A stretch of 64,000 nt of DNA from Blattabacterium cuenoti (lineage in GTDB: Bacteria; Bacteroidota; Bacteroidia; Flavobacteriales; Blattabacteriaceae), in assembly GCF_014251735.1 (NCBI RefSeq), contig NZ_CP059197.1, positions 486,501-550,500 of the forward strand, read 5' to 3'. The notes beneath the pieces were generated by a model. That model saw only the letters and a program-made list of their open reading frames with translations. It did not search any database and had not been told where the DNA came from. The position numbers and the translations under genes were made by a program. Of the stretch, positions 1 to 64,000 are shown piece by piece (within the stretch, counting starts at the first letter, position 1; each line of letters begins with the position of its first letter).

Positions 1-827
1 AAAATAATGTTTTCTTTTAAAAAAGTATATGGATTATAAATTCTTACTAAAAGATAATCTATGTTTGAACCTATAGCCAATGCAGTATTAGATGGAAGTG
101 TCCAAGGTGTAGTCGTCCAAGATATAAAATAAATGTCTCCCAAAAAATTACGAATTTCTTTTGGAAGAGTTTCTTTTTTAGCTTTAAATTTTAAAGTAGG
201 AGCTATTTGCTTTACTTCCTTATATGTTCCTGGCATGTTTAACTCATGATGACTTAATCCAGTTCCTGCAGCAGGGGAATATGGTTGAATTGTATAATCT
301 TTATAAAGAATCTTTTTTTGATATAGTGTTTTGATTAACCACCATATACTTTCTATATATTTTGAATGATATGTGACGAATGGTTTTTTCATGTCTAACC
401 AATATCCTATTTTGTCCGTAAATTTTATCCATTCTTTCATAGATTCGTTAACGAAACTTTCACAAATCCTATTATATTCTTCTACACTGATACTCTTTCC
501 TATATTGTTTTTAGTGATTCCCATTTTTTTCTCTACATTCAGCTCAATAGGTAATCCATGAGTATCCCATCCTGCTTTTCTAATCACTTTTTTCCCTTTA
601 ATAGTATGATATCTACAAAATATATCTTTTATCGTTCTTGCTACCATATGGTGTAGTCCTGGACTTCCATTTAAAGAAGGCGGACCCTCATAAAAAATAT
701 AGGTAGATATTCTATTTCCAGATTGAAAACTTTTTTGAACAATATTGTTTTTTTTCCAATATTGATATATTTCTGCAGCGATCTTTTTAAGATCTAGGTT
801 TTTATATTCTCTAAATATTTTTGACAT
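1..827 (-). CDS. ileS: Isoleucyl-tRNA synthetase, N-terminal part (runs off the left edge)
   Basis: Class I aminoacyl-tRNA synthetase that charges tRNA-Ile in the cytoplasm. About 275 N-terminal residues are visible, from an ATG at 827. The HIGH-type ATP motif appears as GLHH at residues 57-60 inside NGSPGLHHMVAR, the form seen in Bacteroidota-type IleS. GWDTHGLPIE follows at 86-95, and TTTPWTLPSN near residue 230 marks the start of the CP1 editing domain. The KMSKS loop and tRNA-binding end lie outside the window. It diverges from mutS across about 150 bases. Identity is very secure; completeness cannot be judged. Confidence 0.96.
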   Translation of the reverse strand, partial: MSKIFREYKNLDLKKIAAEIYQYWKKNNIVQKSFQSGNRISTYIFYEGPPSLNGSPGLHHMVARTIKDIFCRYHTIKGKKVIRKAGWDTHGLPIELNVEKKMGITKNNIGKSISVEEYNRICESFVNESMKEWIKFTDKIGYWLDMKKPFVTYHSKYIESIWWLIKTLYQKKILYKDYTIQPYSPAAGTGLSHHELNMPGTYKEVKQIAPTLKFKAKKETLPKEIRNFLGDIYFISWTTTPWTLPSNTALAIGSNIDYLLVRIYNPYTFLKENII

Positions 828-979
828 AATGAATCAAAATTCAAAAAAAAAGGTTTTTATCCTTTCAATTAAACTTTTTTATAAAAAAATACCCTATTTT
901 ATTTAATTGCTACTCTTCAATATATTATGAAATTAATGACCGTTTTTTGAAAATAAAGCCCAAATTACTTTTATATATT

Positions 980-3502
980 ATGAATAAAAACCAAAATTAT
1001 AATTTTCAAAAGGAAGAAACTCCATTAGTCAAACAATATAATGATATAAAAGCTAAATATCCAGATACTATATTATTATTTCAAGTGGGAGATTTTTATG
1101 AAACTTTTGGAGAAGATGCTATAAAGTGTTCTAAAATATTAGATATAGCTTTAGCAAGAAGATCTAACAGTCATAAAAACAATCATTTAGCGGGATTCCC
1201 TTATCACTCTTTAAATACTTATTTGCCAAGACTAATACGCTCAGGACATCGTGTAGCTATTTGTGATCAATTAGAAGAACCAAAAAAAGGAAAAAATATT
1301 GTCAAGAGAGGAGTCATAGAACTAGTAACACCAGGAATAGCTATAGACGAAAATATTTTACAAACTAAATCCAATAATTTTTTAGCCTCTATTCATGCAG
1401 ATAAAAAATACTTAGGATTAAGTTTTTTAGATATTTCCACAGGAGAATTTTTCATAGTAGAAGATGCCAAAGAAAATCTGATACACTATTTAAAACATTT
1501 TAATCCAAGTGAAATACTTTTTCAAAGAAGAGAAAAAAAGTATTTTGAGGAATTGTTTCAAAACAAGTATTATACCTTCATTATGGAAGATTGGATGTTT
1601 AATTATCCATTCGCATATGAAAAATTAATATCTCATTTTCAAACAAATTCTTTAAAAGGCTTTGGGATTGAAGATTTAAAATTAGGAATTATAGCATCCG
1701 GAGTTATATTAAGTTATTTATATGATACACAGCATTATAAAATAAAACACATTTCAAACATTAAAAGAATCAAAAAAGAGGAACACATGTGGATTGATGA
1801 TTTTACTTTCCAAAACTTGGAAATATTTCATGGCCTGAATAAACAAGGAGTCTCCTTAATTGATATCATAGATCAAACCTTAACCCCTATGGGAAGTCGA
1901 TTATTAAAACATTGGATTTATTTTCCTTTAATCAATATTGCTTCTATAAAAAAACGTCACCAAATAGTAGAAGAATTATTTTTGAATCTTTCAATTCTTG
2001 ATTTTATCCAAAAAAAACTTAAAGAAGTCTATGATATCGAACGAATGATTTCAAAAATGGCCATTGGTAGAATTTCTCCACGTGAAATCATTACATTACA
2101 TAAATCTTTGACAGCTATTTATGACATACAAAAAATTTTATTATCCAAACAATCTAAAATTCTCTCAGAAATAGGAAATTGCTTTCAAGATTGCCATATA
2201 ATATCTAAAAAAATTACAGAAACTATCCACCTAGATCCTCCAAATCATATTGAAAAAGGAAATGTAATTGTAAAAGGATTTTCTCAAGAATTAGACAAGA
2301 TTCGTTTTCTATGTTTTTCCAAAAAAGAATATCTCGAAAAACTCCGTTCTATTGAACAATTAAATACAGGGATTTCCAATTTAAAAATTGGTTATAATAA
2401 CATTTTCGGATATTTTTTTGAAGTTAAAAGCACAAAAAAACACAAAGTTCCATCTCATTGGATACGAAAGCAAACATTGACTAATTCGGAAAGATATACT
2501 ACTGAAGAATTAAAGAATTATGAATTGCAAATTCTAAATTCTGAACATAAAATTTTATCTCTTGAAAAAGAAATTTTCCATAATCTGATCAACCAACTAT
2601 TAAAATATATAAAACCTTTACAGAAAAATGCAAAAATAATTGCAAAATTAGATGTGTTATGTTCATTTTCTATTTCTGCGTTAGAAAATAATTATATAAA
2701 ACCGGAAATAACTCATTCTTTTAAACTATGTATAAAAAAAGGAAGACATCCGGTAATTGAAAGACAATTTATTTCTAAAATATCCTATATTCCTAATGAT
2801 GTTTTTTTAGATAAAACAGATCAACAAATCATGATTATCACAGGACCGAATATGTCCGGAAAATCAGCTATTTTACGTCAAACAGCTATCATCATACTAA
2901 TGGCTCACATTGGAAGTTTCGTTCCTGCTCAATATGCAAAAATTGGTTTAGTAGATAAAATGTTTAGCAGAGTTGGAGCCTCTGATAATATTTCTTTAGG
3001 AGAATCTACTTTTATGGTAGAAATGAATGAAACCGCAAACATATTAAACAATCTTTCTAAAAGAAGTTTTCTTATTTTAGATGAAATTGGACGAGGAACT
3101 AGTACATATGATGGAATATCTATTGCTTGGTCCATTGTTGAATTTTTACATGAAAACTCTTTTAGACCTTTAACTTTATTCGCTACTCATTATCATGAAT
3201 TAAACAAGATGAGTTCTTTTTTCAAAAGAATTCAAAACTACCACATTTCTGTAAAGAAGATTAATGAAAATATTATTTTTATGCGAACATTGATTGATGG
3301 AGGTAGCGAACATAGCTTTGGAATTCATGTAGCAAAAATTTCAGGAATGCCTATAAAAGTCATCCACAGAGCGAAAGAAATATTAAAAACGTTAGATAAA
3401 AAAAATCAATTTTTTCAAGAAGAAAATCCTAAAATTTTCTTCAAGAAAAAAGCATTTGTTATCCTGAAAAAAATTATGAATTATTTCTTTAAAAGAAAAT
3501 AA
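980..3502 (+). CDS. mutS: DNA mismatch repair ATPase MutS
   Basis: Recognises mismatches and small loops and starts mismatch repair. The protein has 840 residues, close to the usual 850. The mismatch-wedging Phe-x-Glu motif is F39-Y40-E41 within QVGDFYETFGEDA. The Walker A loop GPNMSGKS starts near residue 622, and Walker B (LILDEIGRGTS) and the ATHYHEL switch follow. I chose the ATG at 980; an in-frame TTG at 947 would add 11 residues with no family counterpart. The dimerisation and C-terminal region looks slightly shortened and lysine-rich. No MutL is in the window, so whether the full pathway is kept is unknown. Confidence 0.95.
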   Translation: MNKNQNYNFQKEETPLVKQYNDIKAKYPDTILLFQVGDFYETFGEDAIKCSKILDIALARRSNSHKNNHLAGFPYHSLNTYLPRLIRSGHRVAICDQLEEPKKGKNIVKRGVIELVTPGIAIDENILQTKSNNFLASIHADKKYLGLSFLDISTGEFFIVEDAKENLIHYLKHFNPSEILFQRREKKYFEELFQNKYYTFIMEDWMFNYPFAYEKLISHFQTNSLKGFGIEDLKLGIIASGVILSYLYDTQHYKIKHISNIKRIKKEEHMWIDDFTFQNLEIFHGLNKQGVSLIDIIDQTLTPMGSRLLKHWIYFPLINIASIKKRHQIVEELFLNLSILDFIQKKLKEVYDIERMISKMAIGRISPREIITLHKSLTAIYDIQKILLSKQSKILSEIGNCFQDCHIISKKITETIHLDPPNHIEKGNVIVKGFSQELDKIRFLCFSKKEYLEKLRSIEQLNTGISNLKIGYNNIFGYFFEVKSTKKHKVPSHWIRKQTLTNSERYTTEELKNYELQILNSEHKILSLEKEIFHNLINQLLKYIKPLQKNAKIIAKLDVLCSFSISALENNYIKPEITHSFKLCIKKGRHPVIERQFISKISYIPNDVFLDKTDQQIMIITGPNMSGKSAILRQTAIIILMAHIGSFVPAQYAKIGLVDKMFSRVGASDNISLGESTFMVEMNETANILNNLSKRSFLILDEIGRGTSTYDGISIAWSIVEFLHENSFRPLTLFATHYHELNKMSSFFKRIQNYHISVKKINENIIFMRTLIDGGSEHSFGIHVAKISGMPIKVIHRAKEILKTLDKKNQFFQEENPKIFFKKKAFVILKKIMNYFFKRK

Positions 3503-3506
3503 ATTA

Positions 3507-3539
3507 TTTGCGATATATATTAAAGTGTTTTTACCTTTA
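3507..3539 (+). promoter_or_regulatory. Candidate Bacteroidota promoter for the tRNA-Gly/tRNA-Leu pair
   Basis: TTTG at 3507-3510, a 21-base spacer, then TACCTTTA at 3532-3539. This fits the Bacteroidota primary sigma pattern (TTTG, 17-23 bases, TAnnTTTG), with one mismatch at the last base. The predicted start lies about 15-20 bases upstream of tRNA-Gly. Assigned from pattern and position only. Confidence 0.5.
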
Positions 3540-3561
3540 TATAGTCATTTGTTTTTAACAA

Positions 3562-3634
3562 GCGAGAATAGCTCAGGTGGTAGAGTACGACCTTGCCAAG
3601 GTCGGGGTCGCGGGTTCGAATCCCGTTTCTCGCT
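3562..3634 (+). tRNA. tRNA-Gly(GCC)
   Basis: A 73-base cloverleaf. The acceptor GCGAGAA pairs with TTCTCGC at 3627-3633, and the discriminator is T3634. The anticodon loop TTGCCAA sits at 3593-3599 with GCC at 3595-3597, and the T-loop GTTCGAATC is present. The 3' CCA is not encoded. A run of T follows, and tRNA-Leu starts 11 bases later, so the two are probably co-transcribed. Confidence 0.96.
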
Positions 3635-3645
3635 TTTTTTTTACC

Positions 3646-3730
3646 ACCCGGGTGGTGGAACTGGTAGACACACAGGACTTAAAATCCTGTGATCTGTAAG
3701 ATCGTACGGGTTCGAATCCCGTCCCGGGTA
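3646..3730 (+). tRNA. tRNA-Leu(TAA)
   Basis: An 85-base class II tRNA with a variable arm. The acceptor ACCCGGG (3646-3652) pairs with CCCGGGT (3723-3729), and the discriminator is A3730. The anticodon loop CTTAAAA at 3678-3684 has TAA at 3680-3682. The T-arm ACGGG-TTCGAAT-CCCGT is intact. The CCA is not encoded. It ends only 6 bases from the convergent guaB stop, leaving no room for a separate terminator. Confidence 0.96.
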
Positions 3731-3736
3731 TTCTTT

Positions 3737-5212
3737 CTACTCTCCTATTTTTTTATAATTGAAATAATTTGGAGATTCCTTTGTAATGCTTACACTATGT
3801 GGATGATTTTCTTTTAATCCAGAATTAGTAATTGTTACAAATTTTCCCATTTCCATTAGTTCTGGAATAGTAGAAACTCCACAATATCCCATTCCCGAAC
3901 GCAATCCTCCACAAATCTGATAAAGAACATCTTTCATTTTTCCTTGATAAGGAACTTTTGCTTCTATTCCTTCTGGAACAGATTTTTCATTAAATTGAAA
4001 ATAACGATCTCTACTTCCTCTTTTCATAGCATCTAATGACCCCATTCCTACATAAGTTTTGAATTTTCTCCCTTGAAAAATTATTTCTTCACCTGGAGCC
4101 TCATCAGTTCCTGCAAACAAGCTACCAATCATTACAGAACTTGCTCCAGCAGCAATAGCTTTAACTACATCTCCAGAATACCTAATTCCTCCATCCGAAA
4201 TGACATTTACATTTCTTTTTTTTGCATATTCACAAACATCTTGTATAGCAGTTATTTGTGGCATTCCTACTCCAGCAATAACTCTTGTTGTACAAATAGA
4301 TCCGGAACCAATTCCAACTTTTAAAATAGTAGAACCAGCGTCTATTAAATCTTTAGCTGCTTCCATAGTAACTATATTTCCAGCTATTAAAACTATTTCT
4401 GGAAAACAAGTTCTGATGGATTTTATCATTTTTAACACACTGAGAGTATGACCATGAGCTGAATCTATGGAAATAAGATCTACTCCTACTTTTACTAAAG
4501 AATCTACCCGATCCAAAGTATTTTTGTCTATTCCTACAGCTGCTCCCACACGCAAACGTCCTCTAGAATCTTTGCAAGCATTGGGATATTCTATTAAATT
4601 ATCTATATCTCTGATAGTAATTAGACCCACCAGTTTTTTCAAATCATCTACAATAGGTAGTTTTTCTATTCTTTCTTTCAAAAGAATATTTTTTGCCTCT
4701 TCTAAAGTTATGTTTCTTTTAGAAGTAATTAATTTTTCTTTGGTCATTACATCTTCAACTAAAGAATCTAAATCCATACGATATTTAATATCTCTATTAG
4801 TTATAATCCCTACTAAAACATGATCGTCATCAATTACAGGAAGTCCTGATATATGATACTTTTTCATAAGATATTGTGCATCTCTAAGTGTTGATTTCCT
4901 AGATAAAGTAATAGGATCATCTATCATTCCGCTTTCACTCCTTTTTACCTTGTAAACCTCTTCCGATTGGTTTTTTATATTCATATTTTTATGAATAATT
5001 CCCATACCACCTTCTCTAGCTATAGATATAGCTAGAGAAGATTCTGTTACAGTATCCATAGCCGCGCTCAATATGGGTATGTTAAGAGTTATATCAAATG
5101 TTAAGGAAGTCTTAAGAGATACTTCTGACGGAAGAATAGAAGAAAAGGATGGAACAAGTAATACATCATCAAAAGTTAATGCTTCCTTTAAAATTTTTTT
5201 ATTTAAAGACAT
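3737..5212 (-). CDS. guaB: Inosine-5'-monophosphate dehydrogenase
   Basis: Oxidises IMP to XMP with NAD+, the committed step to GMP. The protein has 491 residues, a normal length. An N-terminal barrel segment (FDDVLLVPSFS) is followed by two CBS domains at about residues 95-205. The catalytic loop GIGSGSICTTR carries the nucleophile Cys307, and the flap region KYFQFNE-type sequence and the C-terminal barrel are complete. It is a single-gene unit between the tRNA pair and the lipoprotein. A candidate promoter lies at 5290-5323. Several open frames on the opposite strand inside this gene are codon-bias shadows. Confidence 0.96.
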   Translation of the reverse strand: MSLNKKILKEALTFDDVLLVPSFSSILPSEVSLKTSLTFDITLNIPILSAAMDTVTESSLAISIAREGGMGIIHKNMNIKNQSEEVYKVKRSESGMIDDPITLSRKSTLRDAQYLMKKYHISGLPVIDDDHVLVGIITNRDIKYRMDLDSLVEDVMTKEKLITSKRNITLEEAKNILLKERIEKLPIVDDLKKLVGLITIRDIDNLIEYPNACKDSRGRLRVGAAVGIDKNTLDRVDSLVKVGVDLISIDSAHGHTLSVLKMIKSIRTCFPEIVLIAGNIVTMEAAKDLIDAGSTILKVGIGSGSICTTRVIAGVGMPQITAIQDVCEYAKKRNVNVISDGGIRYSGDVVKAIAAGASSVMIGSLFAGTDEAPGEEIIFQGRKFKTYVGMGSLDAMKRGSRDRYFQFNEKSVPEGIEAKVPYQGKMKDVLYQICGGLRSGMGYCGVSTIPELMEMGKFVTITNSGLKENHPHSVSITKESPNYFNYKKIGE

Positions 5213-5289
5213 AATCTTGATTGTTTTTTTTAAAATATATGTAATTTTAAATAGTTAAGTGATTTAGGATGATCTAATATTCTTATTTT

Positions 5290-5323
5290 CAAACTAAATA
5301 AAAAAGAATAAGTTGGCATTCAA
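5290..5323 (-). promoter_or_regulatory. Candidate guaB promoter
   Basis: Read on the minus strand: TTG (complement of 5321-5323), a 23-base spacer, then TTAGTTTG (complement of 5290-5297), one mismatch from TAnnTTTG. It leaves a leader of roughly 70 bases before the guaB ATG. The 5213-5434 interval otherwise holds only A/T tracts, including an imperfect T8-C-A8 palindrome near 5340-5356. Confidence 0.35.
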
Positions 5324-5434
5324 TATGTCATTTTTCATTTTTTTTCAAAAAAAATCAAATAATGATATATTTTTTCATTCCAAATTTTTATATAAATTTG
5401 TCCAGAATATGTTATAACTGAAATACTATTGATT

Positions 5435-5731
5435 ATGATGAAAAAATTAAGAATTACTGTAACCACAATTTTTTTAGCAATATTTTTATTTACAAGTAGT
5501 TGTAATAACAAATCTAAAAACGAAAATAGCAATCCTACTACAACAGAAGAGGAAAAAACAGCTAATACGAATGATAATACAACAAATTCTGCTCCTACTA
5601 CTCCTCCTTCTACATCATCTAGTGAGGAAGAAACCTCCAATTCGAATTCAAAAAATGAAGATTCCACATCTAATAACAATAAAGAAAAAGACAAGGTAAC
5701 TTCTGAAGAGAACGAAAAAAATAATAAATAA
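5435..5731 (+). CDS. Small low-complexity lipoprotein of unknown function
   Basis: I do not recognise a family. The 98-residue product has a charged start (MMKKLR), a hydrophobic stretch and a lipobox-like FTSSC with the lipidation Cys at residue 23, so it is predicted to be exported and acylated. The remaining 75 residues consist almost only of N, S, T, E, K, D and P, with practically no hydrophobic or aromatic residues. That suggests a disordered, hydrophilic tail at the cell surface. ATGs at 5435 and 5438 are both possible, and a TTG at 5429 is less likely. It is a lone gene followed by a strong hairpin terminator. Confidence 0.7.
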   Translation: MMKKLRITVTTIFLAIFLFTSSCNNKSKNENSNPTTTEEEKTANTNDNTTNSAPTTPPSTSSSEEETSNSNSKNEDSTSNNNKEKDKVTSEENEKNNK

Positions 5732-5735
5732 AAAA

Positions 5736-5782
5736 AAAACCAAAAGAGAGGAAAAGCTCAAGTTTTTTTCTCTTTTGGTTTT
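5736..5782. terminator. Bidirectional hairpin terminator between the lipoprotein and rplS
   Basis: Perfect 14-base inverted repeat: AAAACCAAAAGAGA at 5736-5749 and TCTCTTTTGGTTTT at 5769-5782, with a 19-base loop. The arms end in A and T runs, so a U-tract forms on either strand. It sits 4 bases after the lipoprotein stop and 4 bases beyond the rplS stop. It is the strongest hairpin in the window. Confidence 0.85.
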
Positions 5783-5786
5783 GCCG

Positions 5787-6137
5787 TTACCTACTTTTTA
5801 CTCTTGCTTTCTTACCTCGAAGAAATCTAAAATAATAAATTTTTGATTTACGTACTTTTCCTTTTTTATTTATTACAATGCTTTTTATACTAGGTTGATT
5901 GAAAATAAATATACGTTCTATTCCTATTTCTCCACTCATTTTGCGAACAGTGAAAGTTTTTGTTAGTCCTTTTCCTTGTCTCTTAATAACCACTCCTTTA
6001 AAAGATTGAATTCTTTTTTTTTCTCCTTCTTTAATTTCAAAAAAAACAGTGATAGTATCTCCAGAACCAAATGGAGGGAAATAATTCTTTTGAATATATT
6101 TTTCTTCTATATATTTCACAAAATTTTCCTTTGACAT
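5787..6137 (-). CDS. rplS: 50S ribosomal protein L19
   Basis: Large-subunit protein at the 30S-50S interface. The 116 residues match the family, with GDTITVFFEIKEGEKKRIQSF, the GVVIKRQGKG core and the RGKKARVKSR tail. It is the last gene of the long minus-strand block, 12 bases after glmM, and ends at the bidirectional hairpin. The trmD/rimM/rpsP neighbours common in other phyla are absent here. Confidence 0.97.
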   Translation of the reverse strand: MSKENFVKYIEEKYIQKNYFPPFGSGDTITVFFEIKEGEKKRIQSFKGVVIKRQGKGLTKTFTVRKMSGEIGIERIFIFNQPSIKSIVINKKGKVRKSKIYYFRFLRGKKARVKSR

Positions 6138-6149
6138 TACGTTATAAAA

Positions 6150-7541
6150 TTAATTATTATTTTTCATTTCATATAGAATCTGTTTTGTCAAAAAATCCGT
6201 TCTTTTTTTTGAGTAGCTTTCTATATGTAACCGAAGAATATTTTCGGTATTAGATTTTCTCACATGGATCCATTCATTATTTAGCAAATAAATCTTGATT
6301 CCATCTTCAAGATCCATATTTTTTCCTTTATATTTATCTTTCATTCTTTCTATAATTTCTCCAATTTTTTGATTGGAAGATAATCTAATTTTCCTTTTAG
6401 ACATAAAGTAATTAGGATATCTTTTTTTTAATTTAGTTAACGATATTCTGGAAAGTTTAGCGACATGAGTTAAAAATAAAGCAATACCTACCAATGCATC
6501 TCTTCCATAACGTAAATCGGGGTAAATAACCCCTCCGTTACCTTCTCCTCCAATAATAGCTTTAACTTCTTTCATTTTCTTCACAACATGTACTTCTCCT
6601 ACAGAAGTAGAATAATAGGGAGCTCCTTTATTGGTAGATAAATCTTTTAATGCATGAGAAGAAGATGAAGTAGAAACGATAGGTCCTATTTTATTTCCCA
6701 ATAAATAATCTGCAATTGATACCAAAGTATATTCCTCTCCAAAGAAGTCTCCATTTTCACAAATAAATACCACTCTATCCACATCTGGATCTACAGAGAT
6801 TCCTAAATCTGCTCTCATTTGTGGTACTTTTTTGCAAATTTCTTTTAAATTTTTCTCAATGGGTTCAGGATTATGAGTAAAATCTCCATGAGGATCACAA
6901 TACATTTTTATTACTTTTACTCCCAAACATTTTAAAAGAATAGGAACTGCTATTCCTCCAGTAGAATTAATTCCATCCACAACAATTTTAAATCTAGCTT
7001 CTTTAATAATCTCTTTATCTACCAACGGTAAAGAAAGAATAGTATCTATATGTTTATGAATATAATTCTTTTTATATCGATGAGTACCTAATTTATTAAA
7101 AGAAACAAAATGGAAATACTCTTTTTCCACTATATGAAATACTTTTTGAAAGTCTTCTTCAGATAAAAATTCTCCTTGGGAATTAAACATCTTTAATCCA
7201 TTCCAATTTTTTGGATTATGACTGGCTGTTAACATTATACCTCCATCTGCTTTTTCATTCATAACGGCTATCCCAACAGTAGGGGTTGTAGATAAACCAA
7301 TGTCAATAACATCTACTCCAAGACTTTGAAAAGTTATAACCAAAAATCGTTGAAAAATGGAAGATGTCATACGTCCATCTCTGCCTAATACTATTAAATA
7401 CTTATTTTTATTCTTATATTTCCTTTTCATCCAGGAAACATATCCCGCTGAAAATTTGATAATCTCTAGAGGAGAAAAACCTTCCCCTTTTTTTCCTCCC
7501 AGTGTACCTCTTATTCCAGATGAAGATTTTACAAGTGTCAA
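6150..7541 (-). CDS. glmM: Phosphoglucosamine mutase / phosphohexomutase family
   Basis: Converts glucosamine-6-phosphate to glucosamine-1-phosphate for UDP-GlcNAc and cell-wall synthesis. The 463 residues cover the four family domains. The phosphoserine loop is TASHNPKNWNG with Ser107, the Mg loop DPDVDRV, the sugar loop GGEGNGG, and the phosphate-binding loop RKSNTEN near the C-terminus. The start is a TTG at 7541 (TLVKSSSGIRG aligns with family N-termini, and no ATG fits). It could act as a broader phosphomannomutase or phosphoglucomutase, but the GlmU-like gene at 57917-59122 and MurA favour a GlmM role. Confidence 0.85.
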   Translation of the reverse strand: MTLVKSSSGIRGTLGGKKGEGFSPLEIIKFSAGYVSWMKRKYKNKNKYLIVLGRDGRMTSSIFQRFLVITFQSLGVDVIDIGLSTTPTVGIAVMNEKADGGIMLTASHNPKNWNGLKMFNSQGEFLSEEDFQKVFHIVEKEYFHFVSFNKLGTHRYKKNYIHKHIDTILSLPLVDKEIIKEARFKIVVDGINSTGGIAVPILLKCLGVKVIKMYCDPHGDFTHNPEPIEKNLKEICKKVPQMRADLGISVDPDVDRVVFICENGDFFGEEYTLVSIADYLLGNKIGPIVSTSSSSHALKDLSTNKGAPYYSTSVGEVHVVKKMKEVKAIIGGEGNGGVIYPDLRYGRDALVGIALFLTHVAKLSRISLTKLKKRYPNYFMSKRKIRLSSNQKIGEIIERMKDKYKGKNMDLEDGIKIYLLNNEWIHVRKSNTENILRLHIESYSKKRTDFLTKQILYEMKNNN

Positions 7542-7593
7542 AAATTAATTGGATTTTTCTATATAACAAAAATACAAAATTAATTCTTGAAAA

Positions 7594-8829
7594 TTACTCA
7601 AATTTAATCACTTTAATAGGAGGTATTTTATTAATAATAAATAAAGAAGGAAAAAAAACGGAAAAAAAACATACTGATATAATAGATATATTAACAAATA
7701 AAAAGTAATTTATATTTAAATGAATGGGAACAACATTGACATAATATTGTGTTTGATTTAATGATATCAATTGGAATTTTTGTTGTAGTATTAAAAACAA
7801 AAAACTAATACTATTTCCTATTATTAACGGAGGTATTAAAATATGTATAATATAATATAAAAATATTTTCTGTATGATTCTATTTCTAGCTCCTAAAGTT
7901 TTTAAAATACCTATGGTTTTCATTCTTTCTAAAAGAAGTATTAGAGAAAATACAATTATATTAAATATTATAGCTATAATAACAATAAAAATAATAACAA
8001 AAATATTAACATTAAAAACATTTAACCATTCCATAATATCTTTATGATATTGATCATATATAGTTTTAACTAGGAATTTATCAGAATATTTATGATCTAT
8101 TTCTTTCTTTATAGATTCTATTCTATTAGGATCAATAGAAAATGTAAAAATTTCAAATCCTTCTACAAAATCATGTTTCCATCCATTAACACTCTGTATA
8201 TGTCTCATATCGCCAATCAGATAAACATCATCAAATTCAGGAATTCCTGTTTCGTATAAACCACATACATAAAATTTTTTATAAAAAACAGAAGGTTTTC
8301 CATTTTTAATGGAAATAAAACCTATTAAAATAGAGGATCCTTTATTTAATCTCAATAAAATAGAATTTTTTTTGGATAAAAAAATTCCATAACTGGAAAA
8401 CAAATTTTTCTTTGATCCTGATACTAAAAAATTTTTAAAAAAAACAGGATTATGATCTTTGGATATTCCTTTGAAAACAAATCTATCTATATCTTGTATT
8501 CCTTTATTTGTAGTACAAATTATTACTTCTTTTTCAGAAAAAGGAGAAATACAACTAACGGAATTAAAAAGAAACAAATTCTTCTTTTCTAAAGAAAGAA
8601 AACAGGTTTTTTTTTTCGGATTACTTGTGACAATAATTGGACCTTGAATATTTAAAAATTTCTCGTTGATTACTTTTTTAAACCCAAAACCTATAGAAAA
8701 AGTTAAAATACTTATAATTACACTAAATACTATAGTGTGTTGTGTCACTAAAACTATAGTACGTAATACTTTCTTTTTTCTGCAATCTTTCCAAATTGTT
8801 TTTCTGGAAAAAAACCATTCAAAATTCAA
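7594..8829 (-). CDS. FtsX/LolE-type ABC transporter permease
   Basis: Inner-membrane permease of the MacB/LolC/LolE superfamily, probably for lipoprotein release to the outer membrane. The 411 residues have one membrane segment at about 25-50. A soluble periplasmic domain follows at about 55-265. Three more segments lie in the C-terminal FtsX-like domain (about 270-300, 325-350 and 375-400). The start is a TTG at 8829, with no ATG in frame nearby. Its ATPase is not adjacent, so the cognate LolD-like partner must lie elsewhere. An A10 tract interrupts nothing in the present frame. The exact substrate is inferred. Confidence 0.75.
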   Translation of the reverse strand: MNFEWFFSRKTIWKDCRKKKVLRTIVLVTQHTIVFSVIISILTFSIGFGFKKVINEKFLNIQGPIIVTSNPKKKTCFLSLEKKNLFLFNSVSCISPFSEKEVIICTTNKGIQDIDRFVFKGISKDHNPVFFKNFLVSGSKKNLFSSYGIFLSKKNSILLRLNKGSSILIGFISIKNGKPSVFYKKFYVCGLYETGIPEFDDVYLIGDMRHIQSVNGWKHDFVEGFEIFTFSIDPNRIESIKKEIDHKYSDKFLVKTIYDQYHKDIMEWLNVFNVNIFVIIFIVIIAIIFNIIVFSLILLLERMKTIGILKTLGARNRIIQKIFLYYIIHILIPPLIIGNSISFLFLILQQKFQLISLNQTQYYVNVVPIHLNINYFLFVNISIISVCFFSVFFPSLFIINKIPPIKVIKFE

Positions 8830-8840
8830 TAAACTTTCAT

Positions 8841-10430
8841 TTAAAATGAAAAAAAATCCTCATCTTTCAAAGAATCATTATTATAGTTAAAATTGTTTTC
8901 ATGTTTGTCATTTTCTTCATTAGGAAGATATTCTATAAAACAATTTTCTTTTTCCAAAACATTTTTTTGATAATCTTCCTTCCATATTGGATTGTTCTCT
9001 TCCTTAAATTCCTCAAAATTCATAAATTTTGCTTGATCACTTATAAATTTTAAACGAAACCGATCCAGACCTCCATTTCTATGTTTAGCTATAATTATTT
9101 CTGCTTGACCTATACAAGACTCTTTATCCTCTGTATCCCAAGTATTAAATCCATAATATTCAGGTCTATAAATGAATAAAACGATATCTGCATCTTGTTC
9201 AATTGCCCCGGATTCACGTAAATCAGATAGCAATGGTCTTTTATTTCCACCTCTTATTTCTACTGCTCTAGACAACTGTGATAAAGCTATTATAGGAATG
9301 TCTAACTCTTTAGAAAGAGATTTTAAACTACGAGAAATTATGGATATTTCTTGTTCTCGATTTCTTAATTTTGAACCAGGATCACTAATACCCATTAATT
9401 GCATATAATCTATCATAACCAATTTTACTCCATGTTGAGAAATTAAACGACGACATTTTGCCCGTAAACTGAATATAGATAAAGATGGAGTATCGTCTAT
9501 AAAAAGTGGAGCGTTTTTTAACTTTTTAGTTTTGTAAAATAAACGTTTCCAATCTAAATCAGAAAGACTAGCACTTTTAAGTTTTTCAGATGAAATACCA
9601 GTTTCTGAGGAAATTAATCTAGTGATTAATTGAATAGAAGACATTTCCAATGAAAAAATGACCACAGGAACTTTTTGTTGAATAACAATATTTCTAACCA
9701 TAGATAACATAAAAGTAGTTTTTCCCATTCCAGGTCTAGAAGCAAGTATTATCAAATCTGAATTTTGCCATCCAGAAGTAACTTTATCCAAGTTGTGAAA
9801 TCCAGATGGAATTCCACTCAAACCTTCTTTATTCTTTTCTATTTCTTTTATCCTATCAATAGCTTTTCTTATAAGACATTGAGTTGTTTCATACTTTTTT
9901 GTTCTTAAATATTTTTGATTTATTTCAAAAAGCTTGGATTCTGCTTTATCTAAAAGCTCGAAAACATCTGTACTATCTTCATAACAATGTTCTATAATAT
10001 TTGAAGATATGCTAATTAATTTTCTTAGAATAAATTTTTGTTGTACAATCCGACTATGATATTCTATGTGAGCAGATGAAATAACTTTCTGTGTTAATTC
10101 TATCAAATAGAACTCTCCACCTGATTTTTCAAGTTGTCCATTTTTACGAAGTTGATTAGATACAGTATAAATATCTACAGGTTTAGAATTCTGATATAAT
10201 TGCTGTATTGAACGAAATATTTCTTGATGTTCCTTTTTATAAAAGACTTCTGGAACAAGTATATCTATAATCTCATCTAATCCCTTTTTATCAATCATAA
10301 CAGAACCTATAATCGCCTCTTCTAAATCCAATGCTTGAGGAGGTATTTTTCCATTTTTAATTTTCATAAAATTATGATTATGACAAGGGGTCCAATCTTG
10401 CTCTTGGATTATATCACTCATTGTTTTCAT
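8841..10430 (-). CDS. dnaB: Replicative DNA helicase DnaB
   Basis: Hexameric helicase that unwinds DNA at the fork and loads with primase. The 529 residues include the N-terminal DnaB domain (PPQALDLEEAIIGSVM, about 31-130) and the RecA-fold ATPase. The latter has Walker A ASRPGMGKTTF near residue 235, SLEMSS, Walker B LVMIDYMQLM and LSQLSRAVE. It has an acidic, asparagine-rich C-terminal tail of about 50 residues. No intein is present. It lies between accA and the FtsX-like permease on the same strand, with a 54-base gap before it. Confidence 0.96.
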   Translation of the reverse strand: MKTMSDIIQEQDWTPCHNHNFMKIKNGKIPPQALDLEEAIIGSVMIDKKGLDEIIDILVPEVFYKKEHQEIFRSIQQLYQNSKPVDIYTVSNQLRKNGQLEKSGGEFYLIELTQKVISSAHIEYHSRIVQQKFILRKLISISSNIIEHCYEDSTDVFELLDKAESKLFEINQKYLRTKKYETTQCLIRKAIDRIKEIEKNKEGLSGIPSGFHNLDKVTSGWQNSDLIILASRPGMGKTTFMLSMVRNIVIQQKVPVVIFSLEMSSIQLITRLISSETGISSEKLKSASLSDLDWKRLFYKTKKLKNAPLFIDDTPSLSIFSLRAKCRRLISQHGVKLVMIDYMQLMGISDPGSKLRNREQEISIISRSLKSLSKELDIPIIALSQLSRAVEIRGGNKRPLLSDLRESGAIEQDADIVLFIYRPEYYGFNTWDTEDKESCIGQAEIIIAKHRNGGLDRFRLKFISDQAKFMNFEEFKEENNPIWKEDYQKNVLEKENCFIEYLPNEENDKHENNFNYNNDSLKDEDFFSF

Positions 10431-10484
10431 GATATATTTTTTACATTTATAGATAAGAGCGAATTGAAAAAAATTATTTTTTTT

Positions 10485-11441
10485 CTAATCATTAAAAACC
10501 CCTATGGAAATATACTTATTTTTTCGAACTATGATAAGTTCTTCTGTATCAATACAAGATAATTCTTTATGGTATTTTATTATTTTTTTTTTTATAGTTC
10601 TATAAGCTTGTTCTGGACGAAAATGCGCCCCTCCTAAGGGTTCCTTTATCACATCATCTATAAGATTTAATTTATGCATATCTTCTGCTGTTAGTTTTAA
10701 TGCATCTGCAGATTTTTCCTTATTTTTCCAATTACCCCAAAGTATCGTAGAACAACTCTCAGGAGATATCACAGAATACCATGAATTTTCCATCATAGAA
10801 ACTTTATCTCCTACTCCTATCCCCAATGCCCCACCACTAGCTCCTTCTCCTATAATTAGAACAATAATAGGAACTTTCATACACATCATTTCATAAATAT
10901 TTTTTCCAATAGCCTCTCCTTGACCTCTTTTTTCTGCTTCTATTCCAGGATAAGCTCCTGGAGTATCTATAAATGTTACAATAGGTTTACGGAATTTTTC
11001 CGCTAATTTCATAAGACGCAGTGCTTTTCGATATCCTTCTGGATTAGGCATTCCGAATCTTCTATATTGTCTATCTTTCGTATTTTTTCCTTTTTGCGTT
11101 CCTATAAACATAAAAGTCTGATCTTCAATTTTTCCAAACCCACCTATCATAGCCTTATCATCTCCAATATAACGATCTCCATGCAATTCAATAAAAGACT
11201 CTTTTTTTGTAATAGACAATATATAATCTAAAGCATAAGGTCTATTAGGATGACGAGATAGTTGCACTCTTTGCCAAGGAGTTAAGTGGCTATGTAGTTT
11301 TTTTATAGTTTTTTCTAACTTATGTTGTAATTGATTACAGACTTCTTTCATATCCACACCACTCTTTTTTTCTATCATTAAACAATTAATATATTGATCA
11401 TGAATTTCTTGTATGGGTTTTTCAAAATCTAAATATTCCAT
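10485..11441 (-). CDS. accA: Acetyl-CoA carboxylase carboxyltransferase subunit alpha
   Basis: Alpha subunit of the carboxyltransferase that transfers CO2 from carboxybiotin to acetyl-CoA, starting fatty acid synthesis. The 318 residues are normal. It carries the N-terminal helix pair, [14 protein letters not shown], the [10 protein letters not shown] loop and the oxyanion-forming [12 protein letters not shown]. It starts 2 bases after the sdhB stop, so it is translated from the sdh transcript. The zinc-finger AccD partner and the AccB/AccC subunits are not in the window. Confidence 0.96.
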
Positions 11442-11443
11442 AA

Positions 11444-12199
11444 TTATATAAAAGACTGAATATATTCTCTATTCATAAAAGAGATATTTTCTACAGAAAT
11501 TCCTTTTGGACAATCAATTTCACAAGCTTGAGTATTAGTACAATTTCCAAAACCCTCTTCATCCATTTTTTTGACCATATTCAACACACGTTTTTTTCTT
11601 TCAATCTTTCCTTGAGGTAACAGAGCAAATTGTGCTACTTTTGCAGAAACAAATAACATGGCAGACCTATTTTTACATGTAGCTACACAAGCCCCGCAAC
11701 CAATGCATACAGCTGCATCAAAAGCTTGATCTGCGTTTTCTTTTGGAATAAGTATCATATTTCCATCCACTGTCTTTCCAAAAGTATTTACAGAAATAAA
11801 ACCACCTGATGTAATAATTCTATCGAAAGAAGATCTATCTACAACAAGATCCTTAATAATAGGAAAAGATTTAGCTCTCCAAGGTTCTATGTATATCGTT
11901 TCTCCATTATTAAAATGACGCATATGAAGTTGACATGTTGTAATCAAGTCTTGAGGTCCATGGGCTCTACCATTAATATATAAAGAACACATACCACAAA
12001 TTCCTTCACGACAGTCATGATCAAATGAAATAGGGAGTTCTTTTTTTTTAGATAAAATTTGATTATTTAATAAATCTAACATCTCTAAAAAAGAACAATC
12101 AGGTGAAACATCATAAACTTTATAAGTTTTAAAATCACCTTTCTCTTTACTATTTTTTTGTCTCCATACTTTTAATACAAAATTGAGTAATCCTTTCAT
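11444..12199 (-). CDS. sdhB: Succinate dehydrogenase/fumarate reductase iron-sulfur subunit
   Basis: Electron-transfer subunit of complex II. The 251 residues have a [2Fe-2S] ferredoxin domain with Cys63, Cys68, Cys71 and Cys89. The [4Fe-4S] motif [11 protein letters not shown] follows, and [14 protein letters not shown] completes the [3Fe-4S] and second cluster sites. It is third in sdhC-sdhA-sdhB, 11 bases after sdhA. Sequence alone cannot set the direction (succinate oxidation or fumarate reduction); the b-type, single-anchor layout is that of aerobic Flavobacteriia, which favours succinate oxidation. Confidence 0.95.
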
Positions 12200-12210
12200 A
12201 ATAATTTTTT

Positions 12211-14244
12211 CTATTTATAAGAACGCGATTGCGGTTGAACAAAACTAAAAGTTAAGTCTTCTTTATGCATAACTTCTTCACTAACAGATTTTCCTTTTTG
12301 ATATTCCCATATAGAAACATATTTATAATGAATATCATCACGAAGAGCTTCTCCTTCTTTTGTTTGAAATTCTTCTCTGAAATGACTACCACAAGATTCT
12401 TTTCTATCTAGAGCATCCATTGCTATGAGTTCTCCCAATTCTAAAAAATCGGCTACACGTCCTGCTTTTTCCAATTCTGAATTAAATCCATCTTCAATAT
12501 TTCCAGGAACAAAAACATTTATCCAAAATTCTTCACGAAGTTCTTGTATCTTTTTGATAGCCTCAGATAACCCCTTCTCATTTCTACTCATTCCAACATA
12601 TTGCCACATAATATTTCCAAGTTTTTTATGGAAAAAATCAACAGATTCTTTTCCATTGGAATAAAAAAATTTTTTAATTCTTTCTTTTACATTCTTCTCG
12701 GATTTATCAAATTCTTTATGTTTTGTAGATATGTTTTTTGTCATATGTATATATCTAGACAAATAATCTGCTATGGTATAAGGTAAAATAAAATAACCAT
12801 CAGCTAAACCTTGCATTAAAGCAGAAGCTCCAAGACGATTAGCACCATGATCGGAAAAATTTGCTTCTCCTATTATATAACATCCTGGAATAGAAGACAT
12901 CAAGTTGTAATCAACCCATATACCTCCCATAGTATAATGAACAGCTGGATAAATCTTCATAGGAGTTTTATAAGGATTTTTATTTGTAATTTTTTCATAC
13001 ATGTGAAACAAATTCCCATATTTAGACTCTATAGATTCTTCTCCCCATTTTATAATTTCCATGTCATTTGAATTTTTTATTCCAAGTTCATTTGCCTTTT
13101 CTATTCCATATTTTTCTATGGAAGAATAAAAATCCAAAAAAACCCCTTCTTTTGTTTCATTATTTTCTATTCCAAAACCATTGTCACAACGTTCTTTAGC
13201 AGCTCTAGATGCTACATCTCTTGGAACAAGATTTCCAAATGAAGGATAACGTCTTTCAAGATAATAATCTCTTTCTTCTTCTCTAAGATCTTCAGGATTT
13301 TTTTTCCCATTTCGTATAGAAATAGCATCTTCTATTTTTTTTGGAACCCATATACGCCCATCATTTCTCAATGACTCTGACATTAATGTTAATTTAGATT
13401 GATAGTTGCCATGTACAGGAATACAAGTTGGATGGATTTGAGTATAACAAGGATTAGCAAAAAATCCTCCTTTTTTATGAACTTTCCATATAGCACTAGC
13501 ATTAGATCCCATAGCATTAGTAGATAAAAAAAACACATTTCCATAACCTCCTGAGGCAATAACGACCGCATGAGCCGCATGGCGCTCAATTTCTCCAGTA
13601 ATTAGATTTCTAGCAATAATGCCCCTAGCTAAACCTTCTATTACTACTAAATCTAACATTTCATGACGATTGTACATTTTTATCCTTCCTTTTCCTATTT
13701 GTCTAGACATGGCTGAATAGCAAGCAAGCAAAAGCTGTTGTCCTGTTTGTCCTTTTGCATAAAAAGTTCTTGAAACTTTAGTTCCACCAAAAGATCTATT
13801 TTCAAGATATCCTGCATAATCCCGAGCAAACGGAACCCCTTGTGCTACACATTGATCAATAATGTTGGAAGATATTTCTGACAAACGATAAACATTAGCC
13901 TCACGAGATCTATAATCTCCTCCTTTAATAGTATCATAAAAAAGTTGATAAACAGAATCATTATCTCCCTTATAATTTTTAGAAGCATTAATACCACCTT
14001 GAGCGGCTACAGAATGTGCTCTTCTTGGGGAATCTTGATAACAAAAAACTTTTACTTGATATCCTAATTCAGCTAGAGTAGCAGATGCTGATCCACCAGA
14101 AAGCCCTGTCCCAATTACAATAATCTCCATATTAGATCTGTTGTTTGGAGAAACTAATTCTAAAACAGATTTATGATTGATCCATTTATGAGTCAAAGGA
14201 CCACTTGGAATTTTTGAATTTAATTTCAAAGAGTTTTTAGTCAT
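12211..14244 (-). CDS. sdhA: Succinate dehydrogenase/fumarate reductase flavoprotein subunit
   Basis: Catalytic subunit of complex II, interconverting succinate and fumarate at a covalently bound FAD. The 677 residues include the dinucleotide fold [14 protein letters not shown] (about 41-54) and the flavin-linking motif [10 protein letters not shown] with His77. The active-site regions TQIHPTCIP and MGGIWVDY follow, then [15 protein letters not shown], and HFREEF near the end. It is the long form typical of Bacteroidota. It lies 9 bases after sdhC and 11 before sdhB, so the three form one operon. Confidence 0.96.
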
Positions 14245-14253
14245 TGAGATATA

Positions 14254-14892
14254 TTAATTACCATTGAAAAAGAACCAAATAGCGATAATAGAAAAACCAG
14301 AACAAATAAACAAAAAATAAAAAAAACTAAACTTTCGTATCCAAAATAATTTCTTTTTATTAGATAACCCCAACGATTGAAAAGAAGATTGAAATCCATG
14401 ATTTAAATGAAATCCTAAAACTAAGAAAGAAAAAACATAGATGAATGTATATACAGGATTTTTAAACAAAGAAGTAACCAAAATATAATCTGAAGCATGA
14501 GAATATTTCATGGGAATCATGAAATTCATTAAATGCAAGACTAAAAAACACAAGATTAAAACTCCTGTATGAATCATTGTACGACTACTAAATGTCGATA
14601 TAGGTTTTTTCATTGCATAATCCATGTCTCCTTTTGATTTTTTATTCTTTGAATGTAATCTAATTCCAAAAATAATATGAATAATAAAACCTAAAGCAAG
14701 AACATATTCTAGCATTTTTACAAGAATATTTTTTCTCATAAAAGAGACAGCATTATTAAACGCTTCTTCCCCAGAAAAAAGAAAAAGATTAACACTTAAA
14801 TGTAATAACAAAAAAGACATAAGGAAAACTCCCGTAGTTGCCATAACTACTTTTCTTCCAATAGAAGATTGAATAAAATGGGACTGAATCAC
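14254..14892 (-). CDS. sdhC: Succinate dehydrogenase cytochrome b subunit (membrane anchor)
   Basis: Single polypeptide di-heme-type anchor that links SdhAB to the menaquinone pool. The 212 residues show five membrane segments (about 16-38, 57-80, 105-125, 150-172 and 185-208). Histidines in or near the segments (LLLHLSVN, FIIHIIFGIRLH, LVLHLMNF, GFHLNHGF) can ligate heme. The start codon is GTG at 14892, with no suitable ATG. It heads the sdhCAB unit, 59 bases after the desulfurase stop. No second anchor gene (sdhD) is present, as expected for this type. Confidence 0.9.
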   Translation of the reverse strand: MIQSHFIQSSIGRKVVMATTGVFLMSFLLLHLSVNLFLFSGEEAFNNAVSFMRKNILVKMLEYVLALGFIIHIIFGIRLHSKNKKSKGDMDYAMKKPISTFSSRTMIHTGVLILCFLVLHLMNFMIPMKYSHASDYILVTSLFKNPVYTFIYVFSFLVLGFHLNHGFQSSFQSLGLSNKKKLFWIRKFSFFYFLFICSGFSIIAIWFFFNGN

Positions 14893-14951
14893 TGATCAAA
14901 TGTGTGAATTTTTATCTATCGTAAAGATATTTATTTTTTTTTAAAAAATTC

Positions 14952-16106
14952 TCAATTTTTTATTTTTTTAAAGGCTTCAATTAATAAATCGACATCTTTT
15001 TTTTCATTAAAAATTCCAAAAGAAATTCTTATAGGCATCATTTTTTTTAATAAATGTTTGCTGGCTATAGAAAGAATTACATGAGATACTTTTTTTAAAT
15101 TTCTTGAGTGACAAGAACTTCCCTTAGAAATAGCTATTCCCATTAGATCTAAATGAAAATATAATAAATGATCTTTTTTTGGATAAAAAATATTTAATAT
15201 ATTAGGGATACTCTTATCCATAGATTCTGATAATCCATTAAAAATAATGTCTGGAATGATTTTTTTCAATTCGGAGATACAATATGATTTTAAATCCTTA
15301 ATTTTTTCTATATGATTAGTAAAATCACAATAGGATAAATGTAAAGCTTCCGATAGTCCTACTATTCCATAAATATTTTCCGTTCCTGAACGAATGCCGT
15401 ATTCTTGATAACCACCTGTAATAAATGATTTTATATTTTTTATAATTTTTTCTCTAATAAAAACAAAACCTATTCCTTTTGGTCCATAAAACTTATGTGC
15501 ACTAGCAGTAGCAAAATCAAAAGGCAATTGTCTCATATTAACAGGTAAATTTCCGATGATTTGAATAGTGTCCGAATGAAAATAAGCTTTGTATTCTTTA
15601 CAAAGAAATCCAACTTTTTCTACATCTAATAAATTTCCAATTTCATTGTTAGCGTACATTAAACTTACAAGTATTTTATTTGGATAATTTTTTTTTAATA
15701 TTTTTTCAAGATGATTTAAGTCAATAACTCCTTTATCCTGTATTTGAATAAATTCTACAAAAACTTTATTTTTATGGACTAAATCTATAATAGTTTGTAA
15801 TACAGAGTCATGTTCCAGTTGAGAAGTTAAAATATATTTGACTTTTAAATCAATAACAGAAGATCTCAAAACTATGTTGTTAGCTTCAGTACCACTAGAT
15901 GTAAAAATTATCTCAGATGGAGAAGCATTTATATTCCTTGCTATACGTATTCTTGATTCTTCTATTATAGAACGTGCTAGCCTTCCATAACTATGTTGTG
16001 TGGAAGAAGGGTTTCCAAATGAATATTTTAATGTATTTACCATGACTTTGATCACTTCGCTCCTTATAGGAGTAGTAGCTGCATTATCCAAGTATGCTCT
16101 TTTCAT
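14952..16106 (-). CDS. Cysteine desulfurase, NifS/IscS type
   Basis: PLP enzyme that takes sulfur from cysteine for Fe-S clusters or tRNA thiolation. It has 384 residues from the ATG at 16106 (MKRAYLDNAATTP). An upstream ATG at 16124 would add six residues but lies too close to the predicted transcription start. The PLP lysine is in ASAHKFYGPKG, and the sulfur-carrying Cys in the loop GSSCHSRN, which departs from the common ACSSG. The NAATTP and GTEANN motifs place it in the class I (NifS/IscS) group. SufE at 55038-55484 normally pairs with a class II SufS, so this enzyme may be a second, tRNA- or cluster-specific one. Confidence 0.88.
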   Translation of the reverse strand: MKRAYLDNAATTPIRSEVIKVMVNTLKYSFGNPSSTQHSYGRLARSIIEESRIRIARNINASPSEIIFTSSGTEANNIVLRSSVIDLKVKYILTSQLEHDSVLQTIIDLVHKNKVFVEFIQIQDKGVIDLNHLEKILKKNYPNKILVSLMYANNEIGNLLDVEKVGFLCKEYKAYFHSDTIQIIGNLPVNMRQLPFDFATASAHKFYGPKGIGFVFIREKIIKNIKSFITGGYQEYGIRSGTENIYGIVGLSEALHLSYCDFTNHIEKIKDLKSYCISELKKIIPDIIFNGLSESMDKSIPNILNIFYPKKDHLLYFHLDLMGIAISKGSSCHSRNLKKVSHVILSIASKHLLKKMMPIRISFGIFNEKKDVDLLIEAFKKIKN

Positions 16107-16133
16107 GACAGAATTAAGTTGCATCGTTAGTCA

Positions 16134-16167
16134 CAAAAATAGAAAATTATATCATAATTTATTCAAA
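16134..16167 (-). promoter_or_regulatory. Candidate promoter of the cysteine desulfurase gene
   Basis: On the minus strand: TTTG (complement of 16164-16167), a 22-base spacer, and TATTTTTG (complement of 16134-16141), an exact TAnnTTTG. The predicted start falls near 16128, which makes the ATG at 16106 the sensible start codon. The rest of the 16107-16327 interval holds a 12-base perfect palindrome (TTGATTAATCAA, 16173-16184) and T-rich sequence before rny. An exact TAATTTTG at 16210-16217 faces rny but lacks a -33 partner. Confidence 0.55.
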
Positions 16168-16327
16168 TTCCGTTGATTAATCAAATATACAAGAAAATGT
16201 ACTCGTCATTAATTTTGTATATTTATCCTTGCTTAAAGTCTTTTTTTTATAAAACTTCTACTTATTATTTTTTGTTTTAAAAATGTTATTAAAATGTCTA
16301 TTTTATTTTTATTTAAATTGAGTAAAT

Positions 16328-17899
16328 ATGAAAATAAATGTTGGATTTTCGGTTCTCATGGGGTTTATAATTGGAATTATTACATGTTATTTATTTGGAA
16401 AAAAAACCATCTTGAAAAGATATATTCATTTATTAGAAAAAGCTAAAATTCAAGCAAAAAAAATTATAAAACATGCAGAAAAGGAAGGAGAATCTATAAA
16501 AAAAAAGAAAATGCTTCAAGCAAAAGAAAAATTCATAGAACTGAAATATAAACATGAGAAAGATGTTCGTATTAGAGAAAAAAAAATAACGGATATAGAA
16601 AATAAAACAAGAGAAAAAGAATCTAGATTATCTAAAGAAATTGAAATTTATTTTAAAAGAAACAATCGTCTAGAAAATCAAATACATGATTATGAAAAAA
16701 AATTCAAAATTCTTCAAAAAAAACAAGAAGAATTTAAAAACATGCAGATAAAACAAGTAGAGATACTCGAAAAAATATCCAATTATTCTTCTGAAGAAGC
16801 TAAAAATGAATTAATTGAAATTTTTAAAGGAGAAGCTAAAGTAAAAGCACAAACACATATACAAAATATTATAGAAGAATCTCAACTGACTGCAAAAATA
16901 GAAGCAAGAAAAATAGTTATTCAAGCTATTCAAAGAATTGGGACAGAACAAGCAGTTGAGAATGCAGTTTCCGTCTTCAATATAGAATCAGATGACGTAA
17001 AAGGTCGAATCATTGGACGAGAAGGAAGAAATATAAGAGCTCTGGAAAAAGCTACAGGAGTAGAAATCATTGTAGATGATACTCCAGAAGCTATTCTGTT
17101 ATCTTGTTTTAATCCTATACGTAGAGAAGTAGCAAGGTTATCGCTTCATAAGTTAGTAATAGATGGACGCATACATCCAGCAAGAATTGAAGAAATCGTA
17201 GCAAAAACTGAAAAACAAATTGAAGAAGAAATAGTAGAAATAGGAAAAAAAAACATAATCGATTTAGGAATTCATGGAATACATCCAGAATTAATTAGGA
17301 TGATAGGGAGGATGAAATATCGTTCTTCTTATGGACAAAATCTATTACAACATTCCAGAGAAGTTGCTCATTTAGCAGCAATATTAGCTTCCGAATTAGG
17401 ATTAAATGCAAAATTAGCTAAGCGTGCAGGTTTATTACATGATATAGGTAAAGTTCCTGAAACAGAATCCGAGCTTCCTCATGCTATTTTAGGAATGCAA
17501 TGGGCTGAAAAATATGGAGAAAATATGGAAGTTTGTAATGCCATAGGGTCTCATCATGATGAAATAGAAATGAAAGTTCTAATATCTCCTATTGTGCAAG
17601 TATCGGATTCCATTAGTGGAGCTCGTCCTGGAGTAAGAAAAAATTCTTTTGAGTCTTATTCTAAAAGATTAAAAAATCTGGAAGATATCGCTTTAAGTTT
17701 TGATGGGGTAAATAAGGCATTTGCTATACAGGCAGGTAGAGAACTACGAGTTTTAGTAGAAAGCGAAAAAATAGATGATAAGAAAGCTTTTCAGTTATCT
17801 TGTGATATAACAGAGAAAATAAAAAACGAAATGACTTATCCTGGTCAAATAAAAGTTACAGTGATCCGAGAAACCAGAGCTGTACAAATAGCTAGATAA
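16328..17899 (+). CDS. rny: Ribonuclease Y
   Basis: Membrane-anchored endoribonuclease that starts mRNA decay. The 523 residues match the family. An N-terminal membrane helix at about 5-25 is followed by a long lysine- and glutamate-rich coiled coil to about 190. A KH domain with [15 protein letters not shown] comes next, near residues 225-290. The HD phosphohydrolase domain has [11 protein letters not shown] and SHHDEIE, near 335-430. The C-terminus [14 protein letters not shown] is typical. It heads a plus-strand run with the deoxyhypusine-synthase-like gene 15 bases downstream. Confidence 0.96.
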
Positions 17900-17914
17900 A
17901 ATCTAATATCAACT

Positions 17915-18886
17915 ATGAAAGATTCTATTACTTCATTCATTGAAAAATATTTTCTTCATTTTAATGCTCTAACTTTATCAGAAGCAGCTAAAGCTTATAA
18001 ACATCACATTAAAAATAATGGAAAAATGATGATGACATTGGCAGGCGCCATGAGTACTGCAGAATTGGGAAAAATATTAGCGGAAATGATCCGAAAAGAT
18101 AAAGTTCATATTATTTCTTGTACTGGTGCTAATTTAGAAGAAGATATAACGAATTTAATAGCTCATTCACATTATAAGAAAATTTCTAATTATAGAGATT
18201 TAACTCCTGATGAAGAAAAAAATTTTTTAAAAAAAGGATTTAACCGCGTTACAGATACTTGTATTCCAGAAGATAAAGCTTTTAAATTGCTACAAAAACA
18301 TATTTTCAATATCTGGAAAAGAGCTAAGGAAAAATCTGAACGATATTTTCCACATGAATATATTTATCAATTATTATTAGAAAATATTTTAGAACCATAT
18401 TATGATATCAATTCAAAAGATAGTTGGGTTTTGGCTGCTGCCAAAAAAAATTTACCCATGGTTGTTCCAGGTTGGGAAGACAGCACAATAGGAAATATCT
18501 TCGCTTCATATTGCATGAAAAAATTATTTCCACCAGTTCTTGTAAAAAATGGAATCGAATATATGATGTACTTAGCTAAATGGTATAAAAAAGAATCTGT
18601 AAAAAGTAAAATAGGATTTTTTCAGATAGGTGGAGGAATATCCGGTGACTTCCCTATTTGTGTAGTCCCCATGCTTTCCCAAGATATTGGATGGAACCGG
18701 ACTCCTTTCTGGGCGTATTTTTGCCAAATTTCTGATTCTACTACTAGTTATGGATCCTATTCTGGAGCTATTCCTAATGAAAAAATAACTTGGGGGAAAT
18801 TAGATAAGGACACTCCTAAGTTTATTATTGAGTCGGATGCTACTATTGTGGCACCATTAATTTTTGCTTATATATTAAATATGTAA
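17915..18886 (+). CDS. Deoxyhypusine synthase-like NAD-dependent enzyme
   Basis: Member of the deoxyhypusine synthase superfamily, 323 residues. In eukaryotes and archaea the enzyme moves an aminobutyl group from spermidine to a lysine of eIF5A/aIF5A. Bacteria have no such substrate, and some bacterial homologues make homospermidine or act in putrescine formation, so the reaction here is open. The catalytic-lysine motif is kept as ITWGK with Lys295 (human Lys329 in SWGK). The GSYSGAIPNE loop just before it matches the eukaryotic GSDSGARPDE. Also present are the NAD-site segments TLAGAMSTAELGK and SCTGANLEED. It probably shares a transcript with rny (15-base gap). No spermidine gene is nearby. 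Confidence 0.85.
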   Translation: MKDSITSFIEKYFLHFNALTLSEAAKAYKHHIKNNGKMMMTLAGAMSTAELGKILAEMIRKDKVHIISCTGANLEEDITNLIAHSHYKKISNYRDLTPDEEKNFLKKGFNRVTDTCIPEDKAFKLLQKHIFNIWKRAKEKSERYFPHEYIYQLLLENILEPYYDINSKDSWVLAAAKKNLPMVVPGWEDSTIGNIFASYCMKKLFPPVLVKNGIEYMMYLAKWYKKESVKSKIGFFQIGGGISGDFPICVVPMLSQDIGWNRTPFWAYFCQISDSTTSYGSYSGAIPNEKITWGKLDKDTPKFIIESDATIVAPLIFAYILNM

Positions 18887-18929
18887 ATAAGCAGATTTGT
18901 ATAACTTTATTAAATAAAATACTTTAATC

Positions 18930-20354
18930 ATGAATAATTTATATGATCTTGTTGTTATAGGATCTGGTCCAGGAGGTTACATTTCCGCTATTCGTGCAAG
19001 TCAACTAGGACTTCAAACGGCTATTATAGAGAAATATGAAGATTTAGGCGGAACATGTTTAAATGTAGGTTGTATTCCTTCCAAATCTCTTTTATATTCT
19101 TCTAAATATTTTTTATTGGCCAAAAATCATCATCATTCCCATGGAATTATTTATGAGAAATTATCTTTAGATTTCGAAAAAATGATGAAAAGGAAAAATG
19201 AGATTGTGAAAAAAACAAATGAAGGAATAAAATATCTCATGAAAAAAAATAATATTGATTTATATAAAGGTATAGCTTCATTTAAAAAAAATAATGTGAT
19301 TTCTATCACAGATAGAAAAACGTTAAAAAATATACAAGAAATACAATTTAAATATTGTATCATAGCTACAGGTTCTAAACCACTAAGTCTTCCATTATCA
19401 AATTTTGATATACGAAAAAAAATTATTTCCTCTACAGAGGCTCTTTCTATGGATGAAATTCCAAAAAAATTAATAATAATTGGAGGAGGAATAATCGGAT
19501 TAGAATTAGCTTCTGTTTACCATAGGTTAGGAAGTAAAGTCACTATTATTGAAACCATGAATAGGATAATTGCAAATATGGATCGTTCTTTAAGTCAAGA
19601 GATTCAAAAAATATTAGAAAAATCTGGAATTCAAATAGAAACTTCCTTACTAATCCAGAATATAGTTCCATTAGATTCTAAGAAAATTTCAGTTTATGTG
19701 AAAAATAAAAATAATGGAAAAAAAATGAAATATATAGGGGATTATTGTCTCATATCAATTGGAAGAAAACCTTATACGGAAAATCTTGGATTAGAAAATA
19801 TAGGAATTCAAAAAAATCAAAAAGGTTTCATTTTAGTTAATGATTTTTTACAAAGTTCTGTAGAAAATATCTATGCTATAGGAGATGTGATAGGCGGAAA
19901 AATGTTAGCACATAAAGCAGAGGAAGAAGGTTTATATGTAGCAGAACATCTAGCTGGACAAAAACCAAATAAAATAAACTATAATTTAGTCCCATCTGTC
20001 CTATATACTGATCCTGAAGTATCTAGTATTGGATTGACAGAACAAGAAATCCAAGAAAAAGGAATAGAATATAATATCGGTTTATTTCCTATGAGAATAC
20101 TGGGAATATCTCGTGCTAGTGGATCTACAGAAGGTTTCGTAAAAATACTATCTCATCAAAAAACAGATGAAATATTAGGAGTTCATATGATGTGCGATCA
20201 TGCTTCCGATATGATAATGGAAGCTGCTGTAGCTATGGAATTTCGTGCATCTTCAGAAGATATCTATAGAATTTGTCACCCACATCCTACTTTCAGCGAG
20301 TCTTTTAAAGAAGCTGCATTGTTGAGTTTTGAAAATAAAGCCATACATATGTAA
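18930..20354 (+). CDS. lpdA: Dihydrolipoyl dehydrogenase (E3)
   Basis: FAD enzyme that reoxidises lipoamide in the pyruvate and 2-oxoglutarate dehydrogenase complexes. The 474 residues are normal. The FAD site is GSGPGGYISA at 11-20, the redox-active disulfide Cys43/Cys48 in GGTCLNVGCIPSK, and the NAD fold IIGGGIIGLELAS. The second FAD motif is NIYAIGDVIGG, and the catalytic HPHPTFSE His-Glu pair is near the C-terminus. Its stop codon directly abuts the stop of convergent ung with no spacer. E1 and E2 genes are not in the window. Confidence 0.96.
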   Translation: MNNLYDLVVIGSGPGGYISAIRASQLGLQTAIIEKYEDLGGTCLNVGCIPSKSLLYSSKYFLLAKNHHHSHGIIYEKLSLDFEKMMKRKNEIVKKTNEGIKYLMKKNNIDLYKGIASFKKNNVISITDRKTLKNIQEIQFKYCIIATGSKPLSLPLSNFDIRKKIISSTEALSMDEIPKKLIIIGGGIIGLELASVYHRLGSKVTIIETMNRIIANMDRSLSQEIQKILEKSGIQIETSLLIQNIVPLDSKKISVYVKNKNNGKKMKYIGDYCLISIGRKPYTENLGLENIGIQKNQKGFILVNDFLQSSVENIYAIGDVIGGKMLAHKAEEEGLYVAEHLAGQKPNKINYNLVPSVLYTDPEVSSIGLTEQEIQEKGIEYNIGLFPMRILGISRASGSTEGFVKILSHQKTDEILGVHMMCDHASDMIMEAAVAMEFRASSEDIYRICHPHPTFSESFKEAALLSFENKAIHM

Positions 20355-21044
20355 TTACCACATTATAGGTTTTTTTCCAATTTTTTTCAAAAACTGATTA
20401 GTTTTAAAAAAATGTTTAGATCCTAAAAAACCAAAATTTGCAGAAATAGGAGATGGATGTGATGTTTTTAATATATAATGATTATTAAAATTAATTATAG
20501 AAGCTTTTTTTTTGGCTAACTCTCCCCACAATAAAAAAACAATATGCTTTTTTTCATCCGAAATTATTTGAATAATTTTATCCGTAAAAATCTCCCAACC
20601 TTTATTTCTATGAGATCCAGGAAGTCCTTTCCTTACCGTTAAGACAGAATTAAGTAATAAAACACCTTGGTTTGCCCAAAAAATTAACGAACCACTAATA
20701 GGAAATGATTTTTTTTGAAAACAATTATTCACTTCTATAAAAATATTCTTTAAAGAAGGAGGAATCGCAATTCCATTCGGAACAGAAAAGGATAACCCAT
20801 CAGCTTGATTTTCTTTATAATAAGGATCTTGCCCTAGAATAACTACTTTTAGTTTGGAAAAAGAACAATAATTGAAAGAAGAAAAAATATTCTTTTTTTC
20901 TGGAAAACAAACATAATTTTTATATTCCATCCTAAGGAATTTTAATAATTTTTGAAAATAAGGCTTATCCCATTCCTCTTTGATGAAAAAAAACCAATCA
21001 TCATTTATGTTCAGAAATTTTTTTATTAATATTTCTTTTTTCAT
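20355..21044 (-). CDS. ung: Uracil-DNA glycosylase, family 1
   Basis: Removes uracil from DNA after cytosine deamination or dUTP incorporation. The 229 residues cover the family. The water-activating motif appears as GQDPYY instead of the usual GQDPYH, and the following AHGL as ADGLSFSVP. The minor-groove motif HPSPIS with the catalytic His is intact, as are LLLNSVLTV and LLWGELAKKK. The start ATG at 21044 lies inside the upstream desaturase gene (44-base overlap in another frame), so translation is probably coupled. Confidence 0.93.
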   Translation of the reverse strand: MKKEILIKKFLNINDDWFFFIKEEWDKPYFQKLLKFLRMEYKNYVCFPEKKNIFSSFNYCSFSKLKVVILGQDPYYKENQADGLSFSVPNGIAIPPSLKNIFIEVNNCFQKKSFPISGSLIFWANQGVLLLNSVLTVRKGLPGSHRNKGWEIFTDKIIQIISDEKKHIVFLLWGELAKKKASIINFNNHYILKTSHPSPISANFGFLGSKHFFKTNQFLKKIGKKPIMW

Positions 21045-22050
21045 AAGATCTAAAACTTATCATTTTTTTATTTTCTTCATCCCAAAGTTTATATTTTGCG
21101 CATTTTAAACTTCCTGAAAAGTTCATTTTCGTTACATATTTATCGAAAATAGGATTTTGATTATGACAGTCAGGTAAATAATAAAATGGAATACTAGGAG
21201 CTAAATGATGGATGTGATGGTATCCAATATTTCCTGTGAACCAATGAATTATTTTAGGTAATTTGTAAAAAGAACTACCTTTTATAGCGGCTAGACAGTA
21301 ATCCCAATTAGTTTTCCATTCTTTATAATTAGGATTGTGTTGATGTTGAACATAAAAAACCCATATAGCTACAATAGAAAAAAAAACAATAGTTGGAAAT
21401 TGAATAAGTAATAATCTAAAAAAACCAATAAAACTCCCTATAAAAATATAAAAAAATAAAATACAAAAATTGCTGATCCAAAGATTTACTTTTGCTTTTT
21501 CCCAACCTTTTATATGAATTAATGGTAATCTATTGTGTATAAAAATATAATAGATAGGTCCTAAAAAAAACATGACGATGAAGGATCGATACATTCTATA
21601 CTTGATTTTTTTCCAAAAATTCAATTTTTGATATTCCCTAACAGTTAAAATAGTTATATCACCTATATCTCTAAAATCTAATTGAGAATTATGTGCATGA
21701 TGATAATTATGTGATTTAGCCCAATATTTAAACGGAATTAAAGTAAAAAGGCTACAAATAAAACCTATGATATTATTAATTTTTTTTGAAGATGTAAATG
21801 ATTGATGTCCACAATCATGTTGAATAATGAATATTCTAATTAAAAAAAAGGAATTTAATATAGATAATAAAACTGTTAGACACTTTGAATAATTGAAAAT
21901 ACAACAGACTATTGTTATCCAAATGAAAATAAAAGGAAGAAAAGTATTTAAAATTTGAATAAAAGCTTTCCAATTATTTGGATAATAAAGTTTTGCTATA
22001 TTTTTCCAATTTTTAAATGCATTTTTAATTTCTAAATATTGAGGATTCAT
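21001..22050 (-). CDS. Membrane fatty acid desaturase (di-iron, three His-box type)
   Basis: Integral membrane desaturase that inserts double bonds into acyl chains using O2 and reduced electron carrier. About 349 residues from the ATG at 22050; a TTG at 22071, overlapping the ferredoxin stop as TTGA, would add seven. The iron-binding boxes are HDCGHQSF, HNYHHAHN and GYHHIHHLAP, and there are about four to six membrane segments. The upstream 4Fe-4S ferredoxin in the same run could supply electrons, though that is an inference from position. Substrate and regiochemistry are not readable. The gene overlaps ung by 44 bases. Confidence 0.9.
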   Translation of the reverse strand: MNPQYLEIKNAFKNWKNIAKLYYPNNWKAFIQILNTFLPFIFIWITIVCCIFNYSKCLTVLLSILNSFFLIRIFIIQHDCGHQSFTSSKKINNIIGFICSLFTLIPFKYWAKSHNYHHAHNSQLDFRDIGDITILTVREYQKLNFWKKIKYRMYRSFIVMFFLGPIYYIFIHNRLPLIHIKGWEKAKVNLWISNFCILFFYIFIGSFIGFFRLLLIQFPTIVFFSIVAIWVFYVQHQHNPNYKEWKTNWDYCLAAIKGSSFYKLPKIIHWFTGNIGYHHIHHLAPSIPFYYLPDCHNQNPIFDKYVTKMNFSGSLKCAKYKLWDEENKKMISFRSYEKRNINKKISEHK

Positions 22051-22067
22051 TGAAATGAAAAATTCTT

Positions 22068-22418
22068 TCAAAAAGAATCATGCAAAAAATTTTTCTTTTT
22101 AAGAAGATCTTCTTTAGACTCTGCATGACTATCATCGATAACACAACAATTTATTGGACAGATCGTTACACATTGTGGCTCATTGTAAAACCCTACACAT
22201 TCTGTACATTTTTCTGCTACTATAAAATAAATATCCTTCTTTTTTGGTTTCTGAGGATATATTGGATCTATAAAAAAAGTTTCTGACTTTTTTTTCTTCC
22301 ACAAAGAAGTTCCATCTGACATTCTCCATACTTGTCCTCCTTCATAAATTGCATGATTAGGACATTCAGATTCACATGCTCCACAATTTATACATTCTTC
22401 CGTTATTTTTATAGACAT
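22068..22418 (-). CDS. 2[4Fe-4S] ferredoxin, Bacteroidota type
   Basis: Small electron carrier, 116 residues. The first cluster motif is CINCGACESECP near the N-terminus (about 9-20). A Bacteroidota-specific insert (GGQVWRMSDGTSLW and about 35 further residues) separates it from the second, CTECVGFYNEPQC and CPINCC. In free-living Flavobacteriia this ferredoxin neighbours an acyl-CoA reductase and serine-pathway genes. Here the acyl-CoA reductase lies divergently 42 bases away, which retains part of that association. It starts the ferredoxin-desaturase-ung run. Confidence 0.93.
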   Translation of the reverse strand: MSIKITEECINCGACESECPNHAIYEGGQVWRMSDGTSLWKKKKSETFFIDPIYPQKPKKKDIYFIVAEKCTECVGFYNEPQCVTICPINCCVIDDSHAESKEDLLKKKNFLHDSF

Positions 22419-22460
22419 TGTAAATTAAATTTAATGTAGATTCTATAATACAATAATACA

Positions 22461-23522
22461 ATGAATAATCTGATTCAGACTTTTGACAATTTGGGTTTTT
22501 TCCTTAGAGAATTTAAGAAATTTTATGCACATGAAAAATATATTTCTGGAAATATGAAAAAATTTTTTTTTCCATTTCAGAATCTTATAAAAAAAATTCC
22601 CATTGTCAATAGCTGGTTTAGAACAGAAGATTTATTAATCACTATTGAACAATGGGGGAATATACTCACAAAAGAAAAACTAGAATATTGGTTAAATAAG
22701 TATCCTCTTATTGATAAAAAGAATCAAATAAAAACTATTTTAGTTATTATGCCGGGAAATATTCCTATAGTAGGATTTCATGATTTTTTATGTGTTCTTT
22801 TATCAGGACATCGCATTTTAATAAAATTGTCCGAAGAAGATAATTTGTTACTTCCTTTTTTATGCAGAATAATCACTTATATCAATCCTCTATTAGAAAA
22901 AAAAATAAAAATTTCTAAAAACTTTTTTAAAGAAGAATATGATTCTGTTATAGCCAGTTGTAGTAATAATACCGCTCGTTATTTTGAATACTACTTTAGA
23001 AAATATCCTATGATACTTCGAAGAAGACGAACTTCCATAGCTATTCTACAAGGAAATGAAAGTAAAAAAGATTTAATTTCTTTAAATAAAGATATTTTAA
23101 CTTATTCTGGAAGAGGATGTAGAAATGTAGGTAAGTTATTCATTCCTAAAAATTATAATCTTCATCTTCTCTTAGATCAAAATTTATCTTCCTATATAAT
23201 GAAAAATTATAAGTATATTGATAATTACAATTATTATCTTTCCATATACACTCTAAATAATATAGTCATTAAAAGAAATCCTATGATGATTCTAATAGAA
23301 AGCAAAAATTATCATAGTCCAATATCAGTGGTATATTATGAATTTTATTCCAATTTAAAAAAATTAAAAAAACTGATACACAAAAATAGAAAACATTTAC
23401 AATGCTTAGTATCAAGAAATATTTGTAAAAACGAAGTTGAGTTTGGAAAAACTCAATCCCCTAAATTGTGGGATTATTCAGATAACATTGATACAATTAA
23501 GTTCCTTATAGAAAAAAATTAA
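22461..23522 (+). CDS. LuxC-like acyl-CoA (fatty acyl) reductase
   Basis: Aldehyde-dehydrogenase superfamily protein related to the LuxC reductase, expected to reduce an activated acyl group to an aldehyde with NADPH. The 353 residues include the coenzyme-binding stretch VIMPGNIPIVGFHDFL (about 95-110), KLSEEDN, and the nucleophile loop YSGRGCRNVGK with Cys near residue 220. LuxD/LuxE partners are absent. It is a lone plus-strand gene, divergent from the ferredoxin, and its last 4 bases overlap the end of ribD. The physiological substrate is unknown. Confidence 0.8.
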   Translation: MNNLIQTFDNLGFFLREFKKFYAHEKYISGNMKKFFFPFQNLIKKIPIVNSWFRTEDLLITIEQWGNILTKEKLEYWLNKYPLIDKKNQIKTILVIMPGNIPIVGFHDFLCVLLSGHRILIKLSEEDNLLLPFLCRIITYINPLLEKKIKISKNFFKEEYDSVIASCSNNTARYFEYYFRKYPMILRRRRTSIAILQGNESKKDLISLNKDILTYSGRGCRNVGKLFIPKNYNLHLLLDQNLSSYIMKNYKYIDNYNYYLSIYTLNNIVIKRNPMMILIESKNYHSPISVVYYEFYSNLKKLKKLIHKNRKHLQCLVSRNICKNEVEFGKTQSPKLWDYSDNIDTIKFLIEKN

Positions 23523-24559
23523 AATGGAATTTTAATAATAAGTCTATCCTTTTCTTCTATATACATATTTTTTATAACTCTTCCATCTATTACAGGGGCC
23601 ATTAATCCATTTTGCAGAAAAAGATTACAAATAAATATTCTGGATTCATCCCAAATATTTTCTTTGATAAAACTCTCTAAGGTAATTTTCCCTCCTTCTA
23701 CAATTAGAGATAAAATATTTTTCTTATATAGATAATTTAAGATATTTTTTATAATATCTTTATCAAAAGAAATCTGAACAAATTCTGTATTTTTCTGATT
23801 TTCTTTTTTCTTTTCAGTAAAAACAATTGTTTTTTTCGTCCCGTCCAAAATAAAATAAGAAGTAGATATACTCAATTTTCTATCCATAAAAATTCTAATC
23901 GGATCATATCCGAACCATTCTCTAACATCTAATTTTGGATTATCATTAAACACGGTTTTTCTTCCTACTAAAATACTATCTTCTTCAGATCTCCATTTAT
24001 GACTCAATTGTCTAGAATAAATTCCACTAATCCATGAAGGTTTTTTTTTATCCATTTTCAATGAATCCATAAAACCATCATTACTTTGTGCCCATTTTAA
24101 TATAACATAAGGTCTCTTTTTTTTATAAAAAGTAAAAAAACGTTTATTTAAAATGCGACACTGATCCTTTAAAACATTTTCTATCACTTCTATTCCATTT
24201 TCTCTCAATTTTTGTATCCCCAAACCGTTAACCTTATTACAAGGATCTTGTATTCCTATTACCACTCTAGGTATATTACTTTTAATGATCAAATCAACAC
24301 AAGGAGGGGTCTTTCCAAAATGTGCACATGGTTCTAACGTTACATAAAGGGTCGAATCAATTAATAAAGATAGATTTTCAACCCTATTGATAGCATTTAC
24401 CTCTGCATGATCCATTCCTATTTTATAGTGCCATCCTTCTGATAAAATCAAACCATTTCTTTCTATTAAACATCCTACCAGTGGATTAGGAGAAGTGAAT
24501 CCTAATCCATTTTTTGCTAGTTGAATAGCCCTATACATAAAGATTTCTTTACGGTTCAT
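23519..24559 (-). CDS. ribD: Bifunctional riboflavin biosynthesis deaminase/reductase
   Basis: Catalyses two steps of riboflavin synthesis: deamination of the pyrimidine intermediate and NADPH reduction of the ribose side chain. The 346 residues have an N-terminal zinc deaminase domain. His51 and Glu53 are in HAEVNA, and Cys78 and Cys87 in EPCAHFGKTPPC. The C-terminal reductase domain starts near 148 (RPYVILKWAQSNDG) and continues with GGKITLESF. It is downstream of aroE in a minus-strand run and overlaps the acyl-CoA reductase by 4 bases at its 3' end. Confidence 0.95.
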   Translation of the reverse strand: MNRKEIFMYRAIQLAKNGLGFTSPNPLVGCLIERNGLILSEGWHYKIGMDHAEVNAINRVENLSLLIDSTLYVTLEPCAHFGKTPPCVDLIIKSNIPRVVIGIQDPCNKVNGLGIQKLRENGIEVIENVLKDQCRILNKRFFTFYKKKRPYVILKWAQSNDGFMDSLKMDKKKPSWISGIYSRQLSHKWRSEEDSILVGRKTVFNDNPKLDVREWFGYDPIRIFMDRKLSISTSYFILDGTKKTIVFTEKKKENQKNTEFVQISFDKDIIKNILNYLYKKNILSLIVEGGKITLESFIKENIWDESRIFICNLFLQNGLMAPVIDGRVIKNMYIEEKDRLIIKIPF

Positions 24560-24570
24560 TTATCACAAAC

Positions 24571-25362
24571 CTATTTTAATGAATTCCATATTTTCCAAGA
24601 TTCTTCTGCTTGAATACGCAACATTTCTAAACCATTTCTGATCGTAGATCCTTTTTCTTCACCTTTTTTTAAGAACAAAGTTTTAGATGGGTTATAAACC
24701 AAATCATATAGATAGTGTTGAGAAGAAATGAATTGATAAGGTAAAGGTGGACATGAATGTATATTTGGAAAAGTCCCTAATGGAGTGCAGTTTATAATAA
24801 TTTTATAATCTTCTAAAAGATATTGGTTCACTTCTTCATAAACCAAAAAATCTTTATTTTTCATTCTAGAAACATATTTGTATGGAATTCCCATTTTTTT
24901 TAGAACAAAGGAAATTGATCTAGATACCCCACCTGTTCCAAGAATCAAAGCCTTTGGATTTTTATATGATAATTTATTTATGTCCTTTTTGAAAGAAAAC
25001 TCAAAACCTAAAACATCTGTATTATAACCAATAAAATGTCTTTTTTCATTGATATTTACTACATTAACAGATCCAATAGATTTTGCTTCTGGCATAAGTT
25101 TATTTAAAAATGGAATAATGCTCTTCTTATATGGAATAGTAATATTGCATCCTTTCAAGAATGGATTTTTAAAAATGGATAAAATATCTTCTATTTTTGG
25201 AATATCAAATATTTCATAAGTCACTTCATGAATAAATTCTTTTTTAAATTTTCTCATGAAATAGTCTTTTGAAAAAGAATAACTGATTCCTCTTCCTACC
25301 AATCCAAAAATGCGTTTGTAGTTTTTTTTACAGCTAGAATTTGTCATAGAATAAAGATGCAT
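24571..25362 (-). CDS. aroE: Shikimate dehydrogenase
   Basis: Reduces 3-dehydroshikimate to shikimate with NADPH in aromatic amino acid synthesis. The 263 residues include the substrate serines in GRGISYSFS, the catalytic lysine in CNITIPYKKS, the Asp of NTDVLGF, and the nucleotide loop GTGGVSRSI. NCTPLGTFPN and the C-terminal glutamine stretch LEMLRIQAEESW follow. The start may instead be the ATG at 25347, five codons in, because family members begin about ten residues before the FGLVG strand. It sits 9 bases after rpsU. Confidence 0.94.
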   Translation of the reverse strand: MHLYSMTNSSCKKNYKRIFGLVGRGISYSFSKDYFMRKFKKEFIHEVTYEIFDIPKIEDILSIFKNPFLKGCNITIPYKKSIIPFLNKLMPEAKSIGSVNVVNINEKRHFIGYNTDVLGFEFSFKKDINKLSYKNPKALILGTGGVSRSISFVLKKMGIPYKYVSRMKNKDFLVYEEVNQYLLEDYKIIINCTPLGTFPNIHSCPPLPYQFISSQHYLYDLVYNPSKTLFLKKGEEKGSTIRNGLEMLRIQAEESWKIWNSLK

Positions 25363-25371
25363 CTATATTTA

Positions 25372-25569
25372 TTATTCCTCTTTCTTTAATCGCATACGTT
25401 CTCTATATCTAGCTCGTAAAATTTCATTTCTTCTACCTTCAGAAGGTTTGATATATTGTTGTTTTTCTCTAAATTCCTTTAAAATACGCGTTTTATCAAA
25501 TTTTTTCTTGCATTTCTTCAAGGCTTTATCAATAGATTCTCCCTCTCTAACTGTTGTAATTAATACCAT
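25372..25569 (-). CDS. rpsU: 30S ribosomal protein S21
   Basis: Small-subunit protein near the mRNA exit, 65 residues, with the REGESIDKALKKCKKKF start and a basic tail (RRNEILRARYRERMRLKKEE). In Bacteroidota S21 is thought to help hide the anti-Shine-Dalgarno region of 16S rRNA, which agrees with the poor Shine-Dalgarno signals in front of genes here. It lies 23 bases after tRNA-Val and 9 before aroE, all on the minus strand. Confidence 0.96.
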   Translation of the reverse strand: MVLITTVREGESIDKALKKCKKKFDKTRILKEFREKQQYIKPSEGRRNEILRARYRERMRLKKEE

Positions 25570-25592
25570 AAAAAAAAAATAATGTAATCATG

Positions 25593-25667
25593 TGGACACT
25601 ATCGGATTTGAACCGACGACCTCTACTCTGTCAAAGTAGCGCTCTAAACCAACTGAGCTAAATGTCC
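25593..25667 (-). tRNA. tRNA-Val(GAC)
   Basis: A 75-base cloverleaf on the minus strand. The acceptor GGACATT pairs with AGTGTCC, with one G-U pair. The D-arm GCTC/GAGC is present. The anticodon stem CTACT/AGTAG encloses loop TTGACAG with anticodon GAC. The T-arm GTCGG-TTCGAAT-CCGAT is intact and the discriminator is A. No CCA is encoded. It is likely co-transcribed with rpsU and aroE. Confidence 0.95.
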
Positions 25668-25678
25668 ATTTTTCAGGA

Positions 25679-25714
25679 CAAAATTAAATATTTTTATTAT
25701 TATTTATGCCAAAA
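25679..25714 (-). promoter_or_regulatory. Promoter of the tRNA-Val-rpsU-aroE-ribD run
   Basis: On the minus strand: TTTTG (complement of 25710-25714), a 23-base spacer, and TAATTTTG (complement of 25679-25686), an exact TAnnTTTG. It is well placed just upstream of the mature tRNA. The -33 element covers the upstream candidate start codon of recG at 25706-25708, which argues that recG starts further in. Confidence 0.65.
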
Positions 25715-25759
25715 TCATTATCACATTATTATTTTAATGCAAGATATAATTTAAAAAAA

Positions 25760-27871
25760 ATGTCACATAATGTATTAGAAAAATCTATAGAATATTTAAA
25801 GGGATTCAGTTTAAAAAAAACACGTTTATTTAATATAGAATTACAAATTCATACATATGAAGATTTACTTTTTTTTTATCCTAGAAAATATGTCCATTAT
25901 TTTATATTAAATAATATATCAGAATTAACAAAAAAAAAAAATCCGACCGACAATACACTTATACAAATAACAGGAAAAATTACCCATTTAGAAGAAATAA
26001 ACTATCAAAATAAAAAAGGAAAAATATTAGTAGCACGTTTAGAAGATGAAACAGGATATGTAGAATTAGTCTGGTTCAAGACAATCAATTTTTTTAGAAA
26101 AATCATCAAAAAAAACATGACAATAACAGTGCACGGGAGTGTAAAATATTTTCAAAGAAAAATTCAAATCATTCATCCAGATATTCAAAAATTTCAATTT
26201 TCAGAAAACAATTACTCTATATATCCGATATATTCCATCCCTAAAAAACTTAGAGAAAATGGAATAAATAATTCTTTCATGATAGAAATTTTGAAGAATC
26301 TAATAGAAGAATCAAAAAATGATATAGAAGAAATATTTCTTCAGGATATTATGAAAAAAGAATTAATGCAAAGGAAAGAAGCATTAATTCAAATACATTT
26401 TCCAAAATCTTTAGAAAAATTATTTCAAGCAAAACAACGTTTAAAATTCGAAGAATTATTTTTTTTAAAATTATTCCTTTTATCCAAAAAAAACATAAAT
26501 GCATGTTATTCATCCAACAGTTATCCATTTCTAAGATTAGGAAAAAATTTTTACAACTTCTACAAGTATTGTTTACCATTTTCTTTAACAGAGGAACAAA
26601 AAAGAGTATTCAAAGAAATACGTAGTGATTTAAAAAAACCTATCCAAATGAACCGATTATTACAAGGTGATGTAGGGTGTGGAAAAACCATAATAGCTGT
26701 GTTATCCATGCTTCTTGCTTTAGATAATGGGTTTCAATCTTGTTTAATGGTTCCTACTGAGGTTTTAGCAATACAACATTATTCTTCTATAAAGAAAATG
26801 TTTTCTGAAATTGGAATTCAAATAGCTTTATTAACTAGTTCCACCCCTATTCAAATGCGAAAACGTATATATCATGATGTTTTTATAGGAAAAATATCCA
26901 TTCTTATAGGCACACACACTTTGATTCAAGATACAGTCCATTTTAAAAATCTCGGATTAGCTATAATTGATGAGCAACAGCGTTTTGGAGTGGAACAGAG
27001 AGCTAAGATTTTGGAGAAAAACAACAAACGACCTCACATATTAATTATGACGGCCACTCCCATTCCTAGAACTTTAGCCATGACCCTTTATAATGACTTA
27101 AAGATATCCATCATAAAGGAATTACCCATGGATAGAAAACCTATTACAACTGTTCACTTTCGCAATAAACATAGATCTAAAGTCCTTGAAATTATAAGAA
27201 GTCAGATTCAAAAAGGAAGACAAATATACATTATTTATCCTACTATAGAAAAATTCAAAAAAAATGAATCTAAAAATTTAATGAAAGGTTATCAATTTAT
27301 AAAAGAAAACTTCCCAAAGTTAGAAGATCGAATTGGAATTCTACATGGTAGAATGAATTATCAAGAAAAAAATATTCAAATGAATCGATTTTTACATGGA
27401 GAAACTAAAATTCTTGTCTCTACTACTGTTATAGAAGTAGGAGTAGATGTTCCTAATGCTTCAGTTATTTTAATAGAAAATGCAGATTGCTTTGGTTTAT
27501 CTCAATTGCATCAATTAAGAGGAAGGGTCGGTAGAGGTCCACATCAAAGTTATTGTATTCTTATGACTAATGATAAAATTAGTGTAGAAAGCCACTTTAG
27601 AATGAAAATTATGTGCGAAACTAAAGATGGTTTAGAAATAGCGAAAAAAGATCTTAAATTAAGAGGAAGTGGAGATTTAATAGGAACTAAACAAAGCGGA
27701 AATGCTTATTTTCGAATTGCAAATCTACTTGAAGATTACAAATTAATAAAAGAAGTCATTCCTATTGCTAAAAAATTTTTTAGTAAAAATCCTAATTTTC
27801 TATTAAATCATAGAACCACTCAAAATCATTTCTATAAATACTACAAATCTTTTTGGGGTAAAATAAGCTAA
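25760..27871 (+). CDS. recG: ATP-dependent DNA helicase RecG
   Basis: Branch-migration helicase that remodels stalled forks and Holliday junctions. It has 703 residues from the ATG at 25760 (MSHNVLEKSIEYLKGF), which places the start about 12 residues before the LKG motif as in other RecG proteins. An ATG at 25706 would add 18 residues without counterpart. The wedge/OB domain is at about 60-150. Walker A GDVGCGKT is near 303, motif II reads DEQQRFG (usually DEQHRFG), then TATPIPRT and the QLRGRVGRG motif VI. A run of twelve A (25930-25941) lies in the coding frame. uvrD follows after 11 bases. Confidence 0.94.
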   Translation: MSHNVLEKSIEYLKGFSLKKTRLFNIELQIHTYEDLLFFYPRKYVHYFILNNISELTKKKNPTDNTLIQITGKITHLEEINYQNKKGKILVARLEDETGYVELVWFKTINFFRKIIKKNMTITVHGSVKYFQRKIQIIHPDIQKFQFSENNYSIYPIYSIPKKLRENGINNSFMIEILKNLIEESKNDIEEIFLQDIMKKELMQRKEALIQIHFPKSLEKLFQAKQRLKFEELFFLKLFLLSKKNINACYSSNSYPFLRLGKNFYNFYKYCLPFSLTEEQKRVFKEIRSDLKKPIQMNRLLQGDVGCGKTIIAVLSMLLALDNGFQSCLMVPTEVLAIQHYSSIKKMFSEIGIQIALLTSSTPIQMRKRIYHDVFIGKISILIGTHTLIQDTVHFKNLGLAIIDEQQRFGVEQRAKILEKNNKRPHILIMTATPIPRTLAMTLYNDLKISIIKELPMDRKPITTVHFRNKHRSKVLEIIRSQIQKGRQIYIIYPTIEKFKKNESKNLMKGYQFIKENFPKLEDRIGILHGRMNYQEKNIQMNRFLHGETKILVSTTVIEVGVDVPNASVILIENADCFGLSQLHQLRGRVGRGPHQSYCILMTNDKISVESHFRMKIMCETKDGLEIAKKDLKLRGSGDLIGTKQSGNAYFRIANLLEDYKLIKEVIPIAKKFFSKNPNFLLNHRTTQNHFYKYYKSFWGKIS

Positions 27872-27882
27872 AAATAAAAAAT

Positions 27883-29997
27883 ATGGATTATACATCATCA
27901 CTTAATAGTTCCCAACGTAAAATTATAGAAACAATTCATGGTCCTGTTCTAGTAATTGCTGGAGCTGGATCCGGAAAAACCCGTGTTATCACACATCGTA
28001 TAGTACACATGATCAATAATATAGGAATAAATCCATCTAGAATATTAGCTTTAACTTTTACTAATAAAGCAGCTAAGGAAATGAAAATTCGCATTTCAAA
28101 TATGTTGAATCAAACGGATTTGAATCAGATATCCCTAGGGACTTTTCATTCTATATTTTCAGGTATCTTGCGAAAAGAATCTCATTGGCTTGGTTACAAA
28201 TCAAATTACACTATTTACAATCAAAGAGACTCAGAAAATGTGATAAAAAAAATATTAGATGACTTCAATTTTAAAACATCTCTCAGCCCTACAAAAATTA
28301 GAAGAAAAATATCTGAATATAAAAATAACTTGAAATCCATAAACAATGAAAAATCATATCATGATATAAAAAAAATATATGAATATTATGTAAAACGTTG
28401 TTTTAAATCAGAAGCTTTAGATTTTGATGACATATTACTTCACACAAATTATTTATTTTTTCATTTTCCTAAAATACTACATAAATACCAAGAAAAATTC
28501 CAATATATATTAATCGATGAATATCAGGATACCAATTTTTCTCAAAATACAATCATTAAAAATTTATCTTCAAAACATAGAAATGTTTTTGCCGTAGGTG
28601 ATGATGCTCAAAGTATATATGCTTTTCGTGGTGCGAATATCTCAAATATTTTAAATTTTCATACGGATTACAATGAAGCAAAAATTTTCCGTCTTGAACA
28701 AAATTATCGTTCTACAAATCACATAGTGCAGGCCTCTAATAAGATTATTTCTTTTAATAAAAATCAAATCTTTAAAAAAATTTGGACAAATAACGAAAAA
28801 GGAGATAAGGTCAAAATATATGGAGCTCATTCTGAAAAGGAAGAAGCGCAATACATTGCTTCTTACATAGATTTCACAAAGAAAAATACACAATTTAAAA
28901 ATTTTGCTATTCTCTATAGAACAAACACACAATCAAATATCTTAGAACAGGCTCTAAAAGAAAAAAAAATACCATACAAAATATACGGATCCATATCCTT
29001 TTACAAACGTAAAGGGATTCTAGATTTTTTAGCTTTTTTAAAAATCATCACTAATCCCAACGAAGAAGAATCCTTATTACGTATAATAAAAAAAATAGTA
29101 AATAAAAAAGCTATTAAATTCATATTAAATTTATCTAAAAATGAGAATAAAACTCTTTATAATATTTTAAAAAATCTGATAAATTATTATCATTTCCTAA
29201 GAATTAATAAAAAAACAAAAGAAAAATTAGAAAATTTTATTTTAACAATAGAAAAATTTCGTTTAGAATTAAACAATAAAAACACCTATCCAATAGCAAA
29301 AAAAATAGCAAATTTTTTCTTAGAAGAAGATAAAAAAAATTATTATCATGCTGATGATTTTCAATATATATTAGAGAATATATTTCTATATCTTAAAGAA
29401 CAAAAAATATTAAATAAAAATGGAGATATGAGTTTATCTGGATTTTTGCGATATTTTTCTTTAAAAGAAGGAACAGATGAGAAAAATGAAGAAAATCAGG
29501 TATCATTAATGACTATACATTTATCTAAAGGTTTAGAATTTTCCGTGGTTTTTATTGCAGGATTAGAAGAAAACTTATTTCCATCAAAATCTAGTTTAGA
29601 AAATCAATTGAAACTTGAAGAAGAACGCCGTCTATTCTATGTAGCAATAACAAGAGCTCAAAAAAAAGCTATATTAACATATGCAAAATATCGTTTTTTA
29701 TGGGGAAAAAAAATCAGGACGGTTCCTAGTCGTTTTATTCAGGAAATAAGCGAAAAATTTATTGATAGAGAACATGGAATAATATTTAATAATCTAAATA
29801 AAGATAATCCGATATCTATTATATCGGATGAAAAAAAAACATTATCCATGTTAAAAAAAGGAGTGAAAGTATTTCATAAAAATTTTGGAATTGGAATGAT
29901 ACTAGACATTCAAAATGAAATAGCTATAATTAAATTTCAACAATTAGGAATAAAAAAAATTTTACTAAAATTAGCTAAACTTGTTATTTATTCCTAA
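27883..29997 (+). CDS. uvrD: UvrD/PcrA-type superfamily 1 DNA helicase
   Basis: 3'-5' helicase of nucleotide excision and mismatch repair. The 704 residues carry the SF1A motifs in order: Q motif LNSSQRKII, Walker A AGAGSGKT at 26-33, TFTNKAAKEMK and DEYQDTN. GDDAQSIYAFRGA, QNYRS and motif V/VI VSLMTIHLSKGLEF and VAITRAQKK complete the set. The C-terminal tail contains a Tudor-like segment (KGVKVFHKNFGIG). It is 11 bases after recG. PcrA and UvrD cannot be told apart by sequence here; one such helicase is the norm in Bacteroidota. Confidence 0.93.
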   Translation: MDYTSSLNSSQRKIIETIHGPVLVIAGAGSGKTRVITHRIVHMINNIGINPSRILALTFTNKAAKEMKIRISNMLNQTDLNQISLGTFHSIFSGILRKESHWLGYKSNYTIYNQRDSENVIKKILDDFNFKTSLSPTKIRRKISEYKNNLKSINNEKSYHDIKKIYEYYVKRCFKSEALDFDDILLHTNYLFFHFPKILHKYQEKFQYILIDEYQDTNFSQNTIIKNLSSKHRNVFAVGDDAQSIYAFRGANISNILNFHTDYNEAKIFRLEQNYRSTNHIVQASNKIISFNKNQIFKKIWTNNEKGDKVKIYGAHSEKEEAQYIASYIDFTKKNTQFKNFAILYRTNTQSNILEQALKEKKIPYKIYGSISFYKRKGILDFLAFLKIITNPNEEESLLRIIKKIVNKKAIKFILNLSKNENKTLYNILKNLINYYHFLRINKKTKEKLENFILTIEKFRLELNNKNTYPIAKKIANFFLEEDKKNYYHADDFQYILENIFLYLKEQKILNKNGDMSLSGFLRYFSLKEGTDEKNEENQVSLMTIHLSKGLEFSVVFIAGLEENLFPSKSSLENQLKLEEERRLFYVAITRAQKKAILTYAKYRFLWGKKIRTVPSRFIQEISEKFIDREHGIIFNNLNKDNPISIISDEKKTLSMLKKGVKVFHKNFGIGMILDIQNEIAIIKFQQLGIKKILLKLAKLVIYS

Positions 29998-30020
29998 TCA
30001 TTATCATTAAATCTCTTTTT

Positions 30021-30986
30021 ATGGAAGATAAAAAGATGAAACTAAATTTTAGTCTACAAAAATTAATTTTTTTTGTAGCTATTCTTTTATTTTTCATTAA
30101 GTTAATTACTTGGTATATTACTTCTTCTCTTTCTATATTTAGTGACGCTATGGAAAGTATAACCAATATTATTAGTGGATTTATAGGCTTGTATAGCCTG
30201 TATATCTCCTCTTTACCCAAAGATCACAACCATCCATATGGTCATGGTAAAATAGAATTTATATCAACAGCTATAGAAGGATTCTTAATTTTTTTTGTAG
30301 GAATGGCTATTTGTATAAAAACTTTTATACATCTAAAACATCATGATCCTATTCTATTCAAATTAGATTATGGAATTCCTCTGATGTCATTCACCGCTAT
30401 TGTTAATTATGGTTTAGGTTTTATCGCCTGTAAAATAGGAAATCAAAATGGAGCTTTAACGTTAATAGCTAGTGGGAAACATCTTCAAACAGATACTTAT
30501 TCTACTTTTGGAATAGTGATAGGATTAATATTGTTAAATATCACAAAATGGATATGGATAGATCCTATTATTTCTATTATTTTTTCCTCTGTAATTTTAT
30601 ATACAGGATTAAAATTGTTAAGATATGCTACAGCTGGTATCATGGATGAATCGGATAAAGAACTTTTAAAAAAGTTATCTTTTTATATAAATGCAAAAAG
30701 AGACATTCATTGGATTGACCTTCACCATTTAAAAATTATTAAATATGGAAGTGCTTTACATGTTGATTGTCATTTAACTGTTCCATGGTTTTTTAATGTC
30801 AAAGAATCCAATAATGAAGTCCGAAAGTTGACAAATTTAACAAAAGACAAATTTGGACATAAAGTAGAATTATCTGTACATGTAGATGCATGCACAGATA
30901 ATCATTGTATATCCTGTTTCAACACTTTCTGTAAGGTAAGAAAAAATTTTTTACATAAAACTTCTTATTTCCACAATAAACCTTAG
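30021..30986 (+). CDS. Cation diffusion facilitator family metal transporter
   Basis: Proton-coupled exporter of divalent metals such as Zn, Fe or Mn. The 321 residues have about five to six membrane segments in the first 200. The family signatures SDAMESITNIISG and NHPYGHGKIEF are present, followed by a cytosolic C-terminal domain with histidines (HWIDLHHLKI, HVDCHLTVPW). The last 40 residues carry Cys and His (CTDNHCISCFNTFC) that could bind metal. The start may be the ATG at 30036. It follows uvrD by 23 bases. Metal specificity is not readable. Confidence 0.88.
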   Translation: MEDKKMKLNFSLQKLIFFVAILLFFIKLITWYITSSLSIFSDAMESITNIISGFIGLYSLYISSLPKDHNHPYGHGKIEFISTAIEGFLIFFVGMAICIKTFIHLKHHDPILFKLDYGIPLMSFTAIVNYGLGFIACKIGNQNGALTLIASGKHLQTDTYSTFGIVIGLILLNITKWIWIDPIISIIFSSVILYTGLKLLRYATAGIMDESDKELLKKLSFYINAKRDIHWIDLHHLKIIKYGSALHVDCHLTVPWFFNVKESNNEVRKLTNLTKDKFGHKVELSVHVDACTDNHCISCFNTFCKVRKNFLHKTSYFHNKP

Positions 30987-31025
30987 AAGTAGAAAAGATC
31001 TTATTTTTATAAACAAAAAATCAAT

Positions 31026-31625
31026 ATGGAATATAATACTAATCGTTTCAAATTGGTTATCCCAGAATATGGTAGAAATATCCATAAGATGATTGCTTAT
31101 GCAATACAAATAAAAAATAGGAAAAAACGTAATCGTTGCGCTTGGAGCATCATTAAATTAATGACGGATTCCAATCCTAAATTGAATAATCCATATTTTC
31201 AACATAAACTATGGAATCAATTATTTATTATGTCTAAATATCAATTAGATATTGATCCTCCTTTTCCAAAACCACATCCAGAAAAGATAAAAATTTTTTT
31301 TTATAAGAAAGTGGAATATCCTGAATATTTAACTGATTTCCGGTATTATGGAAAAATCATTAGAAATATGATACATGTAGCAATACATTGTAAGAATAGA
31401 CAAAAAAAAGAAGGGTTATTTTATGCTATAGCAAATACTATGAAGAAAAATTATTTGAGATGGAATAAAAACCTTGTAGAAGATGATATTATCTTTAAAG
31501 ATTTAAAAGAGCTTTCAAAAGGAAAAATATGTTTAATGAATAATACCGATCCGTTATTACAATGCTCCCATCTTTTAAATCCAAAAAGAAAAAAAAACTA
31601 TATGAGAAAAAAGAAAATAGGATGA
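31026..31625 (+). CDS. DUF4290 family protein (Bacteroidota-specific)
   Basis: Matches what I recall of the uncharacterised DUF4290 family, which is almost confined to Bacteroidota and commonly precedes murA. The 199 residues contain VIPEYGRNIHKMIAYAI and a similar second block (RYYGKIIRNMIHVAI), hinting at two related helical repeats. The tail is basic. There is no signal peptide or membrane segment. It ends 3 bases before murA, so it is probably translated with it and may serve envelope or division functions. No biochemical role is established. Confidence 0.85.
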   Translation: MEYNTNRFKLVIPEYGRNIHKMIAYAIQIKNRKKRNRCAWSIIKLMTDSNPKLNNPYFQHKLWNQLFIMSKYQLDIDPPFPKPHPEKIKIFFYKKVEYPEYLTDFRYYGKIIRNMIHVAIHCKNRQKKEGLFYAIANTMKKNYLRWNKNLVEDDIIFKDLKELSKGKICLMNNTDPLLQCSHLLNPKRKKNYMRKKKIG

Positions 31626-31628
31626 ATT

Positions 31629-32936
31629 ATGGCTACTTTTAAGATAGAAGGAGGATATCCTCTAAAAGGAGAAATTAAACCACAAGGAGCAAAAAATGAA
31701 GCTTTGCAAGTTTTGTGTGCCGTTTTGCTAACCTCCGATAAATTGAGAATAAAAAATATTCCAGAAATAGGAGATGTCAAATGTTTGATGCAAATACTTC
31801 AACACTTAGGAGTTTTAGTAAAAAAAAATGATATTGGAGATTTTACTTTTCAAGCTAAAAATATTTGTCTAGAATATTTGAATACGAAAAAATTTCGTGA
31901 ATATGGAAAATGTATTAGAGGCTCTGTTATGATTGCAGGACCTTTGCTGGCTAGATTTGGAAAAGTTTGGATGCCCACACCAGGAGGAGATAGAATTGGT
32001 CGTAGACGTTTAGATGCTCATCTAAGAGGTTTTGAATCTTTAGGAAGTCATATAGATTATAATAGAGAAAATCAGTATTTCTATCTTACATCTAAATATT
32101 TAAAAGGAAAATTTGTTCTTCTAGAAGAAGCCTCTATAACAGCTACAGCTAATATTATCATGGCTGCGTCTTTAGCTAAAGGAAAAACAACTATTTATAA
32201 TGCAGCTTGTGAACCTTATATTCAACAATTATGTAGACTATTAAATAGAATGGGAGCAAAAATAAAAGGGATAGGTTCTAATTTAATCAATGTTACCGGA
32301 GTTACAGAATTGGGAGGGTGTACCCATACTATTTTACCTGATATGGTAGAAATAGGAAGTTGGATCGGTTTAGCAGCTATTACTAGTTCTGAAATAAAAA
32401 TTCGGAATGTTAGTTGGAAAAACTTAGGAATCATTCCGAACATATTCCAAAAAATGGGAATTTTATTAGAAAAGAAAAACGATGATATTTATATTCCATC
32501 TCAAAAATCATACCAGATAAAAAAGTTATTAAATAATGCTATATTAACAATTTCTGACGCTCCATGGCCAGGTTTAACTCCAGATTTACTAAGTATTTTA
32601 ACTGTAGTAGCTACTCAAGCTAAAGGAAGTGTCTTAATACATCAAAAAATGTTCGAAAGCCGATTATTTTTTGTAGATAAATTAATTGAAATGGGAGCAC
32701 AAATAATATTATGTGATCCACATAGAGCAACCGTTATTGGTTTGAATCATCAATCTTATTTACGAGGTTCTCTATTAAACTCTCCAGATATACGGGCTGG
32801 AATATCTCTTCTTATCGCTGCACTTTCTGCTAAAGGAACTAGTAGAATAAAAAATATAGAACAAATAGACCGAGGATATGAAAATATTGATCAAAGATTA
32901 CGTCTTTTAGGGGCGAACATTGTAAGGATTGAATAA
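31629..32936 (+). CDS. murA: UDP-N-acetylglucosamine 1-carboxyvinyltransferase
   Basis: First committed step of peptidoglycan synthesis: transfers enolpyruvate from PEP to UDP-GlcNAc. The 435 residues are normal. The N-terminal Lys-Asn pair is in KPQGAKNEAL. The catalytic loop reads TPGGDRIGRRRLDAH, so Asp121 occupies the place of Cys115 of E. coli MurA. That exchange is known from mycobacterial and chlamydial MurA and removes the fosfomycin target. SDAPWPGLTPDLL and the C-terminal repeats are intact. It follows DUF4290 by 3 bases, and its last 30 bases overlap the thermonuclease gene. Confidence 0.96.
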   Translation: MATFKIEGGYPLKGEIKPQGAKNEALQVLCAVLLTSDKLRIKNIPEIGDVKCLMQILQHLGVLVKKNDIGDFTFQAKNICLEYLNTKKFREYGKCIRGSVMIAGPLLARFGKVWMPTPGGDRIGRRRLDAHLRGFESLGSHIDYNRENQYFYLTSKYLKGKFVLLEEASITATANIIMAASLAKGKTTIYNAACEPYIQQLCRLLNRMGAKIKGIGSNLINVTGVTELGGCTHTILPDMVEIGSWIGLAAITSSEIKIRNVSWKNLGIIPNIFQKMGILLEKKNDDIYIPSQKSYQIKKLLNNAILTISDAPWPGLTPDLLSILTVVATQAKGSVLIHQKMFESRLFFVDKLIEMGAQIILCDPHRATVIGLNHQSYLRGSLLNSPDIRAGISLLIAALSAKGTSRIKNIEQIDRGYENIDQRLRLLGANIVRIE

Positions 32937-33386
32937 TCTTTTTTTTCTCCAATCATAGGGATCTATAGGGTTATTTTTTTTCCATATTCCAATTTTTTGT
33001 TTTCTTGCTTGAGATTCAATTCTTTTATATGGAACATTTTTAGAAAATTTCCAAACCCAAGCTAATCCAGACTCTAGAATATCCTTTCCTAAATCTTTGT
33101 TTTTCTCATAAAATACCAATCCAACAATACGATTATATTTGTCTATTTTGATATTCTTGATTAAAACTGTTTGATTTAGAATTTTTTTTGTTAAAAAGTT
33201 TTTTGCTTCTCTTCCATAAGATTGATTTTTTTCTGGACAATCTATATCCGCAATTCTTATTCTATATTCTTCCATTTTTTTCGTTTCAATTCTGAAAGTA
33301 TCTCCATCATAAATTTTCATCACTTTTCCCGTAATTGAAGATATGATGAACAATGAAATAATAAGAAAAAACTGAACAATAAACAC
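32907..33386 (-). CDS. Secreted thermonuclease-like (SNase) protein
   Basis: Staphylococcal-nuclease-fold protein, 159 residues, with a hydrophobic N-terminal signal or anchor (about 3-20). The catalytic pattern is present: DGDTFRI, the Arg of YRIRIADIDCPE, the Glu of YGREAKNFL and the Arg of YNRIVGLVF. It is therefore probably active on DNA or RNA outside the cytoplasm. The start is a GTG at 33386. The last ten codons run into the 3' end of murA on the other strand. The role in a symbiont could be nucleotide scavenging, which is an inference. Confidence 0.85.
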   Translation of the reverse strand: MFIVQFFLIISLFIISSITGKVMKIYDGDTFRIETKKMEEYRIRIADIDCPEKNQSYGREAKNFLTKKILNQTVLIKNIKIDKYNRIVGLVFYEKNKDLGKDILESGLAWVWKFSKNVPYKRIESQARKQKIGIWKKNNPIDPYDWRKKRLFNPYNVRP

Positions 33387-33530
33387 TATATTTTTAAAAT
33401 TTGTATAAATTCAATCAATTAAGAAAAAAACCTACATAATGTAGAAAACAAATAATTTACATAATAATTCACAAAATCAACTAACTTTATAATTGGATGA
33501 AAAGATCGAAAATAATAATGAAAAAATACT

Positions 33531-34019
33531 ATGGAAAAAGAAAAATTCGAATATATCACTAAAGAGGGATTAAAAAAACTACAACAAGAAATAGAAAGAT
33601 TAGAAAACATTGAAAGACCAAAAATATCAATGCAAATAGCAGAAGCAAGAGACAAAGGAGATCTTTCAGAAAATGCAGAATATGATGCTATAAAAGAAGC
33701 ACAAGGATTTTTAGAAATGAACATAGCCAAATTAAAAAAAAAACTATCTAATGCAAGAATTATCGATGGATCACAAATAAATAGAACCAGAGTTTCTATT
33801 CTATCTACAGTCAGGGTAAAAAATTTAACATATGGAGGAGAACAAATATATACCTTAGTTCCAGAAGGAGAAGCAGATTTAAAATCTGGTAAAATTTCTA
33901 TAAATACTCCTATATCTACAGGATTACTCGGGAAACAAGTAGGACAAATTGCTCATATTAAATTACCTAATAAAATGATACTTGATTACGAAATTTTAGA
34001 AATTGCATTTAGTGAATGA
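33531..34019 (+). CDS. greA: Transcription elongation factor GreA
   Basis: Rescues backtracked RNA polymerase by stimulating transcript cleavage. The 162 residues have the N-terminal coiled coil (about 10-75) with the acidic tip ARDKGDLSENAEYDA, and a C-terminal FKBP-like domain (TYGGEQIYTLVPEGEAD, GQIAHIKLPNK). The stop overlaps the HIT gene start by 4 bases (ATGA), so the two are coupled. A short inverted repeat, CTACAT-A-ATGTAG at 33432-33444, lies in the 144-base gap shared with the divergent nuclease. Confidence 0.96.
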   Translation: MEKEKFEYITKEGLKKLQQEIERLENIERPKISMQIAEARDKGDLSENAEYDAIKEAQGFLEMNIAKLKKKLSNARIIDGSQINRTRVSILSTVRVKNLTYGGEQIYTLVPEGEADLKSGKISINTPISTGLLGKQVGQIAHIKLPNKMILDYEILEIAFSE

Positions 34020-34423
34020 ATCGGAAAAATATATTTACACATATAATAAAAAACGAAGTCCCTGCTTATAAAGTTGCAGAAAATTCTGAACATCTGGCTT
34101 TTTTAGATATTTATCCCATAAAAATTGGTCATACCTTAGTGATCCCAAAAAAAAATAATATAGAAAAAATTTTTTCTCTCACAGAAAAAGATTTTTTATC
34201 TATCATGTCTTTTACTAGAAAAGTAGCTATAGGCATTGAAAAAATAATCCCTTGTAATCGTGTTGGCATATTTGTAATGGGTTTTGAAATTCCCCATGTT
34301 CATATCCATTTAATCCCTATGGATAAAGAAAGTGATGGGGATTTTTCTAAGGAAAGAATATCTTTATCTGCAAATCATTTCAAGGTTTTATCAGAACAAA
34401 TTAAAAAATCTATCGATTTGTAA
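34016..34423 (+). CDS. HIT family nucleotide-binding protein
   Basis: Histidine-triad hydrolase of the HinT/Fhit superfamily, acting on AMP-conjugates. The 135 residues have the family start FTHIIKNEVPAYKVAEN, DIYPIKIGHTLVIPKK, and the catalytic triad HVHIHLIP near residues 95-102. It overlaps greA by 4 bases, an arrangement common in Flavobacteriia. The physiological substrate is unknown. It ends 17 bases from the coaX stop on the other strand, with no hairpin between. Confidence 0.93.
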   Translation: MNRKNIFTHIIKNEVPAYKVAENSEHLAFLDIYPIKIGHTLVIPKKNNIEKIFSLTEKDFLSIMSFTRKVAIGIEKIIPCNRVGIFVMGFEIPHVHIHLIPMDKESDGDFSKERISLSANHFKVLSEQIKKSIDL

Positions 34424-34440
34424 ATTAACATCCTCATATT

Positions 34441-35211
34441 CTATTTATTCCAATGAAATAGAATTTTTAAACCTTTTATTGTATGCAACTTATCTTTAAG
34501 ATGAATTTTTTTAGTTAAAGGAGTATAAATATGAGAAAGTCCTCCTGTCGCTATAACAAAACAGTTTGTTTTTAATTCTTTATTAATCCGGTTAATGAGT
34601 CCTTCTACCATACTGATATATCCATAAATAATTCCACTTTGGATACATGTTTCAGTATACTGTCCTAATATACTAGGAGGTTTTTTTAATTCTATTTGCG
34701 ATAGTTGAGCTGTATTACCTATCAATGCGGATAAAGAACTATTGACTCCTGGAGCAATAATAACTCCTTGAAGAGTTCCGTATTTATCTATGCATGTTAA
34801 ACTTAAAGCCGTTCCAAAATCTACTACTAGAGTATTTTTTTTATTATGATATAATGTATATGCAGCTATAGCATTAGCATATAAATCTGTTCCTAATTGA
34901 TGAGAATAATGTTTTATTGGAGAGGCGGAATATCTATCTACTATTATCGGTTTTATTTTATGAATTTCATATAAAGATTGTTCTACAATGTTTGTAAGAG
35001 GGGGGACAACGGATCCAATCACAATATTTTGTATTAATTTAGACAGGATTCCATATTGTTGGTAAATATTCCTAAATAATAAAATATATTCATCCAATGA
35101 TCTATGTGGATTACTGTTAATAATCCATGAACAATCACATTTTAAATTATAATTATTATTAAATAGTCCAAAACGAAGACTTGAATTTCCAATATTTATA
35201 GTTAACAGCAT
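34441..35211 (-). CDS. coaX: Type III pantothenate kinase
   Basis: Phosphorylates pantothenate, the first step of CoA synthesis; type III enzymes need a monovalent cation. It has 256 residues from the ATG at 35211 (MLLTINIGNS); longer in-frame starts at 35223 and 35304 would add residues with no family match, the longest reaching into the divergent hydrolase gene. The ATP loop reads NIGNS with Asn6 where most members have Asp, and GTDLYANA replaces the usual GADR form. The acidic DFGTALSL and the GVNSSLSAL region are conserved. The fold is complete, so loss of activity is not implied. Confidence 0.88.
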   Translation of the reverse strand: MLLTINIGNSSLRFGLFNNNYNLKCDCSWIINSNPHRSLDEYILLFRNIYQQYGILSKLIQNIVIGSVVPPLTNIVEQSLYEIHKIKPIIVDRYSASPIKHYSHQLGTDLYANAIAAYTLYHNKKNTLVVDFGTALSLTCIDKYGTLQGVIIAPGVNSSLSALIGNTAQLSQIELKKPPSILGQYTETCIQSGIIYGYISMVEGLINRINKELKTNCFVIATGGLSHIYTPLTKKIHLKDKLHTIKGLKILFHWNK

Positions 35212-35286
35212 TATTAACTTCATTTTTGAATAATAAAAAACGTAATTTTCATAATAAATAACTATATTTTTATTTAATATAAGAAT

Positions 35287-36099
35287 ATGTTCATATATTT
35301 TCATAATAAAAAAAATATCTATTATAAAACAAAAGGAAATGGAATATCCATGGTTTTTTTACATGGATTTATGGAAAGTTTAGAAATTTGGAATTATATA
35401 TATGATATTTTTTCCAAGAAATATAAAGTCCTTTCAATTGATTTACCTGGTCATGGAAAAAGTTTTCTAGAAGCAAAAAATTTTTCCAATACCACTACCA
35501 CAATGGAAGAAGTGGCTGATACTATTAAATTTATTTTACAAAAAGAGAATATAGAAAAAGCAGTTTTTATAGGTCATTCTATGGGAGGATATATAGCTTT
35601 AGCGCTTGCAGAAGAATATCCAGAAATATTTTTAGGTTTATGTTTACTTCATTCTACCGCAGAATCAGATACAAAAGAAAAAAAAAATAATCGTATTCGA
35701 TCCATAAGATTCGCAATAGATAATTATCCATTATTTGTATCTACTAGTATTAAGACATTATTCAATCCTAATAAATTAAGTTCTTTACAAAAAGAACTAA
35801 AATTTTTAAAAAAAATAGCTATTTCAACTCCTGTTCACAGTGTAATATCTTTTTTGCGTGGAATGTCTATTCGTAGAGATAGAAGATTTTTATTAAAAAA
35901 AACTAAATTTCCAAAATTATATGTGGTCGGAGTATATGATTTAATACTTCCTGCAAAAAAACTTCGTGAAGAAGCAAAAATTGGATATAACAGTTATTGT
36001 GTTGATATCCAAACTGGTCACATGGGGGTAATAGAAAATCCTCAAGAAATAGTAAAAGTATTAGAAAGTTTCATGAAAATTGTAAAAAATAATGAATGA
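35287..36099 (+). CDS. Alpha/beta hydrolase
   Basis: Soluble serine hydrolase of the alpha/beta fold, 270 residues. The oxyanion stretch is VFLHGFMES, the nucleophile elbow GHSMGGY with Ser near 97, the acid Asp in VVGVYDLILP, and the His in TGHMGVIENP. It resembles the MenH-like and esterase branch, but the substrate cannot be assigned. Its stop overlaps the fthC start by 8 bases, suggesting one transcript. It diverges from coaX across about 75 bases. Confidence 0.88.
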   Translation: MFIYFHNKKNIYYKTKGNGISMVFLHGFMESLEIWNYIYDIFSKKYKVLSIDLPGHGKSFLEAKNFSNTTTTMEEVADTIKFILQKENIEKAVFIGHSMGGYIALALAEEYPEIFLGLCLLHSTAESDTKEKKNNRIRSIRFAIDNYPLFVSTSIKTLFNPNKLSSLQKELKFLKKIAISTPVHSVISFLRGMSIRRDRRFLLKKTKFPKLYVVGVYDLILPAKKLREEAKIGYNSYCVDIQTGHMGVIENPQEIVKVLESFMKIVKNNE

Positions 36100-36733
36100 A
36101 AAAAAAGAATTACGAAGAAAATATCTTTTTTACAGAAAATCACTTACTAAAAAAGAAGTCTTGAGAAGTAGTTATGATATATTTATTCAATTCAAAAAAC
36201 TTTTCTTGATATGGAATAAAACATATTATCATATTTTTTTGCCTATACAGAAATATAACGAAATCAATACATTCCTCATTACTAACTTTCTTTTTCAAAA
36301 AGGGAAATATATAACAGTTCCTTACTCCAATTTTCATCGTATATCCATAGATAATTGTCTTATTGATAGAAAAACTATCTTAAAGAATAACAAATATGGA
36401 ATTCCTGAACCTGTACAAAAACATATTATTTCTCCTTCCTTTATTGAAGTGATATTTGTCCCTTTATTAGTTTTTGATTTAAAAGGATATCGTATTGGTT
36501 ATGGAAAAGGATTTTATGATAGATTTCTTACACTATGCAAAAAAAATGTTCTAAAAATCGGATTGAGTTTTTTTAACCCCATAGATAGTATTCCATCAAT
36601 ACATAAAAATGATCTTATGATCGATATAGGAATTACTAGAAATAAAATATTTTTCCTTAAAAATTTTTTAAGAAAAAAAAACTTTAAAAATATCCCAAAT
36701 AATAACCATAACCATCATCAAACTAATTATTAG
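36092..36733 (+). CDS. fthC: 5-formyltetrahydrofolate cyclo-ligase
   Basis: ATP-dependent enzyme that returns 5-formyl-THF to the folate pool as 5,10-methenyl-THF. The 213 residues include the N-terminal RRKYLFYRKSL, the VPLLVFDLKGYRIGYGKGFYD core with the GYGKGFYD signature near 135-143, and IGLSF. The last 22 codons extend into the 3' end of rseP (66-base overlap). They give an unusual NNNHNHHQTNY tail, so the ancestral stop has probably been lost. Confidence 0.9.
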   Translation: MNEKKELRRKYLFYRKSLTKKEVLRSSYDIFIQFKKLFLIWNKTYYHIFLPIQKYNEINTFLITNFLFQKGKYITVPYSNFHRISIDNCLIDRKTILKNNKYGIPEPVQKHIISPSFIEVIFVPLLVFDLKGYRIGYGKGFYDRFLTLCKKNVLKIGLSFFNPIDSIPSIHKNDLMIDIGITRNKIFFLKNFLRKKNFKNIPNNNHNHHQTNY

Positions 36734-37993
36734 AAATCCAATAATAGTGCAACGTTCAAAAATTCTTTCATTTATTCTTTTTTTAGTTATCATTTCTATC
36801 AGAATAAATAAGATATAACCTCCATCTAATGACGGAACAGGAAATAGATTTAAGAAAGCTAACCATATGGATAAAGTGGCAGTTAAAGTCCAAAAAATCC
36901 ACCAATTCCATTGAGAAGGAAATTCTTTAGCCAAAGAAAAAAAACTCCCCACCTGTTTATAAGCTTTAGTTTCTATATGAAAAACGTTTTTCAAAAAAAA
37001 TATTTGATTTTTTAAAACATCCCAAGTTCTTTTTGCTCCATAAAGAAAACTTTCAATTATGGAATAATTTTTTTTTTCGAATAAAAAAATATTATCCATT
37101 TCCATAAAATTTTTGAGAGAAACTCCTAAGATTCCTTTTTGATCTAAAAAAACTTCTTTTTGAAGTAGTCTACCATTTCTGTTAATAGAAATCAAAATAG
37201 TTTGGTTCTTATATTTTGATAACATATCTTTTAATTGATCGGAAAATAAAAGAAACTCTGAATTAATCGCTAAAATTTCATCATTATTTTTTAGTCCAGA
37301 TTTATAAGCTTCTGAATTTTTTACTACGTAATTTATAATGGGGGGTACACGAGGCTTTATAAAAAAGCTGAATTCTTTTCTATCAAAAAAAAATCTTTTT
37401 TTATCATCATTTAATGATAAATGGATAACTTTTCCCATGCGATCTATAGTAATGGAATTACCTAAAATAATGGCTTTAGGAATATCATTAAAATAAGGGA
37501 TATATTTTCCGTTGACAAGTAGAATATTGTCTCCATTTATTAAACCTATTTTTTTCCCTAAATAATCTACCTCAATTCCATATTTAACATTTTTTGTAGG
37601 AAGATATGTGTCTCCATATTTAAATAGCAAAAAAGAAAAAATAATAATAGAAAATAACACATTTGAAATAATTCCTCCGGATACAATCAATAGTCTTTTT
37701 GTTGCAGATTTTGAACGAAATTCCCAATCTTTTGCAGAAGAAGAATCTATCTCTTCATTTCTCATCATTCCAGATATTTTAACATATCCTCCTAATGGGA
37801 TCCAACCTATTCCATAAATAGTTTGTCCTATTTTTTTTTTGAAAATAGAAAACCAAGGATCAAAAAACAAAAAAAATCTCTCTACACGTACTTTAAATGT
37901 TTTAGATAATAAAAAATGACCTAATTCATGAATAAGAATCAATATAGATATACTTAGTAGTAACTGTATGGATCTAACAAAAATAGACGTCAT
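36668..37993 (-). CDS. rseP: Site-2 membrane protease RseP
   Basis: Intramembrane zinc metalloprotease that cuts anti-sigma factors and leftover signal peptides. The 441 residues have the active-site helix LIHELGHFLLS (His22, Glu23, His26) in the first membrane segment. A tandem PDZ-like periplasmic region follows at about 130-300. The third zinc ligand region FPVPSLDGGY and two C-terminal membrane segments complete it. The 3' end overlaps fthC by 66 bases. No sigma-E or anti-sigma gene is nearby. Confidence 0.94.
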   Translation of the reverse strand: MTSIFVRSIQLLLSISILILIHELGHFLLSKTFKVRVERFFLFFDPWFSIFKKKIGQTIYGIGWIPLGGYVKISGMMRNEEIDSSSAKDWEFRSKSATKRLLIVSGGIISNVLFSIIIFSFLLFKYGDTYLPTKNVKYGIEVDYLGKKIGLINGDNILLVNGKYIPYFNDIPKAIILGNSITIDRMGKVIHLSLNDDKKRFFFDRKEFSFFIKPRVPPIINYVVKNSEAYKSGLKNNDEILAINSEFLLFSDQLKDMLSKYKNQTILISINRNGRLLQKEVFLDQKGILGVSLKNFMEMDNIFLFEKKNYSIIESFLYGAKRTWDVLKNQIFFLKNVFHIETKAYKQVGSFFSLAKEFPSQWNWWIFWTLTATLSIWLAFLNLFPVPSLDGGYILFILIEMITKKRINERIFERCTIIGFLIISLMMVMVIIWDIFKVFFS

Positions 37994-38095
37994 AAGTTAT
38001 AACATATTTTTGAAGATAAATTTAAACCTTTATTTCATTTTTTTCTATCGATAAAAAGTAATTTTATTTGTTTTATAAAAAACAACATAAAAATA

Positions 38096-38111
38096 TTCTT
38101 TCATTAAAGAA
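38096..38111. promoter_or_regulatory. Inverted repeat in the feo leader
   Basis: TTCTTT-CATT-AAAGAA, 6-base arms around a 4-base centre, about 40 bases upstream of feoA and in the shared gap with rseP. It is positioned as an operator might be for iron control, but it does not match a Fur box and could be chance in AT-rich DNA. Confidence 0.2.
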
Positions 38112-38152
38112 AGTATATTTAACGAAGAATATAATTTTAAATACATATAAAT

Positions 38153-38377
38153 TTGAACTTATCTAATCTTAAAAAAGGAGAAAAAGGGATTATAAAGGGA
38201 TATAAAAATGAAGATTTTCCTATCAAGTTGTTAGAATTAGGTGTTTTACCTGGTGTGAAATTTGAAATACTTTTTGTTTCTATTTTTTATGATCCACTAT
38301 GTATTATTTATGATCAATCTTGTTTAGCTTTACGTAAGAAAGAAGCGGAAAATATTCTCATAGAACCTATTATTTAG
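38153..38377 (+). CDS. feoA: FeoA-domain ferrous iron transport protein
   Basis: Small cytosolic SH3-like partner of FeoB, 74 residues, with LSNLKKGEKGIIKGY at the start and the LLELGVLPGVKFEI core. ALRKKEAENILIEP ends it. The start codon is TTG at 38153; no ATG fits the family N-terminus. It is followed 11 bases later by feoB. Together they import Fe(II), needed for the many Fe-S and heme proteins seen here. Confidence 0.93.
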   Translation: MNLSNLKKGEKGIIKGYKNEDFPIKLLELGVLPGVKFEILFVSIFYDPLCIIYDQSCLALRKKEAENILIEPII

Positions 38378-38388
38378 CAATAATAATA

Positions 38389-40461
38389 ATGCGACAAAGA
38401 ATAATTAAATTAGCTCTTATTGGAAATCCAAATGTCGGAAAAACTTCTTTGTTTAATCAACTAACTGGACTAAACCAAAAAGTTGGAAATTATTTAGGAG
38501 TCACAGTAGATAAAAAAATCGGATTTTTTTATTATAAAAATATACACTATCAGATAATAGATCTTCCAGGAACCTATAGCATATATCCATCATCTGAAGA
38601 TGAGGAAATAGTTTGTAAACTACTAAACAATATAGATGATATTGATTATCCAGATAAAATTATGGTTGTAGCTGACTCCTCGAATATTAAAAAAAGTCTT
38701 TTATTATTCAGACAGATACAAGATTTAGGTTTTCCTGTTCTCTTTATCTTGAATATGCTTGATGAAGCAAAAAAAAAGGGAGTTTTCATTGATCTAGAAA
38801 AACTTAAAAAACTTCTTATAACTGAAATCGTCTTAATCGATGCAAGAAAAGGAATAGGAATAGAGAATGTCAAACATACAATCAGTAGTCTGAACAATAA
38901 AAAAAATAAATTATCCTTCTTCTTTAATCCAGGATTATCTCATTCCATCGCTATTCAAGATGTCAAGGATGGTTATCATGTGAACTCTTATAGAGCTTGG
39001 TCTTATTTAGCAAATAATAAAAAATTCTTAAAAGATGATGGACTTTTGAATAAAATTAAGAAAAAACATAATATCATTTCTAAAAAATTACAAATCATAG
39101 AAACATTAGATAGATATGAAGAAATAGGAAAAATTTTTTCTAAAACAGTTTCTAAATTTATTTCAGATCAGAAAAAAAATTCTTTAGATTTTTCTAAAAA
39201 GATAGATAATTATTTATTATTACATCCTTTTTGGGGTTATTTCATTTTCTTTTTCTTGTTGTTTATTATATTTCAAAGTGTCTTTTTTTGGGCAGAAACT
39301 CCTAAAAAAATTATAGAATTTTTTTTTTCCATTCTTCAAAAAAAACTAGAAAATATTTATCCAGGTCCCATCAACAATTTTTTTGTACAAGGGTTTTTAC
39401 CTGGAATTAGTACGATCATCACTTTTATTCCACAAATTTTTCTTTTATTATTTTTTCTTCTTCTTATGGAAGAAAGTGGTTATATAAGCAGAGTGATATT
39501 TTTAATGGATAGAATTATGCGTCCATTTGGATTAAATGGAAAAAGTGTAGTTCCTCTTATTTCTAGCGTAGCCTGTGCTATCCCTGCAATAATGTCTGCT
39601 AGACATATTGAAAACTATAGAGATCGTTTAATCACCATTTTAGTAACTCCTTTTATCACATGTTCTGCTCGATTACCTGTTTACATATTAATAATTTCTC
39701 TCATCATTCCGGATAAAAAATGGTATTTCATTCAGTTGAGAGGATTGGTACTTATGGGGATGTACCTTTTAGGTTTCTTTTCTGCTTTAAGTATATCCAT
39801 GATTCTTCATCTATTTCTTAAAAAAGATTATCAAAGTCATCTTATTATGGAAATGCCTACTTATAAATATCCCATATTCGGGAATATATTGATTACTCTA
39901 TGGATAAATATCAAATCTTTCATGTATAACGCGGGAAAAATAATTGTATTATTAAGTGTATTAATTTGGGTTTTAGGATCTTTTGGTCCAAAAAAAGATA
40001 TTATTCCATACAGGAAATATTCTATTAGTTTTGAAAACATATTTGAAAAAAAAAAATTACCTAATTCTTATTTGGGTTTACTAGGAAAGAAAATGGAACC
40101 ATTTATTCTTCCATTAGGATATGATTGGAAAATAGGAATAGGATTAATCTCTTCTCTTGTAGCAAGAGAAGTATTTGTTAGTACTATGGCTTCTGTATAT
40201 AGTATAGAAAAAAATGGAAATTTTTTATTAAAAGAAAAAATGAAAAAAGAAATATTCTATGATACAGGAAAACCGGTTTACAATTTGGCTACAGGATTTT
40301 CTTTGCTCTTTTTCTATGCTTTTTCTATGCAATGTCTAAGTACCTTATCTATAGTAAAAAAAGAGACAAAGTCTTGGAAGTGGCCCATAATACAATTCTT
40401 TTTTATGACCACATTGGCTTATAGTTCTTCTTTTTTCATTTATCAAATATTAAAAACCTAA
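38389..40461 (+). CDS. feoB: Ferrous iron transporter FeoB
   Basis: GTP-binding inner-membrane Fe(II) permease, 690 residues. The G domain (1-165) has G1 GNPNVGKTS, G3 DLPGTYS and G4 NMLDEA. A helical GDI region follows, then about eight to ten membrane segments with the Gate motifs (FLMDRIMRPFGLNGKS, SVACAIPAIMSAR, TPFITCSARLPVY). It is somewhat shorter than the usual 700-770. An A11 tract (40046-40056) lies in the frame. The tiny Cys-rich gene begins 3 bases after its stop. Confidence 0.95.
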   Translation: MRQRIIKLALIGNPNVGKTSLFNQLTGLNQKVGNYLGVTVDKKIGFFYYKNIHYQIIDLPGTYSIYPSSEDEEIVCKLLNNIDDIDYPDKIMVVADSSNIKKSLLLFRQIQDLGFPVLFILNMLDEAKKKGVFIDLEKLKKLLITEIVLIDARKGIGIENVKHTISSLNNKKNKLSFFFNPGLSHSIAIQDVKDGYHVNSYRAWSYLANNKKFLKDDGLLNKIKKKHNIISKKLQIIETLDRYEEIGKIFSKTVSKFISDQKKNSLDFSKKIDNYLLLHPFWGYFIFFFLLFIIFQSVFFWAETPKKIIEFFFSILQKKLENIYPGPINNFFVQGFLPGISTIITFIPQIFLLLFFLLLMEESGYISRVIFLMDRIMRPFGLNGKSVVPLISSVACAIPAIMSARHIENYRDRLITILVTPFITCSARLPVYILIISLIIPDKKWYFIQLRGLVLMGMYLLGFFSALSISMILHLFLKKDYQSHLIMEMPTYKYPIFGNILITLWINIKSFMYNAGKIIVLLSVLIWVLGSFGPKKDIIPYRKYSISFENIFEKKKLPNSYLGLLGKKMEPFILPLGYDWKIGIGLISSLVAREVFVSTMASVYSIEKNGNFLLKEKMKKEIFYDTGKPVYNLATGFSLLFFYAFSMQCLSTLSIVKKETKSWKWPIIQFFFMTTLAYSSSFFIYQILKT

Positions 40462-40464
40462 AAT

Positions 40465-40602
40465 GTGAATGTGCAGTATATTATTATTGGTTTATTTTTT
40501 TTGTATTCCATATTTTATTTTATCAAAAATTTATTAAAATTTTTCTCTACTAAAACTAGTAGTCTTTGTAAAAAGAAATGTAAATGTAATTGTAGATTAT
40601 AA
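40465..40602 (+). CDS. FeoB-associated Cys-rich membrane peptide
   Basis: A 45-residue frame directly after feoB, too short for routine gene calling. It reads from a GTG at 40465 (or 40471): MNVQYIIIGLFFLYSIF starts a membrane segment to about residue 25. A basic tail ends with CKKKCKCNC near residues 35-43. This matches the layout of the FeoB-associated Cys-rich family, found after feoB in other phyla: one membrane helix plus a C-terminal Cys cluster likely to bind iron. An ATG at 40463 is followed at once by a stop. The end overlaps ddl by 6 bases. Confidence 0.75.
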   Translation: MNVQYIIIGLFFLYSIFYFIKNLLKFFSTKTSSLCKKKCKCNCRL

Positions 40603-41598
40603 ATTTTTTTTCTTGAAAGATTCAATAGAATCGTATATATTCTTTTTAAATAACTCAGATAAAGATATCCCAGCTATTCTCAATTGTTTGGGAAGTATAC
40701 TTTCTTCCGAAAGTCCAGGAATTGTATTAATTTCTAAAAAAAAAGGATCTCCGTTTACCAGTATATATTCCGATCTAGATATAGATGATAAATTTAAAAT
40801 TTCATAAACTTTTTTTGCCAATTTTTGTATCTTTTTTTCAATACTTGGTAATAATCTAGCAGGTGTTATTTCTTGAGACTTTCCAGAATACTTCGATTCA
40901 AAATCGAAGAAATCATTTCTACTGATAATTTCTGTAATAGGCAAAACTTTAATTTCCTGATTCCATGAAATCACTCCTACTGAAACTTCAGTTCCTTTTA
41001 GAAATGATTCTACAATAATTTCTTGATCTTTTTTAAAAGCATGTTCTATCGCATGTGATAATTCTTTTTCTTGATATACTTTAGATATACCTAAACTAGA
41101 TCCGGATCTATTAGGTTTTACAAAACATGGTAATCCTACTTTTTTTATAATTTCTTTTTCACAAAAAAATTGGTTTTTATTTAAAAAAAAGGAATGAGCT
41201 GTTTTGATACCAAATTCTTTCAAGAAGGTTAAACAATATTTTTTATTAAAAGTGATACTGGCATGATGAAAATGACATCCTGTATAGGGGATTCTTAGTA
41301 AATGAAAATAAGCTTGTAAAACTCCGTCTTCTCCTGGAGTTCCATGTATAGCATTAAAAACACAATCAAATTTCAAAATTTGATCATTTGTAATACAAAC
41401 GGTAAAATCATGTTTATTTACAGGGTACTCTTTATTATTTTTATCCTTTAGAATCCATTTATCTATGAATAAATAGATTTTATAAACTTCAAATTCTTCT
41501 TGTTCTTTACTTAAATTTTTGTAAACGACTTCTCCACTTTTTAACGAAATAACAGATTCCTCTGTATAACCTCCCATCACAACAGCTATTTTTTTCAT
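40597..41598 (-). CDS. ddl: D-alanine--D-alanine ligase
   Basis: ATP-grasp enzyme that makes the D-Ala-D-Ala dipeptide of peptidoglycan. The 333 residues include MGGYTEESVISLKSG, AIHGTPGEDGVLQAY, LPCFVKPNRSGSSLG, VESFLKGTEVSVG, and FLEINTIPGLSEESILP with the Mg ligands Glu and Asn. It is divergent from the PASTA-rluD pair, the same grouping as in other Flavobacteriia. Its 3' end overlaps the Feo peptide by 6 bases. Confidence 0.96.
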   Translation of the reverse strand: MKKIAVVMGGYTEESVISLKSGEVVYKNLSKEQEEFEVYKIYLFIDKWILKDKNNKEYPVNKHDFTVCITNDQILKFDCVFNAIHGTPGEDGVLQAYFHLLRIPYTGCHFHHASITFNKKYCLTFLKEFGIKTAHSFFLNKNQFFCEKEIIKKVGLPCFVKPNRSGSSLGISKVYQEKELSHAIEHAFKKDQEIIVESFLKGTEVSVGVISWNQEIKVLPITEIISRNDFFDFESKYSGKSQEITPARLLPSIEKKIQKLAKKVYEILNLSSISRSEYILVNGDPFFLEINTIPGLSEESILPKQLRIAGISLSELFKKNIYDSIESFKKKNL

Positions 41599-41652
41599 TA
41601 TTATCTATTTTTTTTATATTAATTAGTTACATTTTATTTTATTCATTATTAC

Positions 41653-42561
41653 ATGAAGTATTCAAAATATTGTTTGATTTTACTTCTAAATTTGTTAATT
41701 GCTATATTTATTTTATATAAAATAACTAGTCTAGCATTAAAATGGGTGGATTTTTATACAAAACACGGATCTTACGTGATTGTTCCAAACCTCCGCTACT
41801 TAACTTTAAACCAATCTATATCTATTTTAAAAAAATTAGGATTAAAATATGATGTAGATACATCACATTACGATCCATCTTTTAAACCTTATCAAGTCCT
41901 TTCATTTTTTCCAGAAGCAGGAGACCCTGTGAAAGTAGGAAGATATATATACATACAAGCTAATGCAAAAAAATTTCAAACCACAGTTCTACCCAATATA
42001 ATTAATAAAAACAAACGTATAGCGATCAAATTACTTCATGCCAATCATATCCTGGTGAAAGATATAAAATATGTAAATGATCTTTCTAAGGATACGGTTT
42101 TAAAAGTAGTTTATAAAGGAAAAATCATTCCATCTGGATCCATTCTTCCACATCAAGATGGAATCACATTAATAATCGGAAAAGGATACGAAAAAAATAA
42201 TTATTCATATCCGGTTCCAAATGTGACTGGGATGTCTTTATCTAATGCCACCTATACTTTGAAAGAAAAATTATTTAACATCATTAATTTTTATTATGAT
42301 GATCCATTGGATGATGATCCTACTGCTACGAAAGCAAAAGTATATCGTCAAGAACCTTCTCCTGGAAAAAAACAGGATAAAAACAAACCCATTTATCTAT
42401 GGTTAACTACTAAACCTTTAGATAGTTTAATCAAAACATCTGAATCCAATGAATCAAACAAAAATTATTCAACAAAAAACATGGAAGAAGAAAAAACTCC
42501 AATAAACAAAGAAATTAATGAACAAAAGACAAAACCTTCTGTTTTTGGAAAACAATCTTAA
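41653..42561 (+). CDS. Membrane-anchored PASTA-domain protein
   Basis: 302 residues with one N-terminal membrane helix (about 6-28) and three extracytoplasmic PASTA domains (about 37-101, 105-176 and 186-251), then a hydrophilic S/N/K/E tail. PASTA modules bind muropeptides or beta-lactam-like ligands. Here there is no kinase or penicillin-binding domain, so it may be a structural or sensory partner for cell-wall synthesis. It lies between ddl (divergent, 54 bases) and rluD (11 bases downstream). Confidence 0.88.
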   Translation: MKYSKYCLILLLNLLIAIFILYKITSLALKWVDFYTKHGSYVIVPNLRYLTLNQSISILKKLGLKYDVDTSHYDPSFKPYQVLSFFPEAGDPVKVGRYIYIQANAKKFQTTVLPNIINKNKRIAIKLLHANHILVKDIKYVNDLSKDTVLKVVYKGKIIPSGSILPHQDGITLIIGKGYEKNNYSYPVPNVTGMSLSNATYTLKEKLFNIINFYYDDPLDDDPTATKAKVYRQEPSPGKKQDKNKPIYLWLTTKPLDSLIKTSESNESNKNYSTKNMEEEKTPINKEINEQKTKPSVFGKQS

Positions 42562-42572
42562 AATCAAAAAAA

Positions 42573-43562
42573 ATGTCTATAAAAAAATTTAAGTTTTTTG
42601 TAGATAAATATCAAAAAACCATTCGAATTGACAAATTTTTGAGGAAATACATTCAAAATATTAGCAGAAACCAAATTCAAAAGGCTACTAATTATGGAAA
42701 GATTTTAGTCAATCAATGTATTATAAAAAAAAATTATAAAATAAAACCTTTTGATCTTGTGGAAGCAGAGATTTCTTATCCTCCCATTTTAGATTCAGAA
42801 TATAAAAATATTATTGCAGAAAACATCCCACTAAATATTATTTATGAAGATGAAGATATTATTGTTATCAACAAGACTGCAGGAATGGTAGTCCATCCAG
42901 GTTTTGGAAACGAAAAAGGAACATTAATTCATGGAATTAAATATCATTTTAAAAATAATCATCAATTATATCGATTAGGTTTAGTTCACCGAATAGATAA
43001 AGATACTACAGGTTTACTTGTTGTAGCTAAAAATGAATATGCACAAAAATATTTATTTAAACAATTTATTTCTAAAACGATTCAAAGAAAATATCTCGCA
43101 TTAGTATGGGGAAACATACAAAAAAAAGAAGGAACGATAAGTGGTTTTATAGGAAGAGATCCTAATCATAGGAAAAGACAGACTCTTTTTCAAAGAGATT
43201 TTTCCAGAAGTAGATATTCCGTTACTCATTATAAAGTTTTGGAAAGATTTAAATATCTTACCTATGTTTCTTGTAATTTAGAAACAGGAAAAACGCATCA
43301 AATAAGAGTTCATTTCAAATATTTAGGACACCCATTGTTCAATGATTATACTTATGGTGGAGATAAAATATTTATGAAAAAATATTTACCGAAAAAATCG
43401 GTATCTTTTTTCAAAGAATGTTTAAATATTTTGAAAAGACAAGCTTTACATGCAGCATCCCTTTCTTTTATTCATCCAAAAAATGGAAAATGTCATTTCA
43501 CCTGTTCAATACCTGAAGATTTGAAAAAAGTTATCCAAAAATTAAGAAATAAATTTTTATAA
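42573..43562 (+). CDS. rluD: RluD-family 23S rRNA pseudouridine synthase
   Basis: Converts uridines of 23S rRNA to pseudouridine. The 329 residues have an N-terminal S4 RNA-binding domain (RIDKFLRKYIQNISRNQIQ) and the catalytic motif GLVHRIDKDTTGLLV with the nucleophilic Asp in RIDKDTTG. LETGKTHQIRVHFKYLGHP follows. It probably shares a transcript with the PASTA gene. Its last 6 bases overlap mgtE. RluC and RluA subfamilies are possible alternatives; length and S4 domain favour RluD. Confidence 0.9.
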   Translation: MSIKKFKFFVDKYQKTIRIDKFLRKYIQNISRNQIQKATNYGKILVNQCIIKKNYKIKPFDLVEAEISYPPILDSEYKNIIAENIPLNIIYEDEDIIVINKTAGMVVHPGFGNEKGTLIHGIKYHFKNNHQLYRLGLVHRIDKDTTGLLVVAKNEYAQKYLFKQFISKTIQRKYLALVWGNIQKKEGTISGFIGRDPNHRKRQTLFQRDFSRSRYSVTHYKVLERFKYLTYVSCNLETGKTHQIRVHFKYLGHPLFNDYTYGGDKIFMKKYLPKKSVSFFKECLNILKRQALHAASLSFIHPKNGKCHFTCSIPEDLKKVIQKLRNKFL

Positions 43563-44915
43563 CAAGGTCCCACGAAGAAGAATATAAGATATTGAAAAAT
43601 ATATAATCAACCCGACCACATCTACCAATGTTGCTACAAATGGAGCAGAAGAACTAGCTGGATCTCCTCTAAATTTTTTGATAATAAAAGGTAACATAGA
43701 TCCACTAAATGTTCCCCATAGTACGACTCCAATTAAAGATAAAAAAAGAGTTAACCCCACTAATATACAATGAGGTCCATAATTAAAAAAATTTATCTTA
43801 TGCCATGTCAAAACACGTATAAAACCCGTTAACCCCAAAATGCTTCCTAAAAAAAAACCACATATAATTTCTCTTCGCATCACGATCCACCAATCTTTCA
43901 TTTTCACTTCTCCTAAAGCCATGGCTTGAATAATTAGACTTGCTGCTTGAGATCCACTATTTCCACCACTAGAAACAACCAAAGGAATAAATAAGGCTAA
44001 AACAACCGCTTTTTCTATAGCACTGGAAAAATACTGCATTACTGTGGTAGTGAACATCTCACCTATAAATAACAAAGTTAACCATCCTGCCCTTTTCTTA
44101 ATGAGTTTGGATAAAGGAACATTCATATATGATTGATTCAACGCTTCCATTCCACCTATTTTTTGGATATCTTCTCTGTAATTTTCATTTACAACCCATA
44201 AAATATCATCTATAGTAACTATTCCAAGCAAAATTTTTTGATCATCTATTACAGGTAGTGATACTCTATTATTCATAGAAAATATCTTAGTAGCTTCTTC
44301 TTCAGTATCAGTAACACTTAAAGCGGCTGTGTATCGTCCATCCATCAAATCAACTACTTTTGTAGCTGGATCTACTAATAAAAATTCTTGTATTTTTATG
44401 TCGTCCACTAATTTTCCTTTTTGATTGACTATATAAACTATTTCTATCACATCACTATTTTTACCTTCTTTGCGTATATAGTCTAATACTTCTTGTACAC
44501 TCCAAGTGTCTTGTACAGCAAGATAGTATGGAATCATTAGACGGCCTACACTGTTTTCAGGATATCCTAAAGAAACTAAGGTATTACGTTTTTCTTCCGG
44601 ATTTAAATATTTAATTAAATCTTTCAAAGAATTTTTTGGAAGATTTTCCAAGAATGAAACACGATCGTCTACTGATAGTTTATTCAACAATTCCATCATT
44701 TTAATTGAAGGAAGACTTTCTATAATTTTTTTTTTTATAGGAAAATCTAAAACTTTAAAAACAGAAATTCCTCTATTTATTTTCAATAAAATGAATATGT
44801 CTACAACTTTATCCGGATAATTTTGAATTAATTTAACTAGGAAACTAATAGTTTGATTATTTAAAAACTTTTCGTTAATATGATTTTCTAAACAATCTTT
44901 ATGGTGATTAAACAT
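43557..44915 (-). CDS. mgtE: Magnesium transporter MgtE
   Basis: Mg2+-gated magnesium channel. The 452 residues show an N-terminal superhelical domain (about 20-130) and two CBS domains (about 140-255). The membrane part carries the pore helices (PLVVSSGGNSGSQAASLIIQ, and SSAPFVATLVDVVGLIIYF near the end). It is complete and a single-gene unit between rluD (overlapping by 6 bases at the 3' ends) and leuS (divergent). Confidence 0.95.
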   Translation of the reverse strand: MFNHHKDCLENHINEKFLNNQTISFLVKLIQNYPDKVVDIFILLKINRGISVFKVLDFPIKKKIIESLPSIKMMELLNKLSVDDRVSFLENLPKNSLKDLIKYLNPEEKRNTLVSLGYPENSVGRLMIPYYLAVQDTWSVQEVLDYIRKEGKNSDVIEIVYIVNQKGKLVDDIKIQEFLLVDPATKVVDLMDGRYTAALSVTDTEEEATKIFSMNNRVSLPVIDDQKILLGIVTIDDILWVVNENYREDIQKIGGMEALNQSYMNVPLSKLIKKRAGWLTLLFIGEMFTTTVMQYFSSAIEKAVVLALFIPLVVSSGGNSGSQAASLIIQAMALGEVKMKDWWIVMRREIICGFFLGSILGLTGFIRVLTWHKINFFNYGPHCILVGLTLFLSLIGVVLWGTFSGSMLPFIIKKFRGDPASSSAPFVATLVDVVGLIIYFSISYILLRGTLL

Positions 44916-45048
44916 TTCTTTTCTTTTTTAGAAAAACTTTTTTTTCATTATCATCAAATTTTGAAATGAAAAATTTCATCCAGCTAGAAATTACTAAAAT
45001 TACGTAATAAAATCATTGTATTTTTACAAAATTTAAAATAGAATAAAC

Positions 45049-47880
45049 ATGGAATATAATTTTCGTGAAATAGAAAAACGTTGGCAAATATTTTGGAAAC
45101 AACATAATATTTTTCATACAAAAGAAAATAACGGAAATAAATCTTCCAAATACTATATATTAAATATGTTTCCTTATCCTTCTGGTTCAGGACTCCATAT
45201 AGGACATTGTTTAGGATATATAGCTTCAGATATTTATGCACGATACAAACGTACAAAAGGTCATAACGTTTTATTTCCTATAGGATTTGATTCTTTTGGG
45301 CTTCCTGCAGAACAATATGCTATTCAAACTGGACAACATCCTTTTGAAACCACTCGTAAGAATGTAAAAAAATATCAAAGTCAAATGGATAAAATAGGAC
45401 TTTCTTTTGATTGGAGTCGAAAATTATCTACTAGCGATCCAACTTATTATCGTTGGACTCAATGGATGTTTATCCAAATATTTAATTCTTGGTATGATAA
45501 AACTAGTGAAAAAGCTAAATCGATAGATCTTTTAGTAGAAGAATTTAATAAAAATGGAAATTTATTGGTAAATGCTAGTCATTCTTTCAACTATAAATTT
45601 GATTCAAAAATGTGGAAAGAATTCAGTTATTATAAAAAGGAATCTATTCTTTTGAATTATCGTTTGGCTTTTTTATGTAAAAACACAGTAAATTGGTGTC
45701 CAGAATTAGGAACAGTTTTAGCAAATGATGAAATTACAAATGGAAGGAGTCAAAGAGGTGGGTTTCCTATTCATAGAAAAAAAATGCTACAATGGCATAT
45801 AAGAATTACCGCTTATATAGAAAGACTTTTAAAAGGATTAGAATCTGTGGATTGTTCCAAATCTTTAAAAAAATTACAATATAATTGGATAGGAAAAACA
45901 TTAGGATATTCTATTTTTTTAGAACTTTTTTTACAGAAAGAGAATATGAAAAAAATAGAACTTTTCATCTCTCGTCCAGAAACTATATTTGGAATAACAT
46001 TCATTATTTTATCTACGGATCATCCAATGGCAGAAAAAATCTCTATTTCCTATCATAAAAAAGATGTTTTTCTATACTGTCACAACAATATTGTAGAAGA
46101 AGAAAAAAAAAATATTTCTGGTGTTTTTACAGGAAATTATGTGATCCATCCTTTTATTAAAAGAAAGAAAATCCCTATTTATGTTAGTAATAGTTTTTCT
46201 GTAGATAATGAAACTCTATCTATGATAGGGATTCCTGGTCATGAAAAAATTAGCAGGAAATTTGCAAAAAATATGGGTTTAGAAATTTTATCTGTTATAA
46301 CTCCTGAAAACAAAGAAGAGAATACTAATAATGAACTTTATGAAGGAAAAAATGGAATATGCATTAATTCTGATTTTTTAAATGGGTTAAAGGTTCAAGA
46401 AGCTAAAAGAAAAATTGTTCAAATATTGGAAGAAAAAAATATAGGGTTCAAAAAAAATAGTTATCGATTACGTGATGCTGTTTTTTCTAGACAAAGATAT
46501 TGGGGGGAACCCATTCCTATTTATTTTAAAAATAAAATCCCGAAAACCATTCCCATTGAAAAACTTCCTTTACTTCTTCCAGAAGTAAATAATTATCATC
46601 CAAAAAATGGAAAATCTCCATTAAATAGAGTCAATAATTGGGCTTGGGACGAAATAAAAATGAAAATAGTTTCCAATACTCTTGTGGATAATAAATATAT
46701 ATTTCCAATAGAAACTAGTACTATGCCAAGTTGGGCTGGATCAAGTTGGTATTTTCTTCGTTATATGGATGTTCACAACAATCAATTCTTTTTGGATAAA
46801 AAAAAGGAACATTTTTGGAAAAATATAGATTTATATATAGGAGGAGCTGAACATTCTACGGGTCATTTGATTTATGCAAGATTTTGGCATAAATTTCTAA
46901 AAGATAGAGGATGGGTTAATACAGAAGAACCCTTTAAGAAAATATTCAATCAAGGAATGATTCTGAATTATTCAGCTACTATACTAAAAATTAGTGGAAA
47001 AAATATATTTATTTCCTATGGTTTAAGAAACTCTCATAATTATGGAGGAACTTTACAACAAGTATATGTAGATACATCTTTAATAAATTCTAATGATGAA
47101 TTAGATATAAATAAATTTCAACAGTGTAGACCCGAATTTTATCAGTATAAATTTTTTTTAGAAAAAGGACGTTTTTTTTGTAAAAGAAAATTAGAAAAAA
47201 TGTCCAAATCTAAATATAATGTCATCAATCCAGATCATATTTCTGAAAAATATGGATCAGATATATTTCGTCTTTATGAAATGTTTTTAGGCCCTATTAT
47301 CGAATCAAAACCTTGGAATGATGAGAAAATAAATGGAATCAAAAATTTCTTAAATAAATTTTGGCGTTTATTTCATATAAATAAAGTATTTCAGGTTAGT
47401 GACTTAGATCCGACATTTCAAGAGCTAAAAATTTTACATTACACAATCAAAAAACTACAGGAAAAAATTAATTCATTTTCTTTTAATACATCCATTAGTT
47501 ATTTGATGATGATGGTTAATCAATTAAGTATTTTAAAATGTAATAAAAGAAAAATATTGGAACCGTTAGTTAAATTAATAGCACCTTTTTCTCCTCATAT
47601 AGCTGAAGAACTTTGGAGAAAACTAGGAAAAAAAAAATCTATTATTTTTTATCCTTTTCCTGTTTATGATCAAAAATTTCTTGTAAAAGAAAAAATTACT
47701 TATCCGATTATGTTTAATGGAAAATTAAAATTTCAGGAAACGTTTGAATCCAAACTAACCATTGATGAAATCAGAAAAAAAATTTTAAATCATCCTAAAA
47801 TAAAGTTCATATTAAATGAAAAAGTATTACAAAAAATTATCATCATCCCAAAAAAAATAATAAATATTTTATTTATTTAA
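45049..47880 (+). CDS. leuS: Leucyl-tRNA synthetase
   Basis: Charges tRNA-Leu, including the tRNA-Leu(TAA) of this window. The 943 residues have HIGH at 50-53 in FPYPSGSGLHIGH and the CP1 editing domain (about 245-450). DAVFSRQRYWGEP, KMSKSKYN near 717 and a shortened C-terminal anticodon region complete it. Two A10 tracts (46103-46112 and 47628-47637) lie in frame. It diverges from mgtE and precedes gdhA by 117 bases. Confidence 0.96.
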   Translation: MEYNFREIEKRWQIFWKQHNIFHTKENNGNKSSKYYILNMFPYPSGSGLHIGHCLGYIASDIYARYKRTKGHNVLFPIGFDSFGLPAEQYAIQTGQHPFETTRKNVKKYQSQMDKIGLSFDWSRKLSTSDPTYYRWTQWMFIQIFNSWYDKTSEKAKSIDLLVEEFNKNGNLLVNASHSFNYKFDSKMWKEFSYYKKESILLNYRLAFLCKNTVNWCPELGTVLANDEITNGRSQRGGFPIHRKKMLQWHIRITAYIERLLKGLESVDCSKSLKKLQYNWIGKTLGYSIFLELFLQKENMKKIELFISRPETIFGITFIILSTDHPMAEKISISYHKKDVFLYCHNNIVEEEKKNISGVFTGNYVIHPFIKRKKIPIYVSNSFSVDNETLSMIGIPGHEKISRKFAKNMGLEILSVITPENKEENTNNELYEGKNGICINSDFLNGLKVQEAKRKIVQILEEKNIGFKKNSYRLRDAVFSRQRYWGEPIPIYFKNKIPKTIPIEKLPLLLPEVNNYHPKNGKSPLNRVNNWAWDEIKMKIVSNTLVDNKYIFPIETSTMPSWAGSSWYFLRYMDVHNNQFFLDKKKEHFWKNIDLYIGGAEHSTGHLIYARFWHKFLKDRGWVNTEEPFKKIFNQGMILNYSATILKISGKNIFISYGLRNSHNYGGTLQQVYVDTSLINSNDELDINKFQQCRPEFYQYKFFLEKGRFFCKRKLEKMSKSKYNVINPDHISEKYGSDIFRLYEMFLGPIIESKPWNDEKINGIKNFLNKFWRLFHINKVFQVSDLDPTFQELKILHYTIKKLQEKINSFSFNTSISYLMMMVNQLSILKCNKRKILEPLVKLIAPFSPHIAEELWRKLGKKKSIIFYPFPVYDQKFLVKEKITYPIMFNGKLKFQETFESKLTIDEIRKKILNHPKIKFILNEKVLQKIIIIPKKIINILFI

Positions 47881-47997
47881 ATCATATTTATAAAATATGT
47901 TCGATTCAAATTGTATTGTTATAAAACGTAGATTTGTATCTAGTCATCCGGCAGTCGTTTTGAATTTTTTTTCATTAAATGTGTAAAAACTTTTTTT

Positions 47998-49428
47998 ATG
48001 TCAAAAAAAAACCAAAGTAAAGCTGATGCGTGTAGTTTTTTTAGTTGTATAGAAAAAAATTTTGATAAAGCGGCACGGTACATTCCTATTAAAAAAGGTC
48101 TTTTAGAGCAAATTAAAGCTTGTAATGCGGTATATCGCATGCATTTTCCTATAAAAATAGGAAAAAAAATTCAAGTAATTGAAGCATATAGGGTACAACA
48201 CTCCCATCATAAACTTCCCTGCAAAGGAGGGATTAGATATAGCATAAAAGTAAACCAAGATGAAGTAATGACTTTAGCTGCATTGATGACGTATAAATGT
48301 GCTATAGTAGATGTTCCTTTTGGTGGAGCTAAAGGAGGAATTAAAATTGATCCACAAATTATCTCTGTAGAAAATATAGAAAAGATAACCCGTCGTTACA
48401 CTTCTGAATTAATAAAAAAAAATTTTATAGGTCCAGGTATAGATGTTCCAGCACCTGATTATGGGACTGGAGAAAGAGAAATGAGTTGGATTTTTGACAC
48501 ATTTTTATCTCTTACTCATGGAGAAGTAGATGCTATAGCCTGTGTTACAGGAAAACCTGTTTCTCAAGGTGGAGTAAGAGGAAGAAAAGAAGCAACAGGA
48601 TTGGGTGTATTTTATGGAATTAGAGAATTATGTCAGATGAAAGAAGAGATGTTATCTGTAGGTCTCGATGTAGGATTAAATGGAAAAAAAGTGATTGTAC
48701 AAGGTCTAGGAAATGTCGGTTATCATGCCGCTAAATTTTTTCATGAAGCAGGAGCTATTATTGTTGCTTTAGCAGAAAGGGAAGGAGCTATTTACAATAA
48801 AAAAGGTTTGAATGTATCGAATGTGATTCTTCACTTAAAAAATACCGGATCCATATTGAATTTTCCAGAATCAAAAAATATAGAGGATACAGAAAAAGCC
48901 TTAGAATTAGAATGTGACATACTTATTCCAGCTGCATTAGAAAATGTGATCCATAAATATAATGCCAATCGGATTAAGGCAAAAATAATTGGAGAAGCAG
49001 CTAATGGACCAGTTACTCCTGAAGCTGATGATATATTAGGAAAAAATGGAGTAATTATAGTTCCAGATATTTATTTGAATGCTGGAGGCGTCACCGTTTC
49101 TTACTTTGAATGGTTAAAAAATTTAAGTCATGTTCGTTATGGACGCATGGAAAAACGTTTTAGTGAAAATATGAATACAGAACTGCTACAAGTAATCGAA
49201 AATAGTTGTAGAAAAAAAATTCCAATAGAAGAAAAAAAAATGATTTTAAGAGGACCAAGAGAAATAGATTTAGTACGTAGCGGACTAGAAGATACCATGA
49301 TCAATGGATTTCATAAGATTCGTGATCTAAAAAAATCGTTGAAAATAGAAAACTTGCGTACGGCGGCATTTGTTCTTGCTATAAACAAAATCATAGATTC
49401 TTATGAAAAATTAGGTATTTTTCCATAA
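47998..49428 (+). CDS. gdhA: Glutamate dehydrogenase
   Basis: Interconverts glutamate with 2-oxoglutarate and ammonia. The 476 residues contain the substrate lysine in LPCKGGIRYS (Lys76) and the catalytic lysine in FGGAKGGIKIDP (Lys112). The coenzyme fold is VIVQGLGNVGYH, and the EAANGP stretch is present. In Blattabacterium this step is known as the entry of recycled host ammonia into glutamate. An exact TAGATTTG at 47929-47936 precedes it, but with a TTG only 15 bases upstream, so the promoter is uncertain. pyrH follows after 16 bases. Confidence 0.95.
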   Translation: MSKKNQSKADACSFFSCIEKNFDKAARYIPIKKGLLEQIKACNAVYRMHFPIKIGKKIQVIEAYRVQHSHHKLPCKGGIRYSIKVNQDEVMTLAALMTYKCAIVDVPFGGAKGGIKIDPQIISVENIEKITRRYTSELIKKNFIGPGIDVPAPDYGTGEREMSWIFDTFLSLTHGEVDAIACVTGKPVSQGGVRGRKEATGLGVFYGIRELCQMKEEMLSVGLDVGLNGKKVIVQGLGNVGYHAAKFFHEAGAIIVALAEREGAIYNKKGLNVSNVILHLKNTGSILNFPESKNIEDTEKALELECDILIPAALENVIHKYNANRIKAKIIGEAANGPVTPEADDILGKNGVIIVPDIYLNAGGVTVSYFEWLKNLSHVRYGRMEKRFSENMNTELLQVIENSCRKKIPIEEKKMILRGPREIDLVRSGLEDTMINGFHKIRDLKKSLKIENLRTAAFVLAINKIIDSYEKLGIFP

Positions 49429-49444
49429 TTTAAATATCTTTTTC

Positions 49445-50161
49445 ATGAAGTACAAAAGATCCTTGTTGAAATTAAGCGGAGAAGCTCTTATGGGAAATAA
49501 CGAATTCGGACTTCATTCTACTCGTCTTCAACAATACGCTGAAGAAGTCAAAAAAGTAGTAGAGATGGGAGCACAGGTAGCTATAGTGATTGGTGGAGGA
49601 AATATATTTAGAGGATTTTCTAGAATAAAGGAAAATACGATAGATCGTATAGGAGGAGATTACATGGGAATGTTAGCTACTGTTATCAACGGAATAGCTT
49701 TCCAATCTTACTTAAAAAATGTCGGAATATGTACTTCTATACAAACAGCTATTAGAATGGATCAAATAGCAGAACCATTTGTTAAAGATAAAGCGATTCA
49801 TTATCTTGAAAAAGGAAGAGTGGTGATCTTCGTGGCAGGTTTAGGAAATCCATATTTTACCACAGATACAGCAGCCGTATTACGTGCTATAGAAATTAAA
49901 GCAGATGTTTTATTAAAAGGGACCAGAGTCGATGGAATCTATACCAAAGATCCAGAAAAAGATAAATATGCGAAAAGGTTTAAAAAGATATCCTTTGATA
50001 TGGCTTATCAAATGGGAATCAAGGTGATGGATCAAACAGCTTTTATTTTAGGAAATGAAAATAATTTGCCTATTATTATTTTTGATATAAATAGAAAAGA
50101 AAATTTTAAAAAAGTAATTTCCGGAGAAGAGATAGGAACTCTGGTTTCTAACGAAAAATAG
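49445..50161 (+). CDS. pyrH: Uridylate kinase
   Basis: Phosphorylates UMP to UDP for pyrimidine nucleotide synthesis. The 238 residues have the amino-acid kinase fold: LLKLSGEALMG, AIVIGGGNIFRG, and GGDYMGMLATVING. VAGLGNPYFTTDTAAVLRA and LLKGTRVDGIYTKDPEKD follow. It forms the conserved pyrH-frr pair, with frr 8 bases downstream. Confidence 0.97.
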   Translation: MKYKRSLLKLSGEALMGNNEFGLHSTRLQQYAEEVKKVVEMGAQVAIVIGGGNIFRGFSRIKENTIDRIGGDYMGMLATVINGIAFQSYLKNVGICTSIQTAIRMDQIAEPFVKDKAIHYLEKGRVVIFVAGLGNPYFTTDTAAVLRAIEIKADVLLKGTRVDGIYTKDPEKDKYAKRFKKISFDMAYQMGIKVMDQTAFILGNENNLPIIIFDINRKENFKKVISGEEIGTLVSNEK

Positions 50162-50169
50162 AAAAAATT

Positions 50170-50724
50170 ATGGATGAATTAAATGAAATTTTTTTTTCTT
50201 GCAAAAAAGATATGGATAAAATTTTAAAAAAACTTCAAGAAGAAATTCATCGTATTCGATTAGGAAGTAAATCCGTTCTTCCCATTTTAGAAAAAATAAA
50301 AGTAAAGTGTTATGCTTCTTCTTTTCCTTTAATTGAAGTGGCAACAATTACCATTGTAGATAATATGAATCTGACGATTCATCCTTGGGATCGAGCTATC
50401 ATCTCCTATATAGATAAAGCCATTATAGATGAAAATCTCGGTTTTATGCCAACAAATAAAGGAGAATACATTCACATTCGTATTCCTATTCTTACGGAAG
50501 AAGGGAGAAAGAATTTAATGAAAACAATTAAAACAAAAACAGAAAAAGCAAAAATATTCGTGAGAACAATACGAAAAAAGTATAACCAATCTATAAAAAG
50601 ATTGAAAATATCCGAAGATTTATCTAAAACAGGAGAAAATCGTATACAAAAAATTACCAAGGGATCTATTGAAAAAATAGATGTTCTTTTTCTTTCCAAA
50701 GAAAAAGAAATATTAAGTATATAA
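50170..50724 (+). CDS. frr: Ribosome recycling factor
   Basis: Splits the post-termination ribosome together with EF-G. The 184 residues show the three-helix bundle and the small inserted domain: LQEEIHRIRLGSKSV at the start, then TIHPWDRAIISYIDKAI. IRIPILTEEGRKNLMK and the C-terminal IEKIDVLFLSKEKEILSI complete it. Strictly, VEVATITI-type segments are conserved. It follows pyrH and precedes asnS by 11 bases. Confidence 0.96.
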   Translation: MDELNEIFFSCKKDMDKILKKLQEEIHRIRLGSKSVLPILEKIKVKCYASSFPLIEVATITIVDNMNLTIHPWDRAIISYIDKAIIDENLGFMPTNKGEYIHIRIPILTEEGRKNLMKTIKTKTEKAKIFVRTIRKKYNQSIKRLKISEDLSKTGENRIQKITKGSIEKIDVLFLSKEKEILSI

Positions 50725-50735
50725 TTTTTTGATCC

Positions 50736-52166
50736 ATGATAGAAAAATATTCAATTAAAGAATTATTGGGAAAAGGAAAAAAATTTTTAAATAAAAAAGT
50801 TTTAGTTGAAGGGTGGATTCGTTCTTTTCGAAATTCCATTTTCATCACATTAAATGATGGATCTACAATAAAAAATATTCAAATTGTTTTATCGAAAAAT
50901 TTAGAAAAGAAGTTTTTAAAAAAAATTACTATTGGATGTTCCATTAAAGTTATAGGCATAGTCACAGAAAGTTTAGGAAAGAAACAATCTATAGAATTAA
51001 AATCTTTAGATATGATAATCTATGGAGAAGTCGACCTTAAAAGTTTTCAAAAAACTATTTTACAACCGAAAAAACATAGTTTAGAAACCTTACGTAAACA
51101 AGCACATCTACGTTTTCGTACAAATATTTTCAGTAGTATAATGCGTATACGTCATCATGTATCTTTTTCCATACATAAATATTTTCATGAACATGGGTTT
51201 TTTTACATAAATACTCCAATTATTACCACTTCAAATGCTGAAGGTGCTGGAAAAATGTTTCAGGTAACAACTATGGACTTAAAAAATATTCCATATGTAA
51301 GGGAAAATGTAGTAGATTATGCAAAAGATTTTTTTCAGTGCAAAACATATTTGAGTGTATCTGGACAATTAGAAGCAGAAACAGCCTCTTTAGCTTTAGG
51401 AAAAGTATATACATTTGGACCTGCTTTTCGTGCAGAAAATTCCAATACTTCACGACATTTATCTGAATTTTGGATGATAGAACCAGAAATGGCTTTTTAT
51501 CATTTAGAAGAAAATATGGATATAGCTGAGGATTTTTTAAAATTTGTTATACGATATACCATTGAAAATTGCATAGAAGATCTATCCTTTTTAAAGGATC
51601 ACATCAAAAAATGGAGTCAAAAACAGGAATCTACAACACTTTTAGAAAGATTAGAGCTTATATTAAAATTTCCATTTCAAAGAATTAGTTACACGGAAGT
51701 AATAAATATTCTAGAAAAAAGCATCCATAAAAAAATGGTAAAATTTGTTCATCCAGTTATTTGGGGAATGGATTTACAATCAGAACATGAACAATATCTG
51801 GTAAAAAAATATTTTCAATATCCTGTAATTGTTTTTGATTATCCTTCTTGTATTAAAGCCTTTTATATGCGTATAAATAATGATGAAAGAACAGTTAGAG
51901 CTATGGATATATTATTTCCAGAAATAGGAGAAATTATTGGAGGATCTCAACGGGAAGAACGTTATGATATTTTATTAAAGCGGATCAAGGATAAAAACAT
52001 AGATGACAGGAAACTTTGGTGGTATTTAGACACACGTCGTTTTGGTTCTGTTCCTCATAGTGGATTTGGCCTAGGCTTTGATCGTTTAGTTCAATTCATT
52101 ACAGGTATGAAAAATATTCGAGATGTTATTCCTTTTCCAAGAACTCCACATAATGCAGAATTCTAA
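50736..52166 (+). CDS. asnS: Asparaginyl-tRNA synthetase
   Basis: Class IIb synthetase that charges tRNA-Asn. The 476 residues have the N-terminal OB anticodon domain (VLVEGWIRSFRNSIF, about 20-120). Motif 2 is in FGPAFRAENSNTSRHLSEFW, and motif 3 is the C-terminal GFGLGFDRLVQFITGM. PHSGFG and FRAENSNTSRH favour Asn over Asp specificity. It sits 11 bases after frr and 3 bases before rpoN. Confidence 0.96.
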   Translation: MIEKYSIKELLGKGKKFLNKKVLVEGWIRSFRNSIFITLNDGSTIKNIQIVLSKNLEKKFLKKITIGCSIKVIGIVTESLGKKQSIELKSLDMIIYGEVDLKSFQKTILQPKKHSLETLRKQAHLRFRTNIFSSIMRIRHHVSFSIHKYFHEHGFFYINTPIITTSNAEGAGKMFQVTTMDLKNIPYVRENVVDYAKDFFQCKTYLSVSGQLEAETASLALGKVYTFGPAFRAENSNTSRHLSEFWMIEPEMAFYHLEENMDIAEDFLKFVIRYTIENCIEDLSFLKDHIKKWSQKQESTTLLERLELILKFPFQRISYTEVINILEKSIHKKMVKFVHPVIWGMDLQSEHEQYLVKKYFQYPVIVFDYPSCIKAFYMRINNDERTVRAMDILFPEIGEIIGGSQREERYDILLKRIKDKNIDDRKLWWYLDTRRFGSVPHSGFGLGFDRLVQFITGMKNIRDVIPFPRTPHNAEF

Positions 52167-52169
52167 AAA

Positions 52170-53639
52170 ATGTTAAAACATAAACTGTTACAGAAAGGAC
52201 AACAAAAACTTTCCCCACAGCAAATAAAACTGATGAAATTAGTGCAATTATCTACTTTGGATTTTGAACAAAGAGTAAAACAAGAATTGGAAGAAAATCC
52301 AGCATTAGAAGAGGAAATAGAAGATGAGACTACTTCTATAGAAGAGTCCGATACATCTGTCATTGACTTTGATCTTTCAGAACAAGAAGATAAATCCATA
52401 GATATTTCTGAAATAAACATAGATGAGTATTTAAGTGATGATGAGATTTTAGATTTTAAAAACAATAACCCCAATAATCACAATGAAGAAAAATATATAC
52501 CCATAGTTTCTGGAATTTCTTTTCAAGAATATTTAAAAAGTCAATTACATACTTTTCGTTTAAATCAAGAAGATTTGTTAATTGCAGATTTTATATTAGG
52601 AAACATAGATGAAGATGGCTACATAAGAAGAAAGATTCCAGCTATCGTAGATGATATCCTTTTAATACTTGGGATTCCAGTAACTGAAGAAAAAGTAGAA
52701 AAACTACTTGTAAATTATATACAAAAACTAGAACCCATAGGAGTAGGAGCTAGAAATTTACAAGAATGTCTTTTTATACAATTAGAAAATAAAAAAAAAT
52801 CACACGATGTAAACTTAGCTAAAAGGATAATCAGAAATAATTTCGAATCTTTTACAAAAAAACATTATCAAAAACTGCAAAATAAATTAGGAACAACAAA
52901 GAATGATTTACGGAAAGCTATCTATCAAATAGAAAAATTAAATCCAAAACCAGGAAAAATTTACTCTGGAAATCCTAGAAATTTAGATCATCTGATTCCA
53001 GATTTTACCATTTGTATTTCAGATGGAAAATTAGAATTATCTTTAAATCAAAGAAATACTCCAGAAATAAAAGTATCCTCCTTATATTTAAACATGTTAA
53101 AATATTATAAAAATTCAAAAGAAAGGAACATGAAAAAAAATGAAAATACTATTTTGTTTTTAAAAAAAAAAATAGATTCAGCAAAATGGTTTGTAGACGC
53201 TATAAAACAGCGTCAAAATACATTAATGTTAACAATGAACGCCATTATGGATTATCAAAAAGAATACTTTTTCACTGGAGATCCATATAAAATAAAACCG
53301 ATGATTTTAAAAAATATATCTCAAAAAATAGGTGTAGGGATATCCACTGTATCTCGTGTTGCTAATAGTAAATATGTCAATACCCCATATGGAACTTTTT
53401 TGATCAAAAGTTTTTTTTCTGAAAAAATGATAAACGAAGAAGGGATGGAAATTTCTTCTATTGAAATAAAAAAGTTGTTGGGAGAATCTATTGCTAAAGA
53501 AAATAAAAGAAGACCATTAACTGACGAAAAATTATCGAAAATTCTCAAAAGAAAAGGTTATCTAGTGGCAAGACGTACTGTGGCTAAATATAGAGATCAA
53601 ATGCAAATTCCAGTTGCAAGAATGAGAAAAATCCTTTGA
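52170..53639 (+). CDS. rpoN: RNA polymerase sigma-54 factor
   Basis: Sigma factor for -24/-12 promoters, which needs an AAA+ activator. The 489 residues show the N-terminal activator-interacting region (QKLSPQQIKLMKLVQLSTLDF), an acidic linker (about 45-110), the core-binding region and the helix-turn-helix (KIGVGISTVSRVANSKYV). The RpoN box ARRTVAKYR lies at 467-475. It is intact, with an A11 tract (53162-53172) in frame. It starts 3 bases after asnS, so it shares that transcript. No activator gene is in the window. Confidence 0.96.
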   Translation: MLKHKLLQKGQQKLSPQQIKLMKLVQLSTLDFEQRVKQELEENPALEEEIEDETTSIEESDTSVIDFDLSEQEDKSIDISEINIDEYLSDDEILDFKNNNPNNHNEEKYIPIVSGISFQEYLKSQLHTFRLNQEDLLIADFILGNIDEDGYIRRKIPAIVDDILLILGIPVTEEKVEKLLVNYIQKLEPIGVGARNLQECLFIQLENKKKSHDVNLAKRIIRNNFESFTKKHYQKLQNKLGTTKNDLRKAIYQIEKLNPKPGKIYSGNPRNLDHLIPDFTICISDGKLELSLNQRNTPEIKVSSLYLNMLKYYKNSKERNMKKNENTILFLKKKIDSAKWFVDAIKQRQNTLMLTMNAIMDYQKEYFFTGDPYKIKPMILKNISQKIGVGISTVSRVANSKYVNTPYGTFLIKSFFSEKMINEEGMEISSIEIKKLLGESIAKENKRRPLTDEKLSKILKRKGYLVARRTVAKYRDQMQIPVARMRKIL

Positions 53640-53642
53640 TAA

Positions 53643-55001
53643 TCATTTGTTGATAATAATAGTTTTACAATTAGAAAACTCTTTAATAGATAGAACAGAG
53701 AGTTCTCTTCCATATCCAGATTTCTTTATTCCTCCAAAAGGAAAACGAGGATCAGATTTTACGATATCATTTACAAAAACCATACCTGTATTTATTTTCT
53801 TGGATAAAGATTCCGCTTTTTTTATGTCTTTAGTCCAAATAGAAGCACCTAGACCATAGCATGTGGCATTCACCATAGAATGAATTTCTTCTTCATTAGA
53901 AAAAGTATAAACAATTCCTATTGGTCCAAATATCTCCTCTTGATTGTAAGAAAAATTATTATCTTCTATTTTCAATAAACAAGGAGAAAAAAAATTTCCA
54001 TCTCTTGTAGTTTGTAAACAGACTTTTCCTCCATTTGAAATAATATCTTGATATTGTTTATATAATTTTTCAGATAAATCTACACGAGAAATATACCCTA
54101 TTTTAGTATATTCATCATGTACATCTCCCCTCTGATATTGTTTCATTTCTTGAATAACCAGATCTATAAAATCATCTACAATAAAATTATCTACTATAAA
54201 TCTTTTAGCGGAAATACATGTTTGTCCTGTATTATTCAATCTAGATTCCGTAGCTAATTTAGCCGTTTTTTTTAAATCCTCTACATCTCTCATAACTACA
54301 AAAGCATCATTTCCTCCTAATTCTAAGACAGATTTTTTAATATATTTTCCAGATAAATATCCTATATGACTTCCAGCTAAATGACTTCCTGTGAAAGAAA
54401 CACCTTGTATGATTGGATCAGCTATAACAGATTCTATTTTAGGTATATCCATTAAAAAAACTTGAAAAACTCCTTTTGGAAAACCAGATTCAATAAATAT
54501 CTTTTCTAAAAGAAGAGAACATCCAGCTGTATTCGTAGCAGGTTTAAGTACTATTACATTTCCTAATAATATATTAGGGATGACAAATCTTATGGTTTGC
54601 CAAATAGGATAATTCCAAGGCATAATTCCTAATATGGATCCTATCGATTCAAATCGAATATAAGATTTTTCATATTCAGTAGATATATCTTGAAACAAGA
54701 TCGATTCTTCTAAATGATAATAATACTCGCATAATTTGATACACTTTTTTACTTCCAAACGTGATTGAGTTATAGGTTTTCCCATTTCTTGAGTTATTAA
54801 ATAGGCTATAATGTCTATGAGATCTTGCATGGAAGAAGATAATTTCATTATATATCCTATTCTAGAAGAAAAAGAAAAATCTTTCCATTTTTCATAAGCT
54901 TTTTGAGCTATAGAAAGTTTATCTCTAATATCCTTATTCTCTATAAAAGAATAAGTATTTAGTATATTATTATCAACAGGATTAATAGTATGAAACCTCA
55001 T
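53643..55001 (-). CDS. NAD(P)-dependent aldehyde dehydrogenase (succinate-semialdehyde type)
   Basis: Oxidises an aldehyde to the acid. The 452 residues carry the catalytic pair: Glu in VLELGGNDAFVV and Cys in NNTGQTCISAKRF. The coenzyme region MPWNYPIWQ and FTGSHLAGSHIG are present, with PFGGIKKSGYGRE near the end. The sequence is closest to the succinate-semialdehyde dehydrogenase (GabD/YneI) branch, but the substrate is inferred. It ends 3 bases from the rpoN stop and has no gabT neighbour. Confidence 0.88.
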   Translation of the reverse strand: MRFHTINPVDNNILNTYSFIENKDIRDKLSIAQKAYEKWKDFSFSSRIGYIMKLSSSMQDLIDIIAYLITQEMGKPITQSRLEVKKCIKLCEYYYHLEESILFQDISTEYEKSYIRFESIGSILGIMPWNYPIWQTIRFVIPNILLGNVIVLKPATNTAGCSLLLEKIFIESGFPKGVFQVFLMDIPKIESVIADPIIQGVSFTGSHLAGSHIGYLSGKYIKKSVLELGGNDAFVVMRDVEDLKKTAKLATESRLNNTGQTCISAKRFIVDNFIVDDFIDLVIQEMKQYQRGDVHDEYTKIGYISRVDLSEKLYKQYQDIISNGGKVCLQTTRDGNFFSPCLLKIEDNNFSYNQEEIFGPIGIVYTFSNEEEIHSMVNATCYGLGASIWTKDIKKAESLSKKINTGMVFVNDIVKSDPRFPFGGIKKSGYGRELSVLSIKEFSNCKTIIINK

Positions 55002-55037
55002 ATTTTCTTTTTTTTTAGATAAAGAATGGTAAAATTT

Positions 55038-55484
55038 TTATGAAATTTTACCATTCAAGCTAACAGATAGTTTAGCATTAAAAGCAATGGCATACAACTT
55101 TATTTTTTTTAAAAATAAGAGTATCCCATTAGCTCGAATCGGAGATAAAAATGTTTGAAAGCCTATTTCATAAATAAAATTTGCCTTCGAAGAAACAATT
55201 TCAAAAGGAGAATTTCCAGAATAAACGCTAATCATAAGAGCAGCCATTCCTTTAGGTAACAATGCATCACTATCTGCATCAAAAAAAACCAGTTTTTCTT
55301 TTAATTTAGCATCTAACCAAACTTTAGATTGACATCCATAAATCAATTTATCTTCAGATCTAAATTTATCAGATTTTTTTGGTAATTTCCTTCCTAAATC
55401 TATCAGATATTCATATTTTTCTTCCCAATTTTTGAGAAAATAAAATTCTTTTTTGATTCTTTCTTCTCTATCCTGTAACGTCAT
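55038..55484 (-). CDS. sufE: Sulfur acceptor protein SufE
   Basis: Takes persulfide sulfur from SufS for Fe-S cluster assembly. It has 148 residues from the ATG at 55484 (MTLQDREERIKKEF); a TTG at 55502 is a less likely start. The acceptor cysteine is in the YGCQSKVWLDA loop, and the family core NWEEKYEYLIDLGRKLP is conserved, as is GLQTFLSPIRANG-type sequence near the end. The other suf genes are not in the window. It lies between metE and the aldehyde dehydrogenase on the same strand. Confidence 0.94.
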   Translation of the reverse strand: MTLQDREERIKKEFYFLKNWEEKYEYLIDLGRKLPKKSDKFRSEDKLIYGCQSKVWLDAKLKEKLVFFDADSDALLPKGMAALMISVYSGNSPFEIVSSKANFIYEIGFQTFLSPIRANGILLFLKKIKLYAIAFNAKLSVSLNGKIS

Positions 55485-55524
55485 TTCAAAGATTTTACAC
55501 AAATTTGATAAGATCTTTTTCTAT

Positions 55525-57816
55525 CTAATTTATGAATTTTTCTCTAGACTTTTTTGCTGCTTGTGTCATATTTTTAAGTGAAGGAATAACTTCCTCCCAT
55601 TTTCTCGTTTTTAATCCACAATCTGGATTCACCCAAATATTTCTAATTGGCAATTTATTAGAAGCTTTTTGAATTAAATCAAATATTTCTTCTACAGTAG
55701 GAATTCTTGGAGAATGAATATCATATACTCCTGGTCCAATTTCATTAGGATAAGAAAATTCTGAAAAAGCCTGTAGCAGTTCCATTTTAGACCTTGAAGT
55801 TTCCATAGTAATGACATCTGCATCTAAATCTGCTATATGTTCTAATATATCATTAAATTCACTATAACACATATGTGTGTGAATTTGTGTTTCATCTTCT
55901 ACTCCACTTGAAGAAATACGAAAAGCTTTAATAGACCAATCAAAATATCCTTTCCAATCCTTTCTTTTTAAGGGAAGCCCCTCTCTAAGAGCTGGTTCAT
56001 CTATTTGAATTATTTGAATTCCAGATTTCTCTAAAGATTTTACTTCATCTCTAATAGCCCAGGCAATCTGATAAGCTGTAGTAGAAAGTGGTTGATCATC
56101 TCTGACAAAAGACCATTGTAATATAGTCACAGGTCCAGTTAACATTCCTTTCATTAACTTATTTGTTTTAGACTGTGCAAAAGATATCCATTTAACTGTC
56201 ATATCATTAGATCTGCTAACATCTCCATAAATCACAGGAGGTTTCACACAACGACTTCCATAACTCTGAACCCATCCATTTTCAGTAGAAAGAAATCCTT
56301 TTAATTTTTCTGAAAAAAATTCTACCATATCATTTCTCTCAAACTCTCCATGTACCAAAACATCTAGATTTATTTCTTCTTGTTTTCGAATAAGATCGAT
56401 AATAAATTCTTCAATTCTTTTTTCATATTCTTCTTTACTTAATTCGTTTCTGCGAAATTGACTCCTTAAAGTACGAATTTCTTTTGTTTGAGGAAAAGAA
56501 CCGATTGTCGTAGTAGGAAACAATGGAAGACGAAACTTTTTATGCTGTTTCTTCTGACGTATTTTGAAAGAATTTTTTCTTTTTGTATCCTCATTTTTTA
56601 CTTGTAAAACTCTTTTTTTTACCTCTTGATTATGAATAATTGAAGAATCTTTTGCTTTTTCCAAAGAATCCAAATTTTTCAATAAGATTCCCTGATTTCC
56701 TTTTATGATATTTTCTAAATCACTTAATTCATAAATTTTTTGTTTCGCAAAAGACATTCTGTTTTTTACATCTGGATGAATAGAACTCTCAGATTCTATA
56801 TCTAAAGGAACATGTAAAAGAGAACAATTAGGTGCAATCATCACTCTTTCTTCTCCTAAAATTTTGATTGCTTTTTCTATGTGTTTAATGGAATTCATAT
56901 AATTATTTTTCCAAATATTTCTTCCATCGATTAATCCTAAAGATAACATCATGTCTTTTTCTCTTAAAAAATTTAAGATATCTTCCAATTGCTCTGGATC
57001 TTCTATCAAATCAATATGTAAAGCTTTTATAGAAATATCCCTAAGAAAAAATAGATTTTCAGAAATTCCATTAAAATAAGATGTTAATAAAATATTAATT
57101 CCGGAAAAAATATTGGATATTTTTTGATATGCATATTGAAAAGCCTCTATTTCTTTTTTAGTTAAATCTAAAACTAAAATAGGTTCATCTATTTGAATCC
57201 AAACAGCCCCTTGATCTATCAATCTTTGTATTATTTGTATGTAAATAGGAAGAATATCCTCTATTAAATCCATTCTATGAAAAGATTTATTCTTCTCCTT
57301 TCCCAAAAAAAGAAAAGAAATAGGACCAATTAAAACTGGCTTTGGAATTCCATTCACTACAAATTTCTTAGCTTCTTCAAACTCTTCGAATACTTTTTTA
57401 GAGAAAACATGAAATTTTTGATCTTTTTGAAATTCTGGAACTATATAATGATAATTCGTGTTAAACCATTTAGTCATTTCCATGGCCTTTATATCCCAAC
57501 CATTTTTTTGGAATCCTCTAGCCATAGAAAAATAAAGATCAATATTATCATGTATGATAGGAATTGAAGAATAAGATTCTGGTATTACTCCCAATAATAG
57601 AGACATATCCAATACATGATCATAAAAACTAAAATCATTACACGGAATCAAATCTAAACCAGATTTTTCTTGTATTTTCCAATTTTCTTCCCGTATCATT
57701 TTACCAATGTGGAATAATTCCTTATGAGGAATTTTATGATTCCAATAAGCTTCACAAGCTCTTTTTAATTCCCTTCGTATTCCTATGCGAGGATAACCTA
57801 AATTATGTTTCAGCAT
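55525..57816 (-). CDS. metE: Cobalamin-independent methionine synthase
   Basis: Transfers the methyl group of 5-methyl-THF-polyglutamate to homocysteine, giving methionine without B12. The 763 residues are two barrels. The zinc ligands are all kept: His648, Cys650, Glu672 and Cys733, with exactly the E. coli spacing. FPTTTIGSFPQTKEIR opens the catalytic barrel and IQIDEPALREGLP supplies substrate contacts. A terminator separates it from the upstream GlmU-like gene, so it should have its own promoter. No S-box or other riboswitch fits in the short leader. Confidence 0.96.
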   Translation of the reverse strand: MLKHNLGYPRIGIRRELKRACEAYWNHKIPHKELFHIGKMIREENWKIQEKSGLDLIPCNDFSFYDHVLDMSLLLGVIPESYSSIPIIHDNIDLYFSMARGFQKNGWDIKAMEMTKWFNTNYHYIVPEFQKDQKFHVFSKKVFEEFEEAKKFVVNGIPKPVLIGPISFLFLGKEKNKSFHRMDLIEDILPIYIQIIQRLIDQGAVWIQIDEPILVLDLTKKEIEAFQYAYQKISNIFSGINILLTSYFNGISENLFFLRDISIKALHIDLIEDPEQLEDILNFLREKDMMLSLGLIDGRNIWKNNYMNSIKHIEKAIKILGEERVMIAPNCSLLHVPLDIESESSIHPDVKNRMSFAKQKIYELSDLENIIKGNQGILLKNLDSLEKAKDSSIIHNQEVKKRVLQVKNEDTKRKNSFKIRQKKQHKKFRLPLFPTTTIGSFPQTKEIRTLRSQFRRNELSKEEYEKRIEEFIIDLIRKQEEINLDVLVHGEFERNDMVEFFSEKLKGFLSTENGWVQSYGSRCVKPPVIYGDVSRSNDMTVKWISFAQSKTNKLMKGMLTGPVTILQWSFVRDDQPLSTTAYQIAWAIRDEVKSLEKSGIQIIQIDEPALREGLPLKRKDWKGYFDWSIKAFRISSSGVEDETQIHTHMCYSEFNDILEHIADLDADVITMETSRSKMELLQAFSEFSYPNEIGPGVYDIHSPRIPTVEEIFDLIQKASNKLPIRNIWVNPDCGLKTRKWEEVIPSLKNMTQAAKKSREKFIN

Positions 57817-57856
57817 AAAATCATTTTATTTATTGTACAATCTAAACTAAATAACT

Positions 57857-57898
57857 AAAAAAAAATTAGGGTAGGGTTGATACAACCATTCTTCCTAA
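57857..57898 (-). terminator. Intrinsic terminator after the GlmU-like gene, upstream of metE
   Basis: On the minus strand, a two-part hairpin: outer TTAGG/CCTAA (57866-57870 and 57894-57898) and inner GGTTG/CAACC (57875-57879 and 57883-57887) with a 3-base loop. A run of nine U follows (complement of 57857-57865). It comes 19 bases after the GlmU-like stop and about 40 bases before the metE start. Confidence 0.7.
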
Positions 57899-57916
57899 AA
57901 AAATAACAAATATATT

Positions 57917-59122
57917 TCATTCATACATAGAATTATATAAATATTCTAAAATATCCTTATCTGAAATAGAAAAAGAAACATTTCTCCTATTCATCATCCT
58001 ATCAGCTGTTTCACATACTTTTTTAAAAGAAATTACTTTTCTTTCTTGTATGCCACCTAAAGTGAAAGAAGGAATGTATCTAGGTGGAAATCCATATCCA
58101 AAAATATTAGCATTGATGCCTACTATTGTAGCTGTATTGAATTGAGTATTAATCGAAGATTTCGAATAATCGCCCATAATCAAACCAAAAAATTGAACAT
58201 CAATAGGAAAAAAATCTTTTTTTTCATAATTCCAAACTGTCACTTTAGAATAATCATTTCTTAAATTAGAGATATTGGTTCCAGCACCTAAATTACACCA
58301 TTCTCCCAAAATAGAATTTCCCAAAAAACCATCATGAGCTTTATTAGAATAAGAAAATATTACAGAATTGATTATTTCTCCCCCTACTTTACAAAATGGA
58401 CCAATAGTTGTAGATCCATACACTTTTGTTCCCATATTTAGTGTAGATTTTTGACAAATAGCTACCGGTCCTCTAATCATAGATCCTTCCATAATTTGAA
58501 CTCCTCTTTCAAGGTATATTGGACCTAATTTTGCATTTAACACGATATTTTCTGCTATTATATCTTCTTCTAAAAATATCTTTTCTTTGAAAATGAGGTT
58601 ATTATTTCCAAACAAAGAAAATGAATTTTTTCCTTTTGTTAAAAAAGAAAAATCTTGTTTCAATACAATTTCATTTTTTAGAAATATATCCCATGGATAT
58701 TGAATATAAACCACTTGATTAATATGATATATTTTGTTATATTTTTTCATATGTGGAGTATCTATTCTATATCTATAATGAGATCTTCGTACTGCTACCA
58801 TTTTTTCTTTGAAAAATATAGCTTCATCCTTTTTTAACTTATAGATTATTGGAATCAATTCTTCATTATTAGGAACAAATGAAGAATTGATGAGCAATAT
58901 ATTTTTAAATACGTTTTTAACCGTAATAGGATTTTTTTCCATTCCATATTTTTTTGAAAGATATGGCTTAGTAAGAACAAGAGCTTTTCCTCCAAGATAT
59001 TTTTCCCATCTTTCTCTTATGGTTAATATTCCTAAACGAATTTCTGATATAGGCCTGGTCAAGGTAATAGGCCGCAAATTTTTCCATTCGGTACTTCCAT
59101 CATATAATATAAAAAAATCCAT
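57917..59122 (-). CDS. GlmU-like sugar nucleotidyltransferase/acetyltransferase
   Basis: Two-part protein of 401 residues: an N-terminal half (about 1-190) distantly like sugar nucleotidyltransferases, and a C-terminal left-handed beta-helix of hexapeptide repeats (about 195-360). It resembles the Bacteroidota GlmU-family proteins that appear to stand in for GlmU in UDP-GlcNAc synthesis. The classical G-x-G-T-R-M loop is absent; LYDGSTEWKNLRPITLTRP occupies that place. Its start directly follows the rpmE stop (TAAATG). Substrates are inferred from the presence of GlmM and MurA. Confidence 0.8.
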   Translation of the reverse strand: MDFFILYDGSTEWKNLRPITLTRPISEIRLGILTIRERWEKYLGGKALVLTKPYLSKKYGMEKNPITVKNVFKNILLINSSFVPNNEELIPIIYKLKKDEAIFFKEKMVAVRRSHYRYRIDTPHMKKYNKIYHINQVVYIQYPWDIFLKNEIVLKQDFSFLTKGKNSFSLFGNNNLIFKEKIFLEEDIIAENIVLNAKLGPIYLERGVQIMEGSMIRGPVAICQKSTLNMGTKVYGSTTIGPFCKVGGEIINSVIFSYSNKAHDGFLGNSILGEWCNLGAGTNISNLRNDYSKVTVWNYEKKDFFPIDVQFFGLIMGDYSKSSINTQFNTATIVGINANIFGYGFPPRYIPSFTLGGIQERKVISFKKVCETADRMMNRRNVSFSISDKDILEYLYNSMYE

Positions 59123-59380
59123 TTATCCAATTTTTTTATATTTTTCATATTTTTTCTTAAATCTTTCTGCTGGTCCTGTTTTTCCCAAAAATCTCTTTTC
59201 TCCAGTAAAAAAAGGATGGGAATAGCTAGATATTTCCATTTTATATAGTGGATAGCTATTTCCGTCTATTTGAATAGTTTCTTTAGTTTTCACTGTAGAT
59301 CTACAAATGAACATTTTTTCGTTATTAATATCTTTAAAGACTACAGGTCGATAATTTTCAGGATGTATTTTTTTTTTCAT
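59123..59380 (-). CDS. rpmE2: 50S ribosomal protein L31, type B
   Basis: Large-subunit protein bridging to 30S. The 85 residues lack the paired CxxC zinc ligands of type A L31, which marks the zinc-independent type B: HPENYRPVVFKDI, YPLYKMEISSYSHPFFTG and the basic tail. The initiator overlaps the FabH-like stop by one base (TAATG), and an A10 tract follows the ATG. It is translationally coupled between the FabH-like and GlmU-like genes. Confidence 0.96.
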   Translation of the reverse strand: MKKKIHPENYRPVVFKDINNEKMFICRSTVKTKETIQIDGNSYPLYKMEISSYSHPFFTGEKRFLGKTGPAERFKKKYEKYKKIG

Positions 59381-60483
59381 TATAATAATTTTTTTGTAGG
59401 AAAACGATAAATCATCCCATTGATATTCATTCCTGCTCCTAATGAAGCCATCATAATGGTATCTCCAGGTTTTATTTCATGAGGAGGCATCTTTCCTTGA
59501 AGAATCAAATCTAACAAAGTTGGAACCGTGGCTACAGAAGAATTTCCTAATTTTTGAATAGTCATAGGCATTAAATTTTTACAAAAATCTTTGTTATAAG
59601 ATGAATAATCATACAATTTCAATAATCTTTTTAAGATAGCATAATCCATTTTTGCATTAGCTTGATGAATAAGAATTTTTTTTATATCCTTAAGATGTAA
59701 ATTTGCACGATCTAATATCCTTTTTAGCATATTTGGAACTTCTGTTAATGCATATTCATAGATACGTCTTCCATTCATTCTAATATTTACTAAGGATTTT
59801 TTATAGTCAGGGTTTAAAGAATGTCCATTAGTCAAATAATGTAATTCTTCATTATTATTACATTGAGAGTCATAATAAAGAATTCCGTGATTTCCTTCTT
59901 TCATTTCAATAGCGGACAAAACGGCGGCTCCCGCTCCATCTGAAAAAATCATAGCATTTCTATCATGTGGATCTATTACTTTAGATAATGTTTCAGAACT
60001 AGTAATCAGTATATTTTTTGCGTATTTAGATCTTAATAATTGATCAGCTAATATCATTCCTTCTATCCATCCTGGACAACCAAAAATCATATCATAGGGA
60101 CGACATTTTTTATTTCTTATTTGAAGTTTATTTTTCACTCTAGCAGCTAGAGAAGGCATTAAATCAGATTGAAAAGAAATAGGATGTATATCTCCATAAT
60201 TATGAGCAGATATAATGTAATCTATTTTTTCTTTATAAATTTTTGAATTAACTAAAGCTCTTTTTGCAGCTATAGTGGCAATGTCAGAATTAAATAAAGT
60301 GTTGTTTATATATCTTCTTTCTTTTATCTCTGTAATTTTTTGAAACTTTTTAATAATATCTTCATTTGATTTATCAATTTTTAATCCATTCTTATTGTAA
60401 AACGTATGTTTTAAAAAATGATTACTTTTTATAACCTTTTCTGGCAAATAATGTCCAGTCCCTGTAATGATTGATCGAATCAT
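59380..60483 (-). CDS. Beta-ketoacyl-ACP synthase III family protein
   Basis: Thiolase-fold condensing enzyme of the FabH family, 367 residues. The nucleophile is Cys136 in MIFGCPGWIEG, the His is in LIHQANAKMDY, and the Asn is in LGNSSVATVPTLL, so the Cys-His-Asn triad is complete. It may be the initiating enzyme of fatty acid synthesis, or a FabH paralogue with another acyl donor; the FGCPGW context differs from the usual ACAGF. It is the first gene of the minus-strand run rpmE-GlmU-like. Confidence 0.85.
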   Translation of the reverse strand: MIRSIITGTGHYLPEKVIKSNHFLKHTFYNKNGLKIDKSNEDIIKKFQKITEIKERRYINNTLFNSDIATIAAKRALVNSKIYKEKIDYIISAHNYGDIHPISFQSDLMPSLAARVKNKLQIRNKKCRPYDMIFGCPGWIEGMILADQLLRSKYAKNILITSSETLSKVIDPHDRNAMIFSDGAGAAVLSAIEMKEGNHGILYYDSQCNNNEELHYLTNGHSLNPDYKKSLVNIRMNGRRIYEYALTEVPNMLKRILDRANLHLKDIKKILIHQANAKMDYAILKRLLKLYDYSSYNKDFCKNLMPMTIQKLGNSSVATVPTLLDLILQGKMPPHEIKPGDTIMMASLGAGMNINGMIYRFPTKKLL

Positions 60484-60506
60484 TTTTTTATTTGTAAATA
60501 ATAACT

Positions 60507-60540
60507 AAAAAGTAAAAAAATAAAATTCTTTGCAAAGAAT
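60507..60540. promoter_or_regulatory. Palindrome with a candidate FabH-like promoter (divergent region)
   Basis: A perfect 16-base palindrome, ATTCTTTGCAAAGAAT, at 60525-60540, offers a TTTG on each strand. On the minus strand, TTTG (complement of 60533-60536) is followed by an 18-base spacer and TACTTTTT (complement of 60507-60514), one base from TAnnTTTG. On the plus strand the match toward ubiE is weaker (TAAATTAT after 21 bases). It may be an operator, a shared promoter core, or both. Confidence 0.4.
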
Positions 60541-60577
60541 CGTTTTTCTTAAGTAAATTATACATATAAATAATATT

Positions 60578-61309
60578 ATGAACAAATATCCTTTCTCTTC
60601 GAAAGAAGAAGAATTAACAAAAATGTTTGATAATATTTCATCAAAATATGATTTTCTTAATCACCTTTTATCTTTTGGAATAGATTTCATATGGAGAAAA
60701 AAAGTAATAGAACTGCTAACTCGATTTAGTACAAAAAACATCCAAAAGGTATTAGATTTAGCTACAGGTACCGGAGATTTGGCTCTATTGATTGCTAAAA
60801 AATTTCACAAAACTTATGTTATTGGCTTGGATCCTTCTAAAGAAATGCTAAGAATAGCCAGAAATAAAATAAAAGATAATTTTTTAGAAAAAAGAATCCA
60901 ATTTATTCAAGGATATTCACAAAATATGCCCTTTGAAAACGCTACTTTTGACGTAGTGACCATATCATTTGGAGTAAGAAATTTTCAGCACTTTCATCTT
61001 TCTTTCAAAGAGATACATAGAATTCTTAAACCAATGGGGTTTTTGGAAATATTAGAGTTTTCTAAACCATCAAATCCTTATATAAAAAAATTTTATCATT
61101 TTTATTCTCATTTTCTTATTCCTAGAATAGGAAGTTTTCTATCCAAAAATAATTTTGCTTACAATTACTTGCAAGAGTCTATTAAATCTTTTTCTTATTG
61201 TGGAAATAAAATGAAAAAATTTTTAAAATATTCCGGATTTAATCCCATACACTCACAAAAACTAACATTTGGAATTGTATCTATTTATTTATCCAAAAAA
61301 ATAATCTAA
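60578..61309 (+). CDS. ubiE: Demethylmenaquinone methyltransferase (UbiE/MenG)
   Basis: SAM-dependent methyltransferase for the last step of menaquinone synthesis, the quinone used by complex II here. The 243 residues carry the UbiE signatures: MFDNISSKYDFLNHLLSFGID and the SAM motif LDLATGTGDLALLI. VTISFGVRNFQHFH and LKPMGFLEILEFSKP follow. It diverges from the FabH-like gene and precedes the GH3-family gene by 4 bases. Confidence 0.95.
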   Translation: MNKYPFSSKEEELTKMFDNISSKYDFLNHLLSFGIDFIWRKKVIELLTRFSTKNIQKVLDLATGTGDLALLIAKKFHKTYVIGLDPSKEMLRIARNKIKDNFLEKRIQFIQGYSQNMPFENATFDVVTISFGVRNFQHFHLSFKEIHRILKPMGFLEILEFSKPSNPYIKKFYHFYSHFLIPRIGSFLSKNNFAYNYLQESIKSFSYCGNKMKKFLKYSGFNPIHSQKLTFGIVSIYLSKKII

Positions 61310-61313
61310 TATA

Positions 61314-62825
61314 ATGAAGTATTTGTCTGGATATTTCACTTCTGTTTTTCTTAAAAGAAGAATAAAAAGAATAGAGTCGATCATTCGTCATCCAATAGAA
61401 ATACAATACAAATTAATTCATCAACTGATTGCTTATGCTAAAAATACGGAATTTGGAAAAAAACATGGATTCCACGATATCAAAAAATATCAACAATTCT
61501 CTGAAAGAATACCTATATGCAAATATACCGATTTAAAACCTATAATTGAAAGAATTCGTAAAGGCGAAAAGAATCTATTATGGCCAGGAAAAGTAAAATG
61601 GTTTGCTAGATCTTCTGGAACTACAAGTACAAAAAGTAAGTATATTCCTGTCACAAAATTATCCATGCATGAATGTCACTATAAAGCGGGAAAAGATATG
61701 TTGTCTATATATATTCATAATCATCCAAAAACAAAAATATTCTTTGGAAAAGCTTTGCGTTTAGGAGGAAGTCACGAATTATATAGAAATTATAATACTT
61801 TTTATGGAGATTTGTCTTCTATTTTAATCAAGAATATGCCTTTTTGGGCAGAAAATATTAGTATTCCTAGAAAAAAAGTAGCTTTAATGAGTGAATGGGA
61901 AGATAAATTAAAAACTCTTGTTAGAGAAACTGCTCAAAAAGATGTTCGTATTTTATTAGGAGTTTGTTCTTGGGTGCTAATCTTTTTAAATTATTTATTA
62001 AAAAAAATTGACAAAAAAAAAATTGATGACATATGGCCACATATAGAGGTCATATTTCATGGAGGCGTAAGTTTTAAACCATATAGAGAACAATATAATG
62101 ATTTATTTAGTCATTCTGTAAATTACTATGACGTATACAGTGCTTCAGAAGGATTTTTTGCTGTACAGGATCAAAAAAACGTAGAAGATCTTTTACTTTT
62201 ATTGGATCATGGAATTTTTTATGAATTTATTCCTATGGAAGAGATTCATAATCCTTATCCAAAAATAATTCCCATTGAAAAAGTCGAATTAAAAAAAAAT
62301 TACGCATTAGTGGTTTCCACCAATGCTGGACTTTGGAGATATATAGTTGGAGATACTATCAAATTTACCAGTTTATCTCCGTACAGGATTTCTATTTCTG
62401 GAAGAACGAACCACTATATTAATACTTTTGGAGAAGAATTAATCATAGAGAATGCAGAAAAAGCCTTAAATATAACTTGCATAAAAACAGATTCTATCAT
62501 TCATGAATATACAGCTGGTCCCATTTATATGAATCAAAAAAATTCTGGGGCTCATGAATGGATTATCGAATTCAAAAAAAAACCAAAAGATTTATCTTAT
62601 TTTCGGGATACTTTAGATAATGAATTAAAATCATTGAATTCTGATTATGAAATTAAAAGATATAAAAACATGATATTACGTCCTCCAGTAATATCCGTAG
62701 CTAGAAATGGATTATTTTACGATTGGTTAAAAAAACACAAAAAACTAGGTGGTCAAAATAAAATACCGCGTCTCTCTAATGATAGAAAATATATAGATTC
62801 TCTTTCTATGCTAAACATGAAATGA
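61314..62825 (+). CDS. GH3 family acyl-adenylating enzyme
   Basis: Homologue of plant GH3 proteins, which adenylate an acid and join it to an amino acid. The 503 residues show the three ATP/AMP motifs: SSGTTSTKSK near residue 100, YSASEGFFAVQ near 277 and YIVGDTIKF near 342. It is soluble. Bacterial GH3 proteins are frequent in Bacteroidota, but their substrates are not established. It is 4 bases after ubiE, so co-expressed with quinone synthesis, and separate from rpsO by 78 bases. Confidence 0.88.
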   Translation: MKYLSGYFTSVFLKRRIKRIESIIRHPIEIQYKLIHQLIAYAKNTEFGKKHGFHDIKKYQQFSERIPICKYTDLKPIIERIRKGEKNLLWPGKVKWFARSSGTTSTKSKYIPVTKLSMHECHYKAGKDMLSIYIHNHPKTKIFFGKALRLGGSHELYRNYNTFYGDLSSILIKNMPFWAENISIPRKKVALMSEWEDKLKTLVRETAQKDVRILLGVCSWVLIFLNYLLKKIDKKKIDDIWPHIEVIFHGGVSFKPYREQYNDLFSHSVNYYDVYSASEGFFAVQDQKNVEDLLLLLDHGIFYEFIPMEEIHNPYPKIIPIEKVELKKNYALVVSTNAGLWRYIVGDTIKFTSLSPYRISISGRTNHYINTFGEELIIENAEKALNITCIKTDSIIHEYTAGPIYMNQKNSGAHEWIIEFKKKPKDLSYFRDTLDNELKSLNSDYEIKRYKNMILRPPVISVARNGLFYDWLKKHKKLGGQNKIPRLSNDRKYIDSLSMLNMK

Positions 62826-62903
62826 TAGATATCATAAAAAAAACACATATTAGCAAAATATTTTTAACTTTATTATCCGTAAACGTAAAGAGATATTATA
62901 TGT

Positions 62904-63173
62904 ATGTATTTGACTGCAGAGAAAAAAAAAGAAATATTTAAGACTTATGGAACCTCTGTTTTCGACACAGGGTCTTCCAAAGCTCAAGTAGCTTTATTTA
63001 CTTATCGTATTAATCATTTAAGTAAACATCTTAAGAATAACAAAAAGGATTTTAATACAGAAAGAGCACTAGTAAAATTGGTAGGAAAAAGAAAAAAATT
63101 ATTGAAATATATAGAAAAAAAGGATATGAATAGTTATAAAAAAATTATTCAACTCCTAGGATTAAGAAAATGA
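62904..63173 (+). CDS. rpsO: 30S ribosomal protein S15
   Basis: Binds 16S rRNA and helps form the central domain. The 89 residues contain DTGSSKAQVALFTYRI, HLKNNKKDFNTERALVKLVGKR and the LLGLRK end. Two ATGs overlap in the leader (62900 and 62904); the second is in the right frame. It precedes pnp by about 70 bases, the classical rpsO-pnp pairing. Confidence 0.97.
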   Translation: MYLTAEKKKEIFKTYGTSVFDTGSSKAQVALFTYRINHLSKHLKNNKKDFNTERALVKLVGKRKKLLKYIEKKDMNSYKKIIQLLGLRK

Positions 63174-63245
63174 TCATTGCATGCATGTGATTGTGATTTC
63201 TTCTAATTGTTTCTTTTTGTTATAATAATCCATAAAGAATAAAAT

Positions 63246-64000
63246 ATGCCAGATACACTAAAAGAAATCATATCTTTAGAAGATGGTCGTACGATTGTTA
63301 TAGAAACAGGAGAAATAGCTAGACAAGCAGATGGAGCTGCCGTCGTCCGGGCAAAAAACACCATACTATTAGCTACTGTAGTAATTTCTAAAGAAATAAA
63401 AAATGAGATTAATTTTTTACCATTAACAGTAGATTACAGAGAAAAATATTCTGCGGGTGGAAAAATTCCTGGTGGATTTATCAAAAGAGAAGGAAGACCT
63501 TCTGATGAGGAGATTTTGACAATGAGATTAGTTGATCGTGTATTAAGGCCTACTTTTTCAGAATTTTTTCGAAATGAAATACAAATCATGATCTCCCTAT
63601 TATCATATGATAAAACGGTTTTACCAGATGAATTAGCTGGATTGGCCGCTTCCACAGCTTTATCCGTGGCTGGAATCCCATTCAATGGGCCTATATCAGA
63701 AATTCGTATTATCCGCGTAAATGGTAAATTCATTATAAATCCAAGTTTAGATCAATTGGAAAAAGCAGATATAGATTTAATAGTAGGAGCTTCTGAGCAT
63801 TCCATTATCATGATAGAAGGGGAGATGAAAGAAATTACAGAGAAAGAATTTTTGCAAGCTATAAATATAGCTCATAATGCCATAAAACCTCAAATAGAAG
63901 CTCAAAAAAGATTGGTAAAAAAAATTCCAAAACATCGTTTTTTTGACTTTAAAGAGAACAATAGGATCTATCATTCATTAGAGAAGGAATTTTTAGAAAA
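63246..64000 (+). CDS. pnp: Polynucleotide phosphorylase, N-terminal part (runs off the right edge)
   Basis: Phosphorolytic 3'-5' exoribonuclease. About 251 residues are visible from the ATG at 63246: the first RNase PH domain with [37 protein letters not shown], the [11 protein letters not shown] motif and [12 protein letters not shown]. The frame is open to the window end. KH and S1 domains lie outside. Confidence 0.96.

Follow-up and report, generated by a model that had tools for sequence, protein, structure and literature searches.

Comparative support for a Cys-rich FeoB-associated membrane peptide with a non-ATG start in Blattabacterium cuenoti

In Escherichia coli, the gene for the small protein FeoC is encoded after feoB, the gene of the ferrous iron permease. 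In a 2022 survey of Feo evolution (PMC8749426), FeoC, the gammaproteobacterial partner of FeoB, appears as a small Feo accessory protein with a C-terminal cysteine motif of the form Cx2-7C, and accessory Feo proteins are called cytoplasmic. The same survey describes FeoB-associated Cys-rich frames as prevalent in Firmicutes and Bacteroidetes, mentions that the same cysteine element forms the C-terminal domain of FeoB itself in some species, leaves open whether FeoC and the FeoB-associated Cys-rich peptides are related, and gives the translation of these frames into functional peptides as an unanswered question. Members of the FeoB-associated family (PF12669) stand directly after feoB and have some 40-60 residues, with one N-terminal helix, a basic linker and a C-terminal Cx3-5CxC cluster. 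Their function is called unknown in two papers (PMC8980893, PMC10669500). As regards expression, two other studies report lower mRNA for one FeoB-associated peptide in a Bizionia regulator mutant (PMC9478572) and a 1.8-fold increase of another in Porphyromonas gingivalis W83 under iron depletion (PMC10434189). No literature on a FeoB-associated peptide in Blattabacterium was found by title or by the start of the abstract, a scope that mostly excludes subscription journals.

The window described here is the whole stretch of DNA that was analysed, 64,000 nucleotides of Blattabacterium cuenoti (assembly GCF_014251735.1, contig NZ_CP059197.1, positions 486,501 to 550,500 of the forward strand), and its source genome is a single contig of 642,499 bases. 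The features of interest follow each other in the order feoA, feoB, a short peptide frame and a convergent gene (Table 1), the latter of which we take, as in the first-pass annotation of the window, to be ddl (D-alanine--D-alanine ligase). That annotation had proposed an open GTG frame between feoB and ddl that encodes one membrane helix and a C-terminal CKKKCKCNC cluster, and the frame, the helix and the cluster are all found. The frame runs from the GTG at 40465 to a TAA stop at 40600-40602 (45 residues, VNVQYIIIGLFFLYSIFYFIKNLLKFFSTKTSSLCKKKCKCNCRL), begins after a gap of 3 bases from the end of feoB, with which it is in phase here, and overlaps the minus-strand ddl by 6 bases. Its product contains one hydrophobic segment (best 19-residue span from residue 6, mean Kyte-Doolittle 1.98), which AlphaFold2 models as part of one helix, residues 3-34, followed by a low-confidence tail (mean pLDDT 75.3, pTM 0.45). 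The tail carries four cysteines, at residues 35, 39, 41 and 43, with the spacing Cx3CxCxC.

Table 1. Coordinates of the feo locus and of the features of the peptide frame in the window
Feature	Position	Strand	Evidence and remarks
feoA, 74 aa	38153..38377	+	TTG start; PF04023 E 4.9e-16
feoB, 690 aa, ferrous iron permease	38389..40461	+	TIGR00437 468.5 bits vs cut-off 315.65; PF02421, PF07670, PF07664
Cys-rich one-helix peptide gene, 45 aa	40465..40602	+	GTG start; homologues after feoB in 49/49 genomes; omega 0.241
Five bases (AATGT) that G020 and G045 lack	40468..40472	+	Upstream sequences compared by eye; placement ambiguous
Codons 6-24, hydrophobic core of the single predicted membrane helix	40480..40536	+	Hydropathy; AlphaFold2 helix 3-34
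Cysteine cluster CKKKCKCNC, residues 35-43	40567..40593	+	Cys39 invariant and Cys35 at least 90% conserved in the 46-row alignment A1
ddl, convergent	40597..41598	-	Open frame; right-hand anchor in 49/49 genomes

In its place directly after feoB, its length, its one N-terminal helix, its basic linker and its cysteine cluster, the window peptide resembles the FeoB-associated family. It differs in the tail, which is lysine-rich and of the CKKK type, whereas FeoB-associated peptides elsewhere have glycine and acidic residues there; a fourth cysteine, present in the clade of the window, and the GTG start of the window itself are further differences. With FeoC, as described in the survey referred to above (PMC8749426), the peptide shares small size and a C-terminal cysteine motif, but it consists of a predicted membrane helix and a short tail, with no Pfam match. 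Compared with the Cys-rich C-terminal extension of some FeoB proteins, the element is here a separate frame, which occupies all three phases relative to feoB across the genus.

The conservation of this frame was followed in 49 Blattabacterium genomes. A search with the 45-residue peptide as query (E<=10) matched 48 of them, several weakly, and the homologous frame of the remaining one (G009), missed by the search, was found by reading its feoB-ddl interval. Anchored by feoB and ddl, the intervals of all 49 genomes were read in three frames, and every one of them has a homologous frame immediately behind feoB. The permease gene itself was found in all 49 genomes; 47 copies are free of internal stops, and two (G016 and G023) are broken. 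In the 46 genomes in which the peptide frame is not shifted, the product has 36-55 residues, most often 41, and the majority form of these 46 rows is MWQYIIIGLFFLYSIxxLxKKxLNFFxxKKNFCKKKCNCKL, in which Cys39 and Phe12 are invariant and Tyr5, Ile8, Ser15, Phe27 and Cys35 are at least 90% conserved. Conservation of all four cysteines had been suggested beforehand as a check, and it holds for a core of three: CxxxCxC is present in 37 of the 49 genomes and missing from 12, the shorter CxxxC is present in 42 and missing from seven, and only the window and its two nearest relatives (G020 and G045) have a cysteine where C43 stands. Measured from the feoB stop, the peptide starts fall no further than about 25 bases to either side, and they occupy all three phases relative to feoB. 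This pattern agrees with termination-reinitiation and tells against read-through as the source of a conserved fusion. The peptide would be translated independently right behind feoB, and termination-reinitiation is the probable route because the starts lie so close to that stop in all three frames. Read-through of the feoB stop, giving FeoB a fused tail, was considered and rejected on account of the same spread of phases across the genus.

Selection on the frame was estimated with a one-ratio codon model (46 taxa, 41 codons) on a tree built from part of feoB plus ddl; both this test and the alignment A1 comprise 46 rows, the three frameshifted genomes (G023, G027 and G041) being left out. The omega of the peptide frame is 0.241, and the comparison with an omega of 1 gives a 2 delta lnL of 158.3. 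Used as controls, the shifted sense frames gave 0.71 and 2.36 and the antisense frames 0.86, 0.41 and 3.61; the antisense frame with 0.41 has a 2 delta lnL of 51, which indicates that part of the selection signal depends on codon-frame bias. The sense frame nevertheless shows by far the strongest constraint signal of the six. The constraint on it is weaker than that on feoB (0.12 for 42 random codons and also for the last 42 codons) and on ddl (0.06 for 42 random codons). A purifying dN/dS, the other check proposed in advance, was obtained. With this selection and a homologous frame in all 49 genomes, the open frame represents a real gene.

One might still suppose that no protein is made from the interval, which would then be an AT-rich spacer, open by chance and conserved because the end of feoB carries DNA or RNA signals. 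The interval is indeed short and AT-rich, and many frames of 30-50 codons lie nearby in all frames. Such a spacer would have to account for the omega of the sense frame, for the profile homology to feoB-adjacent peptides elsewhere (see below), and for the fact that the frame is kept in 46 of the 49 genomes despite its varying phase relative to feoB and its varying distance to ddl. We regard this explanation as already disfavoured and as very improbable.

The start codon tells a different story for the window and for the genus. Near the aligned start, ATG is found in 44 of the 49 genomes and GTG in one, that of the window; the other four (G015, G022, G029 and G038) have none of ATG, GTG or TTG there. 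ATT codons are present instead, in G022 at the aligned position itself and in the others a few codons upstream. The GTG start is lineage-specific, the window genome standing alone with it among the 49, and the claim of a non-ATG start is thus right for the window and does not describe the genus. The five extra bases of the window fall just after the ATG used by G020 and G045. Because of them, the ATG at 40463-40465 is no longer in frame, and the in-frame GTG codons left as starts are those at 40465 and 40471, 3 and 9 bases past the feoB stop.

These five bases could also mean that the gene, functional in the rest of the genus, is decaying in the lineage of the window, with the ATG destroyed and the GTG frame a remnant that has stayed open because the loss is recent. 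The ATG is lost only in the window among the three closest genomes. Counted from Gln4 on and with the stop codon aside, the codon differences are 4 nonsynonymous to 3 synonymous against G020 and 5 to 1 against G045, so that nonsynonymous changes prevail and no constraint is visible within this clade, the counts being too small to show it. The frameshifts in three of the 49 genomes, moreover, show that the gene can break. However, the window frame is open from end to end with all four cysteines present, it retains the two in-frame GTG codons close behind feoB, and both feoA and feoB of the window genome are open and match their families. A non-ATG start is also normal at the feo locus, given that feoA has a TTG at the aligned position in 46 of the 49 genomes (ATG in G044, and no aligned start in G029 or in the main frame of the damaged copy of G023); a non-ATG start seems to be the conserved state for feoA in Blattabacterium. 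We consider decay in the window lineage unlikely. It is compatible with the explanation that we prefer for the rest of the genus, namely a third functional gene of the feo locus, and the odds given to the different readings do not sum to one.

Frameshifts or stops in close relatives had been named by the first-pass annotation as the observation that would speak against the gene, and three of the 49 copies are indeed frameshifted, before or inside the cysteine cluster, whereas 46 are not. By eye, G041 and G027 are shifted upstream of the cluster, in a stretch of homopolymer runs, and their cysteine codons persist in another frame; the shift of G023 lies inside the cluster. The feo locus of G023 (L099) is decayed as a whole, with feoA damaged, feoB in pieces with stops and the peptide tail frameshifted; judging from these remains, it is the one genome that has clearly lost Feo, and the peptide tail is broken there too, a single case. 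A frameshifted feoB beside an intact peptide is found in G016 (L187), where the comparison with G017 reveals one base missing in a T run, plus one 3-base gap. This shift may represent a recent pseudogene or a sequencing error, and single-base frameshift cases may in general be due to sequencing error.

The relationship to the described family does not emerge from direct searches. The window protein alone has no Pfam match at E<=10, and a match to the NCBIfam model MSC_0882 (16.5 bits, cut-off 60), shared by six of the 46 members, was read as hydrophobic noise and rejected. Among the genus members, seven of 46 match PF12669 (FeoB_associated) at E<=10, the best with an E of 0.006, which must lie well under the 27-bit cut-off, and 21 of 46 match DUF6587 (best E 0.0069); FeoC is absent from the 18 families matched by any of the 46. 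When PF12669 was searched in 198 relatives, the window genome was unmatched and no genus genome came over the cut-off, and the six-frame search with this family listed the correct place in one genus genome, G015, with 14.3 bits (cut-off 27). Matches below the cut-off appeared in 13 of 14 control genomes as well, so that such scores prove nothing alone.

Profile-profile comparison gives a clearer picture. Aligned with hhalign to 33 FeoB-adjacent peptides of other Bacteroidota, hand-chosen from a set of 77 loci, A1 obtained a probability of 97.8, an E of 7.7e-13 and a score of 55.85. This score was not reached by any of 150 shuffles of the columns inside the helix and tail blocks (maximum 26.5), of 150 shuffles of the helix only (maximum 32.7) or of 100 shuffles of the tail only (maximum 55.6); the last of these come near the real score, which indicates that the helix pattern carries most of the profile signal. 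The positional association is seen in relatives as well. Of the 30 PF12669 loci fetched there, 27 are preceded by a FeoB match at a distance of no more than 400 bases, and a helix-plus-Cys frame occurs in the 400 bases behind 44 of 47 FeoB loci found by sequence (mostly Aquimarina, and including L110, itself Blattabacterium). The other three (L113, L141 and L154) have no such frame within the 400 bases after feoB, the stretch of L113 ending after 369. On the grounds of position, layout and profile homology, we assign the window peptide, as a divergent relative, to the known and functionally unexplained FeoB-associated family, despite its failing the Pfam threshold. The family layout that had been claimed for it is borne out on these three grounds, while Pfam does not match the window protein and the NCBIfam match is far below its cut-off. 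Taken together with the genus conservation and the purifying selection, the position and the profile-profile homology support a Cys-rich FeoB-associated membrane peptide which, in the window, would have a non-ATG start.

With the A1 profile as query, 48 of 296 Bacteroidota genomes gave a match at E<=0.1, the window's own included. The best non-self match (G199, L158, E 7.0e-5) is found 35 bases downstream of a FeoB match, and the PF12669 score of its peptide is 26.9 bits, against a cut-off of 27. Three of the 29 non-self loci that were fetched (L158, L173 and L185) follow a FeoB match, and most of the others look like chance hydrophobic stretches. The second-best non-self match (L159, E 1.4e-4) has no FeoB match in the fetched stretch.

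A few one-helix Cys-rich peptides were seen near opposite-strand radical SAM/SPASM genes, at L159 (1486-1692), L162 (1501-1680) and L166 (near 1501), where a FeoB match was not found in the fetched stretch. The radical SAM neighbour of L159 is an incomplete frame with a Radical_SAM score below the cut-off, and the PF12669 score of the L162 peptide is 23 bits (cut-off 27). This neighbourhood is a possible second context for the peptide type, which, given these three loci outside feo, would not be exclusive to feo.

These three loci bear on whether the Blattabacterium peptide is tied to feo by position only and has some other metal or redox task, such as cytosolic metal buffering or the maturation of Fe-S enzymes. 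Related peptides away from FeoB would be in keeping with such a task, and so would the intact peptide beside the frameshifted feoB of G016. On the other hand, a place behind feoB is common to every one of the 49 Blattabacterium copies and to 27 of the 30 PF12669 loci that were fetched, and the G016 shift is one base in a T run, which may be recent or erroneous. We find a task apart from FeoB improbable.

The orientation of the peptide in the membrane can be predicted from its charges. Over the 46 peptides, the mean net charge is -0.15 for the first four residues and +7.3 beyond residue 19. According to the positive-inside rule, a near-neutral N terminus with a strongly positive charge after the helix predicts an N-out, C-in topology, in which the cysteines would face the cytosol beside the mouth of FeoB. 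With good confidence, we propose that the feo operon has this frame as its third gene, probably transcribed together with feoA and feoB, and that the frame encodes an N-out one-helix subunit with a cytosolic Lys/Cys tail beside FeoB in ferrous iron uptake. The peptide would be a bitopic inner-membrane protein, its N terminus outside and its Lys-rich CxxxCxC tail in the cytosol, and would most likely associate with FeoB in the membrane. Where the iron leaves FeoB on the cytosolic side, its cysteines may bind Fe2+ or, alternatively, a redox or Fe-S centre. There, the peptide could accept the iron and hand it on, or it could hold FeoB active and stable.

Beyond this proposal, we entertain as a doubtful possibility that in these reduced genomes Feo requires the peptide as a third subunit, whose translation has become independent of an ATG of its own, with reinitiation on near-cognate codons (GTG in the window; ATT in G015, G022, G029 and G038) and with homopolymer slippage tolerating the frameshifts of G027 and G041. 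That the peptide is functional is argued by the fact that all 49 genomes of this genus of obligate cockroach endosymbionts (about 0.5-0.64 Mb) have kept it, together with the purifying selection, and this suggests a minimal bacterial ferrous iron importer made up of FeoA, FeoB and the peptide.

As to how the family is delimited, the curated model (PF12669) misses the divergent Blattabacterium copies. A further cysteine spacing ascribed to the family is absent from the window peptide (Cx3CxCxC) and also from the three-cysteine peptide of L063, and is not treated here as defining. The core CxxxCxC is found as well in loci that score over the PF12669 cut-off, as in L063, where it reads CGPDCGC, the corresponding stretch of the window being CKKKCKC.
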